From the NCBI RefSeq assembly GCF_000151665.1, contig NW_013171834.1:2501-66500 (forward strand): a stretch of DNA of 64,000 nt. Reading direction: 5' to 3'. Below are positions 1 through 64,000 of this stretch, one piece after another (the stretch's first letter is position 1; every line of letters starts with the position of its first letter). The stretch comes from Blastocystis hominis. Taxonomy: Eukaryota; Sar; Bigyra; Opalinata; Blastocystidae. Position numbers and translations under genes: made by a program. The notes below the pieces were generated by a model that did no database searches, was not told where the DNA came from, and was given only the letters and a program-made list of their open reading frames with translations.

Positions 1-3000
1 TATTTCCCACTCTCAAGTTCTCGTATAGCCGATTTGTAATCATATGCGAATTGTAGTTTGAATCCTTTTCCAATCGGTTTTCCATTAACCTGATAGTCTC
101 CCAGTTTATAAACAGGAGAAAATCTTTTCCCATTTACTTCTTTTCCCTTTTTCAACACTTCCTCTGTGATATATTCATCAATCACTTTTCCAGTTTTTGT
201 TTTCTCTCCACGACACAAATAGAGAATAATAAACAATATCGAATAATGGCCGAATGCTCCGTCGACTCCAAGATCATATTTGCTGTCGTTGATATCATCT
301 ATTTTGCTAATTGCATCTTGTCCATCTGTTTCATCAACGAAGCGAATTTGACTCAAGGTAGTTTCATAAATACTGGGAATGTCACAAATCTTACGGATAG
401 TTTCGATATTTGACCTTTCGATATTTGCGTTCAGCATCATTGCATCGATAGGTTGTTCGGGGATTGCACTCGAATCACTAGCCATTGATTCTTCGCTCAA
501 ATTTAGCAGTGTTTCGGAGAGTCGAGTAGGATTAGAATTCCAGATCATTGTTGGGAGCAAGTTGTTGAATCCACACAGATACAACCCAAGACCAATTCCC
601 AGATAGGTCATTTCACATTCATTCACAATTGAGTTGATTTCCAGTCGTGAATCATTGCATAGCACACCATTGGTTAGTACCATCATTACGGATTGGAAAG
701 AACGGGCATTGCAAGTACTACAAGCATAGCGAATGCAATCAGGCAAGCAAGTATTTTGGCAAGGAGACAACAAACTGTGATACAGTGCACCCACAATATT
801 GTTTTCCCACAAATCCAGGGATGGAATGCCTGTTGCTATCCGGATGATTTGAGAAGAAGCCACCCACAAATCAATACAGGGTAGTTGCATATTACTCAGA
901 TTTCGAAGGATTGAAAAGACTGTGATCAAGGAATGCGCTCGGTTTGTTTCACTAAATGCAATCGAAGAGCAGTCAATCACAACACTTGCATTGTAACTAC
1001 GAATCTTACCACTACCAAGCTTCTTGAAAAACTTGCCATCTCCAGTCTTATTGACTATATACTTGATATACTGTGCTATAAGAATCGATGATCCGGAGGT
1101 AGATGCGACGTGTGCCGTAGATTTATTGGGTAAGAACAGAGAGGTATTCATTGCTTCAAATAGATTCTCCTCTTGAATCTGTGCATTCAATGTTTTCAAT
1201 ATTACACTGCGAGTAGGAGAAGAATTTGAGTAATTCAATAAATCATTATCCGTGACTTCCAACATTTTAACTGGCTTCGCCTTGGTTATTTTATCGATTA
1301 TAGTTAGTGATTTGTCTACTTTGAATTCCATATTCAGGTCTTCATGAATGTCACATTCCCCATCTTCTGAAGTAGAAACATTCAAAGTAGTATTCATTGC
1401 CAACTCTTGCTTTTCATAAAACAGACTTGCCAGGGTTTCTATTGATAAACTTGAGACATCACTGACTTTCTCTATTAATATAAAATTATCTTGGAAATTG
1501 GCCAACAATGATTTCTCTAATAATATCTGATTGGAAATACTTAATGCTTCATCCTCTGTACCTTTTATACATAGCAAGAATAATTTCAAATAAACCCGAA
1601 ACACTGTCCTCACTTCTTCATTTGATGACATCAGTTGCTCACTAAATCCGTCGCCAACTATCAATACTGGATCTTTCTCATGGAATTGACCCTTGATTGT
1701 TAACAAGTCGAGAGGAGTTGATGGCATTTTTACCACCTCCTCCAAATCAAATAATAGCAGAATGATATCAAGAAGAGATCGATTGTTGAGCATAATACGA
1801 ACACCCTTATATCGACCACAAAGCACATACAAATTGAATGATATTCCGAGCTCTCTCATCACTGTAATGAAAATGCACGAAACGATGGTTCTCATTCGAA
1901 GTTTATTTTTTCTCAAACTGCAATTTGTGTCGATAATAATATTGATTTTGGTATGTGGCTTTTTGTTCATACAGTTCATGTGGCTTAACTTCTGAATAAT
2001 ATTGACCGCTGCACTCACAATTGACTGCACAATTGGATGAGTCATTCCATTTCCTTTCTCTTTGAATTCTACTATGGTGAGTGTACTTGATGTGTTTAGA
2101 GGCTTTACATATTTCTCTGTGGCTATACGTTTGTATACACTTTCAAATATCTCATCCATTTTCATATCGTTCATAATTCTTAGAAATGTCTTGTAATTGA
2201 CGGACTTGAATTCCTCTTGGTTTTCATTTGTATGATGGGTTGGTCTATCATCTTCTGTTTCATCTGTTTCTCTTTCCTTCATATCTACTGAATTCTTTTT
2301 CAATATTGTAACTACCCGACTTTGTACTTCATTATTGATTTCTTCAGATAGATTCACCATCTGGACCTCTTCTTTAGATTCATGGGTATCAATAGGTTCT
2401 GTCTGATCCATTGTGTATACTGTTTCAGTTTCACCTGTTGCATTGCCCGCTTCATTCTCATCTTCATTTGCTTCAGCTTTTACTAGATTTATTACAGCAT
2501 TCCATTCCAGCAAAGATCCTCGGTGGGAAATCATGTTCAGTACAGATTGTGCAGCCTTTTTTATGGAGGGAAGAATCACGTCATTCATACATCCATATAA
2601 GTAATGCAGAATTTCTTTACGCTTGTGTTCAGGTGCTGATACTATTACTAAAGATAAATTGGCAAAAGCGGACAAAAATTGAGTGAGTTGCCTCGATTGA
2701 AGACTGACTATTGATTTCTCATAATTTACAGTAGTTTTCGTTATGAACTCGATTGGGTTGTTGCTGTGCTCGTTACTTAGTATAGATAATCCTTTTTCAT
2801 TCCAAGTGAATCGCTTACTACTTGCACAGTTTTTCATAGGTATTACAGAGGAAAAGAGTGTTATTTCGGGATATTCAACTATTCTGGTTTCTTTGCCTTC
2901 ATTACAGTGAAATTGTTTATGTTCGCCGTTACAAAAGACATCAATATCAATAGGAAACGATGTTGCATATATTTTGCTATAATTGTATCGAGAATAATTG

Positions 3001-6000
3001 CAATATGTGCAAGGAACTGATGTCATCATGTAATTGATCATTTGTTTCCTCATATAGCTCAAATAAAACTGTACAGTAGCAAGCACTTCTCGTGTACCCT
3101 TCAGATAAGCCGTTGCAGTTAATTCCAGTTTCTTTTCTCCAACACCGTTATCATTCATCATAATCACAAATTGAGTCGAAGATTTACTAATACTGCAATG
3201 ATGTCCTTGTATTTCCAAGTCAACTTCTTCATTTGTAGTAAAATAAGGCAATGCAATCTGATAGCCATCGATTCCTTCATAACTATCTGGGAGTATGTAA
3301 GTATTGTTCTTGGGAAGACCAAATAACGCTTTTACTCCATCGTAATATACCACAATCACATCATTGAGTGTTGTGCCGATTACATCCTTCTGTTCATTTT
3401 CAACTTCGTGTGGAAAGAAGTAATGTGGTATCGATTCATATTCCAAGGTTTTTTTATTCAACATTATCTGTTTGTCGTCTAATTCCTGTTTTAGTTTATT
3501 CTTTTGTTGTTCTAATATCTTCAAAGAATCGTACTGTTGATTAAACCGAAAAACATCACAATCAGCAATTGCATCAATACTCACAATCGGTTCCAATTTA
3601 TCTCCATATTGTATAAAGTCATTCACAGTCCAGGATGATTTGATATTGTTTACACATAATTTGTCAATAGGCAAAATATCCTTGGAGGAAGTAATCTCAG
3701 TACATTTGATGGCATAGTAATAGTAATGATTCTGGAGTGGTAAGAAGATTTCACAATTATTTGGTAATTTATCAGAGTAATATAAAGTATCAGAGCTAGG
3801 AAAATAATAATAACACGTAGAATAGTGGTTCCTATTATAACTATACAGGGTTTTTTCAGTTACAGGTATTTTATACTTTAATGAAAACCTTTTAATCAAA
3901 CGAATCATAACTTGTAAGCAGTTCAGAACAAAATACATATCCCAGTCATATACGTATTGATATTTTCCCAAAAGAGATTTCTTAGTTCCGATATACTCCT
4001 TAAGTTGATTGACTTTTTTTGCACAGTACACAAAAGAAAGACCACCAGTATTCGCAGTATTCTTTGTATCCATTCGAATATCCACAGTCCATTTGAATGG
4101 TGCTAATGGTAGTACCAGTAAATAGCCATCACTAACAGACACACAATATTGCTTTAAAGTATCACCACTCAATTGAAATGTATCAGACTTCAAGTAACTC
4201 TGTAATCCTTTTGGAGCAAATAATGAAATAGTAGCAACAACACTGTATTTTAATAATATGTGATTCAGTGGAATGAAAATCATTTGGAAGTCAAATGGGT
4301 TATACTTCTTGCTAGTTGGGTTTTTTATACTATGCTGTTGCGAAGGCTCGTTATTTAAACAATTCCTTATTTCATTAGAACTAAGATTATTCACAGCATG
4401 CATAAAGCTAAACATTCTTATGGTATTCTCGTTGCGCTTTTGAAAATCTTCAGTGTATCCCTTTTGTTTGGTTATTTTTTTCGCTTTCTTCTCATATTTT
4501 GCAATCAACCGTCTTTTTTCTTTTTCCAACTTACTCCTTTGTGAATAGAATTGCTTCTCTTTCTCTTCTAATTTTCTTTTTATATCTCCACATTCTATTT
4601 GCATAGTATCCATCTCTGCTTCACAATTTGCTTGAGCTCTCATTATCACTTGTGATACAAGATCATCAATATTCTTCACATTTTGTATTACTTGCCGCAT
4701 CACTCCGCTTAGACTTGGTACCTTTATCATATCTAATACTACATATCCTTGAAGAGTTCGCTTGCGAGGACAGAGTATTTCCAGTTTTTCCTCCAAACTC
4801 ATTGGGCAATCAGCAGCCCACACCAATTCCAAAATAGAATTAGCAGAATTCTCTGAATAGCGAAGTGATCGCTCCATTTGCAAGATACCACTAGGAATAA
4901 TCGTTCCTGGCAGCACAACAGGAGGAAGATCGCATTTCCACCAAACATCAACTTGAGATATTTGTCTATATGTAAAGCGATCAACTTCCTTGGCATTATC
5001 TATTGCATATATTATTCTTGGAGATATTAATTCAATATCTTGAATATCTGTAGACGTAAACAATTTATCAATCAAATGCGTTTTCAATTGATCGAGTGCC
5101 TCCAACCTATTTGCTACTTTATTTTTCACCTCATTCCAATAGGACTCATACCAATCCTTGTCGAACAGCATTTCAATAGCTGTTTCAAATTCTTCTTGAG
5201 TAACATTCGTTGGAGTCACAAAAGGATAATCACTATAATCTTTGAGAAGACGATCCCATTGTAATCGCTCCATTTCTTTTTTCAACAACACATTTAGCAT
5301 AGTCAATAAATGAGGAAGCACTATTGATGAGTTTTTAAATTGTTGAAGAACATTAACAACACTCAATTCTAGTCTATTTATCTCTTCGGAATATTCGCTC
5401 AAAATAAACGGATAGTTTCTGAATGATTTCAGTTTATAAATAAGGTGCGATGTTTTTACAATAGACATATTTGTAAGTGACTTGTATTCACAGATGGAAT
5501 AATTCGTTTCAATTACGTTGAAATTCATTGAGTTGAATGTCTGAGAATCAATCATCCCATCTCTGAATGCTTCGAGCAAATGTCTTCTCAATTCATCATT
5601 GTTTCCACAGCAGCTTTCCGCTTCAGTAAATCTGTATTTCTTGCCTTGGACATCATCACCTTCCCTTTGTTCCATTACACTTTTCCTGACTGAAGATTCT
5701 ATGGTTTTTAGACTACATATTATTGTCTTCACTTGCACTGATTCCTTTATGTCAATTGGGAAACAATCCAAAACTGAAAGAACAGAGTCTAACCATGATT
5801 TTATTTGTGTACAATCTTCTAGACTAGCAGTACTGGAGTTTTCTGTCTTATATTTCATAATTGCCAAATAAGCACTTCTTATCTCTGTTATATCCTTCAT
5901 CATTTGTTCTGTCATATCACACCGATCACTTGTATCCAACATTGCAAATACCTCAACTGCAAATTCATAGAGTTCAGTTTCCTTCATGAATTCCATTAAC

Positions 6001-9000
6001 TCATTTCTTCTGTCACAAATGTATATTAACTCTAAGTAAATATACTGGTTTTGTGAAGAAATCTCGAACTGATCTCGAAGAAAAATTCTTTGGTTGATAT
6101 ACCAGTCTGTCATTTTAAAATAATGACGTGAAACGGGATCAATCACTTGTATTAAGTACCAACGACGAAGGACACCTGCATTCTCGCCTTCTTGCCTTTT
6201 CATCATACAATTCTGAAGGTTTTCCATTTCGAGTACTTTGATTGCACAATCCATTACATAATAGATAAAATGATTCTCGAAATACTTCAAACAGCTTCTC
6301 AGTAAATCTATCGTATCTGCTATTACGAATCCACTCTTTGTACTTGTACAAAGCTTTTCCATTATGGCAATCATTCGAGTCATTTTTCCATTTTCTGACA
6401 TATTGATAACACTATCCAAGAATTCTGATAGTTCATAATCTATCGAATGGGGAACTTTAATTTCTGATACAAGAGTATTCTTCTTTGGTGTATATCCAAA
6501 TTCATACAAAAATGCATCTCTTTCTTTACTGTTAATCACTCGAATACATCGTCGGAATGTCTCTGATTCTTCAATTCCAAAGTTACAAGGATTACAACTT
6601 GATTTTGATATTTGACAGATTTCTTGAACATTTGCTTGAGTCGATATTGGATCACAATACACAATCACACAACGACTCAAGAATGGTCCAGTAAAGTGTT
6701 TCAATGTATTATCCGATATTGTAAAGAAGATGCGGAATGCTTCGTGAATCCTTCTCTCTCCCCTTTTCGGTCGCATTGAATACGTTATTTCTTCATTTCC
6801 TGCTAATACCTTCAGTGTTGGGTTTTCTTCACACAGAGAATTCAGCGATTCCATCACATCATTGTTTGCCAAATGGATATCTTCGATCACGATCCAATCT
6901 CCACTTTCCATTGCTTTCAACAGCGGACCTTCTCTGAATGTGACACATTCATTCCCATTTTCATCAATTCCAAGAGTATTTCGACCAATGAACACATCTG
7001 GAGAACTTTCGTGATTCAAAAACACCGAAGTGCATTGTTTATCCCACATCAATGCCAGATTCGAAATACAATACGATTTGCCAGAGGGAGAAGAACCATA
7101 AACCAAAATGGCTCGTTTGGATTGTAAAGCAAGACTCAACTTGAATATCGTCACTTTCTCTGTTGAAGTGAAACAATACTCTTTGAAAGATCCTGAATAC
7201 ATTTGTTGTGTTTCAATGTCCCAATAACCACGAACAACACATTGATCGTCTTGTTTGATAATATCGACTTTCAATGTATCTTCCAGCTTCAATATCTTCT
7301 CGATTTCTTTTCTCTCCGATTCTTCATAACGACAAGCAAACACCAACCATAAAGCAGTTTCAAGAAGCAAATCATTTCCATTGGTTAATATTTGATCCAC
7401 TTTCAATACATCTCGAAGTGAGAATGGAATCGATGTCTTTTGATAGGAGTTGTAAGAGTGTTCAAATAACTCAAGAATCTGGCTTCTTTCTGATTGATTT
7501 TCGATTTTTAACACATTTTTTAAGATATTTAATGCTGTGAGGAACAATTCATTCAGTGTGAATTTCAAATCACGATGATAGATACAATACTTGTAGAATT
7601 GACGAGGCAATGTACTGCGATTTGCTGACATGGATGCTGGATTCATACAGCAAATGATCAGCATGTTCGATGGAATTTTGATCAAATCGCCTCCTGGAAC
7701 TTGGAATGGATCGTGATTCACATAACAACGAATCAGAGTGAGTAATACTTCAAGCACATCTGATGGTGCCAAATTCACTTCATCTAATAACAATGCAATT
7801 CGTTGATCTGAATGATCTCCTCTTTTCAATAGTTCTGTAATACTTCCATCTCTGAATTGTAATGATCCATTCACAATCGTGTAGCATCCAAACAAACTAT
7901 CAATCGTTATGGTATTCGAAAAATTGATTCGCTTATATACAAGATTCTCCTTTACGAAATAATTCTCAGCAGAAACAGATTTGCCTACTCCAGGATCTCC
8001 TTCTAGAATCAGAGGAAGATGACTTCGATCTGCCAATACGATGGATGCCAATAGCTGAATTGTGGTCTTTGTAGAAAGCAATGAACACTTGGAATGAAGA
8101 CTGGATTCTATATCATCAATAACATCATTTGTAAATAGGAATGATAGAGTTTGCTTCAAATTCTCTATCATTGCATCATCTTCATTGCTTGATTGAAGGA
8201 ATTCACTCACTTCCTTCAAATCCTCATTCATCATTCCTATTTGAATCAGATTTTCTCGAGATACCAAATCAGATTGAAGGAATCGAAGATAGAATGGAAT
8301 CACTTTCTCAGCATTCACAAATTCATTCCTCAGCATATCTGACTTTCGTAGAATGTGTAAAGGATAGTCATCTCGATTTTCAAACTCATATTTCGCCCTT
8401 TCTAATCCAGAATAGGGTTGACAAAACACTTGAATGAATTGGTCTTTCTTTGCAACTCTTCCATAATCTGGGTCTTCGCATGTTACAATCGCATTCACAG
8501 ATTTACCAAGAATCTCTGTTTGAATTTGGGAATAGTCCTCAAATAGACTAAACTCTTGCGAATCCAAACTAAACAACAATGAATATAATCGAGGAAGCAA
8601 TCGATCATTCAACAGATTGATATTGTTCAACACGATCGAATTGTTACTCATTATCGAACGGAGAATCGGACCAGGACGCATCATGAGCGATGATTTATCA
8701 TCTGTCCTGTCATGCAATAGCCTCTTCAGATACTCTCGATATGCCTCCATTGGAGTTCCATCAACATTTTGGATCGATGTTTGTCTCAAAATGTATTGAA
8801 TGTCTTCTTTACGACAAACAGAAATCTCACCAAATGTGTGAGACATTTCCATTGAACGAGACATTTCCATATGAGCAGCATTGGGAAACAGCAAATGAGT
8901 GACTTCAGAAGCAATATCTGAATCACCAACCAATAACACAGGAAGGCGAGTTTGCTTGAAATTGGAAATAGAAATAGTAAATAATGCAGTTAATACAGAA

Positions 9001-12000
9001 GAATCCAAATCCTTGAGTTTTGAATATTCGATTGGAACTGTTGTTTGAAGAGGTCCACGTTGAAGTATAGTATTTCTTTTTTGCTTTGCTGCAAAGTGGG
9101 CTTTGGACTTGATTGGTTTAGAGGAATAGGCATTGGTATTAATTGAATCTTGACTAGTATTTACAAGGTTTGTATTATACACAACATCCCCAATATCTGA
9201 ATCAGACATAGAATTTTCATTGTCTGAATCAGACATAGAATTCGCACTGTCTGAATCAGACATAGAATTCGCACTGTCTGAATCAGATATGATACTCTCT
9301 GCTTCTAAATTAAACATCGATTTTCCATGTTCATTTCCTTTTTGATTCCTCTTATTCATGGACTCGGGTATATGTCTAGTATGCTCTTCTTCATAATAGT
9401 ATTCATTGGATGATCTTATTTGATTATCATCCAATGTCGGTTTTACTAAGGAGGCAGCTGGAGTAGACAAAACCACACTTGCTGATTCCAATTCTTCTTT
9501 CATTTCCGTATCAGCTGTCTTTTTCCATTCTTCTATTATCCTGTGTAGTAGTTCTTTGCGATCCTTTCGATCTGCAAACAATGCTGCAACTCTCCAAATT
9601 GGATGAGAAGCATCGAAACAAATCTTATCCAGAGTGAATACTTCATTCAATGAAATCTCGCCACTATCAACATGATCACATAATCGTTTGCAGATTTCAC
9701 TATTCATCAACTCTTTCGCTTCAGCACTCTGGATTGGACTCATTTCACAAATATCGAAATAAGCAGGAAGAGAAGGCAACGAATTCACTCGACGTATTGT
9801 AAACACGAACAAAGCTCGGAATGAAGGATGAATTGAATGATTGATAGAGGCTGGATAAGTGAACTCATCAGTGAAAGGATCACAAACAGTATCAAGCATT
9901 TCCAGTAATTCTGCTGACATGTTTTCAGCATTTTCGAATATCACTAATTCTCCACTTTCTACAGCTTGGAGCAATCTTCCAGCTCGGAAATCGCCATTCA
10001 TATTCACACTTCCCATCAAAGTGGAAAACTCGGTTTCTCCAGATACACTGAACACTTGATAGCTTCTGATATAGAGCTTATTGATGATTTCGTGAACTGC
10101 ATAGGACTTTCCACTGCCTCTAGGTCCACACAATGCCACAGCCTTGTTTTTGCAAATACAATAGAACAATCTTGAAGCTTCAGTCCGATGGCTTCGAAGG
10201 GATTGCAGTTCAGGAATTGGTGGTTGTTTAGCGAGCATTTCAATCAGAGATTCATCCAATTCGTATCCACACACTTCTCTTGCAAAGCAGGCCATTCGAT
10301 GGAGTTCTTGCTGCTTGAACCAGTCGATTGTTTTGGAATAATCATGAATCGTGAAATCAATTTCATCTCTTGTAATCTTGCCCAGTTTGGCCGAGTTTTC
10401 AAATCGCTTTGCATCTTCATGACTCACAAATACTTCCAAAAATCGATTTCTCAAGGCAGGAGAAAATGCCAGCAATCCTTTCTCAGACGTTGTTGCGATT
10501 ACACGGAATTCGGAACTCATTTCGAATTCCGGCCTTTCTCGACGTTCATCAAATCGAACTACATGATGATGGCTATCTACAGGTGATAATTCCAACACAG
10601 AATTCAATCGCTCGATCACATTCGATTTCATCAAATGCATCGACTGAAGAACACAAATACCTCCATTTTCAATCGCTTTAAGCAATGGAGAAGGACAGAA
10701 ACGAGGAACTGGTTTGCCTTCATCATCATCTTTCTCGAGCGAATAGCTTCCAATCACACTTTCTGTTGAAGAAGTCGAACTGCAATGAATCACTTCACAG
10801 GATGTTCCTTCATTCTGCATTATCTCCATTACTGCTCGACAATACTTTCGAGATACATATTCTGTTTCTCCAATCAATAGAACATGACATCCAGATTCCA
10901 ATCCTAGTCGAACTCGATCATACACATCCTTCCAGCATTCCTTGTCTAAAGCAGCTTCACTGAAAGTAATATCCGCTTTGAATACTGGATTTGTTTTCAA
11001 ATCTTCATTATATGCGATTTGTAAAGCTCGATCCAATGCTTTGCTTTCACCGATTTTCTCTTTTTCTATCAGTGTTTCCATCATCCATTTTGTACGACTA
11101 CAATCTCGAAGTGTGTAATCCTTCCCTTTATCAATCTCTCTTCCAGACACATTCCTTCGATTATCAGCTCGATCATGAATCTCACACACTCTTCTTCCAA
11201 TTTCTGCATTTCCTCCAAACATCGCCGTTATGATGTCTAATCTTTCCTCTCTATCAATCATTGGGAAGTATTTCTGTTTCGTTGAATCGTGAGTGACAAA
11301 ACGGAAACAATCGCGAATTGCAGAAGACAGATTGCTTCGCTTGTATGAGCTTCCAGCAGGATTTTGAGTGGCAATAATGCGGAAATCTCGATGCATTACA
11401 CGCTCTTCACTTCCATCCTTGCCTTCATGGAGAATCTTCTTGCCAAACAAATACGATAACACACTCTGAACCACAGAAGGAGGAGCCAAAGACATTTCAT
11501 CCATCAATAGCAGTTTGCCATGAATGAATGCATCTGTGAAAGCTCCATCCTGGAATCTGATCTTCTCTGTATCATCGTTCGTAATCACCATATCTCCAAG
11601 CAATTCCTCAGTTGTGGACGAAGGACTGAAGTTGTATCTCACAAAGGGAACGAGAGAACGTCGACAGTATTGCTCCACTGTGAATGTTTTGCCTGACGAA
11701 GTCACTCCCTCAATTACCACTGGAATGTTGTATTGAATCACATCTTCCACGATTTGATTTCGAATTCGGGTTTGATTTGTTTCTCTGATAAACGGAGGAT
11801 CTTCTTTCATTGTTTCCACATATCGATAGGCTTTCGATTCGATATACTCCCAATCCTCTCTGTCAGAGCGTATTGCCATGATTAATTGAACGTATTCCTC
11901 TGTGGAATGGAAAATGAGCACATCGGATCTACATAATACGGTGATAACCTTATTCTCATCAAGGGGAGACAAAATGCCAATCGTAGCATTCTTCACTCCA

Positions 12001-14956
12001 GAAATGCAGTGGAAATAGATTGTTTCAGGAATGATATTATAAGTTTGATCTTCATCATGATTGATAAGTGGAAGAATGAATGTTTTTCCCTCTCTCTGCA
12101 GATGTGGCTTTCCCCTGAAATTCATTCTATCTCCCACATGAACAAAATCACATCCATCAGTCAAAGCAGATTGAAGGGAATGAAAACTCTTGGCAAAAGG
12201 TTGGTTATAATTCACTTTTAAGGAATCGAAAATCTCAGAAACATATTTATGTGTTTTGACTTCGTAAACCAAAATCGATTCCTCATTTCCATAACTTCTC
12301 TTGCCTCTGTGCTCCATGAATTCAAAATCATTATCATCAAAATCGTTTAGCCCTATATTGTCATAGCAAATGAATTCTAATACCTATCGAAACAATATAT
12401 TTAGTCTTTATCATTCGTTGATTTTCTGTCAGTGGTTCGTTCAAGACACTACTTATTTCTTTGTTGTTGATAAATATCAGGAATTTCCTATTACTTTCAC
12501 TTATTGTCATACTACAATTATCTGTAATATCATCGATATATTTTTGATTTGATGCCTCCTCTATATTTTATTTTTTATCATTAATCATACCCAAAATGAC
12601 TCGAAATTCTTTCAATGCTTTATAATTATTGTTCAACATTCTCATCAGTTCACTAATATCCTCTCTTTTGATTATATAATCTTGGAATTACAAATCGCAT
12701 CAATAGCATACAGGAAATTGATATACTGGTGAATTGTAAGTCTTGTGAACGAAAATCGTAAACTATTTCGATTGTTGTCTCGCTAATTTTGTCTACTTCT
12801 TATTCCTTTTTATCGGAATTACCAGATATTATCAGGGTTTCTAAAAACGAGAATCTTCGATCCCTTAATAGTACTTCCTTCCATTTTATTAGATTCATCG
12901 GTAGTTTCTCCCCTGAAAATTATGCTACTACAACGAGTATACACTGGCTATGAAAAGAAATGCTTCCGAGGATCCTCGGATTTTGATAAAAAGTTGGAGT
13001 CAAAGCCTTGGCTAATTCAATTGATCTTAGTGAAAAATGCTTAACCGACAGTTTGTTTTTCTACTCAATGAACAATACTATCCAAAATAACAGGAACAAC
13101 AAGTAGAGAAATATGGGGCATCTCCATTCTAGCAATATCAGCTGCATCTGCTATTCTGCCACTCTCATCTAGAATATGGAAATTATCCTTATCCTCCTCT
13201 GAGAGCTTGCTCTAAAGGTAACTTCTGATGAATGAAGCAACGTTAATAAACAATGTTATCTCATCCCTCACCTTATAGATGGTTTTCCCCATAATACTGT
13301 GTTCAAAACTGACTTCTTCTGCAGCATACAAAATTAGTATTGTCAAATTCACTTTTATGAATGGTTCCTCTTTCTTTTGGTCTTGCTGAAGTTTAACTAC
13401 ATAGTAATCTAATTGACTACGGACTCATACTGTCAAATGACAAAGGAGAGTCACCCCATAATCCAACAGTCGAATGAATATCAATTGGTTTCGTATCATA
13501 TGATAGTGTCACAAGTATCTTTGATTGTGTTTCAGTATCCATTTCTTTCTTATAGATAGTCTACGGTCAATGTATATATTTCTAAACATACTCTCCAGTG
13601 TATCTTTAAATAATCGTGAACAGTCCAATTAACATAATAGTCATATTTATATGTGTTCTTTTGGACGTTATCAACCAGACTAACAAATCGTTTCCTAAAC
13701 TCTTTTTTGTGGACTATACGATATCATCAACTCTACTACTACATACCAAATAACTTATCTCCTGTTTGAACACCTTGAGAAACAAATGAATCATTGGGAT
13801 TTAATATCTCTCGATCATTTAACCATAAGGTATATTCAGTTGAATTTAAAAGTATGTCATTCAGAAGATCTTTGACAAGGCCGTTTTCTAGAATCTCCAG
13901 CGACTCCGTAACGCTATTAGATTCCTTAATCACTTCAATACGAATTGTTCGATATTCACAATAATCATACTCTTTAGAACTTACAGCAAAATGGAAAACC
14001 TACTTTGCAGATCCATTGACTGATTTATCACACCTCGAAGAATGACAATAGAATTCTTCTTTGTTAGAAAAAGAGAAGTTGAGTAATTCATTTTCTTCGA
14101 TTCAACTTCCATAATAGAGGTGATAAGAATTTGATTCACAAAAGGGAATGGAGTACGNNNNNNNNNNNNNNNNNNNNNNNNNNNNNNNNNNNNNNNNNNN
14201 NNNNNNNNNNNNNNNNNNNNNNNNNNNNNNNNNNNNNNNNNNNNNNNNNNNNNNNNNNNNNNNNNNNNNNNNNNNNNNNNNNNNNNNNNNNNNNNNNNNN
14301 NNNNATTCGCGACCAAAAAGAATCATTCGAATTTCTCCCGTAGGCGGTTCTACAGGTTGAACAATATTCCCTGTCCCGGCGTGGTCTACGAATGGTAATA
14401 TAAAAGAAATAATAATAATTACTAAATGAGCTTTCAAACCTTTGACTGTTATTCACCGCACCGTCTATAATGTAAATGCAAGACTAATTACAATAAAATA
14501 CATGTGGAGCACCTTAATACGAGATCCTGGGAAATGCCTTCAACCGGGATGAGTTGTGTGTCACTCCAGTTGTCGAAATAAAACTTATTTCTGTCACTTG
14601 TATCGCAGCTAATATTCCTTTTCTGTAAAAAATAGGACAGCAATGTGCTAACATAAATGTTGGTATAATATGGACATTCATATTTTCTTTCATTCCATAT
14701 GATTTTATACGTACATATTTTTCTGATAAAAAGAATATCGTTGTCGTTACACTGACTAGCTAATGATTGACTTATTACCAGTTTCTTTTTTCCTATATGA
14801 AACTCCACGTCATTTATATTCAAACCAAAGTCATTCTACATACAATCAGGCTACGAATGAGATTACCATTATTGCGCGCTCAAGATTGGCTAGGACGTCA
14901 TCTTGTTGTATAGTATAGAAAACAGATGAATGCCCATCAAAAAGACGAATGATCAT
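1..14956 (-). CDS. Giant UBL-array / six-AAA+ / dual-VWA protein (midasin-like), 3' end off the window
   Basis: The start ATG is at 14956. Exon 1 (14867-14956) opens with MIIRLFDGHSSVFYTIQQDD, a ubiquitin-like strand pattern. Introns read as 14836-14866, 14484-14520, 14386-14422, 13972-14003, 13714-13746, 13561-13591, 13397-13430, 13212-13241, 13061-13091, 12913-12944, 12783-12822 (boundaries uncertain), 12661-12691, 12561-12590 and 12353-12383. From 12352 to base 1 the frame is open without interruption (about 4,117 codons). Six AAA+ modules follow in order. Intact P-loops are GVTSSGKT (~11.70 kb), GPRGSGKS (~10.12), GDPGVGKS (~7.99) and GSSPSGKS (~7.09). Modules 2 (~10.87) and 4 (~8.93) have degenerate P-loops. 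Walker B examples are LLLMDE and LLLDEVNLA; NPA sensor-type motifs follow. Near the end are two VWA-like folds (IIIDTNCS ~1.93 kb; VVIDCSSI ~0.98 kb). Six AAA+ modules plus C-terminal VWA is the midasin/Rea1 plan, whose VWA (MIDAS) binds UBL partners; here UBL folds lie in the same chain. Function is inferred only. The 147-N gap lies in exon 4. Confidence 0.85.
9195..9292 (-). repeat. 27-bp tandem repeat coding a Ser/Asp-rich nonamer in the giant gene
   Basis: Three to four near-identical copies of a 27-base unit encode SDSDSANSM-type nonamers. They sit in a low-complexity stretch between AAA+ modules 3 and 4, at a position where no domain is visible. The unit length is a multiple of three, so copy-number change would keep the frame. 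Confidence 0.85.
13592..14956 (-). other. Ubiquitin-like fold array at the N-terminus of the giant protein
   Basis: Three segments look like beta-grasp (ubiquitin-like) folds. The first is residues ~1-70, ending NDNDILFIRK. The second follows directly, from TYKIIWNERKYEC to LSCIYIID. The third, about 13.74-13.95 kb, contains SLEILENGLVKDLLNDILL and ends GVQTGDKLFV, closely matching the ubiquitin spacing of strand, helix and two late strands. A further weaker candidate lies at about 13.1-13.4 kb (LTILILYAAEEVSFEH). The alternation of hydrophobic residues and the helix position are visible. Assignment to the ubiquitin superfamily is by eye, with no profile search. Confidence 0.6.
14158..14304. 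other. Assembly gap (147 N)
   Basis: A run of N interrupts exon 4 of the giant gene. The coding frame is recognisable on both sides (GEIRMILFGRE before it, PFVNQILITS after it, reading the minus strand). Its true length and any intron inside it are unknown. Confidence 0.99.
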
Positions 14957-15678
14957 GTGTTTTTTTATGAGTCCTTTTAGTACTTGTATTTTATTACAAT
15001 TTTAACGACCTGAAGAGTAGTATGCTTTTAACCATGTTTTGCCTATTCAGTTAACATCGACAACACATGGCAGTGGTATCTTAAAAATAAAGCGTAGTAG
15101 GTTGGAGCAACGTATATTCTATGTGGTAATTATAGCATTGGAATTGCTCAGAATGAACGCTATGGATGATTTGAAACTGTCATGTGTTGTTGCTCTGTGC
15201 AAAAATGGGTCTAATCTATGTTTGTATTTGTTCTGCTCGTTGTTGTTTAGATAGGGGTGAGTAAAAGAGTGTTGAATGGAGGATATTTAGGGCTATTATC
15301 TTTGTGAGTTGTCTACAGGGGTCGAAAGGACGATAATGGCCTATTCTTTTATTCTAAATAGCTTTATTCGAGTGCCCATTCCTTGTATCAGTCAACATGA
15401 ATGATTCTATGATTGGCACAATGCATTAGAACTGTCCAACCATTACCCAGAGATTAAGAACTATTCTCCTCCATTGCAGTAAGAGCCACCACCATTGTAA
15501 AAGGATAAAGATGATGAAAACTAATCGCATATGCTGCAGATGACTGCTGATACAGAGGAACGAGAAGGCTTCTGCAAAACAAACGAATCAGACGGACTGA
15601 GTGTTTTTTTCTAAAACACCCAGTCGCCATCATAGACACTCTTATTGCCATCAAACAAAATGCCCCAATTTCTCCATT
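14957..15678. other. Intergenic region upstream of the giant gene
   Basis: This holds the 5' flank of the giant gene and the 3' flank of the PDI-like gene, both on the minus strand. A TTTGTTTT-type element near 15577-15590 (minus) may mark the PDI-like transcript end. Short open frames occur on both strands, but none shows a family motif or could be extended by splicing, so no gene is called. Confidence 0.6.
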
Positions 15679-17138
15679 TTACAGTTCATCCTCTTCATTG
15701 TTATTACGGAGAGGAGGAAGAAGTCCCAATGTGTACTCATCGATAAACTTGTACAAGTCCGTATCCAGTGTCTCCATCGAGGATACACCGCGAGCACCAT
15801 ATTTCAATCCCGTAGACTATCACAATCAATCCCCAACCAAACAACTACAAAGTCAATAAGGAAGAAACCCGGCAATTCTGTGCTTTCCATTCCTGCATTC
15901 GTCATCCAGTGAGCATACTCGACTCCATCACTTGCAATGATCGAAAACGTGTTGCGCTCTCTGACCTTGTTCTCCATGATTGGCTGCGCCACCTACAATC
16001 ACATCCACGTCTCCCATCCATCCATACTCTTTCGAACAAATAGTCTTGGAACTCGTACCAGTTCTCGTTCACGTAGGATCCGTTCACGAACAGCTGCACC
16101 ATGATTCCGCTTCCCTTGAAATAGTTCTTGATCGTCTCCGAATCTGCACGGCCGATCGTTCGCTGGCTGTACATCTGAGCCCAGGCTACGATGGCCTCCG
16201 CCTTCCACTCGCCGTCGTAGATCGTTTCCTCTACCCGTCAGAAAGCCTCCGCACGCCCACTCTCATCAAAGTCACGGAACATCACCAACGTCGCGCGCTG
16301 CTTGGGCAGCTCGTACGCGTCGCGCACCGTCATGTTGAAAGACTCTCCCAAACGGATGCTGTCGCCCATGGCCACACACGCCTTCACGTACTCGCGGTAC
16401 TCGTCACAGTCCTTCTACCAGTCAATATCCCTTCGAGCATCCAAACCGTCTCAAAGAAGCCACTAATATTGGGGAGAATGGACTGATCGGTAGCTCCACG
16501 CCAGAAGGTGAACTATTACGTCTCAACAGAGTGCCCAATCCCTACCATCCAGGTTTGATCGAGATCCTTTAAGAGCATTGCAGGAGAGCCCTTGTTCTCT
16601 TCATTGCGCATATCCTAGATAAATAGGAAGCCAGAAGCACTTACACGAATGAAGTACTTCAAGGCCTCATAATACTTGCCTCCATTGTACCGAGTGGGAG
16701 TACGAATATCTCCCTGGAAAAAGGCAATCGTAGGAGTGTGAGTGATACCGTAAGCTTCAATAATATCCAAATTATGGTTTCCTTCAATCTATTCGCTCAC
16801 GCTACTATATACGCTAGCTACCTTCGCAAAGACGAGACCGGGGAACTCCTTCTTGACCTCGCAAGAAATTCGATTCCAAACAGGTTCCAATCTTTTGCAT
16901 GCAGGGCATGTCTCCGAATAAAATTCAACGAGAACTTGCTCTATTCGTCACTACAGCAACACATCAATACCATGAGATTCGATATACTCCTTAAAATTGG
17001 AATATGACAGCTCAACACCACAGTATTTGTAATTCTTTTTTTCGACTGAGTAGTCCTCCTCGGAGGCATAAACACTACAATGTACTTCAATTTCTTCGCA
17101 TACCTCAGCAGAAGCAGGAGTGCAAAAATAAATTTCAT
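15679..17138 (-). CDS. ER thioredoxin-fold protein, PDI-like
   Basis: Nine introns of 29-35 nt give a protein of about 391 residues. It begins with a signal peptide (MKFIFALLLLLSVYA), with the first intron inside the signal-peptide coding region. The first thioredoxin domain carries the redox motif CPAC in VLVEFYSETCPACKRLEP, then the TPT cis-proline segment (YGITHTPTIAFF). The rest looks like further thioredoxin-fold sequence without a CxxC. The C-terminus is NNEEDEL, an HDEL/KDEL-like ER retrieval signal. Family knowledge: PDI-type enzymes form or isomerise disulfides in the ER lumen. With a single visible active site this resembles PDI-A6/TMX-like or plant PDI-M subtypes more than classical a-b-b'-a' PDI. 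The gene is divergent from the acyl carrier protein gene. Confidence 0.85.
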
Positions 17139-17496
17139 TTCCTAATCACTTACAATTATAAATAATAGTAAGAATAGAATGGATGACGATGGCGCACAAA
17201 ATTTTTCAAACCTGTGCAACCAATAAAATGTTGCATTACCATTTTCGAGAATATCGGTATGTTCCGTAGATGCTTCGATGATGTCATGAAGAACTTATCA
17301 CTTCTATTGAATATTGTTTGTTCTATAATACACATGTAATTTTGAGTTTTATTTCCATATTTACTTGATAAGCATATACACTCATCCCAATAATTCTTCT
17401 TTCTTGTTCATACTCCACCTATTTTTGCTTTACTTTTCTAATGAAACTCCCGTTTCCATTTTTGGAGTGGCACTAGAAGCTTTCTATTTGGTTGTT
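17139..17496. promoter_or_regulatory. Divergent intergenic region (PDI-like / ACP)
   Basis: 358 bp separate the start codons of the divergent PDI-like and acyl carrier protein genes, so it should hold both promoters. It is AT-rich. No recognisable core element such as a TATA box could be assigned with confidence. Confidence 0.4.
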
Positions 17497-17879
17497 ATGT
17501 CTGCGATCGTTTTCAGTTCCGTTCGTCTTTTAAGAACCCCGATATTTATTCGAAGTGTTACAAACATTAAAGTATTTAACGCAATGCTGTATATTATTTA
17601 GTCCTGCATCGACCGTTCCGAAGTATCCGACCGTATAATGAATGTGCTGAAGGGATTCGACTTTGTGGATCCTTGTAAGGTAGTTTGTCTTGATGGAGGT
17701 ATAATTTGAAGGTGACTCCTGTTTCTCATTTCGCAAGTGATTTGGGTCTGGATAGTATCGAAAATAAAACGGTCAAGGATGCTATTAAGGCAGACTTTTG
17801 CTTAGAGGAATGGGACATTCCTGGTACTTCAGTTGATGAGATGACAGCATGTATTTCTAGAAATCCCAGAGCGAAGTGA
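17497..17879 (+). CDS. Mitochondrial acyl carrier protein
   Basis: Introns at 17572-17601 (30 nt) and 17680-17711 (32 nt) yield 106 residues. The first 25 residues (MSAIVFSSVRLLRTPIFIRS) are basic, hydroxylated and without acids, as in a mitochondrial presequence. The ACP core follows: DRIMNVLKGFDFVDP, then HFASDLGLDSIE, whose Ser in GLDS is the 4'-phosphopantetheine attachment site. The ending SVDEM...ISRNPRAK matches the final ACP helix. In mitochondria or mitochondrion-related organelles ACP carries acyl chains for type II fatty acid/lipoate synthesis and supports LYR-protein partners in Fe-S assembly. The stop lies 56 bp from the convergent FKBP stop. Confidence 0.88.
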
Positions 17880-17935
17880 AGGATTTGTTCACAAACACGC
17901 TTATCGTTTTATGTTTGATACAAACCTCAAATAGA

Positions 17936-18409
17936 CTAGTTAACCTTTAACAGCTCGATATCAAAGACCAGCTTGCTATTGGGAGGAATGGTAGGAGGAT
18001 ATCCCGTCTTGCCATATCCAGCCTCGGGATAAATGACCAACTTTCTTCTTCCTCCCTCGCGCATCGTCATGATACCGTCATCCCATCCCTTGATCACATC
18101 ACCCACGCCGATCTTAAACACGAAAGGCTTCTTCGACTGATCGAAGACGTGCTTGTTGGGCAGCGTTCCAACGTATTTCACGGTGCACTTCGATCCCTTG
18201 CGGGGAGATTTGCCCTCTCCGATCTTGATGTCCTTGTAGGTAATATACTGGCCGATCTTTTTGATGCTTCCAACCTCAGGCTCCTCCTTTTTCGCGCGCT
18301 TTTCTTCAGAAGACTTGGTCTCAGCAGCACGCTTCTCTAAGAAAATACAGCTAATAGGCAAGGCCTACGACTCTTCTTTGGCAACTCTTTCTTCTCTTCC
18401 TCCTTCTCC

Positions 18410-18441
<32 letters not shown>

Positions 18442-18950
18442 CTCTTCCTCTTCTTCCTCTTCTTCCTCTTCTTCCTCTTCCTCTTCTTCTTCTTCTTCCT
18501 CCTCTTGGCTTCCTTCCTCCTCTTCTTCCTCTCCTTCCTCTCCTTCTTCCTCTTCCACGACGGAGATTATGATACCAGTGATATCAACATCGGATTCTCC
18601 TTCCACAGAAAAGGAGATGCTCTCATCTGCAGAGAAAGCAACGAGTTCCACAGCATACTGAGGGAACTCTAAACTAGACACGCGGAACAAGCAATACCTT
18701 TAGACAGAGTGCACAGCGTGAAAGTGTTGCCTCCAGTGGTAACCTTAACGACGACAGGGTTCTTAACTTTCACATTCTTTAAAGCAACCTATGTCTGATA
18801 TAGAAATTCTGAATAATACGTTTGAGACATGAAGCTCAGAAAGTTCCAGACTCTCAGTCTCAGAAGAATTAGCAGCAACCTTAAACTCACTATGTAGCAT
18901 CCATTCAATACAGTGCATCCCCAGAATTGTTCCTGAAATTGCGGTTCCAT
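17936..18950 (-). CDS. Nucleoplasmin-domain FKBP-type peptidyl-prolyl isomerase (Fpr3/Fpr4/FKBP39 type)
   Basis: Four introns give about 295 residues. The start MEPQFQEQFWGCTV is the FWG-type opening of the nucleoplasmin-like fold found in Fpr3/Fpr4/FKBP39. This fold runs about 95 residues (VKNPVVVKVTTGGNTFTL ... SADESISFSVEGESD). Next is a long Glu tract (GAA/GAG codons), a Lys/Glu linker, then a complete FKBP domain: GKSPRKGSKCTVKYVGTLP, KPFVFKIGVGDVIKGWDDGI, and the end LVFDIELLKVN. The conserved FKBP pocket residues (Y, F, D, VIKGWD) are visible. Homologues are nuclear/nucleolar histone-binding prolyl isomerases; that role is by family inference. Confidence 0.9.
18405..18560 (-). repeat. 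Acidic (GAA/GAG) tract in FKBP gene
   Basis: This is a simple-sequence run of Glu codons (almost only E, a few K and G), joining the nucleoplasmin-like and FKBP domains. Acidic tracts are typical of histone-binding nucleoplasmin-family proteins. Confidence 0.9.
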
Positions 18951-19226
18951 GAATTATTATTGCCGAACTATGATTATTTGTGGTGAAAAGATTTACTTGG
19001 AGAAAAAACCGCGGTTCTACAATACAAAAGATGATTCTAAGGTGGTTCTTTGTCAACTCTCTTTTTTTCTCCTTGTCATTTTATGATGTATTTGTATAGT
19101 AGCGCAAAACATTGCTTTAGGAACCAGGATTTTTGCAAATAACCAAAATAGAGCAATTTTTAGAAAGACCATAGGCTATATTTTAGTGAAACTTTAATTT
19201 CCTGTCTTTTCTACCGAGAAGTAAAC

Positions 19227-22200
19227 ATGTCTCGAAAAGTTATTGGGGTGATTGTTTCTTTTATGTTGTCTGTGACGATTTTCTCTCTGTATATGTTTTT
19301 CTATGAAAAATGTAATGTTTTTGTGGTACCCTTTATATTTATAGTCGTGTCTCGTGCTTTTTTGGATTGGAAGTTGAAAGTCTTTGGAAAATATGAAAAT
19401 CCGCTTTCCGGGATGACTCTAAAGAATAGGATCGTTAAATGGGACCGAAGCGTACCTACACTGTTTTTTTCGGCACATCCGTTGTATGTTCTCTGTCTCT
19501 GTTTGAAATATAGCGAAAAGCTACGAACAGCGGTAATAACTGCTAACACACCTGCTGAAGGTAATGTGTTCAAAGTTAAACCTTCAATGGGTCCTTTTTT
19601 ATTCAGGAGAGATAATCAGCCTACGAAGGTGTCAAATGAAGAATTAAATGTTGTATAAAAAAGAATATTAATATGTAGAATGTCGCTCTTGAAGAGAAGA
19701 CATTACCATCTACCTCTATGCTGAGTCTATCTTCTGAATCGAAAACTGAAACTGAAACCAGTGATCAAAAAGAGATTAAAACTATGGAAGAATCAAAGGA
19801 TACAGCAGAAATAGTTGTTGAAACGAAGGATCATGAAAAGCAAGTAATAGAAGAAGCAGAAGGCGATTCGAAAGAGGAAGCTGAGAAAGAAATGAAGCAG
19901 GAAGTTGTTACTGTATCAAAGGAAAGTGAAAGTGAAAATGAAAGTGAGTCGAAAGAAGAAAAGGAAGCTGAGGGCAAATCGAAAGAAGAAATTGAAAGTG
20001 AATCGAAAGAGGAAGCTGAAACCGAAAGTGAAAGTACCACCGAATCGAAAGAGGAAAAAGAAGCTGAGGGCGAATCAAAGGAAGAAGCCGAAAGTGAATC
20101 GAAAGAAGAAGCTGAAAGTGAATCGAAAGAAGAAAAGGAAGAAGCCGAAGCTGAATCAAAGGAAGAAGCTGAGACCGAAAGTGAAAGTAAAACCGAATCA
20201 AAGGAAGAAGCTGAAACCGAATCGAAAGAAGAAGTTGAGACAGAGTCAAAAGAAGAAGTTGAAAGTGAATCGAAAGAAGAAACTGAAACCAAATCAAAAG
20301 AAGAAGTTGAAAGTGAATCGAAAGAAGAAAAGGAAGCTGAGACAGAGTCAAAAGAAGAAGCTGAAACCAAAAGTGAAAGTAAAACCGAATCAAAGGAAGA
20401 AGCCGAAACTGAATCGAAAGAAGAAAAGGAAGAAGTTGAAAGTGAATCAAAGGAAGAAGCTGAAAGTGAATCGAAAGAAGAAGCTGAAGCTGAATCAAAG
20501 GAAGAAGCTGAGACCAAAAGTGAAAGTACAACCGAATCGAAAGAAGAAAAGGAAGCTGAAGCTGAATCAAAGGAAGAAGCTGAAAGTGAATCGAAAGAAG
20601 AAGCCGAAAGTGAATCGAAAGAAGAAGCCGAAACTGAATCAAAAGAAGAAGCTGAAAGTGAATCAAAAGAAGAAGCCGAAAGTGAATCAAAGGAAGAAGC
20701 TGAAAGTGAATCGAAAGAAGAAGCCGAAAGTGAATCAAAAGAAGAAGCTGAAGGTAAATCAAAGGAAGAAACTGAAAGTACCGCCGAATCGAAAGAAGAA
20801 GCTGAGACTGAAATGAAGGATAGCACAGAGGCTGAAGAAAGTGATTCAAGCAGCCCTATGACTACCACGATTCACGACAGTTCCGTGATCTCTTCATTTG
20901 CCACTTTTTCAAATTCGACGCGAGCAACAAAACTTTCTCCCACCTTCTCCTACTCATCATCATCATCATCTAACAATCTAACGAATCTCATCTTTAAACG
21001 TCATCCAATAAATACAAAGAAGCGAACCATATATACCGATATTTTAAAGAACATCGGTAAAAAGCGAATGCCATTCGCTGGGGATTTCAATTTCCGACAG
21101 CGTCACAAGATTCGCTACTTCGAAGGCTCGCATCCCGACACCGTTCCTCGCAATCGCAGCATGATTCCAGAGACAGATCACTACGATATTACAATGATCT
21201 CTCAGACATCGTAGCGTTTGAAAACCTTGCTGATCTCTAGCACAGAACGCTTGTTTTTCTTCCCCCATCTTCTTGAAAGATGGCAAGGGTCCTCTTCTTT
21301 CTGGTCGGTTTGATTTGTAGCCCGATGAGCGTCACGATCATGGTGAAGCAGAAAGAACTGAAGAAGGTGGTGACGTTTATTAAAAAACAGAACTTCCCCG
21401 ATCGATTGCGACTCGCTCTCTACATTTACGACTACCCGAATCAACGGGACTGCGTTTATCACAGAGTGAATGGCAAAATGGAGTGCATTTACAAAACGAT
21501 TTACCCCATCAACCGTCTTCGGAATATTGCCATCGAAAACTCTCTCACGAGCCATTTTGTTGTCTTCGATATGGATATGTGGCCTGCCCGTTCGACCCTC
21601 CTTCTCCTCTCACAACTAGGATTCACGTATCAGACGCTCCTCAATCTTCCGCCGTCCTATCTTAGCAATCCCTACTTCGTAACGATCGTTCCAGCTTTCT
21701 CCCTTTCGAAAGGTGTGCTGGAGACTTCGAAGTGCAGCGATCTAAAGTCCTGCGTGAACGTGTAATAGTCGCCGGCTTTCCTCTCCACTCTAGCGCCATT
21801 AAGTATTACCCCGAAACCAAAGAAGACCTCCGCCTTTGCATAGGCAAACGACAGTGCACCATTTTCCGCCCCCATTCGCTGACGCATAACTATCTGCCCA
21901 GGAGATGGACTACCTTGCCTCAGAACCGACCTGTCGTTTATTATTCCTGCTTCAGGGAGCACTTCTTAGAGCCGTATGTCATGGTGCATCGCACCGAATC
22001 TCTTCCCTTATTCGACGAGCGATTCATCAATTACGGATTCAACAAGGTGCAGTGGATCGAGAACTTGAGATACTTTGGCTACGAATTCTACGTTCTCTCT
22101 CACGCGTATGCGGTCGATATTCCTCACTCCTTGTATTGGCTATGGTTCGCTTCGATCGCATAGGTCCGGATATGCCATGGAGTATCGAAATGAATTCAAG

Positions 22201-22362
22201 TCCAAGAGTGTGGACATGCTGGGGTTGTACAGAAGATTCTTGGTGAGTATGCGTGCTTCGCACAAAGATGAGAGTCGTCAGTTGTTGTGTTTGCGTTCTG
22301 GTAGAAGAACTGGGAGTGGGTTAGGAGTAGATAAAGGAATTTCCAAATTTACGCATCTGTGA
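19227..22362 (+). CDS. GT49 family glycosyltransferase (LARGE/B4GAT1-like) with giant acidic stalk
   Basis: Introns 19650-19678, 21211-21240, 21289-21320, 21713-21747 and 22133-22163 join what look like separate frames into one protein of about 992 residues. The N-terminus has one or two hydrophobic segments (residues ~5-50), a type II membrane anchor. A region of about 300 residues of Glu/Ser/Lys repeats follows. The catalytic part begins ITMISQTSTERLFFFPHLLE and RWQGPMSVTIMV, as in LARGE C-terminal and B4GAT1 domains. It has the DxD-type motif VVFDMDMWP, then PETKEDL, HSLTHNYLPRRW and FDERFINYGFNKVQWI. GT49 enzymes transfer GlcA (or GlcNAc) in the Golgi; substrate here is unknown. The long charged stalk is unusual. 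A TGTTTGTT element starts 15 bp after the stop. Confidence 0.9.
19930..20840 (+). repeat. Glu/Ser/Lys heptad-like repeats in GT49 stalk
   Basis: Dozens of imperfect copies of an 18-bp unit coding ESKEEA, with ETESES and EKEEAE variants, run for about 0.9 kb. On the opposite strand the same repeats give a long artificial Ser-rich open frame, which is not a gene. Confidence 0.95.
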
Positions 22363-22377
22363 TTATTGTCGTGAGCT

Positions 22378-22385
22378 TGTTTGTT
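22378..22385 (+). terminator. TGTTTGTT 3'-end element (GT49)
   Basis: An exact TGTTTGTT octamer starts 15 bp after the GT49 stop and lies 67 bp before the DDX55 start. It matches the polyadenylation-associated downstream motif known from Blastocystis. Confidence 0.75.
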
Positions 22386-22451
22386 TGAAAAGCACGGGAA
22401 TGAAGGAGGAATACTTCCATTCGTTCAGAGAATTGTTGTCTTTTTTTGCAA

Positions 22452-24448
22452 ATGTCTACAAGAAAGCAATTCAAAGACATTGTTCCCCCACTGATGCCAG
22501 AAATCTTGGATGCCGTGAAGGACTTGAGTTTTGAATCTCCGACCCCTGTACAGGAAACAGTCATTCCATACTTTATATCTCATAAGGATGTGAACGTTAT
22601 TGCATGTACAGGATCGGGAAAGACACTGGCTTTTCTAATTCCTCTATTCCAAATATTATGGAACAAAAGTTGCTCCTTTTCGCGTGGCCAAGTGGGAGGA
22701 GTTATTATCTCCCCCACTAGAGAGTTGGCAATGCAGACTTACTCTGTGGCTCAAAGGTTCATTGAAAAGTGTGACAAGATGCATTTGGTCCTGCTTACTG
22801 GAGGTAGTGTTTCCATACTATGTTCATTGTAGGAAATGAAGTTCAAGATGATGTAAAGCAGCTTTCAAATGATAAGGGTTTGATTCTAATCGCCACTCCC
22901 GGACGTCTGAAAGACATAATGGAGAGACAGCAAGGAAAACTCTCGTTTCGAGAGTTAGAAGTTCTAATTTTGGATGAGGCTGATGTTCTTCTTGTAGTCG
23001 TTGATAAAAATTGTTATGTAGGATTTGGGACACGCAGCTACAATCAACTTTATCCTCTCAAAGCTTCCAAAGCAGCGTCGAACAGGTCTCTTTAGTGCAA
23101 CGGAAGCTGATGGAGTATCCGCCCTTTGCAAGGCTGGACTCCGCAACCCCATAAAGGTCAAGATCGAAATTAAGAATCGGAACCAAATCCAAGCGGTTCC
23201 CGTGCAGCTAAAGAATTACTATACGATCCTTCCCAGCGACACAAAGCTCGGATTCGTAGGGAATCAGCGCGGTGTTGATTGTAGCTACTTCGGTTTATTC
23301 ACCTTCATCCGCAAGAAAAAATAATCGTTTTCTTCTTGACGTGCGCTCAGGTCGATTTCTTGACATCCGCTCTTCTCTCGCTGAACATTCTGAATGGAAT
23401 CAAGCTGCGATCCCTCCACGGCCGCATGGTGCAAAAGAAGCGCGTCAAAACCATGGAAGATTTCCGAAAACCGGAGCGTTTCCCTCTCTCCGAGCGATGA
23501 ATTGTAGCCGGCGTTTTGTTCTGCACGGACGTCGCAGCGCGCGGAATCGACATCCCCGACGTGGACTGGATCATTCAATTCGATCCTCCGCAGGATCCCG
23601 CGTTTTTCGTGCATCGAGTGGGGCGAACGGCGCGAGCCGGGAAGAAAGGACAGTCGCTGCTGTTTCTCGAATCGACGGAGGAAGCGTACGTGTCGTTCAC
23701 GCGACGGAGAGGCGTTCCGTTGATCGAATGGGAGGAAAAATGGGACGAAGCAATGCGGAAAGAGTCGCTGGAGACGCTGCAGTCGATTCGAGAGAGATGC
23801 GCGAAGGATCGCGATTTGTACGAGAAAAGTGTGACTGGGTTCGTGGCGAATGTGCGAGTAAGAAAGAAAGGATCGCTTCATTTGCAGGCATACCGAAATC
23901 ACGACTGCAACTTCATTCTGCGGTTTGACGACTTGGATTTGGCGTCGTTGGCACGGTCGTTCGCGTTGGTTCAGCTGCCGAAAATGTCGGAGTTCAAGAA
24001 GAAAAAGATCGAATATGAAGAGATGGGTATCGATGTGCAGACGATTCCGTACCTCGATCCTGTCCGCGAACAAGCGAGACAGGAGCGACTCAAGAAAGAG
24101 GCACAGGCGCGCACAGCGAAAGCGCTGAAGGAGCCGAAAGCGAAGAGTGTGAAGCGATCTCGCGAGGAAGCGGAAGAGGAATCGAAGAAGAAGAAGAAGG
24201 GAAAGCACGAAAAGATCATGAATGAGTGGGAAGAATTGCAGGAAGAGGAGCGATTGTTCCGGATGTTTAAGCAGAAGAAGATTAGTGAGGAGGAGTACAC
24301 AAGGCGATTGCTGTCTTCGAAGCCGGAAGAAGAAGAATCGACGTTTGAGAAGCGATTTGAGAAGCTTCATAAGGATCATCAGATGCTTCGAAATACCCGA
24401 AAGAGTCGGCAATCGCATAAACTAGTTCAGAAAGGACCAAGTCGATGA
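22452..24448 (+). CDS. DDX55: DEAD-box RNA helicase, DDX55/Spb4 type
   Basis: Introns 22804-22832, 22994-23021, 23256-23284 and 23478-23507 give about 626 residues. Visible motifs: Q-motif region SPTPVQETVIPYF, motif I ACTGSGKT, Ia PTRELAMQ, II LDEAD, III FSATE, V TDVAARGID, VI HRVGRTARAG. The C-terminal extension starts near FKKKKIEYEEMGIDVQTIPY and ends Lys-rich, as in DDX55/Spb4, which act in 60S pre-ribosome assembly in the nucleolus. The ATG at 22452 is preferred over an upstream in-frame TTG. Motif III reads SATE rather than SAT followed by M/Q. Function is by family; the fit is good. Confidence 0.92.
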
Positions 24449-24485
24449 TCGAATATAGTTCGTTTATTTATAATTTTGTTTACTC

Positions 24486-24493
24486 ATCAAACA
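24486..24493 (-). terminator. TGTTTGAT variant 3'-end element (RND gene)
   Basis: A one-base variant of TGTTTGTT lies 25 bp after the stop of the RND gene. The convergent DDX55 gene has a TTTGTTTA-like sequence at about 24474-24483. Confidence 0.45.
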
Positions 24494-24518
24494 CGTTTCC
24501 TATAAATACAGAATGGGG

Positions 24519-25035
24519 TTATTCCTTTGGTTCGGCACGCGGGGATTCTTGGTTCTCTTTTTCTTCTCCTTTGGGAGGCGCCACTGCATCTTCCTGGGGA
24601 GCTACAGCAGCAGCGGGCGATTCATCGATTGGAGCCTCGGCTTCATTAGCTTTGGGCAAAGGAGATTCTTCCTTCAAAGTCTCGGTAGACGCGGGAAGTT
24701 CGGCTTCATCCGGGGTCTGGTTGGTCGGTTCGGTTGTTTCACTTCTGGGCGATTCGGTTGTTTCACTAGTCGGCTGGGCTACTTCACTGGTTGGCTGGGC
24801 TACTTCACTGGTTGGCTCCTCACTGGGCTCGGGCTGCGCATCGCTCGCTTGGCTCGGTTTGACTTCTTCTGCACTGGTATCTGACTCGGAAGTGGAGGGA
24901 TCACTCTCAGGAACTTCGTTGGGCGCATCGATCGATCGGTTTTCAAGAGAATCGTTTTTATTCAGCTCGTTTTGGAGAGGACTTTCCTCCGGGGATTGTT
25001 TCTGCTCCTCAACTTGCAGTTGTGATTCTTCTTCT

Positions 25036-25081
<46 letters not shown>

Positions 25082-28000
25082 TCTCTTCCTTTTCGATCAT
25101 AATCTCTTCTTCCACTCTTTCCTCCTCCTCCTTCTCTTTGCTCATTTCCTTCATTTCCAACTCTTTCAATTCCATCTTCTCTTCCTCTTCCTCTTCCTCC
25201 TTTTCACTCTTCTCCTCCTCTTCCTCCTTTTCACTCTTCTCCTCCTCTTCCTCCTTTTCACTCTTCTCCTCCTCCTTACTCATATTCTTCATCTCCAACT
25301 CCTTCAACTCCTTCTTCTCTTCCTCCTTCTCCTCCTCCATTTCTTCTCCTTCTTCTCCTTTTTCTTCTTCTTCTTGGGTCGATTTCCTGTGATGCTTTCG
25401 ATGATGGCGGCGCACTCCTCGACTTCGCATCTTGTCCAGTCTCTCCGCTTCTTCTCCGGGTTTCAGCGGCGTGATCGGCGTGACTACCGGCACCGGGGCT
25501 TCGTATCCCGGATTGAAGAACGACAGAACGGTCGGGAGCAGCAGCATTCCAAACAGCAGACCGAAGAGCGTCACGCCCGACATCATCACAAAGAACATGC
25601 GATTGGACGGCACGGTGACCGTCGAGAGCATCAGAACGGACATAAACGTCGTCAAAGCCGAGGTCGTGAGCGATCGACCCATCTTGGTCACCGCCATCGC
25701 AGCTCGCTCCTTGCCAGAGAGCGATCCGTCCGTCTCCACGAAGGCGTGCGTGATGTGAGCGGAGAAATCGACGGCAATACCGACGCTCATCACCATACAC
25801 GTCGACGTGATGGCGTTCAGGTTCAATCCGGTCAGCGGAACCCACGCCAGAATGCAAATATCGGCGAGAAGCACGTTCAGAACGGCGAGAATGGAGGGAC
25901 CTGGAGGCAGAAGACAGAAGAGAACGATCATGACCGCGATGGCGGAGGTGATGAGATTGATGATGGTTTCGTCGAAGGTAATGCCCACCATTTCGTAGTA
26001 AGAATACATCGTGGAGTACGATTTCATATCGATGTACATTCCGTACTCGCTCGTCACGTTTTTAATCACACTGCGAGCCCCCAGCATCACTTGCTCACCC
26101 AGCTCCAGATCGTTGACGGCAGCCGGATTGATCGAGAACTTCACTTTGGCTGCCGGTATGCTCAGACTCGTCGTGTTGATGCTAAGATGCTCCGCCATAC
26201 GCGGATTGCTCTAGAGAGAGAAGACAAAGTCAAAATCTACTTGAATGCATCGCAGCAGATACACATAGAATTGGAGACCACTCGCCTCTTCGGGCAGTAT
26301 GCCGTTCTCCTCCAGGTAGGAATCAAACGTGTCCCACGGATTCTCGTAGGTCGGCATGATGTAGGGCACCGTTTTCATGTTCGTGATCACCGTTCGCATC
26401 AGTTCCTACGCCCTCATTCGATCGCCTCGCTTCGTACTCGACGCGTTGTGCGAGAAAGCTCTGTATCGTAGAACACAACATTCAGCTCGGCGATCTTCTC
26501 TTGGAATTCCTGCTTGGCGACGGCCAAGTACGAGTTTACAAAGCTATCTTCCGGCACTGCGTCCTCCGGAGAAATTCCCTGCGTGATCTGTGTACATTCG
26601 TAGACCGAGAACCCGATATACGCCGCGAATAAAAGCAGCAATATCACGCGCGATGTGGTGGTCATGAAGACCTTGGACACCACGTCGCGATAGAACCGTG
26701 TGACCAGACCGTTGTCCAGCTCCTCTTCCTTATCCTTCTCCCCTTTGTGGTGATGGTGGTGGTGCCGACGAGGCTTCTCCAGAGGCTTCGTATGCGCCTC
26801 CAACGATCTCATATTGAGCGTGAGAAGGGCGAGGAAAAGCGTCATGGTGGTGAAGAAAACAGAAGTCATCACGATCGCAGAAGATAAACAGAAGGTTTTG
26901 ATCCCCTTGAACGAGGTGTTTACGCCCACTACATGAAAGCCAAGTCGCTTCCCCACTCAAAAACGCGAAGATTGTCGTAACGGTCGACATGGTATTGAAC
27001 AGAGCCGCTTCTCCGCTCGCATGCACCGCGCGCTTCTCCACCGACTTCGACTTATCCGCGCGATAGAACAGAATCGTGAGCAGGACTTCGTTGTCCACAC
27101 CCAATCCAAGAGCCAGAAAAATCACCACTGGCGTGATCGTGGTCCACGGCAGACCGAACAGCAGCGAGAACCCGAGACCCATTCCGCTGGCTAGCAGGAC
27201 ACAAACAAGGGCTTCAATGGCTGTGGGTCAAGCAGAGACTGAGAAGGTACCGATCAAAATCGAAGTGGCGTACGAATTCTCGTGGAGAGACAGCGTGATC
27301 ATGATAAAAACAAGCAGAATACTAACTCCCAGCTTCGTAATCGTCTGCAGCGTGCCTCGCTGCACCTCCTCGCTCACGCCGCTCGTCGTCGAATAGTAAA
27401 TCTGCGTGACAATCTCCCCGCAAGACCCACCTGCCAGTACTTTGAGTTCGCTTTGTAGTCTTCCACGATCGACACCGCCTCGCGCAACCACTCCTTCGAG
27501 ATAGATTTGTCGTAGTCCTCGTAAGAAATACCGTACAAGAAAGACAGCGACGTGGCCGTCAAGAGTCCAGTCGTTTCGTTCATGCAGTTGGACACGGACA
27601 CACCTCCAGTCTGAATGTGTTAGGGAACTGGAAAATGAATACAGAACCAAAGATGTAGTAGAAGGGAATGTAGTTCTTTTCGTGGTTGCAGATCGTGTCG
27701 ATTTTGTCGCCTGTCATGCGGATCATTTCGGCATTCCAGTCGAAGTACATAAAAGGACTGAAGTGAAGGCAGCTTCCATCCATCAGCTTAGAACAAAAAT
27801 CTGCATCTCAGGGACGCACCAATCGCTCACCTGAAACTTTGACTCCGTCAACAGTAATACTGTCGACCTTGTTCTCGACTTCTAATAACTCCAACCAGGC
27901 TTCCGTATTAAATACACCACTCTTTGAATTGGGGACAGCAATAACTTGTAACTGGTCGTCACTCGACTTAAAGTAGGTAGAGTAAATCTCCGCCTCTTTG

Positions 28001-28328
28001 CGGTTTTCTCCATCCTATATTCACAAGATTCACATGTCGTTTACTTCAGGAGTAAACAAATCAGCAATGTCATTGTTTTGTGCGGTTTTCAGACGTAGAA
28101 TTCCCAGTGCAGCAATTAATAAAACAATAAAGTATATTAATATGGTACGTTTGGGATTATTTGTTACCTTCTAAAAACTGAGTCTCTGGCCAATTCATTA
28201 CCGTTGCAAGAGAACGAGCCGAGTTTTTAATAAACAATTGAAGAGAAGACTTTAAACGACGAAGACAATCTATAACTTGGTACACGACCACTAACTGTAC
28301 TCTTCTTTGGCTCTGCAGGTTCATCCAT
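24519..28328 (-). CDS. Patched/NPC1-like RND-family membrane protein
   Basis: Ten short introns give about 1,167 residues. Order: short N-tail, a transmembrane helix (PKRTILIYFIVLLIAALGIL), and an extracellular loop beginning LKTAQNNDIADLFTPE. Then comes a sterol-sensing-domain-like membrane block (TITPVVIFLALGLGVDNEVLL, LNMRSLEAH), a second TM and loop, and a second RND membrane block with VMSVGIAVDFSAHITHAFVE, the GxxxD signature of RND permeases, and SALTTFMSVLMLSTV. This is the Patched/NPC1/PTCHD layout. The C-tail is a long Glu/Lys region with a Gln run, then Ser/Pro/Glu-rich sequence. Likely role: proton- or sodium-driven transport of sterols or lipids; substrate unknown. Confidence 0.9.
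25038..25078 (-). repeat. (CAG)n polyglutamine tract in RND protein tail
   Basis: An uninterrupted run of CTG on the plus strand encodes about 13 Gln on the minus strand, embedded in Glu-rich sequence of the cytosolic tail. Confidence 0.95.
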
Positions 28329-28937
28329 TACTTTTTCTTTCAGAAAACACAATTATAGAAAGAAAGAGTTTGTGACAGGACCAAAATTCGTCCTTTTTTT
28401 CGTTTCTGTTGTGCGGAATACTGTTTTGTCATGCTATATCTTTCTCCGTTGCTTTTGGGTGATAACGAAGAATAGGGAGCGTCATACTGGAAGTGTCGAG
28501 TTCATCTGCAATGCTAGGAAACACTTCTTTTTTATTTCATTCTATTCTATCCTGTTCGTTATTAACCAATGGATGGTTGTCTTATAGAATGCCTTTCTCT
28601 AGATGGACTTATAAAGTCTCACATATTCTTTTTGATGCAGAAATCGTATGATTTAACTTCTGATGGAGTGTCACTGCAAATTGTAGTACTTGCAGCCACT
28701 TTACATTCTTCACTCGAATGAAAAAGCATAATGTTGTACAAGTCCACCACGATTGATAATAAAACGATTCATATAACTAACTGGAATCGTAATACACACT
28801 TTTCACTAAAAACCTGACCAAACTCACTTTCTCTTTGTTGTTATGTGCCATTGCGTACTATTCTTTCCTTCACTCTTCACTTCCTCTCTCCTCACCTATT
28901 CTCAAAGAAATCAAAATCTATTTCTTGGTAGTTAGCA
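28329..28937. promoter_or_regulatory. Divergent intergenic region (RND / SmD3)
   Basis: About 600 bp, AT-rich, between divergent start codons. Short plus-strand frames were examined but show no protein signature. No RNA gene was recognised. Confidence 0.4.
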
Positions 28938-29353
28938 ATGAGTGTTTCTGGAAAGAGAATCATCGGAATGCCTACTCTGCTGCTCTATGAGGCTGAAGGC
29001 TGCACCGCTCTCATTCAGACGCGTGATGGCTCTATTTATCGTGGTATCATCATGGAGGTGCAGGACAACTGGAACTTAAATATGAAAAACGTGACCATGA
29101 AGACAAAGTACTCAAATGAAATCATTCCTTTCGAAATGTTGTTTATTCGAGGAGCCCAGATCTCGTTCATCGTTCTCCCCGAAATGTAGCATTATTGGCG
29201 TAGTTCTGACATATAGGTTTAAACACTCGCCCATGTTCCAGAGAGTCATCGATTTCAAGAACGGTAAGACCGCTCCGAAGGTCCAGACAGACCCTGCTAT
29301 TCGAAACGCGGCTCGTCGCTGTACTTTCTTGATATGCTCGCTTATTCGTAGAG
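28938..29353 (+). CDS. SNRPD3: Small nuclear ribonucleoprotein SmD3
   Basis: The Sm fold is clear: LLLYEAEGCTALIQTRDGSIYRG (Sm1), DNWNLNMKNVTM, then the Sm2 signature FIRGAQISFIVLPEM, with the SmD3-type continuation FKHSPMF. Introns are 29186-29216 (31 nt) and 29321-29351 (31 nt). Splicing the second joins T (29320) to AG (29352-29353), producing a TAG stop directly after NAARR, giving about 117 residues. Without splicing, the frame has no stop before the TGTTTGTT element. SmD3 is a core ring subunit of spliceosomal U1, U2, U4 and U5 snRNPs, and an Arg-rich C-tail is expected. Confidence 0.9.
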
Positions 29354-29385
29354 GAAGTGGAATTGTTCATTGTACTATTGCTCCT

Positions 29386-29393
29386 TGTTTGTT
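29386..29393 (+). terminator. TGTTTGTT 3'-end element (SmD3)
   Basis: An exact octamer, 33 bp after the spliced stop. It is only 3 bp from the encoded stop of the convergent RRM gene, so the two transcript ends meet or overlap here. Confidence 0.7.
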
Positions 29394-29396
29394 TTC

Positions 29397-30180
29397 TTAA
29401 ACAACCCACAGATGATACTTGTCCCACTTGTGCTCTTGCTTCCTTCTTCGCGAGTCTTTCGACTCCAGCGCCCATCCCACCTTCAGCTCCTTCCCGTTCA
29501 CCACTGCTCCTGACAGCAACGCGAACGACATGCTCGCCAGCTGGTGGGAGTCGAACTCGATGAAGCAGTAACCCGCAGAAGTCGTGAGCACTCCAGGCGA
29601 CGGCACATCGTGCAGTTCGATCTACACCAGAGCTGGCCTCGCTCGCTTCTACCTGCAATTGCGGCTTCAGCAACGCGTTCAGCTCTTCGCTGACCTCGTC
29701 TCCCGTCACGCCTCGATCGATGTTCCCCACAAAGAGCGTTCGCTTGTTCTCGGCGGGCTCTGTGCGACACAGACAATCGCGGATCTTCACACCGAAGATG
29801 CGCATCGCGGGGATCAAGGCCTTCTCGCGGGCTTCCTTCTCTGCAAAGTGCACAAACCCATAACTACACTCCAACCCCGATCCAATTGCCCACATTTTTG
29901 ACTCCGGAACCTGCTGTCGGATCTTTGGCTGCTTCTTCTTGTTCTCTTCTTCCGGATTCGAATAGTCCAAAATCTCGACTTTTTTCACACTTCCACAATT
30001 CCGGAACGCGAGAGCCAGTTCCTCGGTGGTGATCCCCATGGGCAGATTGTGCACGAACACTTGATACAGGGACGTGGAGGCGGTGTGTCCGTGCGGACTC
30101 AACTGCGTGTTGGACTGGAAGGTCAGCACTTTTTGACGTTTTTTGAGCGGCTTGCTTTCGTCGATCAGCATTTCGCCCAT
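29397..30180 (-). CDS. Two-RRM RNA-binding protein
   Basis: One intron (29622-29652, 31 nt) gives 250 residues to the encoded TAA. RRM1: RNP2 VFVHNLPMGI, RNP1-like SYGFVHFAEKEA. RRM2: RNP2 LFVGNID, RNP1 AGYCFIEFDSHQLA. A Lys-rich tail follows (SRRRKQEHKWDKYHL). The T at 29408 is in codon position 1 and four bases upstream of a variant motif TGTTTAAG. Cleavage there would end the protein at ...DKYHL by a poly(A)-made UAA, three codons before the encoded stop. The protein is probably nuclear and pre-mRNA or rRNA associated; the subfamily is not recognised. Confidence 0.8.
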
Positions 30181-30189
30181 GTCTGCGAG

Positions 30190-31619
30190 TTAACAAAAAA
30201 ACGGCGGAAGCCAAACCCGAATCGGGAGAATTGCACCGCGATACCGCTCGAACGGTCAGAACGGGCTTTTTCATCTTGCGAACGTGTTCCAGCGTGGGGA
30301 TCGACAGAAAATTCACCTACAAATCACCATTTCCCAGATTCGGAACGTATTTCTGAAGCGAAGGCTCGATTAAATACGCGGAATCTCCGCAGATCTGCGA
30401 GGCCGCCTGCAAAAAGCGATCGCAATCACTCGCACTCATCGCGGACGTTTGATAATCCGAAAGTCTCGCAATGAAAGCCTTGTGCTGCGCGTCGTCGAGA
30501 AGGGTGGAGAGACGGAACGAGAGAAGCAACGCTCCCTTTTCTTGAGACGCATCCGACTGAATAAAAAATCAAATTCGCATGGAATACGCGAGGAATGTGA
30601 CTCGAATGATAACGATATTTGTTATAAGCACAAATCAACGTGTGCCTTTCTGCGTCGCGACGACGAACCTCCGTGCTTTGAACGGCCGAGATGCTGATCA
30701 ACGGGAACTCGTTCAGTCCTTTGATGACCCATTCCATTAACGCGAGCAAATCGGAGCTGTGCTGATTGAGTCTGAGGATCGACTAGATGCTGCCAATCAA
30801 AACGATTCTCTACTTCGATCCGGGTCAAAAATTGGGAAAACGAGATCGCTTTGCGCGACGAGTCCGTGAACGAATTCAAAAAGGAGAAAAGTCGGTTGAG
30901 TTCGTCGTCCGAACAGTACGACTCCAAGCAATCGCGAACCACGTTCACTCGCCACTGAAAACCATCGTACTGTATGTTTCTGCAAGGTATGTAAAAGCAG
31001 TGAATCCATACTCCCAGTCGCGGAAAAACTTCTCTGTGACCTTTGTTAGAATGTCTAGCTGCATCTGAATCTCTTTCTTCTCTTCGCCCGCTTTCGGAAA
31101 CTCGGTTCCATTAAAGTACGATTCGATCCAGGGCAGGAGAGAGGGGGAAACCTCTCCTAGCTCCTTGTCGATCACACGGAGCATCTTGATGAGGGACTGA
31201 CGTGTCACAGGAGAAGGAAGCATGATGAACTTTTGAAACTCTTTGTATCTGCACAGTTATGCAGCTTGGAGCAAATGATACATGAACTTTTGCTTCCGGT
31301 TGCTGAGAAGCTCGTTGATTCTGTCTGCAAGAATATCGGCTCGCTCATTCTCGATTACTCCCTCATCAGTCTTGAACTCGTTCCAACGCTCCGAATTCTG
31401 AAAGCTCTTTATCTTCTTACGAAAATCCTCCAGAGACATTGGCTTAAGACCAATGTCCTTTCCACTAATACTCAAATTGGGAGGCGTGATTGGAACTGCA
31501 TAGAGTTCCGGGTGTTGCTCATCCTGGTCATCAACCAATTCGCCAGGCAAAAGCACGGGAGTTGTTTTCGCTAGGGAGGCACCTGATTCTGAAAAACTAT
31601 GGATCACGCACTTTTCCAT
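30190..31619 (-). CDS. Unrecognised multi-exon protein
   Basis: Spliceable exons run from ATG 31619 (MEKCVIHSFSESGAS) leftward, with introns of 30-38 nt restoring one frame. Segments include MSLEDFRKKIKSFQNSERWN, LIKMLRVIDKELGEVSPSLL, WRVNVVRDCLESYCSDDELN, LLALMEWVIKGLNEFPLISI and LLSFRLSTLLDDAQHKAFIA. The sequence is rich in amphipathic helices, suggesting a helical-repeat or PCI-like fold, but no family was recognised. I found no clear encoded stop before the RRM gene start (30180); the frame stays open into that gene, so the 3' boundary is approximate and may use a poly(A)-made stop. The 5' end is divergent from EXO84. Confidence 0.6.
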
Positions 31620-31892
31620 AAGAATACGATCTCCTAAAAACCGAATGAGGACTAAATGGACTAAACGACAACGAAGAGGAGTTGTGCAATTTAGATTGGA
31701 CTGCAATAGCTCTTGAATAATAAATGTAGCGTTGCAACAAAGAAAGCACGCTCCTTTGTTGCTTCAGCATGTTTCTGAACTCTGGTATTTAACGATGCTA
31801 TTCTACTCTCCACACCATTTCCTATTCAACCACGTAGAACTCCAAAATTCCAGCCTTTTTTGTCGGTGTTCAAATCTTTACAAATTGGAGAG

Positions 31893-34079
31893 ATGGCTGA
31901 TAGTAATGAGATTAGTTATTACGCAAATCCTTCGTTTAATCCGGAGGAAGCAGCTTTAGATTATTTCACGAAAGAAACGGTCGATCGTTACAAGAACTAT
32001 TCACATCAGCTAGAACAGACGAAAGTTGGATACCTTTTGATTCGAGCTCACTCGGTAGTATGATACGGAGACGGCATTGAAGGAACATGTTTTCAACCAT
32101 TACAAGGAATTCATCGGCATCTCTGAGGAAATCGGTAAGATGGAAGACAGTATGGGGGAGTTGAAGAAGAATTTGGACCATACGAACACGGTGTTACACA
32201 ACTTAAAGGTTTGTAAAAAGGCATGCGATTTATTATAGGATACAACATTTACAATCGACTCGGAGGCTACCGAAGGATTGACATCCGAAGCTCTCGTCAT
32301 TCCCGAGCATCTTACTTGGATAAAGACTGTGTGCGATGATATCGATTTGTACATATTTCAGGTATTTTCCTCTGGATCGCTTCTCTCTAGCGCCGCTTCA
32401 CAGAGGCCGTGGAGTTGTGTATTCGTGCTCAGAACGAGTTGATGGCCACGGACATTTCCGGAAACACAATGCTGATGGATTTGAAAACCATGGTTTCCTC
32501 TTCTCTTCTTCGCCTCTAATCCCCTAGTTATCCGCCAAGGCCGAGATCCTGACAACCAAACTGGTCTCGGAGCTCTTTTCTCAGGACAGCACGCGATCGG
32601 ATCGTCGTCGCGTCTGCCGTCTGCTCTGCGGTCTGGGCCACGAATCGGAGGCGAGTCTCCTCTTCTTGGAGCGAGCGAGCGAGGAGATTCGCACGCACCA
32701 CCGCTTCGTGAAGCCGTGCGGAGACATCCCCTCGCTGGTGGAGGGCCTGAGCGACTTGTTCTTCGAGTGTCTGCAAGATACCGCGGTGAATTTCGAGACG
32801 ATCTTCTGCGGCGGCGAGGGGAAGAAGTCGGTGTTCTGCATCTGCGTCTCGTGGATGACCAAGGAGATCGACCAGTTCATTCGCCAAATCATCCTGCTGG
32901 CGATGAGCAGCGACTCGCAGCAGCTCACCGGCGAAGAATTCCAGAGCTTCGCCTGCTGCGTCGCGCCGCTCCTCAAGGGAGCCTCCATTCTGAACGACGT
33001 CGGCTGCTCGATGGACTGCTACGTGATTCGCGCTATCGGCGAGAAGGTCCGCAGCGTCGTGGAGCGCTTCCTTGCCTGCTGCATCGTTCGTCCGCGTTCC
33101 CGAATCGATTGTAGACGCGAATTCGCGCGCTGCCCGAGCCGACGACCGACACGGAAAGCGTGCACTTCCGCACTTCGCAGGGCTTCGAGAAACGCGATCT
33201 CTCCACGTACTGCGCCGCGGTGTATTCCATTCTCGCGCCGTTCGTTCAGTTCGGCCCGCAGCTCCTCTACTCGACGCTGGTTTCCTATCTTCGCGAGCCC
33301 ATGGAGAAGGCCTTCGCTGCGTTCGCGGTGTTGGAAAGCCGCGTCTACGCGAAGTGGGCGCAAGACAAGGAGAATCGCAAGCCGGCGACGACCTTCGCCG
33401 ATCTTTATTTCCTCAACACCGAGTTCCTGCCTCTGATTTCCATCTCCTTCCTTCCTCGCATGGGCGTGTCGGGGCGCCAAATCGAGACGTCGCTGACCAA
33501 CGTACTCCTCTCTTTTTTACCTTTTCATCTCACGCTCAGCTGCAAGAGCATCTCCGCAAATGCACCGTGCTCCTCATGCAGCAGCTCTACGTCGCCTCGT
33601 TCTCCACCTCCACCTTCTGCCCCACCTTCTACGCGCAGCTCTCCGAACCCGTCTCCGCGCCGCAGCCCACCACGCAGAAGGCGATGAAGCAGCTGCTGTA
33701 CATGCTGAAGCAGGCGGAGAAGCTGATGCCGCCGTCCTCCTTCGGCATGATGCGGAAGGCGCTGTTCACGGTGCGTTTGGGAAGCGGCGCTGATCCCTAG
33801 TACGTTTTCAAGCTGCTCGCGATGGACAAGCGATGGAGTAAGGTGGACGCGGGCAAGGTAGGCGCGGAGGCGTGGAGTGATGGGTAGTTCAGCGAGAACG
33901 GATTCTATGCATTCGTTTTGGATCTGAGCTTCATACAGGCACTGGGACCGTCCTCGCTGAAGAGTCTGGAGGAAGGTCTGATCGAAAAGGCTATGAAACT
34001 GACCGATAATGTGCAACCCCCGTCGCAGAAATGGATTACAAAGAACATGAGCGAAGCTTTGAATTTGTGTAGAAAATAA
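31893..34079 (+). CDS. EXOC8: Exocyst subunit Exo84 (EXOC8)
   Basis: Eight introns of 29-38 nt give about 644 residues. The N-terminus MADSNEISYYANPSFNPEEA is followed by a coiled coil (EFIGISEEIGKMEDSMGELK). The Exo84 C-terminal CATCHR-type helical domain follows: RRFTEAVELCIRAQNELMAT, LLCGLGHESEASLLFLERAS, FCICVSWMTKEIDQFIRQI. Exo84 is part of the octameric exocyst that tethers secretory vesicles to the plasma membrane. The stop TAA (34077-34079) is followed by CT and TGTTTGTT. The next gene starts only 26 bp after the stop. No PH domain is obvious between the coiled coil and the helical domain. Confidence 0.85.
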
Positions 34080-34081
34080 CT

Positions 34082-34089
34082 TGTTTGTT
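34082..34089 (+). terminator. TGTTTGTT 3'-end element (EXO84)
   Basis: An exact octamer. The first base of the encoded TAA (T34077) is exactly five bases upstream, so cleavage after it plus poly(A) would also give UAA. Confidence 0.8.
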
Positions 34090-34105
34090 TTCACTCATTT
34101 GGTAA

Positions 34106-34674
34106 ATGCCTATTAACCTCACTGGAACATGGAAGCTGGATGCGAATCGTTCTGAATCTCTCCTTCCATACTTGAGTGCTCTGGTTGGATATTACTGAGA
34201 AGATCCACGATCTAGGGTGTCCCTGACCTTGCTGCACAAGCCGCGAGTAAATTGGTGGATATTCTGGGAATCACGCAAACCGATGAGTGTTTCACGATTT
34301 GCCGCATGTCTCGGTTTGGAAAAGATACAAAGTCAATTCGATTTGGGGATGAATACACTGTAAAGTCCGTAATGGGCGGAACTCATCGCGTACGCTAGAT
34401 TTTCGATTTTCTCCGGTAGATCAAAGTGTCAAAGCAAGATAACGCGCTTATCATGATAACTCAGATTTCGAACAACATCGGCGTGTTGCGAGATACCCGC
34501 GTGCTCGAGGAGAATGGACGTGTCATGCACGTCAACCTCGTCCTCCAGATGACTTCAGGGCAGCGTGTTGTCGTCAATCGCTATTTCGTAAAGTCTAATC
34601 TTTCCTGTGAAGAACTATTGGAGCAAACAGATTCTACCACCGTGAAAAGGTACTTCCAAATGGGTATGATTTAA
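34106..34674 (+). CDS. Fatty-acid-binding/lipocalin-like small beta-barrel protein
   Basis: Two introns (32 and 30 nt) give about 168 residues. The start MPINLTGTWKLDANRSESLL contains the GTW signature of FABP/lipocalin barrels. It continues with an SALGVPDLAAQAASKLVDIL helix pair as in intracellular FABPs (residues ~17-40), then alternating beta strands (KSIRFGDEYTVKSVMGG, VNLVLQMTSGQRVVVNRYF). There is no signal peptide, so it is cytosolic. Family inference: binding of fatty acids or other small hydrophobic ligands. The conserved Arg/Tyr ligand triad cannot be assigned with certainty. Confidence 0.65.
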
Positions 34675-34785
34675 ACCGTAGTCCAAGGGAAGACGAATTT
34701 GACTCAGATTAGTGTTTGGGATTTAGTTCTTAGTGTTTAGCATTCATAGATTGTTGTTTTGTTTTACACATTTTCTTTAAACTCT

Positions 34786-35306
34786 ATGGAAGTAGTGTAG
34801 ATACTCTGCAAATGATGCTCTAGGATTTTAACAAAGTCATCGACACGTTTCTTGAAGCAAACTGGACTCTTCTTTGGAACCAATGGAAATCCGAAAGCTA
34901 CAGCTTTCTTCAATCATTTTTCCACTATGTAAATTGGTCGGAACGATGGATCCAGTGTATGTTTGTTGTGTATATTGCTTGGTTTCTGTTTGTGCTCCAA
35001 TGCAGGTATTCATTTGTTGGATCGTATTATAGTGCATAGAAACAACGTGACATTCCAGTTTTTCGCATTTATACTGGACTCTGTGATAGTTTTTGGTGGC
35101 CGCTCGTTAAACTCTCTTGGAAAGTATTGGTTTTGGTCTGCTATTCAAGTAGAAAATACTGGAAGTATTTTGCAACAAAGGATTACTTTGATGAGGATGG
35201 GTTATTCTTTTCTTTAATGGTTTCGTTCCCTCTGTTGGTGTTGACCTCTGTTCAAATTGTTTTTTTTCTATGGTTGAGAGGAGTTATGTGTAGTTTGTCT
35301 TGCTAA
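34786..35306 (+). CDS. TMEM18: TMEM18-like nuclear-envelope membrane protein
   Basis: The first exon codes only Met-Glu (ATGGAA). Introns 34792-34823 (32 nt), one of 34 nt and one of 29 nt then give 141 residues. Three or four hydrophobic helices are visible: WIQCMFVVYIAWFLFVL, VTFQFFAFILDSVIVFGGRS, LFFSLMVSFPLLVLTSVQIV. The core LNSLGKKYWKYFATKDYFDE followed by DGLFFS matches the TMEM18 signature between TM2 and TM3. Animal TMEM18 is a nuclear-envelope protein with a basic C-terminal tail; here the tail is short (LRGVMCSLSC) and lacks the Lys-rich stretch. Confidence 0.8.
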
Positions 35307-35326
35307 TCAGCGTTATTAAAACAAAC

Positions 35327-35503
35327 ATGGAAATTCGTAGACTGAAAGCTCTCGATCGGAAATATAAGGAATTAGAAAGAATTAACGGTAGGTTCTACGA
35401 GTGAATCTGATTGGCAGAGCGCATATCATCTTTGGAAAGAGAAGGAGAACAGAACGCGAGTATGATCGAAGAGCCGGGTGAGGAAATAAGAAAGAGAAAG
35501 TAG
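35327..35503 (+). CDS. Small charged coiled-coil protein (48 residues)
   Basis: ATG at 35327, a 30-nt intron after ...KELERIN, stop TAG at 35501-35503. The sequence MEIRRLKALDRKYKELERIN continues into SSLEREGEQ and ends in EEIRKRK. It is almost wholly charged and heptad-like. It starts 20 bp after the TMEM18 stop. A correctly phased GT-AG intron of typical length supports a real gene, but no family is recognised and expression is unproven. Confidence 0.5.
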
Positions 35504-35619
35504 AATGGATCACAAGAAGGAATAGTGAAGGCTTTCTTTTTGTGTATATACCAAGTCAACGCGCTCACATCATTCGTTTTCGACATGTTTTTAGCCAAAC
35601 ATAATTCACGGAATGGAAA

Positions 35620-37462
35620 TCAACTTTTATAAAGCTTTGCAGAACTAAACCACTTGGAATCTTTAGGGAAAGAGCCTGTTGAACTCGGCTTTTTAAAGGG
35701 CGAGTATACTTGATCGAAAAAGTGTGAAATCGAAGAAAATACTGGCGCTTTGCTGGCCAAATAGTGCAATTCATTAAACGATTTGTTGAACGAGAACGCA
35801 GTTTCGTCTTCGATCGGCGACAATGTTATTGCCTCCAAATCCGTTTTCTCGCGCCGCTCGTCTGCCCATTCAAGCTCCACCGGCATGAAGGCAAAGCTCA
35901 TCCACTTCAGCAGAGTGGACATCACCAACACGCCCTTTCTTTGCAAAGTTGCAGGAAACCAGAACTTCACAACAGCCTCCATTGCTTGGGTAGTTTGCTT
36001 TGTCACCTGCATCTACAATAAAAATACAGGAGAAGAAGAAGGTACGCAACGAAGCAGACAGTAGAGCAAGCATCGCACATCCCACGAAAGCATGTTCACA
36101 GCACTACGTAAGGCGGCTTTTTGCGAGAATCCCGGAGAACTCGTGGCTGCGATCTGAGCATTACTTCTCTTCTCACCCAGCAAGTACCTCCAAAAGAACG
36201 CACCAGCCGTCCGACAAACAATTTTTGTTCAGTCCTGACAAAAGAATAGCAAAGCTTTCCTGCTCCGAAAGTTCTTTGAGAATCGTTTGGATCTCTTCGA
36301 ATGACGCACACTGCTGAAGAGAAAGGCGCAACGTCGACAAGCGATCTGAATCCACCTGTGAAGGGTCGTCATAAAGGAGGGAATCGTGATATGAAAGAGC
36401 CAAATAGTTCGCAATGCACCACTCGACAAACATGTCTGATTTATGTGTCTGTTGGTAGATTATCTGAGCTGCAAAGTCGTTCGAATTGTTCGCAAAAATC
36501 AGCGGAACAATTTCGGCAAGGGGAAACTAGCGATTTAAATAAATAACAATCAAGCAAGATACACAGCCATACTGCTGATACGAAGATGCACAATAGGAGA
36601 AAAAAACATCGACAAACGACTGAAGAGCAGGTGATAGAGAGGACACAGGAACTGACTCCGACAGCACAGGATGAAAAAAGAAAGAATGGATAGATTGGAG
36701 AAGAATTTTCTCGACAACGAGAACATGGATTGGGTCGTCTCCTTGCAGAATGGAATTCAAATCGAACTGAGCATTCCATTTTGCGAGCGCTCGCAGTGTT
36801 ACAAAGTGGGAAGCAATGTATTTGTGGTCAATTCCTCCTGTCTTGGCCTTCAACAATGTTGAGTAGTACTGAGAAAGGAAAAGAATACATCGATACGGAC
36901 TGATAGATGGAAGAATGTCTTGGAATGGAGATAAGCAATTGGAAAAAACGACCTTCACCATTGATCGGTTGCGAAGAATATAGAACAAATCAACAAGAAT
37001 ATTAAACGGCATTCCTACGATTAATTCTATATTAAAAAACTTGCTTACGATCTACAAAAACGCCTTGCACAGACTGGAGAAAGTATCCCTTTTCAACAAT
37101 GGTGTTTTCGAACTGCACAGAAGCTGTCAAATAACACCCACCATCGATGTTTCGTTCTATTTTATAATTCACAAGAAAAACACACCCAAAGATTCCAGGA
37201 TGTATCGAAAGTAATTCGGACTAACATACACTTCCTTATATAATACACTTTTTGCCAAGAGCGTTCCAGCAGTTTGGGCAATTTGCTTACCAACAGCAGC
37301 CGAACTTTCTTTTACGGACTGAAGCATACTCGAAAAACCGGTCTTTACACTTTTTACATTTGAGGAGGAAGAACTCGACGATTTAAATGAATCCAGATTC
37401 GATGATACGCTTTCCTTTACTCGGCTTGCAAATGATTTTATACTACCAAAACTGAAAGACAT
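35620..37462 (-). CDS. Unrecognised multi-exon helical protein
   Basis: Five introns (29-36 nt) join frames from ATG 37462 (MSFSFGSIKSFASRVKESVS) to stop 35620, about 558 residues. There is an N-terminal Ser-rich segment, then hydrophobic helices (NILVDLFYILRNRSMVKVVF, YRCILFLSQYYSTLLKAK), VEKILLQSIHSFFFHPVLSE, AEIVPLIFANNSNDFAAQII, MFVEWCIANYLALSYHDSLL and a C-terminus ending FFDQVYSPFKKPSSTGSFPK. It looks like an ARM/HEAT-type helical protein without a signal peptide. I could not assign a family with confidence. Confidence 0.7.
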
Positions 37463-37691
37463 GATAAAGTGAATCTGTAATTTGTTTTTCACGACTCGGT
37501 ATTCGTAAGTACTATTTAAAATCATCGTATCTGGAAATGTATCACTTCACAAGGAGTTCTCTTTCATTAGTTTGATCTCATTGTTCCCTTTTCTTTTCGT
37601 ATTGCATTTTCGTTTGCGTGTTATACTTCTATAGCAATAATTACGTATTGAATAGCAGAGGATTAGGTATCAAGTCAAGTAATTTGCGATA

Positions 37692-40600
37692 ATGCCTTCT
37701 TTTTCTGGAGTAAAACGTGCCAACCTTTTTTCGTCATATAGTTATTTCTAGTTTTATTTATAGAAATGAGGATGATGCATCTTCGAAAGAAATGAACATC
37801 CACCTAGAGAGTTTTTATTCTCTGTATGGAATCGTGAAGGATGTACAAAAGAGAATTGTAGAAGGCAGCTTGTCCCATTCAGAAGTTGCTGTAGAGGTCG
37901 AACGAGTGAACAATGAGGAGCAGGATGCATCGGATGGATGTGGTAGTGATAATGGACAATTTACAGTGATTCTACGCGATGCGTGGTACTTTTTTGAGAG
38001 TGTTGTGACATAGGTGTTCTACTGTTGTATCTGTTGGTGACAATGTAAGTATTGTATTGTTTTCCACCGATACACGCCCTCCTTACATTGTATCGGAGTC
38101 CAGTGCAAGCTATCTTATCGTTCATCCAAGCTACATGCTTACAGCAACAAACATTTCCACTTCCTTTCATTGTATACGTCGTTCCATTCTCTCAACTTTT
38201 CTCTCCTCATCCGAAAGTAATCTTTATGCATTAATGGGTCAAATGCGGCACAGACTCTTTGAATATGGCTCCTCTTTACCGTTTGATTACACAAAAGCAG
38301 TGGCAAGTCCATACATCATCCACAATTGCCATAAATTTATACTCTCTTTGATCCGAGAAAGCACACATGCTATCTATGAAGTGGGTGCTGATCTCTGCTA
38401 TGTTTATGAAAGCTTGCATGCGTGCATTCCTGGTATCATTGAATGGATCGTCAGTCTTCATCAAGACAATTCGAGTTTGAAAAAGGTGGATCTGTGTGAA
38501 GATTCGGTGTGGTGTCCATCGTTAGGATTAAAGGGAGTGATCGATATGACGTGTGAAGTAGAAACAAAAGACGGAATTCTTCGAGTTCCTGTGGAAATCA
38601 AAACTGGAAAGGAGGATCCGATTTCCCATTCTGCTCAGGTTTATTTGTATTCGCTGATGTTGGCGAGTTTTCATGGCAATCATTCGTTGCTTTCACCTTC
38701 TCAGAAGGTTTCCAGTGTTTTGGTGTACTTGAAAAGCGAACCACTGAATATTTCGAAGTTCTATCAAACTGCACACAATGATATTCTGAATGAGTTGAAC
38801 TCAGGAGCGAAAGGTCCTTATATTGATAAAGTACTTTCAATGATTCGGATCCGCTCTGAGGCGATTTTGGCTCATCGGGGATCGTTTCTGATCAAGCGTT
38901 TCAAGCCGCTACAACATTTGTACTTGTCGAATATCGTTCTTCGGCGAAATTTGCTTGCAACCTACATTTTAAGAGTGAAGGGAGGGTTGGGATTGGATCG
39001 AAATTGCCAGGAAAGCGAAGATATCGAAGATTTGCTGAGTTTTTCTCAACGAATCGACGAAGCGTATCAAGGGTTGTCTCTCCCTGAGGAATGTGGAAAT
39101 GCCGTGTTTTGCTCACAATGTGGGTGTTATCCGCTTTGTAAGTTGCTGTCTCTATCCAAATCGTATGGGGACAATGAAGCAAGGGAAGCCACCGGAATTG
39201 ACAAGGAGACGACTGATCCAAGTCAACTGAATTCTCCCGGTCAATCCAATTTATCTATAACGTATTTTAAGAAATGGGTTTGTGTTGATTGATTGGATTG
39301 AATCTAGATGTCTCTCATTCAAATGGAACGTTTGGAAAACGAGAAGAAAGATCCAAATGCCAATATTTGGAGTCAGTCTACTTCAAAAAGAGTAGCTTCA
39401 GGTCTGTGCATTTTGGATGTTGAGCTACTGAAAACAAAAAAGATGGGCTCTACTTCTTCATGGATTCACTTCTTTTCTTGTCCATCGCGTTGGGATGTTG
39501 AAGACGGGGAAGTCGTACTTGTTTCGACAATGAATGGAGAATGGGGAAAGGCTTACGCGACGATTATCAGCTTGTCTTCCAAGGAAATGGAGTTTTCCAT
39601 TGAGCTGGCTCGAAATACAAAGCATCTACTCACGGCGACTGCAGGAGTTGCGTTGGATAAATCGAAGAAATACCGATTAGACAAATTCCATTCCTTTGAT
39701 ATTTCCTCTATTTTGGTGAATAATATTGTTTCGTTTGCTATTTCGCCCCTTGTAGGAACCAACCAAACAAATTCAATGATATCCCGTTTTCAAGACATTA
39801 TCATCAATGGCAAAGAACCCACGATGGACAACCGCTTTTCGTCCCTAAATCAAATCATTGAAACCATCGAAGATCGCAAAATGCTCGCGCTTTTAGGTGA
39901 AGAAGAGTGGAATGATTCCAGTGAGCAGTTGTTTTTACATGTTCAAAAACTCATCAAACAATGCAATGCTGAGCAGCAACAAGCCATTCTTATGTGCTTC
40001 AACTCTAATGATATAGCGATTTTGAGGGGATATCCGGGCACTGGAAAAACGACGGTGATTTCTGTGATTGTTATCCTTTGCGTGTTGCTGAGAAAGAGCG
40101 TATTCCTCACATCTCACACTCATACAGCCATTGATAATATTCTTCTTAAGTTGCTTCAGCATGGTAAATATAAACGTTCTGCATTCTGAATAGATTTGCC
40201 GATTTTAAGACTTGGAGATATCGCGAAGATCCATCCTCAAACAACTCGCTATCACATATCAAATCAATGGTCTGGAGACTTTGGCACTTACCAGTCGATT
40301 TATGAATCGAAATCGATTGTTGCCGCCACGGTCTACACGAATCTACAACAGTTTCCGAGAGGCAAAGTGTTTGATCTTTGCATTGTCGATGAAGCTGGAC
40401 AGATTCCAGAGCCTTCGATCCTACAAGCGTTTCTTCTTTCCAAACAGGTTTTTCTTGTTGGAGACTCCAAGCAACTGCCTCCGATCGTGCAGAATCCACT
40501 CGCTGCGAAATTCGGATTCGATATTTCGTTGATGGCGCGACTGGAACAGAGCGGAAGTGAAGATTCGAAGTGGATAGGCAAGCTTTACACACAATACCGA

Positions 40601-41209
40601 ATGAACGAACCCATCATGAATCTTGTGAACCATCTCGTTTATGATAATACATTACGAGCAGCTTCTGAATCGATCGCAAATGCGTTTCTGCCAGTTCGGA
40701 TCGATTCAAACGCTCCTATGTGGATACAGACAGTGCTGAGTCCCGCTAATGGCGTTGTCTTCATTTCTACAGACAGTCAGTCCAAAGAAAGGAATGAAAA
40801 GGAAATTCAAGAAGAGGATAATCGTCGAAGTAGCATGCTCGAAGCTCGTATAGTCTCTGAACTAATCAAATACATCACAAGTGGAGGGGTTTCCAGCGAA
40901 TCGATTGGTATTATCTCCCCTTACAATGCTCAGGTTGCTTACATCCAGTCCGTAATTGGAGATAAATCAATCGAAATATCAACGGTTGATAGTTTTCAGG
41001 TAGCACTCATAGGGGAGTTTGATGGATAGGGAAGAGAAAAGGAATGTATTATCATATCGCTAGTGAGAAACAATAGAAAGCAGAAGATTGGAACATTGCT
41101 AAAGGATTGGAGGCGAATTAACGTGGCGTTCAGTCGAGCAACAAGAAAGCTGATCATTATTGGTTCAGAAATCACTTTGTGCGCGGAGCCAATTTGGTTA
41201 GAGGTATGA
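37692..41209 (+). CDS. DNA2: DNA2 replication helicase/nuclease
   Basis: Introns 37733-37763, 37986-38013, 39278-39307, 40164-40193 and 41000-41029 join all frames into 1,122 residues. The N-terminal Dna2 OB/nuclease region has [11 protein letters not shown] and [10 protein letters not shown] (RecB/Cas4-type nuclease residues D and E-x-K) and a late [11 protein letters not shown] cluster for the 4Fe-4S site. The SF1 helicase follows: QQAILMCF, motif [10 protein letters not shown], Ia [45 protein letters not shown] (restored by the last intron), [15 protein letters not shown]2 processes Okazaki flaps and resected DNA ends. All major motifs look intact, with a normal family length. Confidence 0.95.
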
Positions 41210-41409
41210 AAGTTTATCAATCGTTATGTCTAGTGTACTCGATATGTTCACTCCCATTGTACGGTAATAAATCCCGAAAATATTTGAAAACTACAAAAAT
41301 AATGTGTTTATTTGTTTGAAACCTTTTTTCATTCGTTATTTACAAACTTGTTTGATCTTTTGGTCATAAGCCTTGATTTTATATAGACTACTCAAATTAC
41401 CAAAACAGA
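41210..41409. other. DNA2 3' flank / tRNA 5' flank
   Basis: 200 bp, AT-rich. A TTTGTTTGAAACC sequence around 41309 resembles the 3'-end motif and may mark the DNA2 transcript end. Otherwise nothing is recognised. Confidence 0.4.
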
Positions 41410-41482
41410 TCCGAAGTAGTATAGTGGTTTAGTATTTCCGCCTGTCACGCGGACGACCGGGGTTCGATTCCCCGCTTCGGAG
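41410..41482 (+). tRNA. tRNA-Asp (GTC)
   Basis: A 73-nt cloverleaf. The acceptor stem TCCGAAG pairs with CTTCGGA, with G as discriminator. The anticodon arm is CCGC-CTGTCAC-GCGG, with anticodon GTC. The T arm is CGGGG-TTCGATT-CCCCG. The internal promoter A box (TAGTATAGTGG) and B box (GGTTCGATTCC) are canonical. T-rich sequence follows for Pol III termination. No intron. The anticodon G34 is the position modified to queuosine in tRNA-Asp, relevant to the neighbouring QTMAN gene. Confidence 0.97.
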
Positions 41483-41520
41483 TTTACTTTTACTTTTTAT
41501 CTTTTATCTTTTTCTTTCCT
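41483..41520 (+). terminator. Pol III terminator T-runs after tRNA-Asp
   Basis: Runs of four to five T directly after the tRNA, on its sense strand. The same short interval holds the 3' end of the convergent QTMAN gene. Confidence 0.6.
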
Positions 41521-41526
41521 CAAACA
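41519..41526 (-). terminator. TGTTTGAG variant 3'-end element (QTMAN)
   Basis: A two-base variant of the octamer with the standard spacing: the T of the TGA stop, four bases (GAAT), then the element. Confidence 0.55.
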
Positions 41527-41528
41527 AT

Positions 41529-42719
41529 TCACAATAGCGCTTTATCCCATTCCTTCTTTTGATTTTTCCACAGATAATACGACGCGTGTTCACTCGCTGC
41601 TTTTCTTCGCTCCATGTTTCTCACTCTCTCTGGACGAAGACACAAGTCCTTAAGTTCTTTCCGCAGCTGTGCTTGTGTATTGTACAGCTGCTTTCTGGGG
41701 AAAATCTCCTTGTATCTATTCGCCACTTTGCCTCCTAGCCTACGATAATCGATTGGGACACAGACAATAGTTCCCAAAAGCTTCCGCCTCAATCACAGAC
41801 ACACCGAAGAACTCGTGAATGGCGGTAGAAACACAGACATCGGTCTTTTCCAGGATTGCATAGTAAGCCTCCTTCGACTCCACGAAACCAAAGTTGATTA
41901 TGTGAGAGGCAAGACGCTCCTTCGCAGCTGCGAAAATGGGCGGCGTTTCCTCGTAGGATTCGCCGAGAACTGATAGGTGAAATGGAATGTGATGTTCATC
42001 GAGTTCAAAGAGCACCGAAAAGAATGTGTTAGGATCCTTATCGTGCTCCCAACGATGATTCCATAGGATGTGAAGAGGAGAATCAGTCGAATTCACGGAA
42101 AGCGTAATGGGATGACTAATCTGCACTGGGAAGTATAAAACCTGGCTTTTTGCTCGAATTTGTTCCGCTACTCCTTTTGGCTCCTTATCCGGACTCCGGT
42201 TGACAAAAGCAGGAATAGAGTCGAGGAAGGAGGATCGATTCCATTCTGAGTTAAAGTACACTACATCCGCTACCAAGCATGATAGGATCTGGATCCATCC
42301 AAACTGAAAATCTCGCTCCTCTTCTTTACTTCGCGGGTAGTTGAGCTGGTTTTCATGAAAATATAAAACCTATTGGATAAGAGAAAAGAGATGTATGATA
42401 CTTTGCGTGCTTTCCCAAGTGAAGGGCGTAAGGAAAGTAATTCACACAACGAAAAGGTGCTTGTTGCAAATAGAACATCATCTTCACTTATATCGGGTGA
42501 GGACTCCACCTGCGTAGAGAGTAGTAAGCCGCCTGTTCTAAATGAACAAATACTCCTAGAAGCTACCGCATCTTCCAGTGCCATTTCTTTCCTGGTAGTG
42601 TATATGAACTAGCGATGTATTCACGAAGAATCAAGTCAACCAATTGCTTGTGAGACCCCGCTATGTAGAAATGCCATTGCTGTTGTCTTACCATTAAATG
42701 CTTCAAAAATGTAAATCAT
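41529..42719 (-). CDS. QTMAN: tRNA-queuosine alpha-mannosyltransferase (QTMAN/GTDC1)
   Basis: Introns of 31, 29, 32 and 28 nt give 356 residues. The start MIYIFEAFN runs into GSHKQLVDLI. Then come YTLPGKKWHWKMR, DVLFATSTFSLCELLSLRP, KVLYFHENQLNYP, RDFQFGWIQILSCLVADVVY, ILWNHRWEHDKDPNTFF, HLSVLGESYEETP and VCVSTAIHEFFGVSVIEAEA with LCPNRLSYKEIFP. This order matches GTDC1/QTMAN throughout, a GT-B glycosyltransferase (GT4-like C-half). The enzyme mannosylates queuosine at position 34 of cytosolic tRNA-Asp. Its stop is 46 bp from a tRNA-Asp(GTC) gene. T41531, first base of its TGA, is five bases upstream of TGTTTGAG. Confidence 0.92.
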
Positions 42720-43124
42720 TTGTGGAGTCAAACTATGGATTTCCTGTTTTTGTAAGATAATAGTGATTTTGCACTTTTGATGTTATTTTCCTTTTATAAT
42801 GAGGAGTCCAAGACTAATGAGAGATCATTGAAATAGGAACGTTCCAATGAGCCACCCACACTATTCTCAGCAGTATAAGCAAAAATGGTATGGATCTAAC
42901 AGTCTCAGTAACCGTTCATTCGTATTCAATAATACTAATATATATATGGGAATAATGGGATCAATTGATGGAGTGATGGTTTGACTTAGAACGGTGATTT
43001 GAAAAGGATTCATACATTCGGTGAAGCATAGAGTTCGTAGAGCATGTGTGGGACTGACAATCAAAGACTGCTGAATCAATCGTCCCTCCCATTCCTAAAT
43101 TCCGAGCGACTCTGAAATGTGGCA
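42720..43124. other. Intergenic region between two minus-strand genes
   Basis: About 400 bp of AT-rich sequence, presumably the QTMAN promoter plus the coiled-coil gene 3' flank. An open frame reads into it from the coiled-coil gene but lies past the predicted cleavage site. Nothing else is recognised. Confidence 0.5.
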
Positions 43125-43132
43125 AACAAACA
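43125..43132 (-). terminator. TGTTTGTT element with poly(A)-made stop (coiled-coil gene)
   Basis: The minus-strand order is codon TTG, T (43137), GGAT, TGTTTGTT. The reading frame has no stop before it and stays open for about 170 bases afterwards. Confidence 0.8.
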
Positions 43133-43136
43133 ATCC

Positions 43137-45993
43137 ACAAAGCCTCCTCCTCACTATCCTCACTTTCACTCTCCGATTTTGGCGTCGCCGCTGCAGCTCC
43201 TCTCCTTCCGAACAGCGACAGCTTCTTCGGTTTTTCCTTTGCGGGCGCGGCTGCAGGCGCTGCGCCTGCTGCGGCTTTCATTTTTTCGTTCTTCGCCTTC
43301 AGCAATTTGCACTTCGCCGTCAAGTCTTTAATCTTCTCCAAATGCTGCTTGCTCTCCTCCTTGCGCTCCGCCTTCTCCTTCTCCAGCTCCGTCGACAGCT
43401 CCTCGATCTTCTCCTCCATCTGCTGCGTCGTTTCCTGCATCGACGCGATCTGCTCCAGTTTGAACGTCACGATCTGCATGTTCTGCTCGTTCTCTTCCTT
43501 CATCTGCGCCAGCTCCGCCTTCAGCGATGCGTTTTCCTACATTTCGCTTCCTTTTCTCCACTCCTACAGCGCGCAGCGCTTCCTCCTCCGCCGACGGACC
43601 CGCCGCAGAAACCGTGGAAACCGTGGAAACAGCGGTGGGAGCCGGAGCCACCGCGGGGACTTCGATGGCGGTGAAGTCGCCGAGGTCGCCAAAGTCGTCG
43701 AAGTCGTCCTTCTTCGCCTCCTCGGCGCCCGCCGCTTCTTCGCCTGCCGCTTCTTCGCCGGTGGGAATTCCCGCGAAGGGGTCGATCATCATGGCCGAGG
43801 AGAATCCGAGGTCCGGCATGGCCTTCGCCTTCTCCTCCATTTCCTTCTTCTGCGCCTCCAGGCGGCGTTTGCACTCCTCTTTCAGCTTCGTCAGCTGCGT
43901 CTGCGCCGCCGTCTGCAGCTGCGCCAGCCGCGTCGCGTTCTCCGCCTGCGTCTGCGCCAGCGCGGCCTGGTGCTGCGCCTCGAGCTCCTTCCGCTGCGCC
44001 TCCAGTCGCTGCGCGAACTCGGCTTCGGCCTCCTGCTGCGCCTTTTTGAGGTCGTTTTTCATGTCCTTGCTGGCAGAGGAAAGCGCGTCTTCCTTCTCTG
44101 CAAGCATCGACTTCTTCTCTTTCTCGAAGTCGGAGGTCATCTGCGCGCGCTCCTTCTCGTACTGATCGATGATCCGCTTCTTCTCCTTGTCGTTCTCGTT
44201 CTCCATTTCTTCGCGTTGTTTCACGAAGGAATTCTGCAGAGCGATCGCCTCCGCCTCCATCTTCTCCTTCTCCTTCTCGAACCGCTCGATCTCCGCCTGC
44301 TTCTCCGCCTGCACCGCTTCGATCTGGTCCAAGCAGTTCTGCTGGATGTTCCGCATCTCGTCGCGCACCTCCGCCACCGTCGACGCTCCTTTCTTCGTCA
44401 GCGTCTAAACCGAATCGAACCGAACTCGCTGCCCTACCTTCAATTCTAACTGCAGATCCTTCTCCTTTTCTTCCAGCATTTCCACTTTCTTCTTCAGCTC
44501 CGCGATCTCGGCGTCCTTCGACTCCATGCCGCCTTCCCAATCTTTGCGCTGCTGCAGCAACTCGATCGATCGCTGCTCCGCCTGCGAACGCATCGATTTC
44601 TCCTGCATCAGCTCCTATCCCTCACGCACCGAATCCATTGCCACTTTCTCCTTCTCCATTTGCTGCTCCTGAACGACGCGCGAAGCCGCCAACGCCGATT
44701 CCACGCGTCGATTCAATTCCTCGATGGCTTCCTCCTTCTCTTCCTTCTCTTTCTGCACGGCGCGCGTTCGCTCATTCGCATCATTCAACTCGCGACTCAG
44801 CGACTCCACACGATTCGCCAATCGCTCTTCCTTCTCGCGATTCAGCTTCACTTCCACCTCCATTTCCTCCTTCACCTTCGTCGTTTTCTCTTCTTCTTTT
44901 GCTAGTTCTTGCTGCATGATCGCGATCTGCTCGTTCAGAGCGGAGATTTGGCCCTCGTAGTTCTGCCGAACCTCCGCGATGTGTCGCTCTTCGTTCTCCG
45001 CGGCCGAGCTGCTTCCCGTCAGTCTCGCCTCCTCCACTTCCTTCTTCAGCTCTTCGGTCTGCGATTCCAGCGCTTCTTTCTACGCTTCATTTGCTCCTTT
45101 TCGCAGTGTACCGCTTGCTTGGTGGTTTCTAACTCGGCTCGAACCATATCCAGCTCGATTTTCAACGCTTCGCCCTGCGTTTTCACGCGGGCTTCGATGC
45201 TTTGCTGCAAGTCCTTGTAATCCTGGTGCGATCGGAACAAGTTCTGCTCCAGCTTCGTCTTCTCTTGCAGGATTTGGTTCAGTCGCCCTTCGGTTTGCTT
45301 CAGCTCGGCCTGTGTGGCGTCCAGATTGCGCTGCAGAACTTTCATTTCCACGCTGTCCAGCACGTCGTTCGAGCTCGCAGCTGGCTGGTTTCGAACCATT
45401 TCTTGCAGAGCGCGCACTTGCTGCATGGCTTGCTCTTCGGCTGCACGAGCTTCTTCGTGACCGTTAAGAAACGAACACAAAAAAAGGAAAAAAAAGAGGA
45501 TATGAGTTCTTCAACCAATTGCTGCGCCTCCTTCTTTGATTTGCTCTTGGAGATGGCCTTGTTCAGCTTCGCAATCTCCTTATCTTTATCTTTATTATCT
45601 CTCTCGAGTTCGTCGACCTCTAGATCAGTGAGAATCTCCGTGGATCGCAACTTTCTTGAAGCAGATTTACATTCTCGCGCTCCTCCTTAAGTTCCTTTTC
45701 CAGCTATTGTTCACTAAAACCATAATGCAAGCTACTTCCTTGACTCGGCTGTCATTTCCAGCAGCAGGAGCGGAACGCGCTGCAGCGGGCGCTTTTGGCT
45801 TTGGTTTTGGTTCCTCCTCCTCTTCTTCCTCTTCCTCCACTTCCTCGTCATCTGAAACTTCCACCTCCTCCTCCACATACTCAATTTCCTCTCCATTTGA
45901 ATCTACTTCTACCTCTTCTTCAACGTACTCCACTTCCTCCTCTTCTTCTTCTTCCTCTTTCTTTTGCTTATTTCCAAATTTCCATGGAGCCAT
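43137..45993 (-). CDS. Long acidic coiled-coil protein
   Basis: Six GT-AG introns (30-33 nt) and one 47-nt AT-AC intron (45457-45503) give about 873 residues from ATG 45993 (MAPWKFGNKQKKEEEE). An acidic N-terminal region with EYVEEEVEV repeats and a Pro/Ala linker precede about 500 residues of near-continuous heptads (KIELDMVRAELETTKQA, NREKEERLANRVESLSREL). An interruption follows (DLGFSSAMMIDPFAGIPTGE, FDDFGDLGDFTAIEVP) that resembles acidic Asp-Pro-Phe / D-F-x-x-F adaptor-binding motifs, then a second coiled coil and a Lys/Ala tail. No motor or actin-binding head is seen. No encoded stop precedes the TGTTTGTT element; T43137 would become UAA. Scaffold or endocytic/cytoskeletal roles are possible but unproven. 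Confidence 0.8.
45457..45503 (-). other. Candidate U12-type (AT-AC) intron
   Basis: On the minus strand the intron begins ATATCCTCTTT, carries TTTCTTAAC near its end and finishes with AC. The U12-class consensus is ATATCCTTT with branch site TTCCTTAAC. Removing exactly these 47 bases joins QQLVEEL to EEARAAEEQ in phase 0 and continues the coiled coil; no GT-AG choice in this stretch restores that frame. Confidence 0.8.
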
Positions 45994-46146
45994 GGTCGGT
46001 TCTGCAAACGAATCTACATATCCATGAGAACAATGGCAGACAAAACGAATCCCTACAAAATTCAAATTAAACGACTGGGAAATCTGTAGAAAAACAAGGA
46101 TCATTTCATCCACGATATCTCCCGACTTTCTGGAATTCCTGATTTC

Positions 46147-46154
46147 AACAAACA
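46147..46154 (-). terminator. TGTTTGTT 3'-end element (WD40 gene)
   Basis: An exact octamer two bases after the TAG. T46159 of that TAG is exactly five bases upstream, so the encoded TAG could be replaced by UAA on cleavage. Confidence 0.8.
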
Positions 46155-46156
46155 CA

Positions 46157-48610
46157 CTATTTCTTCTTTAACATGCTAGTTAATTCACTAATCGCTTTGT
46201 TCGACTCCTTATCGTCCTTTGTTACATCTATCATCAACAGCTCGTGAGGTCTCCAAATCTCCACCGTTCCGCCTCCTCCGTTCGAGCTCTCGTCCGAGCA
46301 AGACAGCACTGTGAGCAACTCTTGCGAGTTAAAATGCAGATCGGTTACAGCGGACCTAATCATCATCTCCCTTCTCCTCTCCGACCTATGTCCTAGATGT
46401 CTCAAAACCAGGTTATCTTCTCCTTCTCCCTACAATCAACCCTTTTCTCCAACCCTCACCACCATCAGATCAAACAGGTCCACTTCACCCGACTCGGTTC
46501 CCACCGCGAAATACCGCGGGGCCCGTGGACAGAAGTCCATGCACAGCACCGGCGAGCCCACCTCCAGCGTCAGCTTCGGCGTGGGTTCTACGCTCAATCC
46601 CCTTCCTCGAACCGACTTCCGCGGGAATCGCACGGATTTCGCAGGTCCCACACGTGCACCTTGCAGTCGGCTCCGCCAGTGATCAGCAGATTGTCCAGCT
46701 CGCGCACCGCGTCCTGCTGGTCCGCGTGCTGCGTGGAAATGTTCATCACGCAGTGCACGTCGGCCTCGTGCGCGCCGTCCAGCTACCAAAAACCCCTTTC
46801 CCCGCGGGTACCTTCCACAGCAACTCCTGCTTGCGGCAGTTGAGGATGAGAACGACGCCGCCCGCGCCGGCGACGCCGACGATGCGCCCCTCCTTGTCGA
46901 AGCCGTCGAGAAAAGCGACGTCCTCGATGGAGAGGCCGGGCACGAAGACGGCGAGGTCGATGCACAGCGACTTCGTGCCCTGCTTCAGCGAGGGAAGGTC
47001 CGGCAGCGGCCAGATGTGCAGGCGCGACCCGCTCACGCACATGATCACAAGCTCCGCGGGGGCCAGCTTCTTTTTCTTTGGCGACAGAGAAATGCCTGAA
47101 ACCGGGTCTTTGGATTCCTTGGATTCTTCCTGGACCGCAGGTTTCTCCTCGGGTTTTTCCTCCGATTTTTCCTCGGGTTTTTCCTCCGATTTTTCCTCGG
47201 GTTTTTCCTCCGATTTTTCCTCCAATTTCTCTTCCGATTTTTCCTCCGATTTTTCCTCCGGTTTCTCCGCGTGGTTCTCTTCAGGCTCCTCCTGTTTCTC
47301 CTCTATTTTCTCCTCGGGTTTCTCCTCGGGTTTCTCCTGTTTTTCCTGTTTTTCCTCCTCCTGTTTCTCCTCTATTTTCTCCTCTGGATTTTCTTCAGAC
47401 TCTTCTTTGGGTTTCTCCTCGGGTTTCTCCTCGGGTTTCTCCTCTTTTTCTTCCACTTTGGGTTCGTTGACCTCAGCGTTCTCCTCCTTTCCTTGCTCCG
47501 TTTCCCCGTTTCCCCGTTTCTCCTCTTCCTCCATCTTCTCCTCTTTCCCATCCATCAGAACCGCGGAAGTCTGCGAGGCCTGCGAGGACAGCGACAGCGA
47601 CGACGTGGATGTCATCACGCCCTGCGATTTCTTCGGCAGCGAGATGCGGATTTTCATTCCGTCTGCGGAGCTCTCGCTGTGCGCCACGTCGCTCCACGCT
47701 TCTTCGTGTGCAACGGAGCGGCGCGTCCGCTTGGAAGGGTAGGAATCAGCTTCGTGCGATCGCTTCACCATCACCACGCTCTCGATGTGCGAGATCTTGG
47801 AGCCTTCCATCAATGGCATCGTATCTTTTCGCACGGAATAGGCGTCGCTGCGAGAATAAATGGCTAACGGATACTCCTTGAGACTCTCGCCATTGCAGGT
47901 TTGACAGCTAGACTTGGCAGGATTCCCACGTAATTACATTATATCGGGTATAGAAGAAGTGGAGCCTTCGCGATTTACGTGGTTTCCTTGCGTTTCAGAG
48001 TTCCAGAGAAACACATTCGAATCCGTGGAGTGAGAGACCACCCATGCACTGCCAGGGATCGTCCTGGTCCTTAGAAGTCAAACTAGAGCCTACTTCACTC
48101 GACTTACATCATTAGGATGAATGATATTTTTCACATTTACAAAGTTTCGGTTGCGCTGATTTTCGTTGAACTTACCTATAAACCACGTTTGGGTTCCTCG
48201 ACGACGAGTCATCTCCACAGCCGCCATAACAATTGCTTCTGGGGAGTTGTTCCACTTCCTTAACCCTTCGTTATACGTTCCATCTAAATAGGAACCGCAA
48301 AGAGTCACTCTGTACCTGTATGAGTCGAGAGAAATACGACTTGTGACAGAGGAGCAACAGAGGATGTGTTGGATTCATTGATAATTTGTCCCCAGCTACA
48401 TGATGTACAAGGCCACTGCGTATGGTGATGGAGCAGAAGGTCGTACAGGAATTGAGCATTTGTCTTCCAGATATTGTAGGGGGAGAGCTCCTCGTCTTCT
48501 GCTTCATCCGCCTCTACATTGGTGGATTCCACGCGCTCATCACTAGCTGGCACATCAGCTTGCTGCTTTTTGCCTCCTTCACTATAGGAATCATTGTCAG
48601 AAGACTCCAT
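46157..48610 (-). CDS. MSI1/RbAp46-48-like WD40 protein with charged insertion
   Basis: The N-terminus (SDNDSYSEGG...) leads to SPYNIWKTNAQFLYDLLLHH with HTQWPCTSCSWG, the histone-H4-binding helix region of MSI1/RbAp/GRWD1-type WD40 proteins. Blades are visible as AWVVSHSTDSNVFLWN, NLLITGGADCKVHVWDLR, CPRAPRYFAVGTESGEVDLF and GGGGTVEIWRPHELL. The insertion of about 130 residues of Glu/Lys/Pro repeats plus a basic PKKKK patch interrupts the propeller. It ends SELTSMLKKK before the TAG. Introns are about 30 nt; one junction near 48065-48090 is uncertain. The expected role is histone chaperoning or chromatin assembly (CAF-1, Rpd3 or PRC2-type complexes) or ribosome assembly if GRWD1-like. Confidence 0.75.
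47130..47470 (-). repeat. EEKPEEK-type repeats in WD40 protein
   Basis: Degenerate 12-18 bp units code EEKSEEKPEEK and variants for over 100 residues, in a loop between WD blades. Confidence 0.9.
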
Positions 48611-49225
48611 CCTAATTTGAAAAAGGTTATATGAACAACGAGTGGATCTCTAAGACTTTATCATGTTCAGTTTTTAAGGCTTCATAGGATTCGATTGTCT
48701 ATTTGATTCATATGGTGTCAGGTACCTGGAGGTACCTAGAGGTACCTAGAGGTACCTAGGGAAGTGAAGAATAGAACTTTTTCTGTGTTTGAGATAGGCT
48801 CAATCGAAGGCTAATGAAACCATTGATTTTAGGTAAAAGCATGCAACCTGTTTTTCATACTTCACCATGTCTCTTGTGCGACAACATGTTGTATATTCCT
48901 CTTTCAAATCTCATTCCTTCAACCAAATGTAATTATTGATTTAGTGACTGTGCTATACGTTCAAGAGATGGTAATAAGCCATCTAATGATAGTTATGGGT
49001 AGAGTCGTTTTCTCTTTGTGTGTGATTTATATTTATCGTTCCTGTGTGTATAATACTGATTTCTATTCAATCTTCGCTGTGCTTAACCTGCTACTACTAC
49101 TACACCACATTGTTTTCATTTTAGATATTGGAACTATTATAAAGTTTTGTTACTGACTTTATCCTGCTTTCTTTTAAACTGCCTTTCTCTCTTTTGCTTA
49201 GAAATCGTTCAAGAAAGACTTTTAA
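48611..49225. promoter_or_regulatory. Divergent intergenic region (WD40 / SANT)
   Basis: About 615 bp between divergent genes, holding the GGTACCTAGA repeat and AT-rich sequence. Short frames on the plus strand have no recognisable signature. Confidence 0.4.
48721..48760. repeat. Decamer tandem repeat GGTACCTAGA x4
   Basis: Four head-to-tail copies (two perfect, two with one change) in the divergent intergenic region. Each contains the palindrome GGTACC. It could be a protein-binding array or a slippage product. Confidence 0.95.
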
Positions 49226-51397
49226 ATGAATAAGCAAACTCCCACCGAAAATCCACCAGGGGAGGAGAAGAGAGACGTCCGTCCATGGCTTCCTGAGGAA
49301 CGGCAGAAATTTTATGAATGTTTCGCGAAGCATTATAAGAAGTTTAACATCATCAGTGAAATGGTAGCTGCCCAGTCCTTTGAACTCATATGAATAGATT
49401 CCAACGCGGTCATTTACGCAGGTTCGGCAGTTCTTTTATCGCGAAACGAAGAGAATTCAAGGTTTGTTAGGAGATTCACAAAATATTATAAATTGGGATG
49501 ACAAAGATGTAGCTCTTCATTTTTGGAGTTGAATCATAGCATGTAATCTGTGTGTTCAATAGTTATAGTACACTTATCAAAAACGGCAGCGATCCAGCAA
49601 AGGTAATGAAGAGTAAACGGTATATCGAGCGTTTAAAGCACAAAATTGAGGGTATCAACAAGCGCCGACTGGCTCAACAGGAGCGAGGTGAGTAAAAACG
49701 ATTTGAGTCATCCGTAGAACGACAGAAGCTCGAGTTGGCTCGCCTTGAAAACGAAAAGAATGCAGCCTTGTACTCTCTCCTTCTCATTTCTATCTAGAAA
49801 ATCCACCACCGTTTCTCTAGTGAGCGGTTCTCCCGACGCTTTGTGTCTTTCTCTCGGCGATCAATCCTTTCTTCCCTATCAAACCCTCCCCGAACTCTCC
49901 AAAACGATGGTCATTCGACTCATCCCATCCACCGACAGCATCCATGCGGCCATTCGTAGCTGCGGATACTGTCCTCTCCTCGAGGTTTTCTCAGCGATTT
50001 GGTGTGATGTAGCTGACCGTACTTCGCTCACTGAAGATCCAATCCATTTTCAATCATCTTCGGTCGCGCTGGGTCAAGTTCTGCTCGGGAGTTCGCGGCG
50101 TTTTCCGGTTGTTCATCGCTGCGTCGAGCAATCTGGGCGTGTGGGTGGAGAACAACACGAACTCGTCCACGAAGAAGCCGGAATTGAAAGAGAGCGTGAT
50201 TCTAACAAACACGAACTCGCTGTTGTCTTCTCGAATGAGCGATCGATCGTCCTCCGCTTTCGAAGTTCTCTCCGAACCCTCCTTTCTATCGATTAGAAAC
50301 ATTATGGGAACGATGTCTTCATGACCATGGAGCAAGTTCTCGCGCTCTCCGGAAGCAAGGAGCCCCTCAAAATGACCTACGAGTTCGCATTCCTTTTTTC
50401 TTCCATTGTAGTTTCTGCGTCACCGCGCATTCGCAGCGAATCCACACCTATCTTCTCTCCACCGAGCTGCCCTGTACTCCTTCCCTTCTCTCTCTTTGCT
50501 CACTCGCAGCGCAGCGCCCCGAGCTCTACCACATCCTCGTCGGTGCCACGCAGTCCTCCGTCTTTGCCCAGTCGCTTCTCGGCGATGCTCTCTACGTCTC
50601 CGAAGGATTCGAGGCCAAAAAGCCGCGGCGAGCCAAATCCAAGGAGCCAACGCGCCGTCGATCAAGGAAGAAGCAGCCCGAATTCGACGACACCGCGCTG
50701 CTCCCCACGCTCCCCACCCTCTCAAACGCGCCCGTGCTCCCCACCCCTTCCACGTTTCCACTTTTTTAGCGTGTAACGCAGGGATTCGTCGCTGGTCACT
50801 TCCTTCACCGACGCCTTGCCTCTCATTTCCCCCAAATCCACGCTGCCTCCTCCGCCCGATTCCTTCCCGCTCCCCGCACTCGAGCTTTCCCTCCCGCTCG
50901 ACTCCTCCTCCTCCGCTGCCGCCTTCTCCAAGCCCCCTGCCGCCAAATCTTCGTCGTCAAAGCGCGCCAAACGCGACTTGGAATCCTCTCCGACCAACCC
51001 GCAGACCTTCACTTCTGCGCTGAATTGGACGAATCCGGGCACGTGGATGGAGCCAGACCGGACGCTCAACGATCCCGCCTTCTCGCTCGGAAGCTTCTCG
51101 CCGTTTCTTGGAACTTCGTCGAAGCTGGGATTCGATTCGACGTCGCGGATGGGCGTTTTGTCGCCGCCCCCTCAATTTGATTCGTTGTTGATGCGAGAGG
51201 GGGAGAGAGAGGACGGAAACCGAGCGTCGAATTTGTACAATAGAATGATTTCCGCACCAGCGAACAGTATAGGCTTTGGAAATATATTGTCGCCAAATGG
51301 AATGAAAACCAAGGAGCCGATCTTTGAGGGGGACGGAGAGATCTTTCAGAAGGATAATTCGCTGTGTTTCCCCTGTTCTTTTGATAACCAAGTTTAA
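49226..51397 (+). CDS. SANT/Myb-like domain protein
   Basis: Eight introns of 28-34 nt give about 643 residues. The N-terminal SANT domain reads RPWLPEERQKFYECFAKHYK, FNIISEM, then IPTRSFTQVRQFFYRE, with the spaced aromatic residues typical of corepressor SANT2 domains (NCoR/RCOR/MIER). A basic coiled coil follows (KRYIERLKHKIEGINKRRLA ... RQKLELARLENEK), then a long Ser/Pro-rich region with basic patches (AKKPRRAKSKEPTRRRSRKK) and no further domain. Likely a nuclear chromatin or transcription factor; the partner is unknown. The stop TAA (51395-51397) is 6 bp before TGTTTGTT, and the next gene starts 18 bp after the stop. Confidence 0.8.
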
Positions 51398-51403
51398 TTC
51401 TGC

Positions 51404-51411
51404 TGTTTGTT
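51404..51411 (+). terminator. TGTTTGTT 3'-end element (SANT gene)
   Basis: An exact octamer lying only 4 bp before the ATG of the ABHD11-like gene, so one gene's 3' signal is inside the next gene's 5' leader region. Confidence 0.8.
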
Positions 51412-51415
51412 TGAA

Positions 51416-52499
51416 ATGTTGGCACGATGTTCTTTCTCGTTTGGGCGTCACACTAGCAGCATCGGGTTCTGTGAGAATGCTGTGAAACTGTGAGTAATAG
51501 TACGCAGTGTGGCAACTCTCTCGTTGGCAGAATATAACAATCATGGATCGAAAAATGTGTTGTTTTTGCATGGAATTATGGGTAAAGAACGAGGCTCTCC
51601 AATCATGGGTAGGAAACAAACGAAACTGGGGTAATTTTGTGAAGCAGTAACTACTCAAATGGAATCTTAATAGCATAGGATTCTTCCGGCTCATCCCCAA
51701 GATAATGTCCCTAAACTGACCCGATTTGACTGTTAGATCTACACGATCGACCTTCGATATCATGGAAACTCTCCTGCTATGCCTGGCGAAAACACCATGG
51801 AAAACATTGCTCTAGACGTTTACAATACCCTCCAGTCGAAGCATATTCCGATCGACACGATCATTGGCCACTCGTTTGGAGGGAAAGTCGCTCTGGAATA
51901 TATGCGTTTGTACCAACGAGGTTATTCCGCTCTCCCAAAAACCGCTATTATTTTAGACATATCTGCACTCTCTGAATCATCTTCCTTAACATCAATCCAT
52001 GATAGGTCCGATCGAGGACGAAGCTTCCATGCTTAACATTAATAATGTTGTTGCAGCAATCGATGCAGTGAAACGCCCAATCCCCACATTCAAATACCTC
52101 AAATCAGAGTTAGAACGAAACGGCTTGCGTCCTCAACTCGCTGATTGGCTGAGCACCAGCGTAAAGTAAGAACAGCTTTTCAACGCGACGAGTGGTAGAA
52201 GGGGTCCCGACCGTTCTTACGAGTTCGTTTTCACCACGCAGATCATCCGCGAGTTGCTGAAAACGTACCGAGAAGCAGACTATTGGGATGTGTTTGGTAA
52301 TCCCCCAGATGGCTGCCACATTCGTCTCGTTCGAGCGGAGAAAAATCCATTGTGGACGGAGGATTTGGTGGAGAGAATCGAAATCCTGAGTGCAGATCGT
52401 CCTGAATCGATCAGTACGCGGTTGGTGAAGAATTCAGGGCATTGGCTGCAAGTGGATAATCCGCAGGGACTTCATGAGGCTATTAGAGATTTGCTTTAG
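51416..52499 (+). CDS. ABHD11: ABHD11-like alpha/beta hydrolase, probably mitochondrial
   Basis: The presequence-like start MLARCSFSFGRHTSSIGFL is basic and Ser-rich without acids. The hydrolase core follows: VLFLHGIMGNKRNWGNFVK, IYTIDLRYHGNSPAMPG, the nucleophile elbow GHSFGGKVALEY, and the final catalytic His in LVKNSGHWLQVDNPQGLHEA. The order and motifs match ABHD11. Introns of 31, 31, 32, 30 and 33 nt are clear. One junction (about 51959-52005) does not resolve: the frame must shift between ...AIILDIS and PIEDEASMLN, but no GT-AG intron fits. Family role: a serine hydrolase of mitochondria; the substrate is unknown here. Confidence 0.85.
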
Positions 52500-52505
52500 T
52501 TTGGA

Positions 52506-54086
52506 ATGTTTGATTTATCAACTACGGAGAGCACCAGGGAGTAGCTGAGAATCGTATTCAAATCACGACTAGAGTGCTTGAAGAACTCTGTAGGTTTCTA
52601 AACGAGGAGGTTATCTTATCTCTCTATGATTTTTCACTGGTATACATGCTAAATCAATGCGATTTAGGTCGATTGGGTGCAGTATGAGCACATTCGTCAA
52701 CTACCAACGGATCTTGTTGATGGTTTATTGCAATTATCTGATGAAGATCTGTTACGTCTATTACAGCTGGAGGAAGTTCCTTCTCTGAATTTCAAGATTC
52801 AATCGATGCTTCAAAAGGTAAAAGAGCTTTCTATCTTTGAGAATGTTCCGTTTCAATCCGAGAGCGGAAGTGTAACGGCAACTCAGCACGAGTTGAGGGG
52901 AATGAACCCGAAAAAGATCCATGAGGTGAAGGAAATCTGTCCTCGTATCGATTCTCTGTGGAAAGATAACAAGTTGGATACGATCGTCGATATTGGTGCT
53001 GGTCAAGGATACATCAGTCAAGTATCTTTCATAAATCGTATCGATTTTACGTTTTGTAGTTTCTCGCTTCTCACTATCATTACATTGTTTTCGGCGTCGA
53101 AACGCAGAAGCCCCTCGTCGATAAGGTGAACAAGCAGTTCCAATCGATTCCCAACTTCCGAATGATCACATACAACATTTCAAACGAAATGCACTCCGAA
53201 GAACTCGAATCCCTTTTAGTCCCAGTCACTGAGTCATCCACTGAGTCATCCACTCATTCACCCACTCATTCATCCACTCATTCACCTCCACATGCATTAA
53301 CACATCTCCATTCCTATGGAATGATCGGCCTTCATTGTTGCGGCGATTTGTCCGCTTCGATGTGCCGCATGTTCATCGAATCCGGTCCCCGCTGTCGTCT
53401 TCTCGCGTTCGTCGGTTGCTGTTACAACTTACTCACGACTCGCGAATCGAATACCGCGGGAATCTTCGGATTTCCACTGAATCCAGAAGTGACTGTGCGA
53501 ATGGAGCAGAGAGTTCGGAATGCGATCGTTCAGGTTTGCCTTCTTTGATTGTTTGTAAAAAGCAGAACACTCAATTCGACTCGGTTGAGACATTTCAATC
53601 CTGTGTTACGAGATTGTTTTATAGAACTCTTTTGCAGGTGATTATTTGCGATTCCTTTCCTGCCGAGTTTTCATGAATTGACTGGCTCATTTTTAGAACC
53701 GATCCTCTCGAATTTCCCGTGGGAAAGTTGCCTTTTCGTTTTGGAGAGACACGTTTTTCTGATTACGTTCTCTCTTACTTTGCCTCGAAACATCCTGAAT
53801 TCACTGCTCCCACGGCTGAATCGCTCGAAAAGACGTGGAGAGAAAGCCAGCGGTTGTTTTCTCTGTTCAAGGGAATGTTTGTGATTCAGAATTTATATCC
53901 TTTTGGTTGGACTGCTCTGTTTCTTAACACATACGCTGGGTCAGTTATTGGAAACGTTGATCATTGCAGATCGAGTGTACTATTTACAAAGACACGGAGC
54001 AAATGTCAAGGTGGTGTGTGCATTTGAACGCAAGAAATCACCTCGATGCATGCTTATTCAGGCAGTAAAGAATCATTCACCTATGT
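52506..54086 (+). CDS. METTL25: METTL25-family methyltransferase-like protein
   Basis: The start MFDLSTTESTR is 6 bp after the previous stop. Six introns (28-38 nt) give 462 residues. Features: VDWVQYEHIRQLP, GMNPKKIHEVKEI, the SAM-binding motif I TIVDIGAGQGYIS, HYIVFGVETQKPLVDK, GLHCCGDLSASMCRMFIESG, FVGCCYNLL, then FGFPLNP and the C-terminal KSPRCMLIQAVKN. This is the METTL25/METTL25B arrangement, including the conserved GLHxCGDL and GCCYxLL motifs. A Ser/Thr/His-rich insertion (TESSTESSTHSPTHSS) sits before GLHCCG. The frame has no stop before TGTTTGTT; T54086 would be completed to UAA, ending ...KNHSPM. Its substrate is not established from sequence. Confidence 0.87.
52507..52514 (+). terminator. 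TGTTTGAT element overlapping the METTL25 start codon
   Basis: The sequence ATGTTTGAT serves as METTL25 codons 1-3 and contains a one-base variant of the 3'-end octamer for ABHD11, with T at the standard five-base distance (52502). Confidence 0.5.
53228..53296 (+). repeat. Short tandem repeats coding STESSTHSPTH-type sequence
   Basis: Imperfect 12-15 bp units (variants of ACTGAGTCATCC and ACTCATTCACCC) code a Ser/Thr/His/Pro-rich loop in the METTL25 protein. Confidence 0.9.
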
Positions 54087-54090
54087 GTTC

Positions 54091-54098
54091 TGTTTGTT
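54091..54098 (+). terminator. TGTTTGTT element with poly(A)-made stop (METTL25)
   Basis: The order is ATG codon, T (54086), GTTC, TGTTTGTT. The encoded frame remains open for roughly another 80 codons past the element in unrelated AT-rich sequence. Confidence 0.85.
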
Positions 54099-54398
54099 TG
54101 TCAATCCTTTTCTATATTCAGGTTTGCTACTCGATTTTAATTGACTTTGCACACAATCAATCAACTGTCAAGTTCATTACCACCAAAAACAGAATAACGA
54201 CATTATTACGATTCTATCATATTTGCAAACGTTTCACTATTCTTTTGGGGTTGATACTGCCGTATTTTTTGATTCACGTACCTCACTTTTCAAAGGGATC
54301 TTCATTCTACAAAATGGAAAGAATTGATTTGGAATAAATAGCGATCTGCTCCTTTTTCCCAAATATTCTTTAGTATTATCGAATACTATTGATTGAAT

Positions 54399-54736
54399 AT
54401 GTCCCTATACTATCTGTTGTGCTTGATCATTGTTTCTTTGTCTCTATCTTTGGAAATGAATCCCAACGCTGGTAAGAAGTCAAAGTATGTCGTACGTGAT
54501 ATGCTTCATGTCTAGCTGGCCGGAAGTCGTCGGACTTCCCTTCGTTGAAGCTGAGAAGGTGATTATGGGAGATCGCCCGGATTGCAAGGTTATCCACGTT
54601 AAGCCTGTAGTGGTTGAAAGGTTGGAGTGAGGATTAGGGTGTACGAATGACGCGCGACTACAATCCGTTCCGTGTATTTGTGATCACAGAGAAGGAAGAG
54701 CCTTACAAAGTGGTCTCTCCCCCTGGCTGTGGATAA
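54399..54736 (+). CDS. Secreted serine protease inhibitor, potato inhibitor I family
   Basis: Two 31-nt introns give about 91 residues. The signal peptide is MSLYYLLCLIIVSLSLSLEM. The mature domain NWPEVVGLPFVEAEKVIMGD, CKVIHVKPGVRM, TRDYNPFRVFVI, PPGCG matches potato inhibitor I (MEROPS I13): the WPE(L/V)VG start, the inhibitory loop, the conserved D and R-V after it, and a final Gly. By alignment to eglin c / CI-2 the P1 residue is Arg (MTR-D), suggesting trypsin-like targets. The two Cys (CKVIHV and GCG) might form a disulfide as in some family members. The protein is predicted to be secreted or vacuolar; targets could be host or parasite proteases. Confidence 0.88.
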
Positions 54737-54938
54737 TTGAAGTTTTTGTTTATTTGGATTGTTGGTTGCAACAAAGAAGGTGCTCTATCAGCGTTCGTCC
54801 ACAATGTGGTATAATATGAAAATAGCTGCTGAATGAAAAGACACGTTCATAACGTTCAACAATCACTGAACATCTCATTCCATAAGTTGGGCGTATTTTG
54901 GTAATTCGTCCCCTGAAAACAATACTTATTTTTCCTGG

Positions 54939-56777
54939 ATGACTGAAATCGCCGAAGGCTCTTCTCTAATTTCGATTGTGACGGGACTTTTCACCAAGGC
55001 TATTCGTGACTCGTTCCCTGACCTCGAGATCTCTTCAAACGACTGCCTCGTAGCACGTTAGCAATGTTCTCCATATTTAGATTTCGCAAAACACGAATGC
55101 GAAGATGAAGCACGACTATCAGTGCAATTCTGCCATGGGTCTTACGAAGAAGCTCCAGGCTCTTCGTGGAAAGGAGAACGCCCCCAAGAACCCCCGTGAA
55201 TGCGGCCAGATCATTATTGACCACCTTCCTGGTAATCCTTGCTTGTTTGTTTGCATGAGTAGAGTCTGAGTTCGTGGAGAAGACCGAGCTTGCGGGTCCC
55301 GGTTTTATCAACCTCTACTTGAAGAAGAGCTGGGTCGCTCAGCACATCCTGAGCATTCTGAACCACGGCTTCGTGCCTCCCCCAACTGAGCGTAAACGCG
55401 TCATCATCGACTACAGTTCTCCCAACATTGCGAAGGACATGCACGTTGGCCATCTTCGTAGCACGATTATCGGAGACAGTCTGGCTCGCATTCTGGAGTT
55501 CTGCGGCCACGAGGTGATCCGAATCAACCACGTCGGCGACTGGGGAACGCAGTTCGGTATGCTGATCGCCCATCTGCAGGACATCGCTCCGGACTTCGAG
55601 ACGAACCCTCCCTCGATCGAGGACCTGACGGTCTTCTACAAGGCGGCCAAATGCAAGTTCGACGAGGACAAAGCGTTCCAAGAGCGCGCGCACCAGGAAG
55701 TGGTGAACCTCCAGAGCGGCGTTCCGAAGAATTTGGCGATGTGGAAGACGCTCTGCAGCGTGTCGGAGAAGATGTTCAGCAAGGTGTACAAGATGCTGAA
55801 CGTGGACCCGCGGCTCAAGATGATGGGCGAGTCCTTCTACAACCCGCTGCTCCCCGCGATGGTCAAGGAACTCGACGCGAAGGGCCTGCTGCAGGACAGC
55901 GACGGCGCCAAAGTGCTGTTCCCGCAGGGCTTCGAAGTCCCGCTGATCATCCAGAAGTCCGACGGCGGCTTCGGCTACGACTCGACGGATATGACGGCGA
56001 TCAAGTACCGAATCCAGGAGATGAAGGCGGACTGGATCATCTACGTGGTGGACTCGGGACAGGCGCTGCACTTCCAGCAGGTGTTCCAGGCGGCGCGCGA
56101 CGCGGGCTGGGTCGGCTCGGTGCGTCTGGACCACGTGGGATTCGGCGTGGTGCAGGGCGAGGACAAGAAGAAGTTCAAGACGCGCGCGGGAAAGAGCGTG
56201 CGCCTGGTGGATCTGCTGAACGAGGCGGCGGAGAAGGCGACGGCGATCATGAAGAAGCGCGTGGAGGACGGCGTGAGCGGCGTGTCGGACCCGAAGGAGA
56301 TCGAAGAGGCGGCCGCGCAGCTGGGCTACGGAGGCGTGAAGTACTTCGATCTGCGTCAGAACCGTCTGTCGGACTACGTGTTCAGCTTCGAGCGCATGCT
56401 GTCGCCCGAGGGAGACACGAACGTGTACCTGCAGTACTCGCACGCGCGGTGCATGTCGATCATCCGCAAGGCGCCCGAGGAGGTCGAGGAGCTGAAGAAG
56501 CACACGCAGATCACGCTGGAGCATCCCTCCGAGTGGGATTTGGCGTGCTACATCCTGCGGTTTAGCGACGTGCTGGAGCAGGTGCCGATGGATTTGATGC
56601 CGAATCGGATCTGCAAGTACATCTACGATCTCAGCATCAAGCTGAACGGATTCTACCGGGATTGCCGTGTGATCGGATCGCCCGAGCAGAATAGCCGATT
56701 GCTGCTGGTGGCCGCTGCGGAGAAGGTGATGCGACAGGGATTCGATCTGCTGGGTATTGTAACGCTTGATAAGATTT
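54939..56777 (+). CDS. RARS1: Cytosolic arginyl-tRNA synthetase
   Basis: Two 31-nt introns follow ...SSNDCL and ...IIIDHLP. The N-terminal Add-1-type domain ends GPGFINLYLKKSWV. The class I core has SSPNIAKDMHVGHLRSTIIG (HIGH-type HVGH), VIRINHVGDWGTQFGMLIAH, and LDHVGFGVVQGEDKKKFKTR. The KMSKS position reads KKKFKTR, as in many eukaryotic ArgRS. The anticodon-binding domain includes NVYLQYSHARCMSIIRK. The C-terminus LLGIVTLDKI corresponds to the universal ArgRS ending (LLGI-x-PL-x-x-M). No stop is encoded there: T56777 plus poly(A) gives UAA. Codon use is strongly GC3-biased, suggesting high expression. Confidence 0.95.
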
Positions 56778-56781
56778 GGAG

Positions 56782-56789
56782 TGTTTGTT
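56782..56789 (+). terminator. TGTTTGTT element with poly(A)-made stop (ArgRS)
   Basis: The order is ATT codon, T (56777), GGAG, TGTTTGTT. The homology-defined ArgRS end falls exactly at the ATT codon. Confidence 0.9.
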
Positions 56790-56929
56790 GGGTGAAACGC
56801 GATTGAGAAGAGAGAGGATAAGAATGTGTCTTTGTTCTTGCAGGGAAAGAGAGAAGAACGATGCTGTCGATGGAGATTTAGGTTGGTTTCAGAGGGATTG
56901 TATCATTGTTATTAACGCGCACGCCCACT

Positions 56930-57062
56930 TCCTTTCATTACACAACTCTGCTCCCCTTCATTACACAACCCTACTCTCCCCTTCATCACAATTCTACTTC
57001 CCTTCATTACACAACCCTACTCTCCCCTTCATTACACAACCCTACTCTCCCCTTCATCACTG
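56930..57062. repeat. Tandem repeats of about 25 bp between convergent genes
   Basis: Five or so imperfect copies of CTTCATTACACAACCCTACT with a CTCCC spacer, with CATCACAATT variants, lie between the ArgRS 3' end and the 3' end of the convergent minus-strand gene. No coding role is apparent. Confidence 0.9.
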
Positions 57063-57067
57063 TATCC

Positions 57068-57075
57068 AACAAACA
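57068..57075 (-). terminator. TGTTTGTT 3'-end element (minus-strand gene 57.1-58.2 kb)
   Basis: An exact octamer 45 bp after the TGA at 57121. Confidence 0.7.
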
Positions 57076-57120
57076 AACCACCCAGGTTCTCACAAACCAA
57101 TCAGCTAACAACAACCTCTT

Positions 57121-58215
57121 TCAATCTGTTTCCTCCAAAATCGGCTCGCTGTTCCTCCGTTTGCTTTCAAACAACCGACACAGCATCGCAGTCATCGCCT
57201 CCTTCTCTCCCACCGCCTCATTTCGATGCTTCAAACAGTCTCGCAGCAGCTCCGTCAGCGAGGCTTCGAACTCCTTCTGCAACTCCTTCCCGATCAACTC
57301 AATCACCGCTTTCTTTCGCTGCGCCAGCGTTCTACTCGGTCAACTCGCTTTCACTGCCCTGCTTTGGAACGAATTGCTCGTGGTTCGTGAGGATGTCTCG
57401 CAGACGGGAGGTTGTGCATTTCCCAAATTTCATATTGAAATAATCGACCGCGGAAAAACGACGACGTGCAAGATCGTTAGGGGAATAATCGATGACTAGC
57501 GATCATGTACCACGCTCAGGAAACGAACCTGGCAACTGCTCCATTAGATAGTTTTCGACGGATTGGATGCAGGATTCACGCGAGTCTTGCTTGCTGAGTC
57601 CATGTTCCTCCATAAACTGCTGCAACTCTTCGAGAGACAGGGTTTGGGGACATGTGTCACAGCCTGCCATAAGCAGATTGGCTGAACGCCTGCAGATCAA
57701 GCAAACCAAACACACACCGACTTCATGGCTAAAAAGAAGTTATAAAACGGTTCTATATCTTTATCTTGTATACGTCTATCATCGACTCCGTTGTCTTTCA
57801 GATATTCACGCAGATTGCGTAACCACTGCTCAGATACCAATTTGCGGACTTCTGCTGTATCCTTTCCAGAAACGTCGATTTTTAAATGATCTGCTTCGCT
57901 TTGCAAAATCTCGTTACCCAACTAGCACGTAAAACAACACAACAATTCAAACCATAGCAATTTTGCTAGGTCTGCGAATAACTGATATCATTGGAGGTGC
58001 CTGTATCATCAACTACAATGCAAGCAACAAACTCGGCTGTCAAATCTGCACACTTCGAGCTTTCCTGTGAACGATATGTGCCTTTTTTCGCGTTTTCCAC
58101 CAGCTTTCGGTTTCTTCTCTCGTGATGATTGAAGTGAATGAACACGCTGATAGAGTCTATATTTGGCGCAGATCCGGTCCTCTCTCATCCTCTTCGCCCT
58201 CAACTCGTACCACAT
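57121..58215 (-). CDS. Unrecognised multi-exon protein
   Basis: Clear coding segments on the minus strand are LGNEILQSEADHLKIDVSGK ... WLRNLREYLKDNGVDDRRIQ (57.73-57.92 kb), then after a 32-nt intron LMAGCDTCPQTLSLEELQQF (57.51-57.68). After a 33-nt intron come LARRRFSAVDYFNMKFGKCT and RLRDILTNHEQFVPKQ. The last exon, KKAVIELIGKELQKEFEASL ... SKRRNSEPILEETD, ends at 57121. Short SAP- or EF-like helices are suggested but no family was identified. The junction near 57330 and the 5' exon(s) up to about 58215 are uncertain, so the start is tentative. Confidence 0.55.
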
Positions 58216-58318
58216 ACCAAAAAACTGTGGTACACAAACTGTGTGAACAAGAATCCTTATTATCCCATTTTATTCCTGTCTCCCCATCAATCAAACCCCC
58301 AGAAACAAAACTGTATCC

Positions 58319-58326
58319 AACAAACA
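58319..58326 (-). terminator. TGTTTGTT 3'-end element (ATCase)
   Basis: An exact octamer 7 bp after the ATCase TAG, with T at the standard five-base distance. Confidence 0.8.
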
Positions 58327-58333
58327 CATCAAA

Positions 58334-59423
58334 CTATAACTCCATTTCGCAAACCTCGTTCGCCGTTCCCGTCACCAAGGCAATGATGGCCATGCGGGTG
58401 TACATTCCGTTCTCCATCTCTCTAAAGAACGCAGCCTGCGGCAACTCATCCACATCCTCCGTGATTTCGCCGACTCTCGGCAACGGGTGCATCACGCGCA
58501 TCGTCGGCTTTCCGCTCAGCACGAGCGCCTTATCGATCACGTACACTCCCTTGTACTTCAAATACTCCTCCTGCGAGGCGAATCGCTCCTGCTGGATTCG
58601 CGTCATGTACAGAATGTCCGTTTCCTTCAAAATATCCGCGGTGAGAGATTCGGTTTTGTGCTGCGAAACGCCACGCGCCGCGAGCTCCGACTCGACGGAT
58701 TCGGGCATCTGCAGACTCGCAGGGGCCACGTAGTTGAGACGGACGTTGTAGAAAGCGAGGAGGCGAGCGAGCGAATGGACGGTGCGACCGTACTTGAGAT
58801 CGCCCACCATGGTGACGACGATGTTGTCGAGGTGGCCGAGCTCGTTGTAGATGGTGAACCTGGGTCGAAGAGAAGGAATGGGATTACATGTCCAGAAGAG
58901 CTTGCGAGGGATGCTCACCAGCACCGTCTCCCGCGTTGATGACTGTGGATTAGGGATGAAAAGAAGAAGATATACGAGGCTTGGTAACGTACTTGGCAGC
59001 GAGTTGGGCAGCACCCGTCTCAGGATGGCGAAGAACCAGTACATCCGAGTAGCACTGGACGCAACGCATCGTATCCTGGAGGGTCTCTCCCTTCTTGGTG
59101 GAGGAAGTACCTTCTTGGATGGTAATCACCTTTCCTCCCAATCTGCAGAAGGCAGCGTTGAAAGAGGAGGCAGTACGAGTGGAGGGCTCGAGGAACACGT
59201 TGGCCATAACGCGGTGCTAGGTCTGAGAACCCCCAAAATGAAGAAAACGTTCAGGACGTCACATCCGCCCTTCTTTGCCACGAGCTCCTTCATTCGAGTG
59301 GCTACTGTGAGTACTTCCTCCACATTTTGCTTCGTAAAGTCTTTCACAGAAATCACGTTTTTACCTTTCCAAGCAGAGTAATCGTACTAGAGATGAGATA
59401 GAGAGGACGAAGAGCCAACGGGC
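58334..59423 (-). CDS. Aspartate carbamoyltransferase (ATCase), monofunctional
   Basis: The first exon codes only Met-Pro (ATGCCC). Introns of 33, 32, 32 and 28 nt then restore one frame: YDYSAWKGKNVISVKDFTKQ, VMANVFLEPSTRTASSF (carbamoyl-phosphate STRT motif), GGKVITIQEGTSSTKKGETL, VLVLRHPETGAAQLAA, LINAGDGAGEHPSQALLDM (aspartate-domain HPSQALLD), VTMVGDLKYGRTVHSL, and MRVMHPLPRVGEI (HPLPR). It ends NEVCEMEL. Catalytic and substrate residues S-T-R-T, K of the SSTKKGET loop, H-P-x-Q and R-x-x-E/HPLPR are intact. This is the second step of de novo pyrimidine synthesis. The subunit is stand-alone, not a CAD fusion, with no regulatory-subunit gene in the window. Confidence 0.95.
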
Positions 59424-59509
59424 ATCCAGAAGAATAATTGAATACAAAGCTTCTAGAACGTCCAGGAGTTTCTTTTTCCAACTTGTTATTATGACTTTCG
59501 ATTTGGGGT

Positions 59510-60735
59510 ATGTTCTTTAATCCGTTTTTCAGATTTGATGGCATGGATGACAGCCTTCCGGACATGTCATTTGGACGGTCGTCTTTTGAAACAAACAATG
59601 ACCACTTATATAACGTCTTAGGAGTATCAAGAGATGCTACTGAGAGTGAAATTAAGCGCGCATACTACTCACTGGCAAAAAAGCACCATCCTGACAGAGG
59701 TGGTGATGCTGCAAAGGTATCTCGTCACAATTGCTTGCTGAAAAGTAGTTTCAGGAGATCCAGGCTGCATACGATGTGTTATCGAACAGCGAAAGACGTC
59801 AAAAGTATGACCTGACCGGAGACACGACCATTGACGAGGATCCTAAGAAAGTGTACAAGACCGATGACATCCGCAAGGAGGTCTACTGCTCTCTCGAAGA
59901 TCTCTATCATGGGAAGAGCTTCAACATGAAAATCACACGAAAGGTTGTCTGTATGAATTGCCACGGGGAAGGAGGGTTTCCTGGGTATCGCACTCCCTGC
60001 CGCTACTGCAACGGAAAGGGCACGAACCAGATGGAAGTGATGGACTTCTTTACCAGCCGTATCGTAGAAATCGAGTGCCGCAATTGTCGCGGCAAGGGAG
60101 CTCTCTTCAACCTCGCTCTCCAGTGCCCGGTGTGCCACGGGAACCGCGTCGTCTCGGGCGTCAAAGAGGCCAGCATTTACTTACGGCCCGGCATGGGCAA
60201 CGGCAGCGAAATCCACATTCCACAAGCGGCTGACGAGGCGCCCGGCCTCGCAGCAGGCGACGTAGTTTTAGCCATTAAGGAGCGCTCTCACCCCACGTTT
60301 TCCAGAAAGGGCGCCGATTTGATGGTGCGCGTGAGTGTTACGCTTGGCGAAGCGCTCTGCGGATTTACCAAACAACTACAGCACTTGAGCGGCAAAATGC
60401 TGCAATTGCGAGCCGCGCCGTGCCAAGTGACCGTAGCCCTGTTCACACTCGTTGATTTGTAGCCAGGAGCCGTATTGGTTCTGCCAAATGAGGGGATGCC
60501 CGTGGAGGGAAGTCTAACCCAATACGGAGCTCTCTATGTGGAATTTTCTGTCGAGTTCCCGCAATCGATGGCGCCGGAGCAGGTCGATTCGTTGCGCACA
60601 CTCTTTAATGTTCCTCCTTCTCAAGCGCTACCTCACATGGAAATATTGGATCTGCTCCCACAGACTGCGCCGTTTGGGAGTACGGAGCCGAGTATCAAGT
60701 CTCCAGTAGTGGTTGGCGGGAGAATTGACCTGTAG
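59510..60735 (+). CDS. Type I (DNAJA-like) DnaJ co-chaperone
   Basis: Introns of 38 and 36 nt. The start [19 protein letters not shown] is chosen; an alternative upstream ATG (about 59490) would need a 25-nt intron. The J domain is [20 protein letters not shown] ... [10 protein letters not shown], with HPD present. It passes directly into the substrate domain without a clear G/F region ([20 protein letters not shown]). The zinc-finger cysteines [24 protein letters not shown] and CPVCHGNR are complete. It ends NEGMPVEGS ... [12 protein letters not shown]. It has no CaaX box, so it is probably not farnesylated. It serves as an Hsp70 partner in protein folding. Confidence 0.92.
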
Positions 60736-60767
60736 AAAGAGGCGTACGAAGAAGACTCGGTAGAGAG

Positions 60768-60797
60768 GTAGTAGCAGTAGCAGTAGCAGTAGTACTA
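60768..60797 (+). repeat. AGTAGC trinucleotide-type repeat in DnaJ 3' UTR
   Basis: A run of GTAGCA-like units just after the DnaJ stop and before its TGTTTGTT element. Confidence 0.9.
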
Positions 60798-60855
60798 GCT
60801 GCGTTTTTGTGTTGGCTCATGTACAATAATGGTATGCGTTGTATCATAAGTGACT

Positions 60856-60863
60856 TGTTTGTT
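60856..60863 (+). terminator. TGTTTGTT 3'-end element (DnaJ)
   Basis: An exact octamer 120 bp after the stop, the longest stop-to-motif distance I saw for an exact copy. Confidence 0.75.
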
Positions 60864-61761
60864 GAAAAATAAACTGGTGCGTCCAATGGGCGTGCGATCT
60901 CGCGTGTATCTCGCGAGTGGAAAATGGAGTTTTCATAATTTTGTTGATAAAGGTATGCATTTGCAATATGGAGCATTTGTGTGAACCGTGTAGCTTATGA
61001 TTGGAACTTAGGACACCTTTGAGTGCAACATGAAAATTACTATTGTTCTGAAGCTATATTTTATGTACACAAATGAAGAAAATATATTCATCATGAACAC
61101 ATGTAGTGAAATCATTATGAATGCTGCTTTCCTTCTGAGTGTGTCGTTTGTGAAATTGGATGATGTATTACTAATTGGGAATCTCTATGAACCCTGATTA
61201 CAAAAATTAGTGTCATCTTTGATCTGACAATTTCTTTTCTTTTTTCTTTCTTTTTGTTGACGATGACGATCCGACTAGAGTCTCTGATCTTCTAATTCTA
61301 CATGAAGATACAACCTTGGCTGTCTGAGTCTTTTGTTGAATAGGATGAACTTTTTTCTCTTGATTCCTGAGAGTATTAAGAGCTTTTTAATACTGATTTT
61401 CTCATTATATATATATTATATATATTATAAGCATTGTGAATATCATTAGATATGCATAATAGAGAGCCAAAAACTAATGTCTATATAGATAGATCGCGGA
61501 AAGAAGGTATGTTGCATTCTCGTTTGCGTTGAGTCGCTTCGTTTGCCATTCATCAGAAACATTCCATTCCACATGATGAATTGATCAATTCTGACATCTC
61601 TACAATGAGTCATCAGACAGTGATATTTGATCTATCCTGAAGTGGATGTTGTTGCAATTTTCATCGGTTCCATCTAACTGTATTTTAGGCTCGTGTGGAC
61701 GAGTAGTGGTGGTGGAGTAGTTGAATCGTTTGTTGTGTACACTCTTTTTGTTGGAAACACG
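60864..61761. other. AT-rich intergenic region
   Basis: About 900 bp between convergent genes, the largest gene-free stretch in the right half. It includes a TA-repeat around 61404-61431. No protein or RNA gene could be supported. Confidence 0.6.
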
Positions 61762-64000
61762 TCAAATCCCATTCGTTGTTAGTAGTTTGCAGATGCCTTC
61801 CATCACTGGATCGTTCACGATGGACTCCTCGGGCTGATTGAACTTCTCAAGAAGCAGACGGTCCATGTAGCCCCGCAGTCCTTTGATCAGCACAGCTACG
61901 CGCGCGGGCGCCGAGAACTCGATCCACTTGTCCACCGAGATGGTTCCCTGCAAGTGCTGCACATCGATGGGTCCGCCGAACAGCAGAATCGCATAGGGCG
62001 TCACCACCGTGGAGTCGTTGATAAAGATCTTGCTGGTATTCACCACCGTGGTCTACAGTCAATCCTCCGTCACCCCTAGCAGCCCTACATACACCAAATA
62101 CGGGCATTTATACTCCTGCTCCACGAAGTTAATCGACGAGGGGTGGATGAACACGCGCGTCAATCCATGCTGCACCTCGCCTCCGGGCACTTCCCTCCGG
62201 ATATACATCCGATACTCCTTCGCCAGCGGCGTGGACTCGAACGATCCTCCCTCGATGGTGCGGTGGAACTTGACCTTCTTCTCGATCTTCACCACGTTCG
62301 CGTACAGTCCCGCGGTGATCGCCGCTTTCAGCACGTTCTCGTTGCTTCCGTTCGCGTTGAACACCGGGTCGTTCAGCGCATACCCGCTCGGCAAGAAGTG
62401 GATATTGGCGAGCTCCTCGAAGTACTGTTTGCGCGTCTAGACCTCAAAACGCAGCGCCGCGACCCACCAAAGCCACCGTCTGCATCGATTCGAAGTTGAT
62501 GAAGTTCTGGCGGCAGAACTCGCGCTTGTTCTTCGCGCCGCGCCACTCCTCGAACACGCGCAGCAGCGTGATATGATCGCTGAACCGATGCACAAACCGC
62601 CGCTTCCGCGCCATCATTTCGTCCCGCTTCTCCATCGGCGCGCGGAACACCGACCGCTGCGACAGAAACGCCGCGATCGTCACCACGGCGTCCACGCAGC
62701 GCAGCAGACACCCGAAGATCAGCATCTTCCCGAGGCGGCAGTCCAGCGGGAGGTCGGCGAGATGGTTCCCCAGCGGCGTCAGCGCGACGGCCGGCGTCCG
62801 CACGACCGCCTGGATCTCCTCGAGCGTTTCGAGGGCGCGCTGCACGCTGTCGGCGGAGGGCGGCGTGATGCAGCCACGCAGGACGGCGAGCGGGTCGCCG
62901 AGCTGCATGCGGAGCGTCTGCAGACAGAGCGACTCGAGCGGGGAGCGGAGCATTTCGGGGGGAGTGAACGGCTCCATCCGGCGGAACTGCGAGCGCGTGA
63001 ACAGGCGGAAGACGAAGCCGCTGCGGACGCGGCCGGCGCGGCCCTTACGCTGCTCGGCGGAGGCCTGGGATACCCAGACCTCCTTCATCTCGGAAAGGTT
63101 GCTGAGGGGGTTGAAAACGAGGCGCTTCTCGCGGCCGGAGTCGATGACGTAGCGACAATTGGGAATGGTGATGGAGGTTTCCGCGATGTTGGTGCTGAGA
63201 ACGACCTAGCTTTTGATCGCGATGCGCTGCGTCTACGCGATAGCCAGAGCGACTCTCCTCGAAGACACGGTGCTGCTCTTGCGTGCTGAGCGATCCGTGG
63301 CAAGCGATCACTTCCACGGCGAGCGGCGAGTTCGCGAAGGCTTCGAGCACGAGCTGGCCGACCGTTTTGATCTCGGCGACGCCGGATAAGAAGACGAGAA
63401 CGACGCCGCCGGTCCACGGCGATTCGGAGTTGAAGATGTAGCGAATGATGTGCGGAATGATGTAGAAATCCTGGTACTTCTCGTTCCATTCGCTGATCAT
63501 CGCCTCCATATCGGCGGAAACGCGAACACTTTCGCTGTCCATTTTAATGAAATCGTGGGGAGTGTAGTGTGTGTCGAAAATGATGTCGTCTAAATAACGC
63601 TCTTCCACCTTGTAGAGACGGCCTTCCACCGAAAGACTCGGAATGCCTCCGAAATAATCCGAAAAGAGCGTTTCGTTCAGCGTGGCGGACATCAAAATGA
63701 TTCGAATGTCCGAATTTGACCGAAGAATTCGCTTGAGCAAAAAGAGGAGGAAATCGGAGAGCACGCTTCGCTCGTGAATTTCGTCCACGATAATGTGCGT
63801 GATTCCTTTCGGAGAGTCGTGCTGCAATCGTCGGAGCAGCACTCCCGTCGTGCAGTACGTCAGCACCGTGTTTCGATTCACTCTATCGCTCACGCCGTCC
63901 CTTCCATTCGCACTTCACGTCGCCCTGCACTTGATAGCCCACTGGGCACTGATTCCCTGCAACGAATCCCTGCTCCTCGATCACGCGAAGATACAAACCG
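61762..64000 (-). CDS. DExH-box RNA helicase, DHX36/DHX57-like, 5' end off the window
   Basis: Introns of 31, 31, 29 and 36 nt (one at about 63875-63905) join the frames. Visible: VGYQVQ and TVLTYCTTGVLLRRL (motif Ib region), motif II DEIHERS, motif III SATLN, VLVFLSGVAEI (IV), VVLSTNIAETSITI (V), QRKGRAGRVRSG (VI). The winged-helix/ratchet and OB region follows (LGNHLADLPLDCRLGKMLIF, SKIFINDSTVVTPYAILLFG). DEIH and the C-terminal OB module are typical of the DHX36/DHX57/DHX29 group. Motif I lies beyond the right edge. These helicases unwind structured RNA, including G-quadruplexes for DHX36. The exact subfamily is uncertain. Confidence 0.9.

Follow-up and report, generated by a model that had tools for sequence, protein, structure and literature searches.

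This locus raises the question of what kind of machine is encoded by a 12.35-kb open frame lying at the beginning of the window, that is, the 64,000-nucleotide stretch of DNA analyzed here (positions 2501-66500 of contig C20 of the 18.7 Mb Blastocystis hominis genome). The genome of B. hominis subtype 7 was described as 18.8 Mb in size, with intron lengths sharply distributed around 32 nt (PMC3129679). Our main reading, to which we assign a probability of roughly 55%, is that the frame belongs to a family of giant midasin-derived AAA+ mechanoenzymes, represented by 14 dispersed loci and one divergent relative, in which the ends are mosaic, the ring is homogenized and the product would remodel clients. 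In predicted order, the domains are a fast-evolving array of ubiquitin-like (UBL) type, a ring of six modules that hardly differs between copies, a long linker and VWA-like domains in tandem. A preliminary description of the window had already proposed a giant protein at this position; the predicted layout was confirmed by sequence, but the description was incomplete in that it missed the 14-locus family.

A whole-genome match placed the window copy among 14 dispersed loci with 91-95% identical core DNA, and the same 14 loci were recovered when AAA1 and C-terminal protein pieces were used as queries. A divergent 15th locus on C13 (33% identity), possibly an ancestral-type copy, was excluded from the paralogue statistics; UBL-like exons, ring and VWA parts could be recognized in it by eye (C13:703.8-714.9 kb; L023, L053, L067). 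In 12 of the 14 copies, the giant frame was open at either end tested, in the window copy through N's; it was broken in copies C5 and C24, which we count against the main reading. Because C20:1-2500, which adjoins the window, consists entirely of N, the tail of the window copy ends early.

All features of the gene described below lie on the minus strand. The model begins with an ATG at 14956 and proceeds through a chain of small exons, with GT..AG introns between them, to the giant frame at 12352. The model of the window copy contains 15 introns of about 30 nt each, found when GT..AG introns were searched for within a preset length range of 27-37 nt. The giant exon (3..12352) is open to the window edge, with only N beyond. 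The small exons nearest to it (12384..13713) encode U6, a linker and a conserved beta-rich block, P1-P4; their lengths recur across paralogues, and values near 120, 118, 87, 81, 93 and 171-180 are found with small variations in most of them. A run of 147 N's (14158-14304) falls inside the U3/U4 part, where the flanking exons are uncertain. In all 14 copies, the best exon path was in frame with the giant exon, and the models together comprise 181 introns of 28-37 nt, mostly GTA..TAG. Note that the C8a model begins too far upstream, and the C34 and C23 models begin after U1. In a read-through control on 10 copies (all except the window copy, C8a, C34 and C23), an exon path was obtained for 10/10 real N-terminal stretches, 0/10 reverse complements and 0/100 two-base-block shuffles, showing that a permissive search alone does not produce such an exon chain. 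The proposed splicing of small exons in frame onto the 12.35-kb exon was thus borne out by the models of all copies and by the controls. In addition, median ps and pn for N-terminal pairs were 0.72 and 0.49, respectively, which would be consistent with purifying selection.

We next describe the ring. The giant exon matched Pfam AAA_5 in five stretches (E 7e-56), and six AAA+ modules were placed by motifs. AAA1 (11484..11720; Walker A GVTSSGKT, Walker B LLLMDE) and AAA5 (7760..8005) have both Walker motifs intact. AAA3 (9910..10130) and AAA6 (6860..7100) have an intact Walker A with an altered Walker B, VIFENAEN and IED, respectively. AAA2 (10630..10880), in which both motifs are degenerate, and the likewise degenerate AAA4 (8600..8940) have lost Walker A. 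Between AAA3 and AAA4 lies an insert of SDSDxxNSM repeats (9186..9287), a 27-nt tandem repeat, and the query stretch 2692-3086 around it was unmatched in the other 13 loci. The homogenized core as a whole spans 6620..12200. Of the 11 PDB sequences that it matched at E up to 1, the best was midasin (E 9e-42), and none but midasin is a multi-module protein. When family modules were scored against those of midasin, module 1 scored best with AAA3, module 2 with AAA4, module 5 with AAA5 and module 6 with AAA3, the last a mismatch that counts against the main reading; modules 3 and 4 had no clear best partner. In a weak module tree, AAA1 and AAA5 fell together with the odd modules of midasin, in an open group. 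The midasin-type six-AAA+ array postulated previously is therefore supported by the Pfam, PDB and motif results, with two modules devoid of Walker A; the module phylogeny suggested at the time groups AAA1 and AAA5 with midasin odd modules, but the group is moderately supported (85/96) and takes in one dynein module.

Single UBL sequences were too diverged for firm Pfam matches, and profiles were therefore built from the paralogues. Specifically, U1 was represented by 12 of the 14 copies (the C34 and C23 models begin later), U3 by eight rows from 7 of the 14 copies (C8a twice) and U5 by 12 of the 14. U1, the N-terminal domain (14719..14956), is split by a 31-nt intron (14866-14836). The U1 profile matched SUMO/SMT3 over positions 2-65, almost the full length of the domain, with E 4e-6, among the 60 of 337 matches listed; Pfam ubiquitin was matched by 3 of its 12 members (best E 0.0054), the window's own member alone matched no family, and comparison with one ubiquitin sequence gave probabilities of 28-59. 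U2 (14504..14718) is a weak candidate, with an hhalign probability of 48-56 to U3 and ubiquitin-like Pfam matches in none of the four members tested. The U3/U4 region (14106..14360) is largely masked in the window copy, with half of U3 lost to N's, and the U3 profile derives from seven other copies. Pfam ubiquitin (best E 2.3e-4) and Rad60-SLD (best E 1.4e-4) were each matched by four of the eight U3 rows, CLU_N by three and DUF2604 by four, and the profile matched ISG15 in the PDB with E 0.005. The U5 exon (13747..13999) carries a domain at 13954-13748 that ends in SQGV..GDKLF. The window's U5 alone matched the GABP-alpha OST domain (E 1.5e-4, below the curated Pfam cut-off) and YukD (0.059); YukD was matched by four and Ubiquitin_5 by two of the 12 members. 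YukD has a beta-grasp fold, as does the GABP-alpha OST domain. In the PDB, the U5 profile gave weak matches to DEPDC5 (E 0.23) and to a redesigned ubiquitin (E 0.45).

These profile results, in which beta-grasp families predominate, support U1 and U3 as ubiquitin-like folds, and U5 more weakly so. Several results count against the main reading: the Pfam scan returned nothing ubiquitin-like for U2, U4 and U6, and most of the P block had no independent fold support, P1 of copy C23 giving a ULD_2 match with E 0.018. No single-member UBL match reached the curated Pfam cut-off where cut-offs were shown, and the UBL scans also returned unrelated families, mostly in one or two members, such as YceI (0.015, U5), YihI (0.0096, U3) and CdsD_C (0.0088, C2). 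Accordingly, the earlier count of three or more ubiquitin-like folds holds for U1, U3 and, less firmly, U5, with U2, U4 and U6 as candidates; judged from their sequence profiles, the first folds resemble beta-grasp domains. In the models, arrays grow and shrink between copies; units are repeated in C34 and C8a, and some are absent from C5 and C38. In the C9 copy (L059, L019), the linker after the UBL array is a length-variable segment with many GGFTQSS/GGLAKPKS repeats.

Both C-terminal VWA-like folds reported for the window were found again, and the paralogues extend the tail beyond its edge. VWA_A (1600..1950), a fold inferred from motifs, has a metal site that is nearer to complete (DTNCS, with GDG in the window copy and SDG or GDG across copies), and its profile did not convincingly match the C-terminus of midasin (probability 10). 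VWA_B (620..992) together with the preceding stretch matched the midasin C-terminus over 172 columns with an hhalign probability of 91 and E 1e-6 in one comparison, and VWA_B matched the crystallized midasin MIDAS domain (PDB 6qt8) with E 0.0018, using a profile that includes a Dysnectes row. Its metal motif is degenerate in all 14 copies, which read DCSS instead of DXSXS and TNG instead of (S/T)DG. The preceding segment (993..1103) is homologous to the element II loop, which docks MIDAS in the ring pore in Rea1 (PMC6624252); it is recognizable in 13 of the 14 copies, C5 deviating, and no copy has a PY (PY-NLS) in it. By these sequence criteria, VWA_B is the midasin MIDAS homologue with its ring-docking loop. 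At 3..275, the window holds the start of a conserved alpha/beta domain (CSPGDG..GTARWISNA in paralogues), for which the PDB yielded a response regulator as a weak match (E 0.007). A third domain, VWA_C, lies beyond the window and is present in 11 of the 13 readable paralogues, with DTTGS, DATGS or a variant. Its profile gave a best PDB match of E 0.68, and VWA_C of the B. hominis protein P0001 matched Pfam VWA_4 below the cut-off (E 0.0013). VWA_C is missing in C5 and C23, with no trace in the 0.8 kb read downstream, which counts against the main reading. These two copies (L051, L052) keep a short C-terminal end, ..GIS or ..KIS.

The copies are not uniformly alike along their length. At fourfold-degenerate sites, median identity was 0.91 for pieces of AAA1 (14 copies) and AAA5 (13 copies), against 0.51 for the C-terminal piece (14 copies). 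In 60-residue windows, the ring of the window copy was 0.75-1.0 identical to P0001, except for 0.62 beside the copy-specific insert, and identity dropped after residue 1920 of the frame, which is the end of AAA6. Furthermore, N- and C-terminal similarities were uncorrelated over 91 pairs: Mantel rho was 0.07, a value reached or exceeded in 701 of 2000 permutations. The window copy and C2, for example, are 0.97 identical in the tail but 0.30 in the front, and C34 and C38 share a tail (0.91) and a similar 3' flank with fronts at 0.36. Conversely, C6 and C14 are 0.84 identical in the front, their N-terminal exons and introns reading 0.90-0.98 at the DNA level, whereas their tails agree at 0.61. 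The pattern is contradicted by C5, C8a and C8b, which are alike at both ends. Such mosaic ends imply that N- and C-terminal halves were exchanged between loci while the ring was homogenized. Gene conversion with crossing-over through the ring would be the simplest account, and the ring looks like a recombination hub that joins different UBL arrays to different VWA tails. For other duplicated blocks in this genome, Denoeud and colleagues considered that gene conversion might have had a homogenizing effect (PMC3129679). New here are a ring that is near-identical at synonymous sites, ends that are strongly diverged, and front and tail relationships that are uncorrelated.

Three other explanations were weighed against this reading. 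Near-identity of the core could reflect strong constraint on the ring, including its codons, without any gene conversion or recombination, and the ring is indeed also the most conserved part among distant homologues. However, the contrast in fourfold identity between core and C-terminus occurs within the same genes, and the pairs C20/C2 and C6/C14 share one end at high identity and not the other, making constraint of this kind unlikely. Still less credible, in our judgment, is that the 14 loci represent a mobile or otherwise selfish element with a captured motor gene. Dispersed copies with a near-identical core would suit such an element, but the ends have diverged more than the core, the opposite of what recent transposition leaves, and no common element ends or flanks were found. 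Specifically, upstream flanks (536-1500 nt) of 11 of the 14 copies contained no similar pair, and among 14 downstream flanks, mostly about 100-130 nt and taken from the 13 copies other than the window copy plus the divergent C13 relative, two pairs were alike. Ring-derived patterns also found no relative in viral contigs or genome contigs, and a viral or prokaryotic origin was rejected at the sensitivity of these ring-only patterns. The remaining explanation is that two adjacent genes are involved, one for the UBL array and a separate one for the giant AAA/VWA protein. P0001 (4307 aa), the sole B. hominis member returned from the protein collection, starts within the giant exon and lacks the front end, as two genes would predict. 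Against this, every best model splices in frame through 28-37 nt introns, the last small exons mostly keep their lengths, the controls yield no exon path, and the sequence between 12.4 and 13 kb, where transcripts of two genes were expected to end, bears no sign of a gene break. Moreover, the published annotation treated predicted repeats as intron or intergenic segments (PMC3129679), which could conceal a near-identical core; masking of the core as a repeat during annotation is likely the reason why the collection holds only one B. hominis member. We therefore regard two genes as improbable.

Under the preferred reading of one midasin-derived giant, the function can be sketched by analogy. 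The ATP-driven ring, with Walker A in modules 1, 3, 5 and 6, would work as in midasin: VWA_B would dock into the pore via the element II loop, and the ring would pull on clients gripped by the VWA tail. The UBL array may target or tether the machine to partners, e.g., ubiquitin- or SUMO-type receptors. A constant motor with variable ends suggests that different copies serve different clients, and client remodelling is the role that we infer for the giants. Since VWA_B does not have the full metal site, the Rea1 grip cannot be copied exactly, and the loss of PY suggests that import does not follow the known Kap104 route. It is also conceivable that the UBLs of a giant bind its own VWAs as pseudo-substrates, holding the motor inactive until they are displaced by a client, or that such binding links copies into oligomers. 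In Rea1, MIDAS binds the UBL domains of Rsa4 and Ytm1 (PMC6624252); here both kinds of domain occur in one model, and VWA_A and VWA_C keep more of the metal site (DTNCS with SDG or GDG; DTTGS or DATGS). This self-binding is doubtful, however, given the degenerate metal site of the Rea1-type VWA_B, the lack of NLE matches in the UBLs tested, and the shuffling of arrays against VWA tails (Mantel rho 0.07), which a specific in-cis interface would resist. Hence, the earlier claim that UBL, ring and VWA share one polypeptide is upheld as a single gene model, but not the Rea1-type clasp (VWA_B with DCSS/TNG in 14/14 copies; no NLE match in the UBLs tested). More tentatively, the midasin-derived family could form a combinatorial repertoire, in which a constant midasin-type motor serves as the recombination hub that re-pairs UBL arrays and VWA tails into client-specific or self/non-self remodellers; this is a possible extension, and one that we hold with less confidence than the family assignment itself.

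How the giants relate to known systems was examined by sequence comparison. As in midasin/Rea1/MDN1, the nearest solved structure by sequence, six AAA+ modules stand in one chain, and the order of ring, long linker, acidic stretch and C-terminal MIDAS VWA preceded by the element II loop is that of Rea1. Beyond the midasin layout, the giants carry a UBL-type array at the N-terminus, an additional alpha/beta domain and two more VWA-like domains; they lack an AAA_lid_7 match and PY in the loop, their VWA_B metal site is degenerate, and they exist as 14 mosaic copies beside a separate midasin-signature locus. A whole-genome search for AAA_lid_7 gave four matches, three in this midasin-signature locus (C13:1.31 Mb), one in a dynein-like gene on C18 and none in the 14 loci; P0001 had none at E up to 10. 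The C18 hit, which we take from its motifs, by eye, to be a dynein heavy chain, was rejected as a family member. NLE (PF08154), the UBL family of Rsa4 and Ytm1, matched at C8:255 kb, C24:961 kb and C24:1010 kb and in none of the giant-protein UBLs tested. In Rsa4/Notchless and Ytm1/WDR12, the UBL domains are bound by a midasin-type VWA (PMC6624252), and an Rsa4/Ytm1-type identity was rejected for the UBLs of the giants, since none of those tested gave an NLE match. With a midasin-signature locus and three NLE matches elsewhere in the genome, the giants look like an additional machine, one predicted to be midasin-derived but distinct from midasin.

Membership in other AAA+ groups was also considered. 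RNF213 is a giant protein with a six-module dynein-like AAA core; unlike it, the giants have no RING or E3 domain in Pfam scans, and no RNF213 chain appeared among PDB matches up to E 1, so that membership was rejected. Dynein heavy chain membership was likewise rejected, as no dynein chain was matched in the PDB up to E 1. Pfam's dynein-derived AAA_7 matched the giant above cut-off (E 6e-14), as expected within the dynein-midasin clade. In bacteria, MoxR-vWA ternary conflict systems (VMAP and others) couple MoxR-clade AAA+ to vWA with diversified partners; their AAA+ are separate proteins thought to be hexameric (PMC7159879), in contrast to the six modules in one chain here. For this comparison, ring-derived patterns found no relative in genome contigs. 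The main texts of two Blastocystis genome papers (PMC3129679, PMC5608401) do not contain "midasin", "dynein" or "von Willebrand", and a Blastocystis SNP table lists a "Midasin-like protein" by product name only (PMC9896827), possibly either the giant family or ordinary midasin. Within open-access full texts, we found no described protein combining a UBL array, a midasin-type ring and VWA, in agreement with the initial impression that the layout is undescribed.

Further relatives were found in the protein collection. Three ENA proteins (P0002-P0004) have 38-39% identity, and a fourth (P0028) has 33% over the tail. P0029 (5355 aa; Blastocystis sp. Blastoise) has the tail and four Walker A sites, whose partners in the tree are family modules 1, 3, 5 and 6; no UBL array was found in it by sequence, which counts against the main reading. 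A search of the protein collection with two N-terminal arrays gave no hit among the 7,998 candidates scored, which weighs in the same direction. The EukProt protein P0030 (3198 aa) of the metamonad Dysnectes brevis has the tail in common with the family at 24-28% identity, and its VWA_B contains DxSxS and TDG. By BLASTP against a 29-protein database, the VWA_B segment of P0030 matched three midasin-type proteins (best 31% over 87 aa, E 2e-4). Its first 2,100 residues had no homology to the family linker, and no ring was seen in P0030. The Dysnectes tail suggests an older machine of anaerobic protists, and may reflect inheritance or transfer between them.

Midasin is regarded as a single machine essential to ribosome assembly. 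In B. hominis, which ranks among the commonest human gut eukaryotes, its architecture would have been duplicated and would have acquired a UBL-type front as well as two additional VWA-like domains, with diversification yielding 14 mosaic genes; this would show that midasin-type motors can be retargeted. The copies thereby offer a natural set of variants with one constant motor and differing recognition ends on either side of it.

Elsewhere in the window, an open frame at 19679-21214 consists of ESKEEAE-type tandem repeats. Two open frames at 39308-41029 read, by their motifs, like what we presume to be a DNA2-type helicase, and a tRNA gene was identified at 41410-41482 with Rfam.
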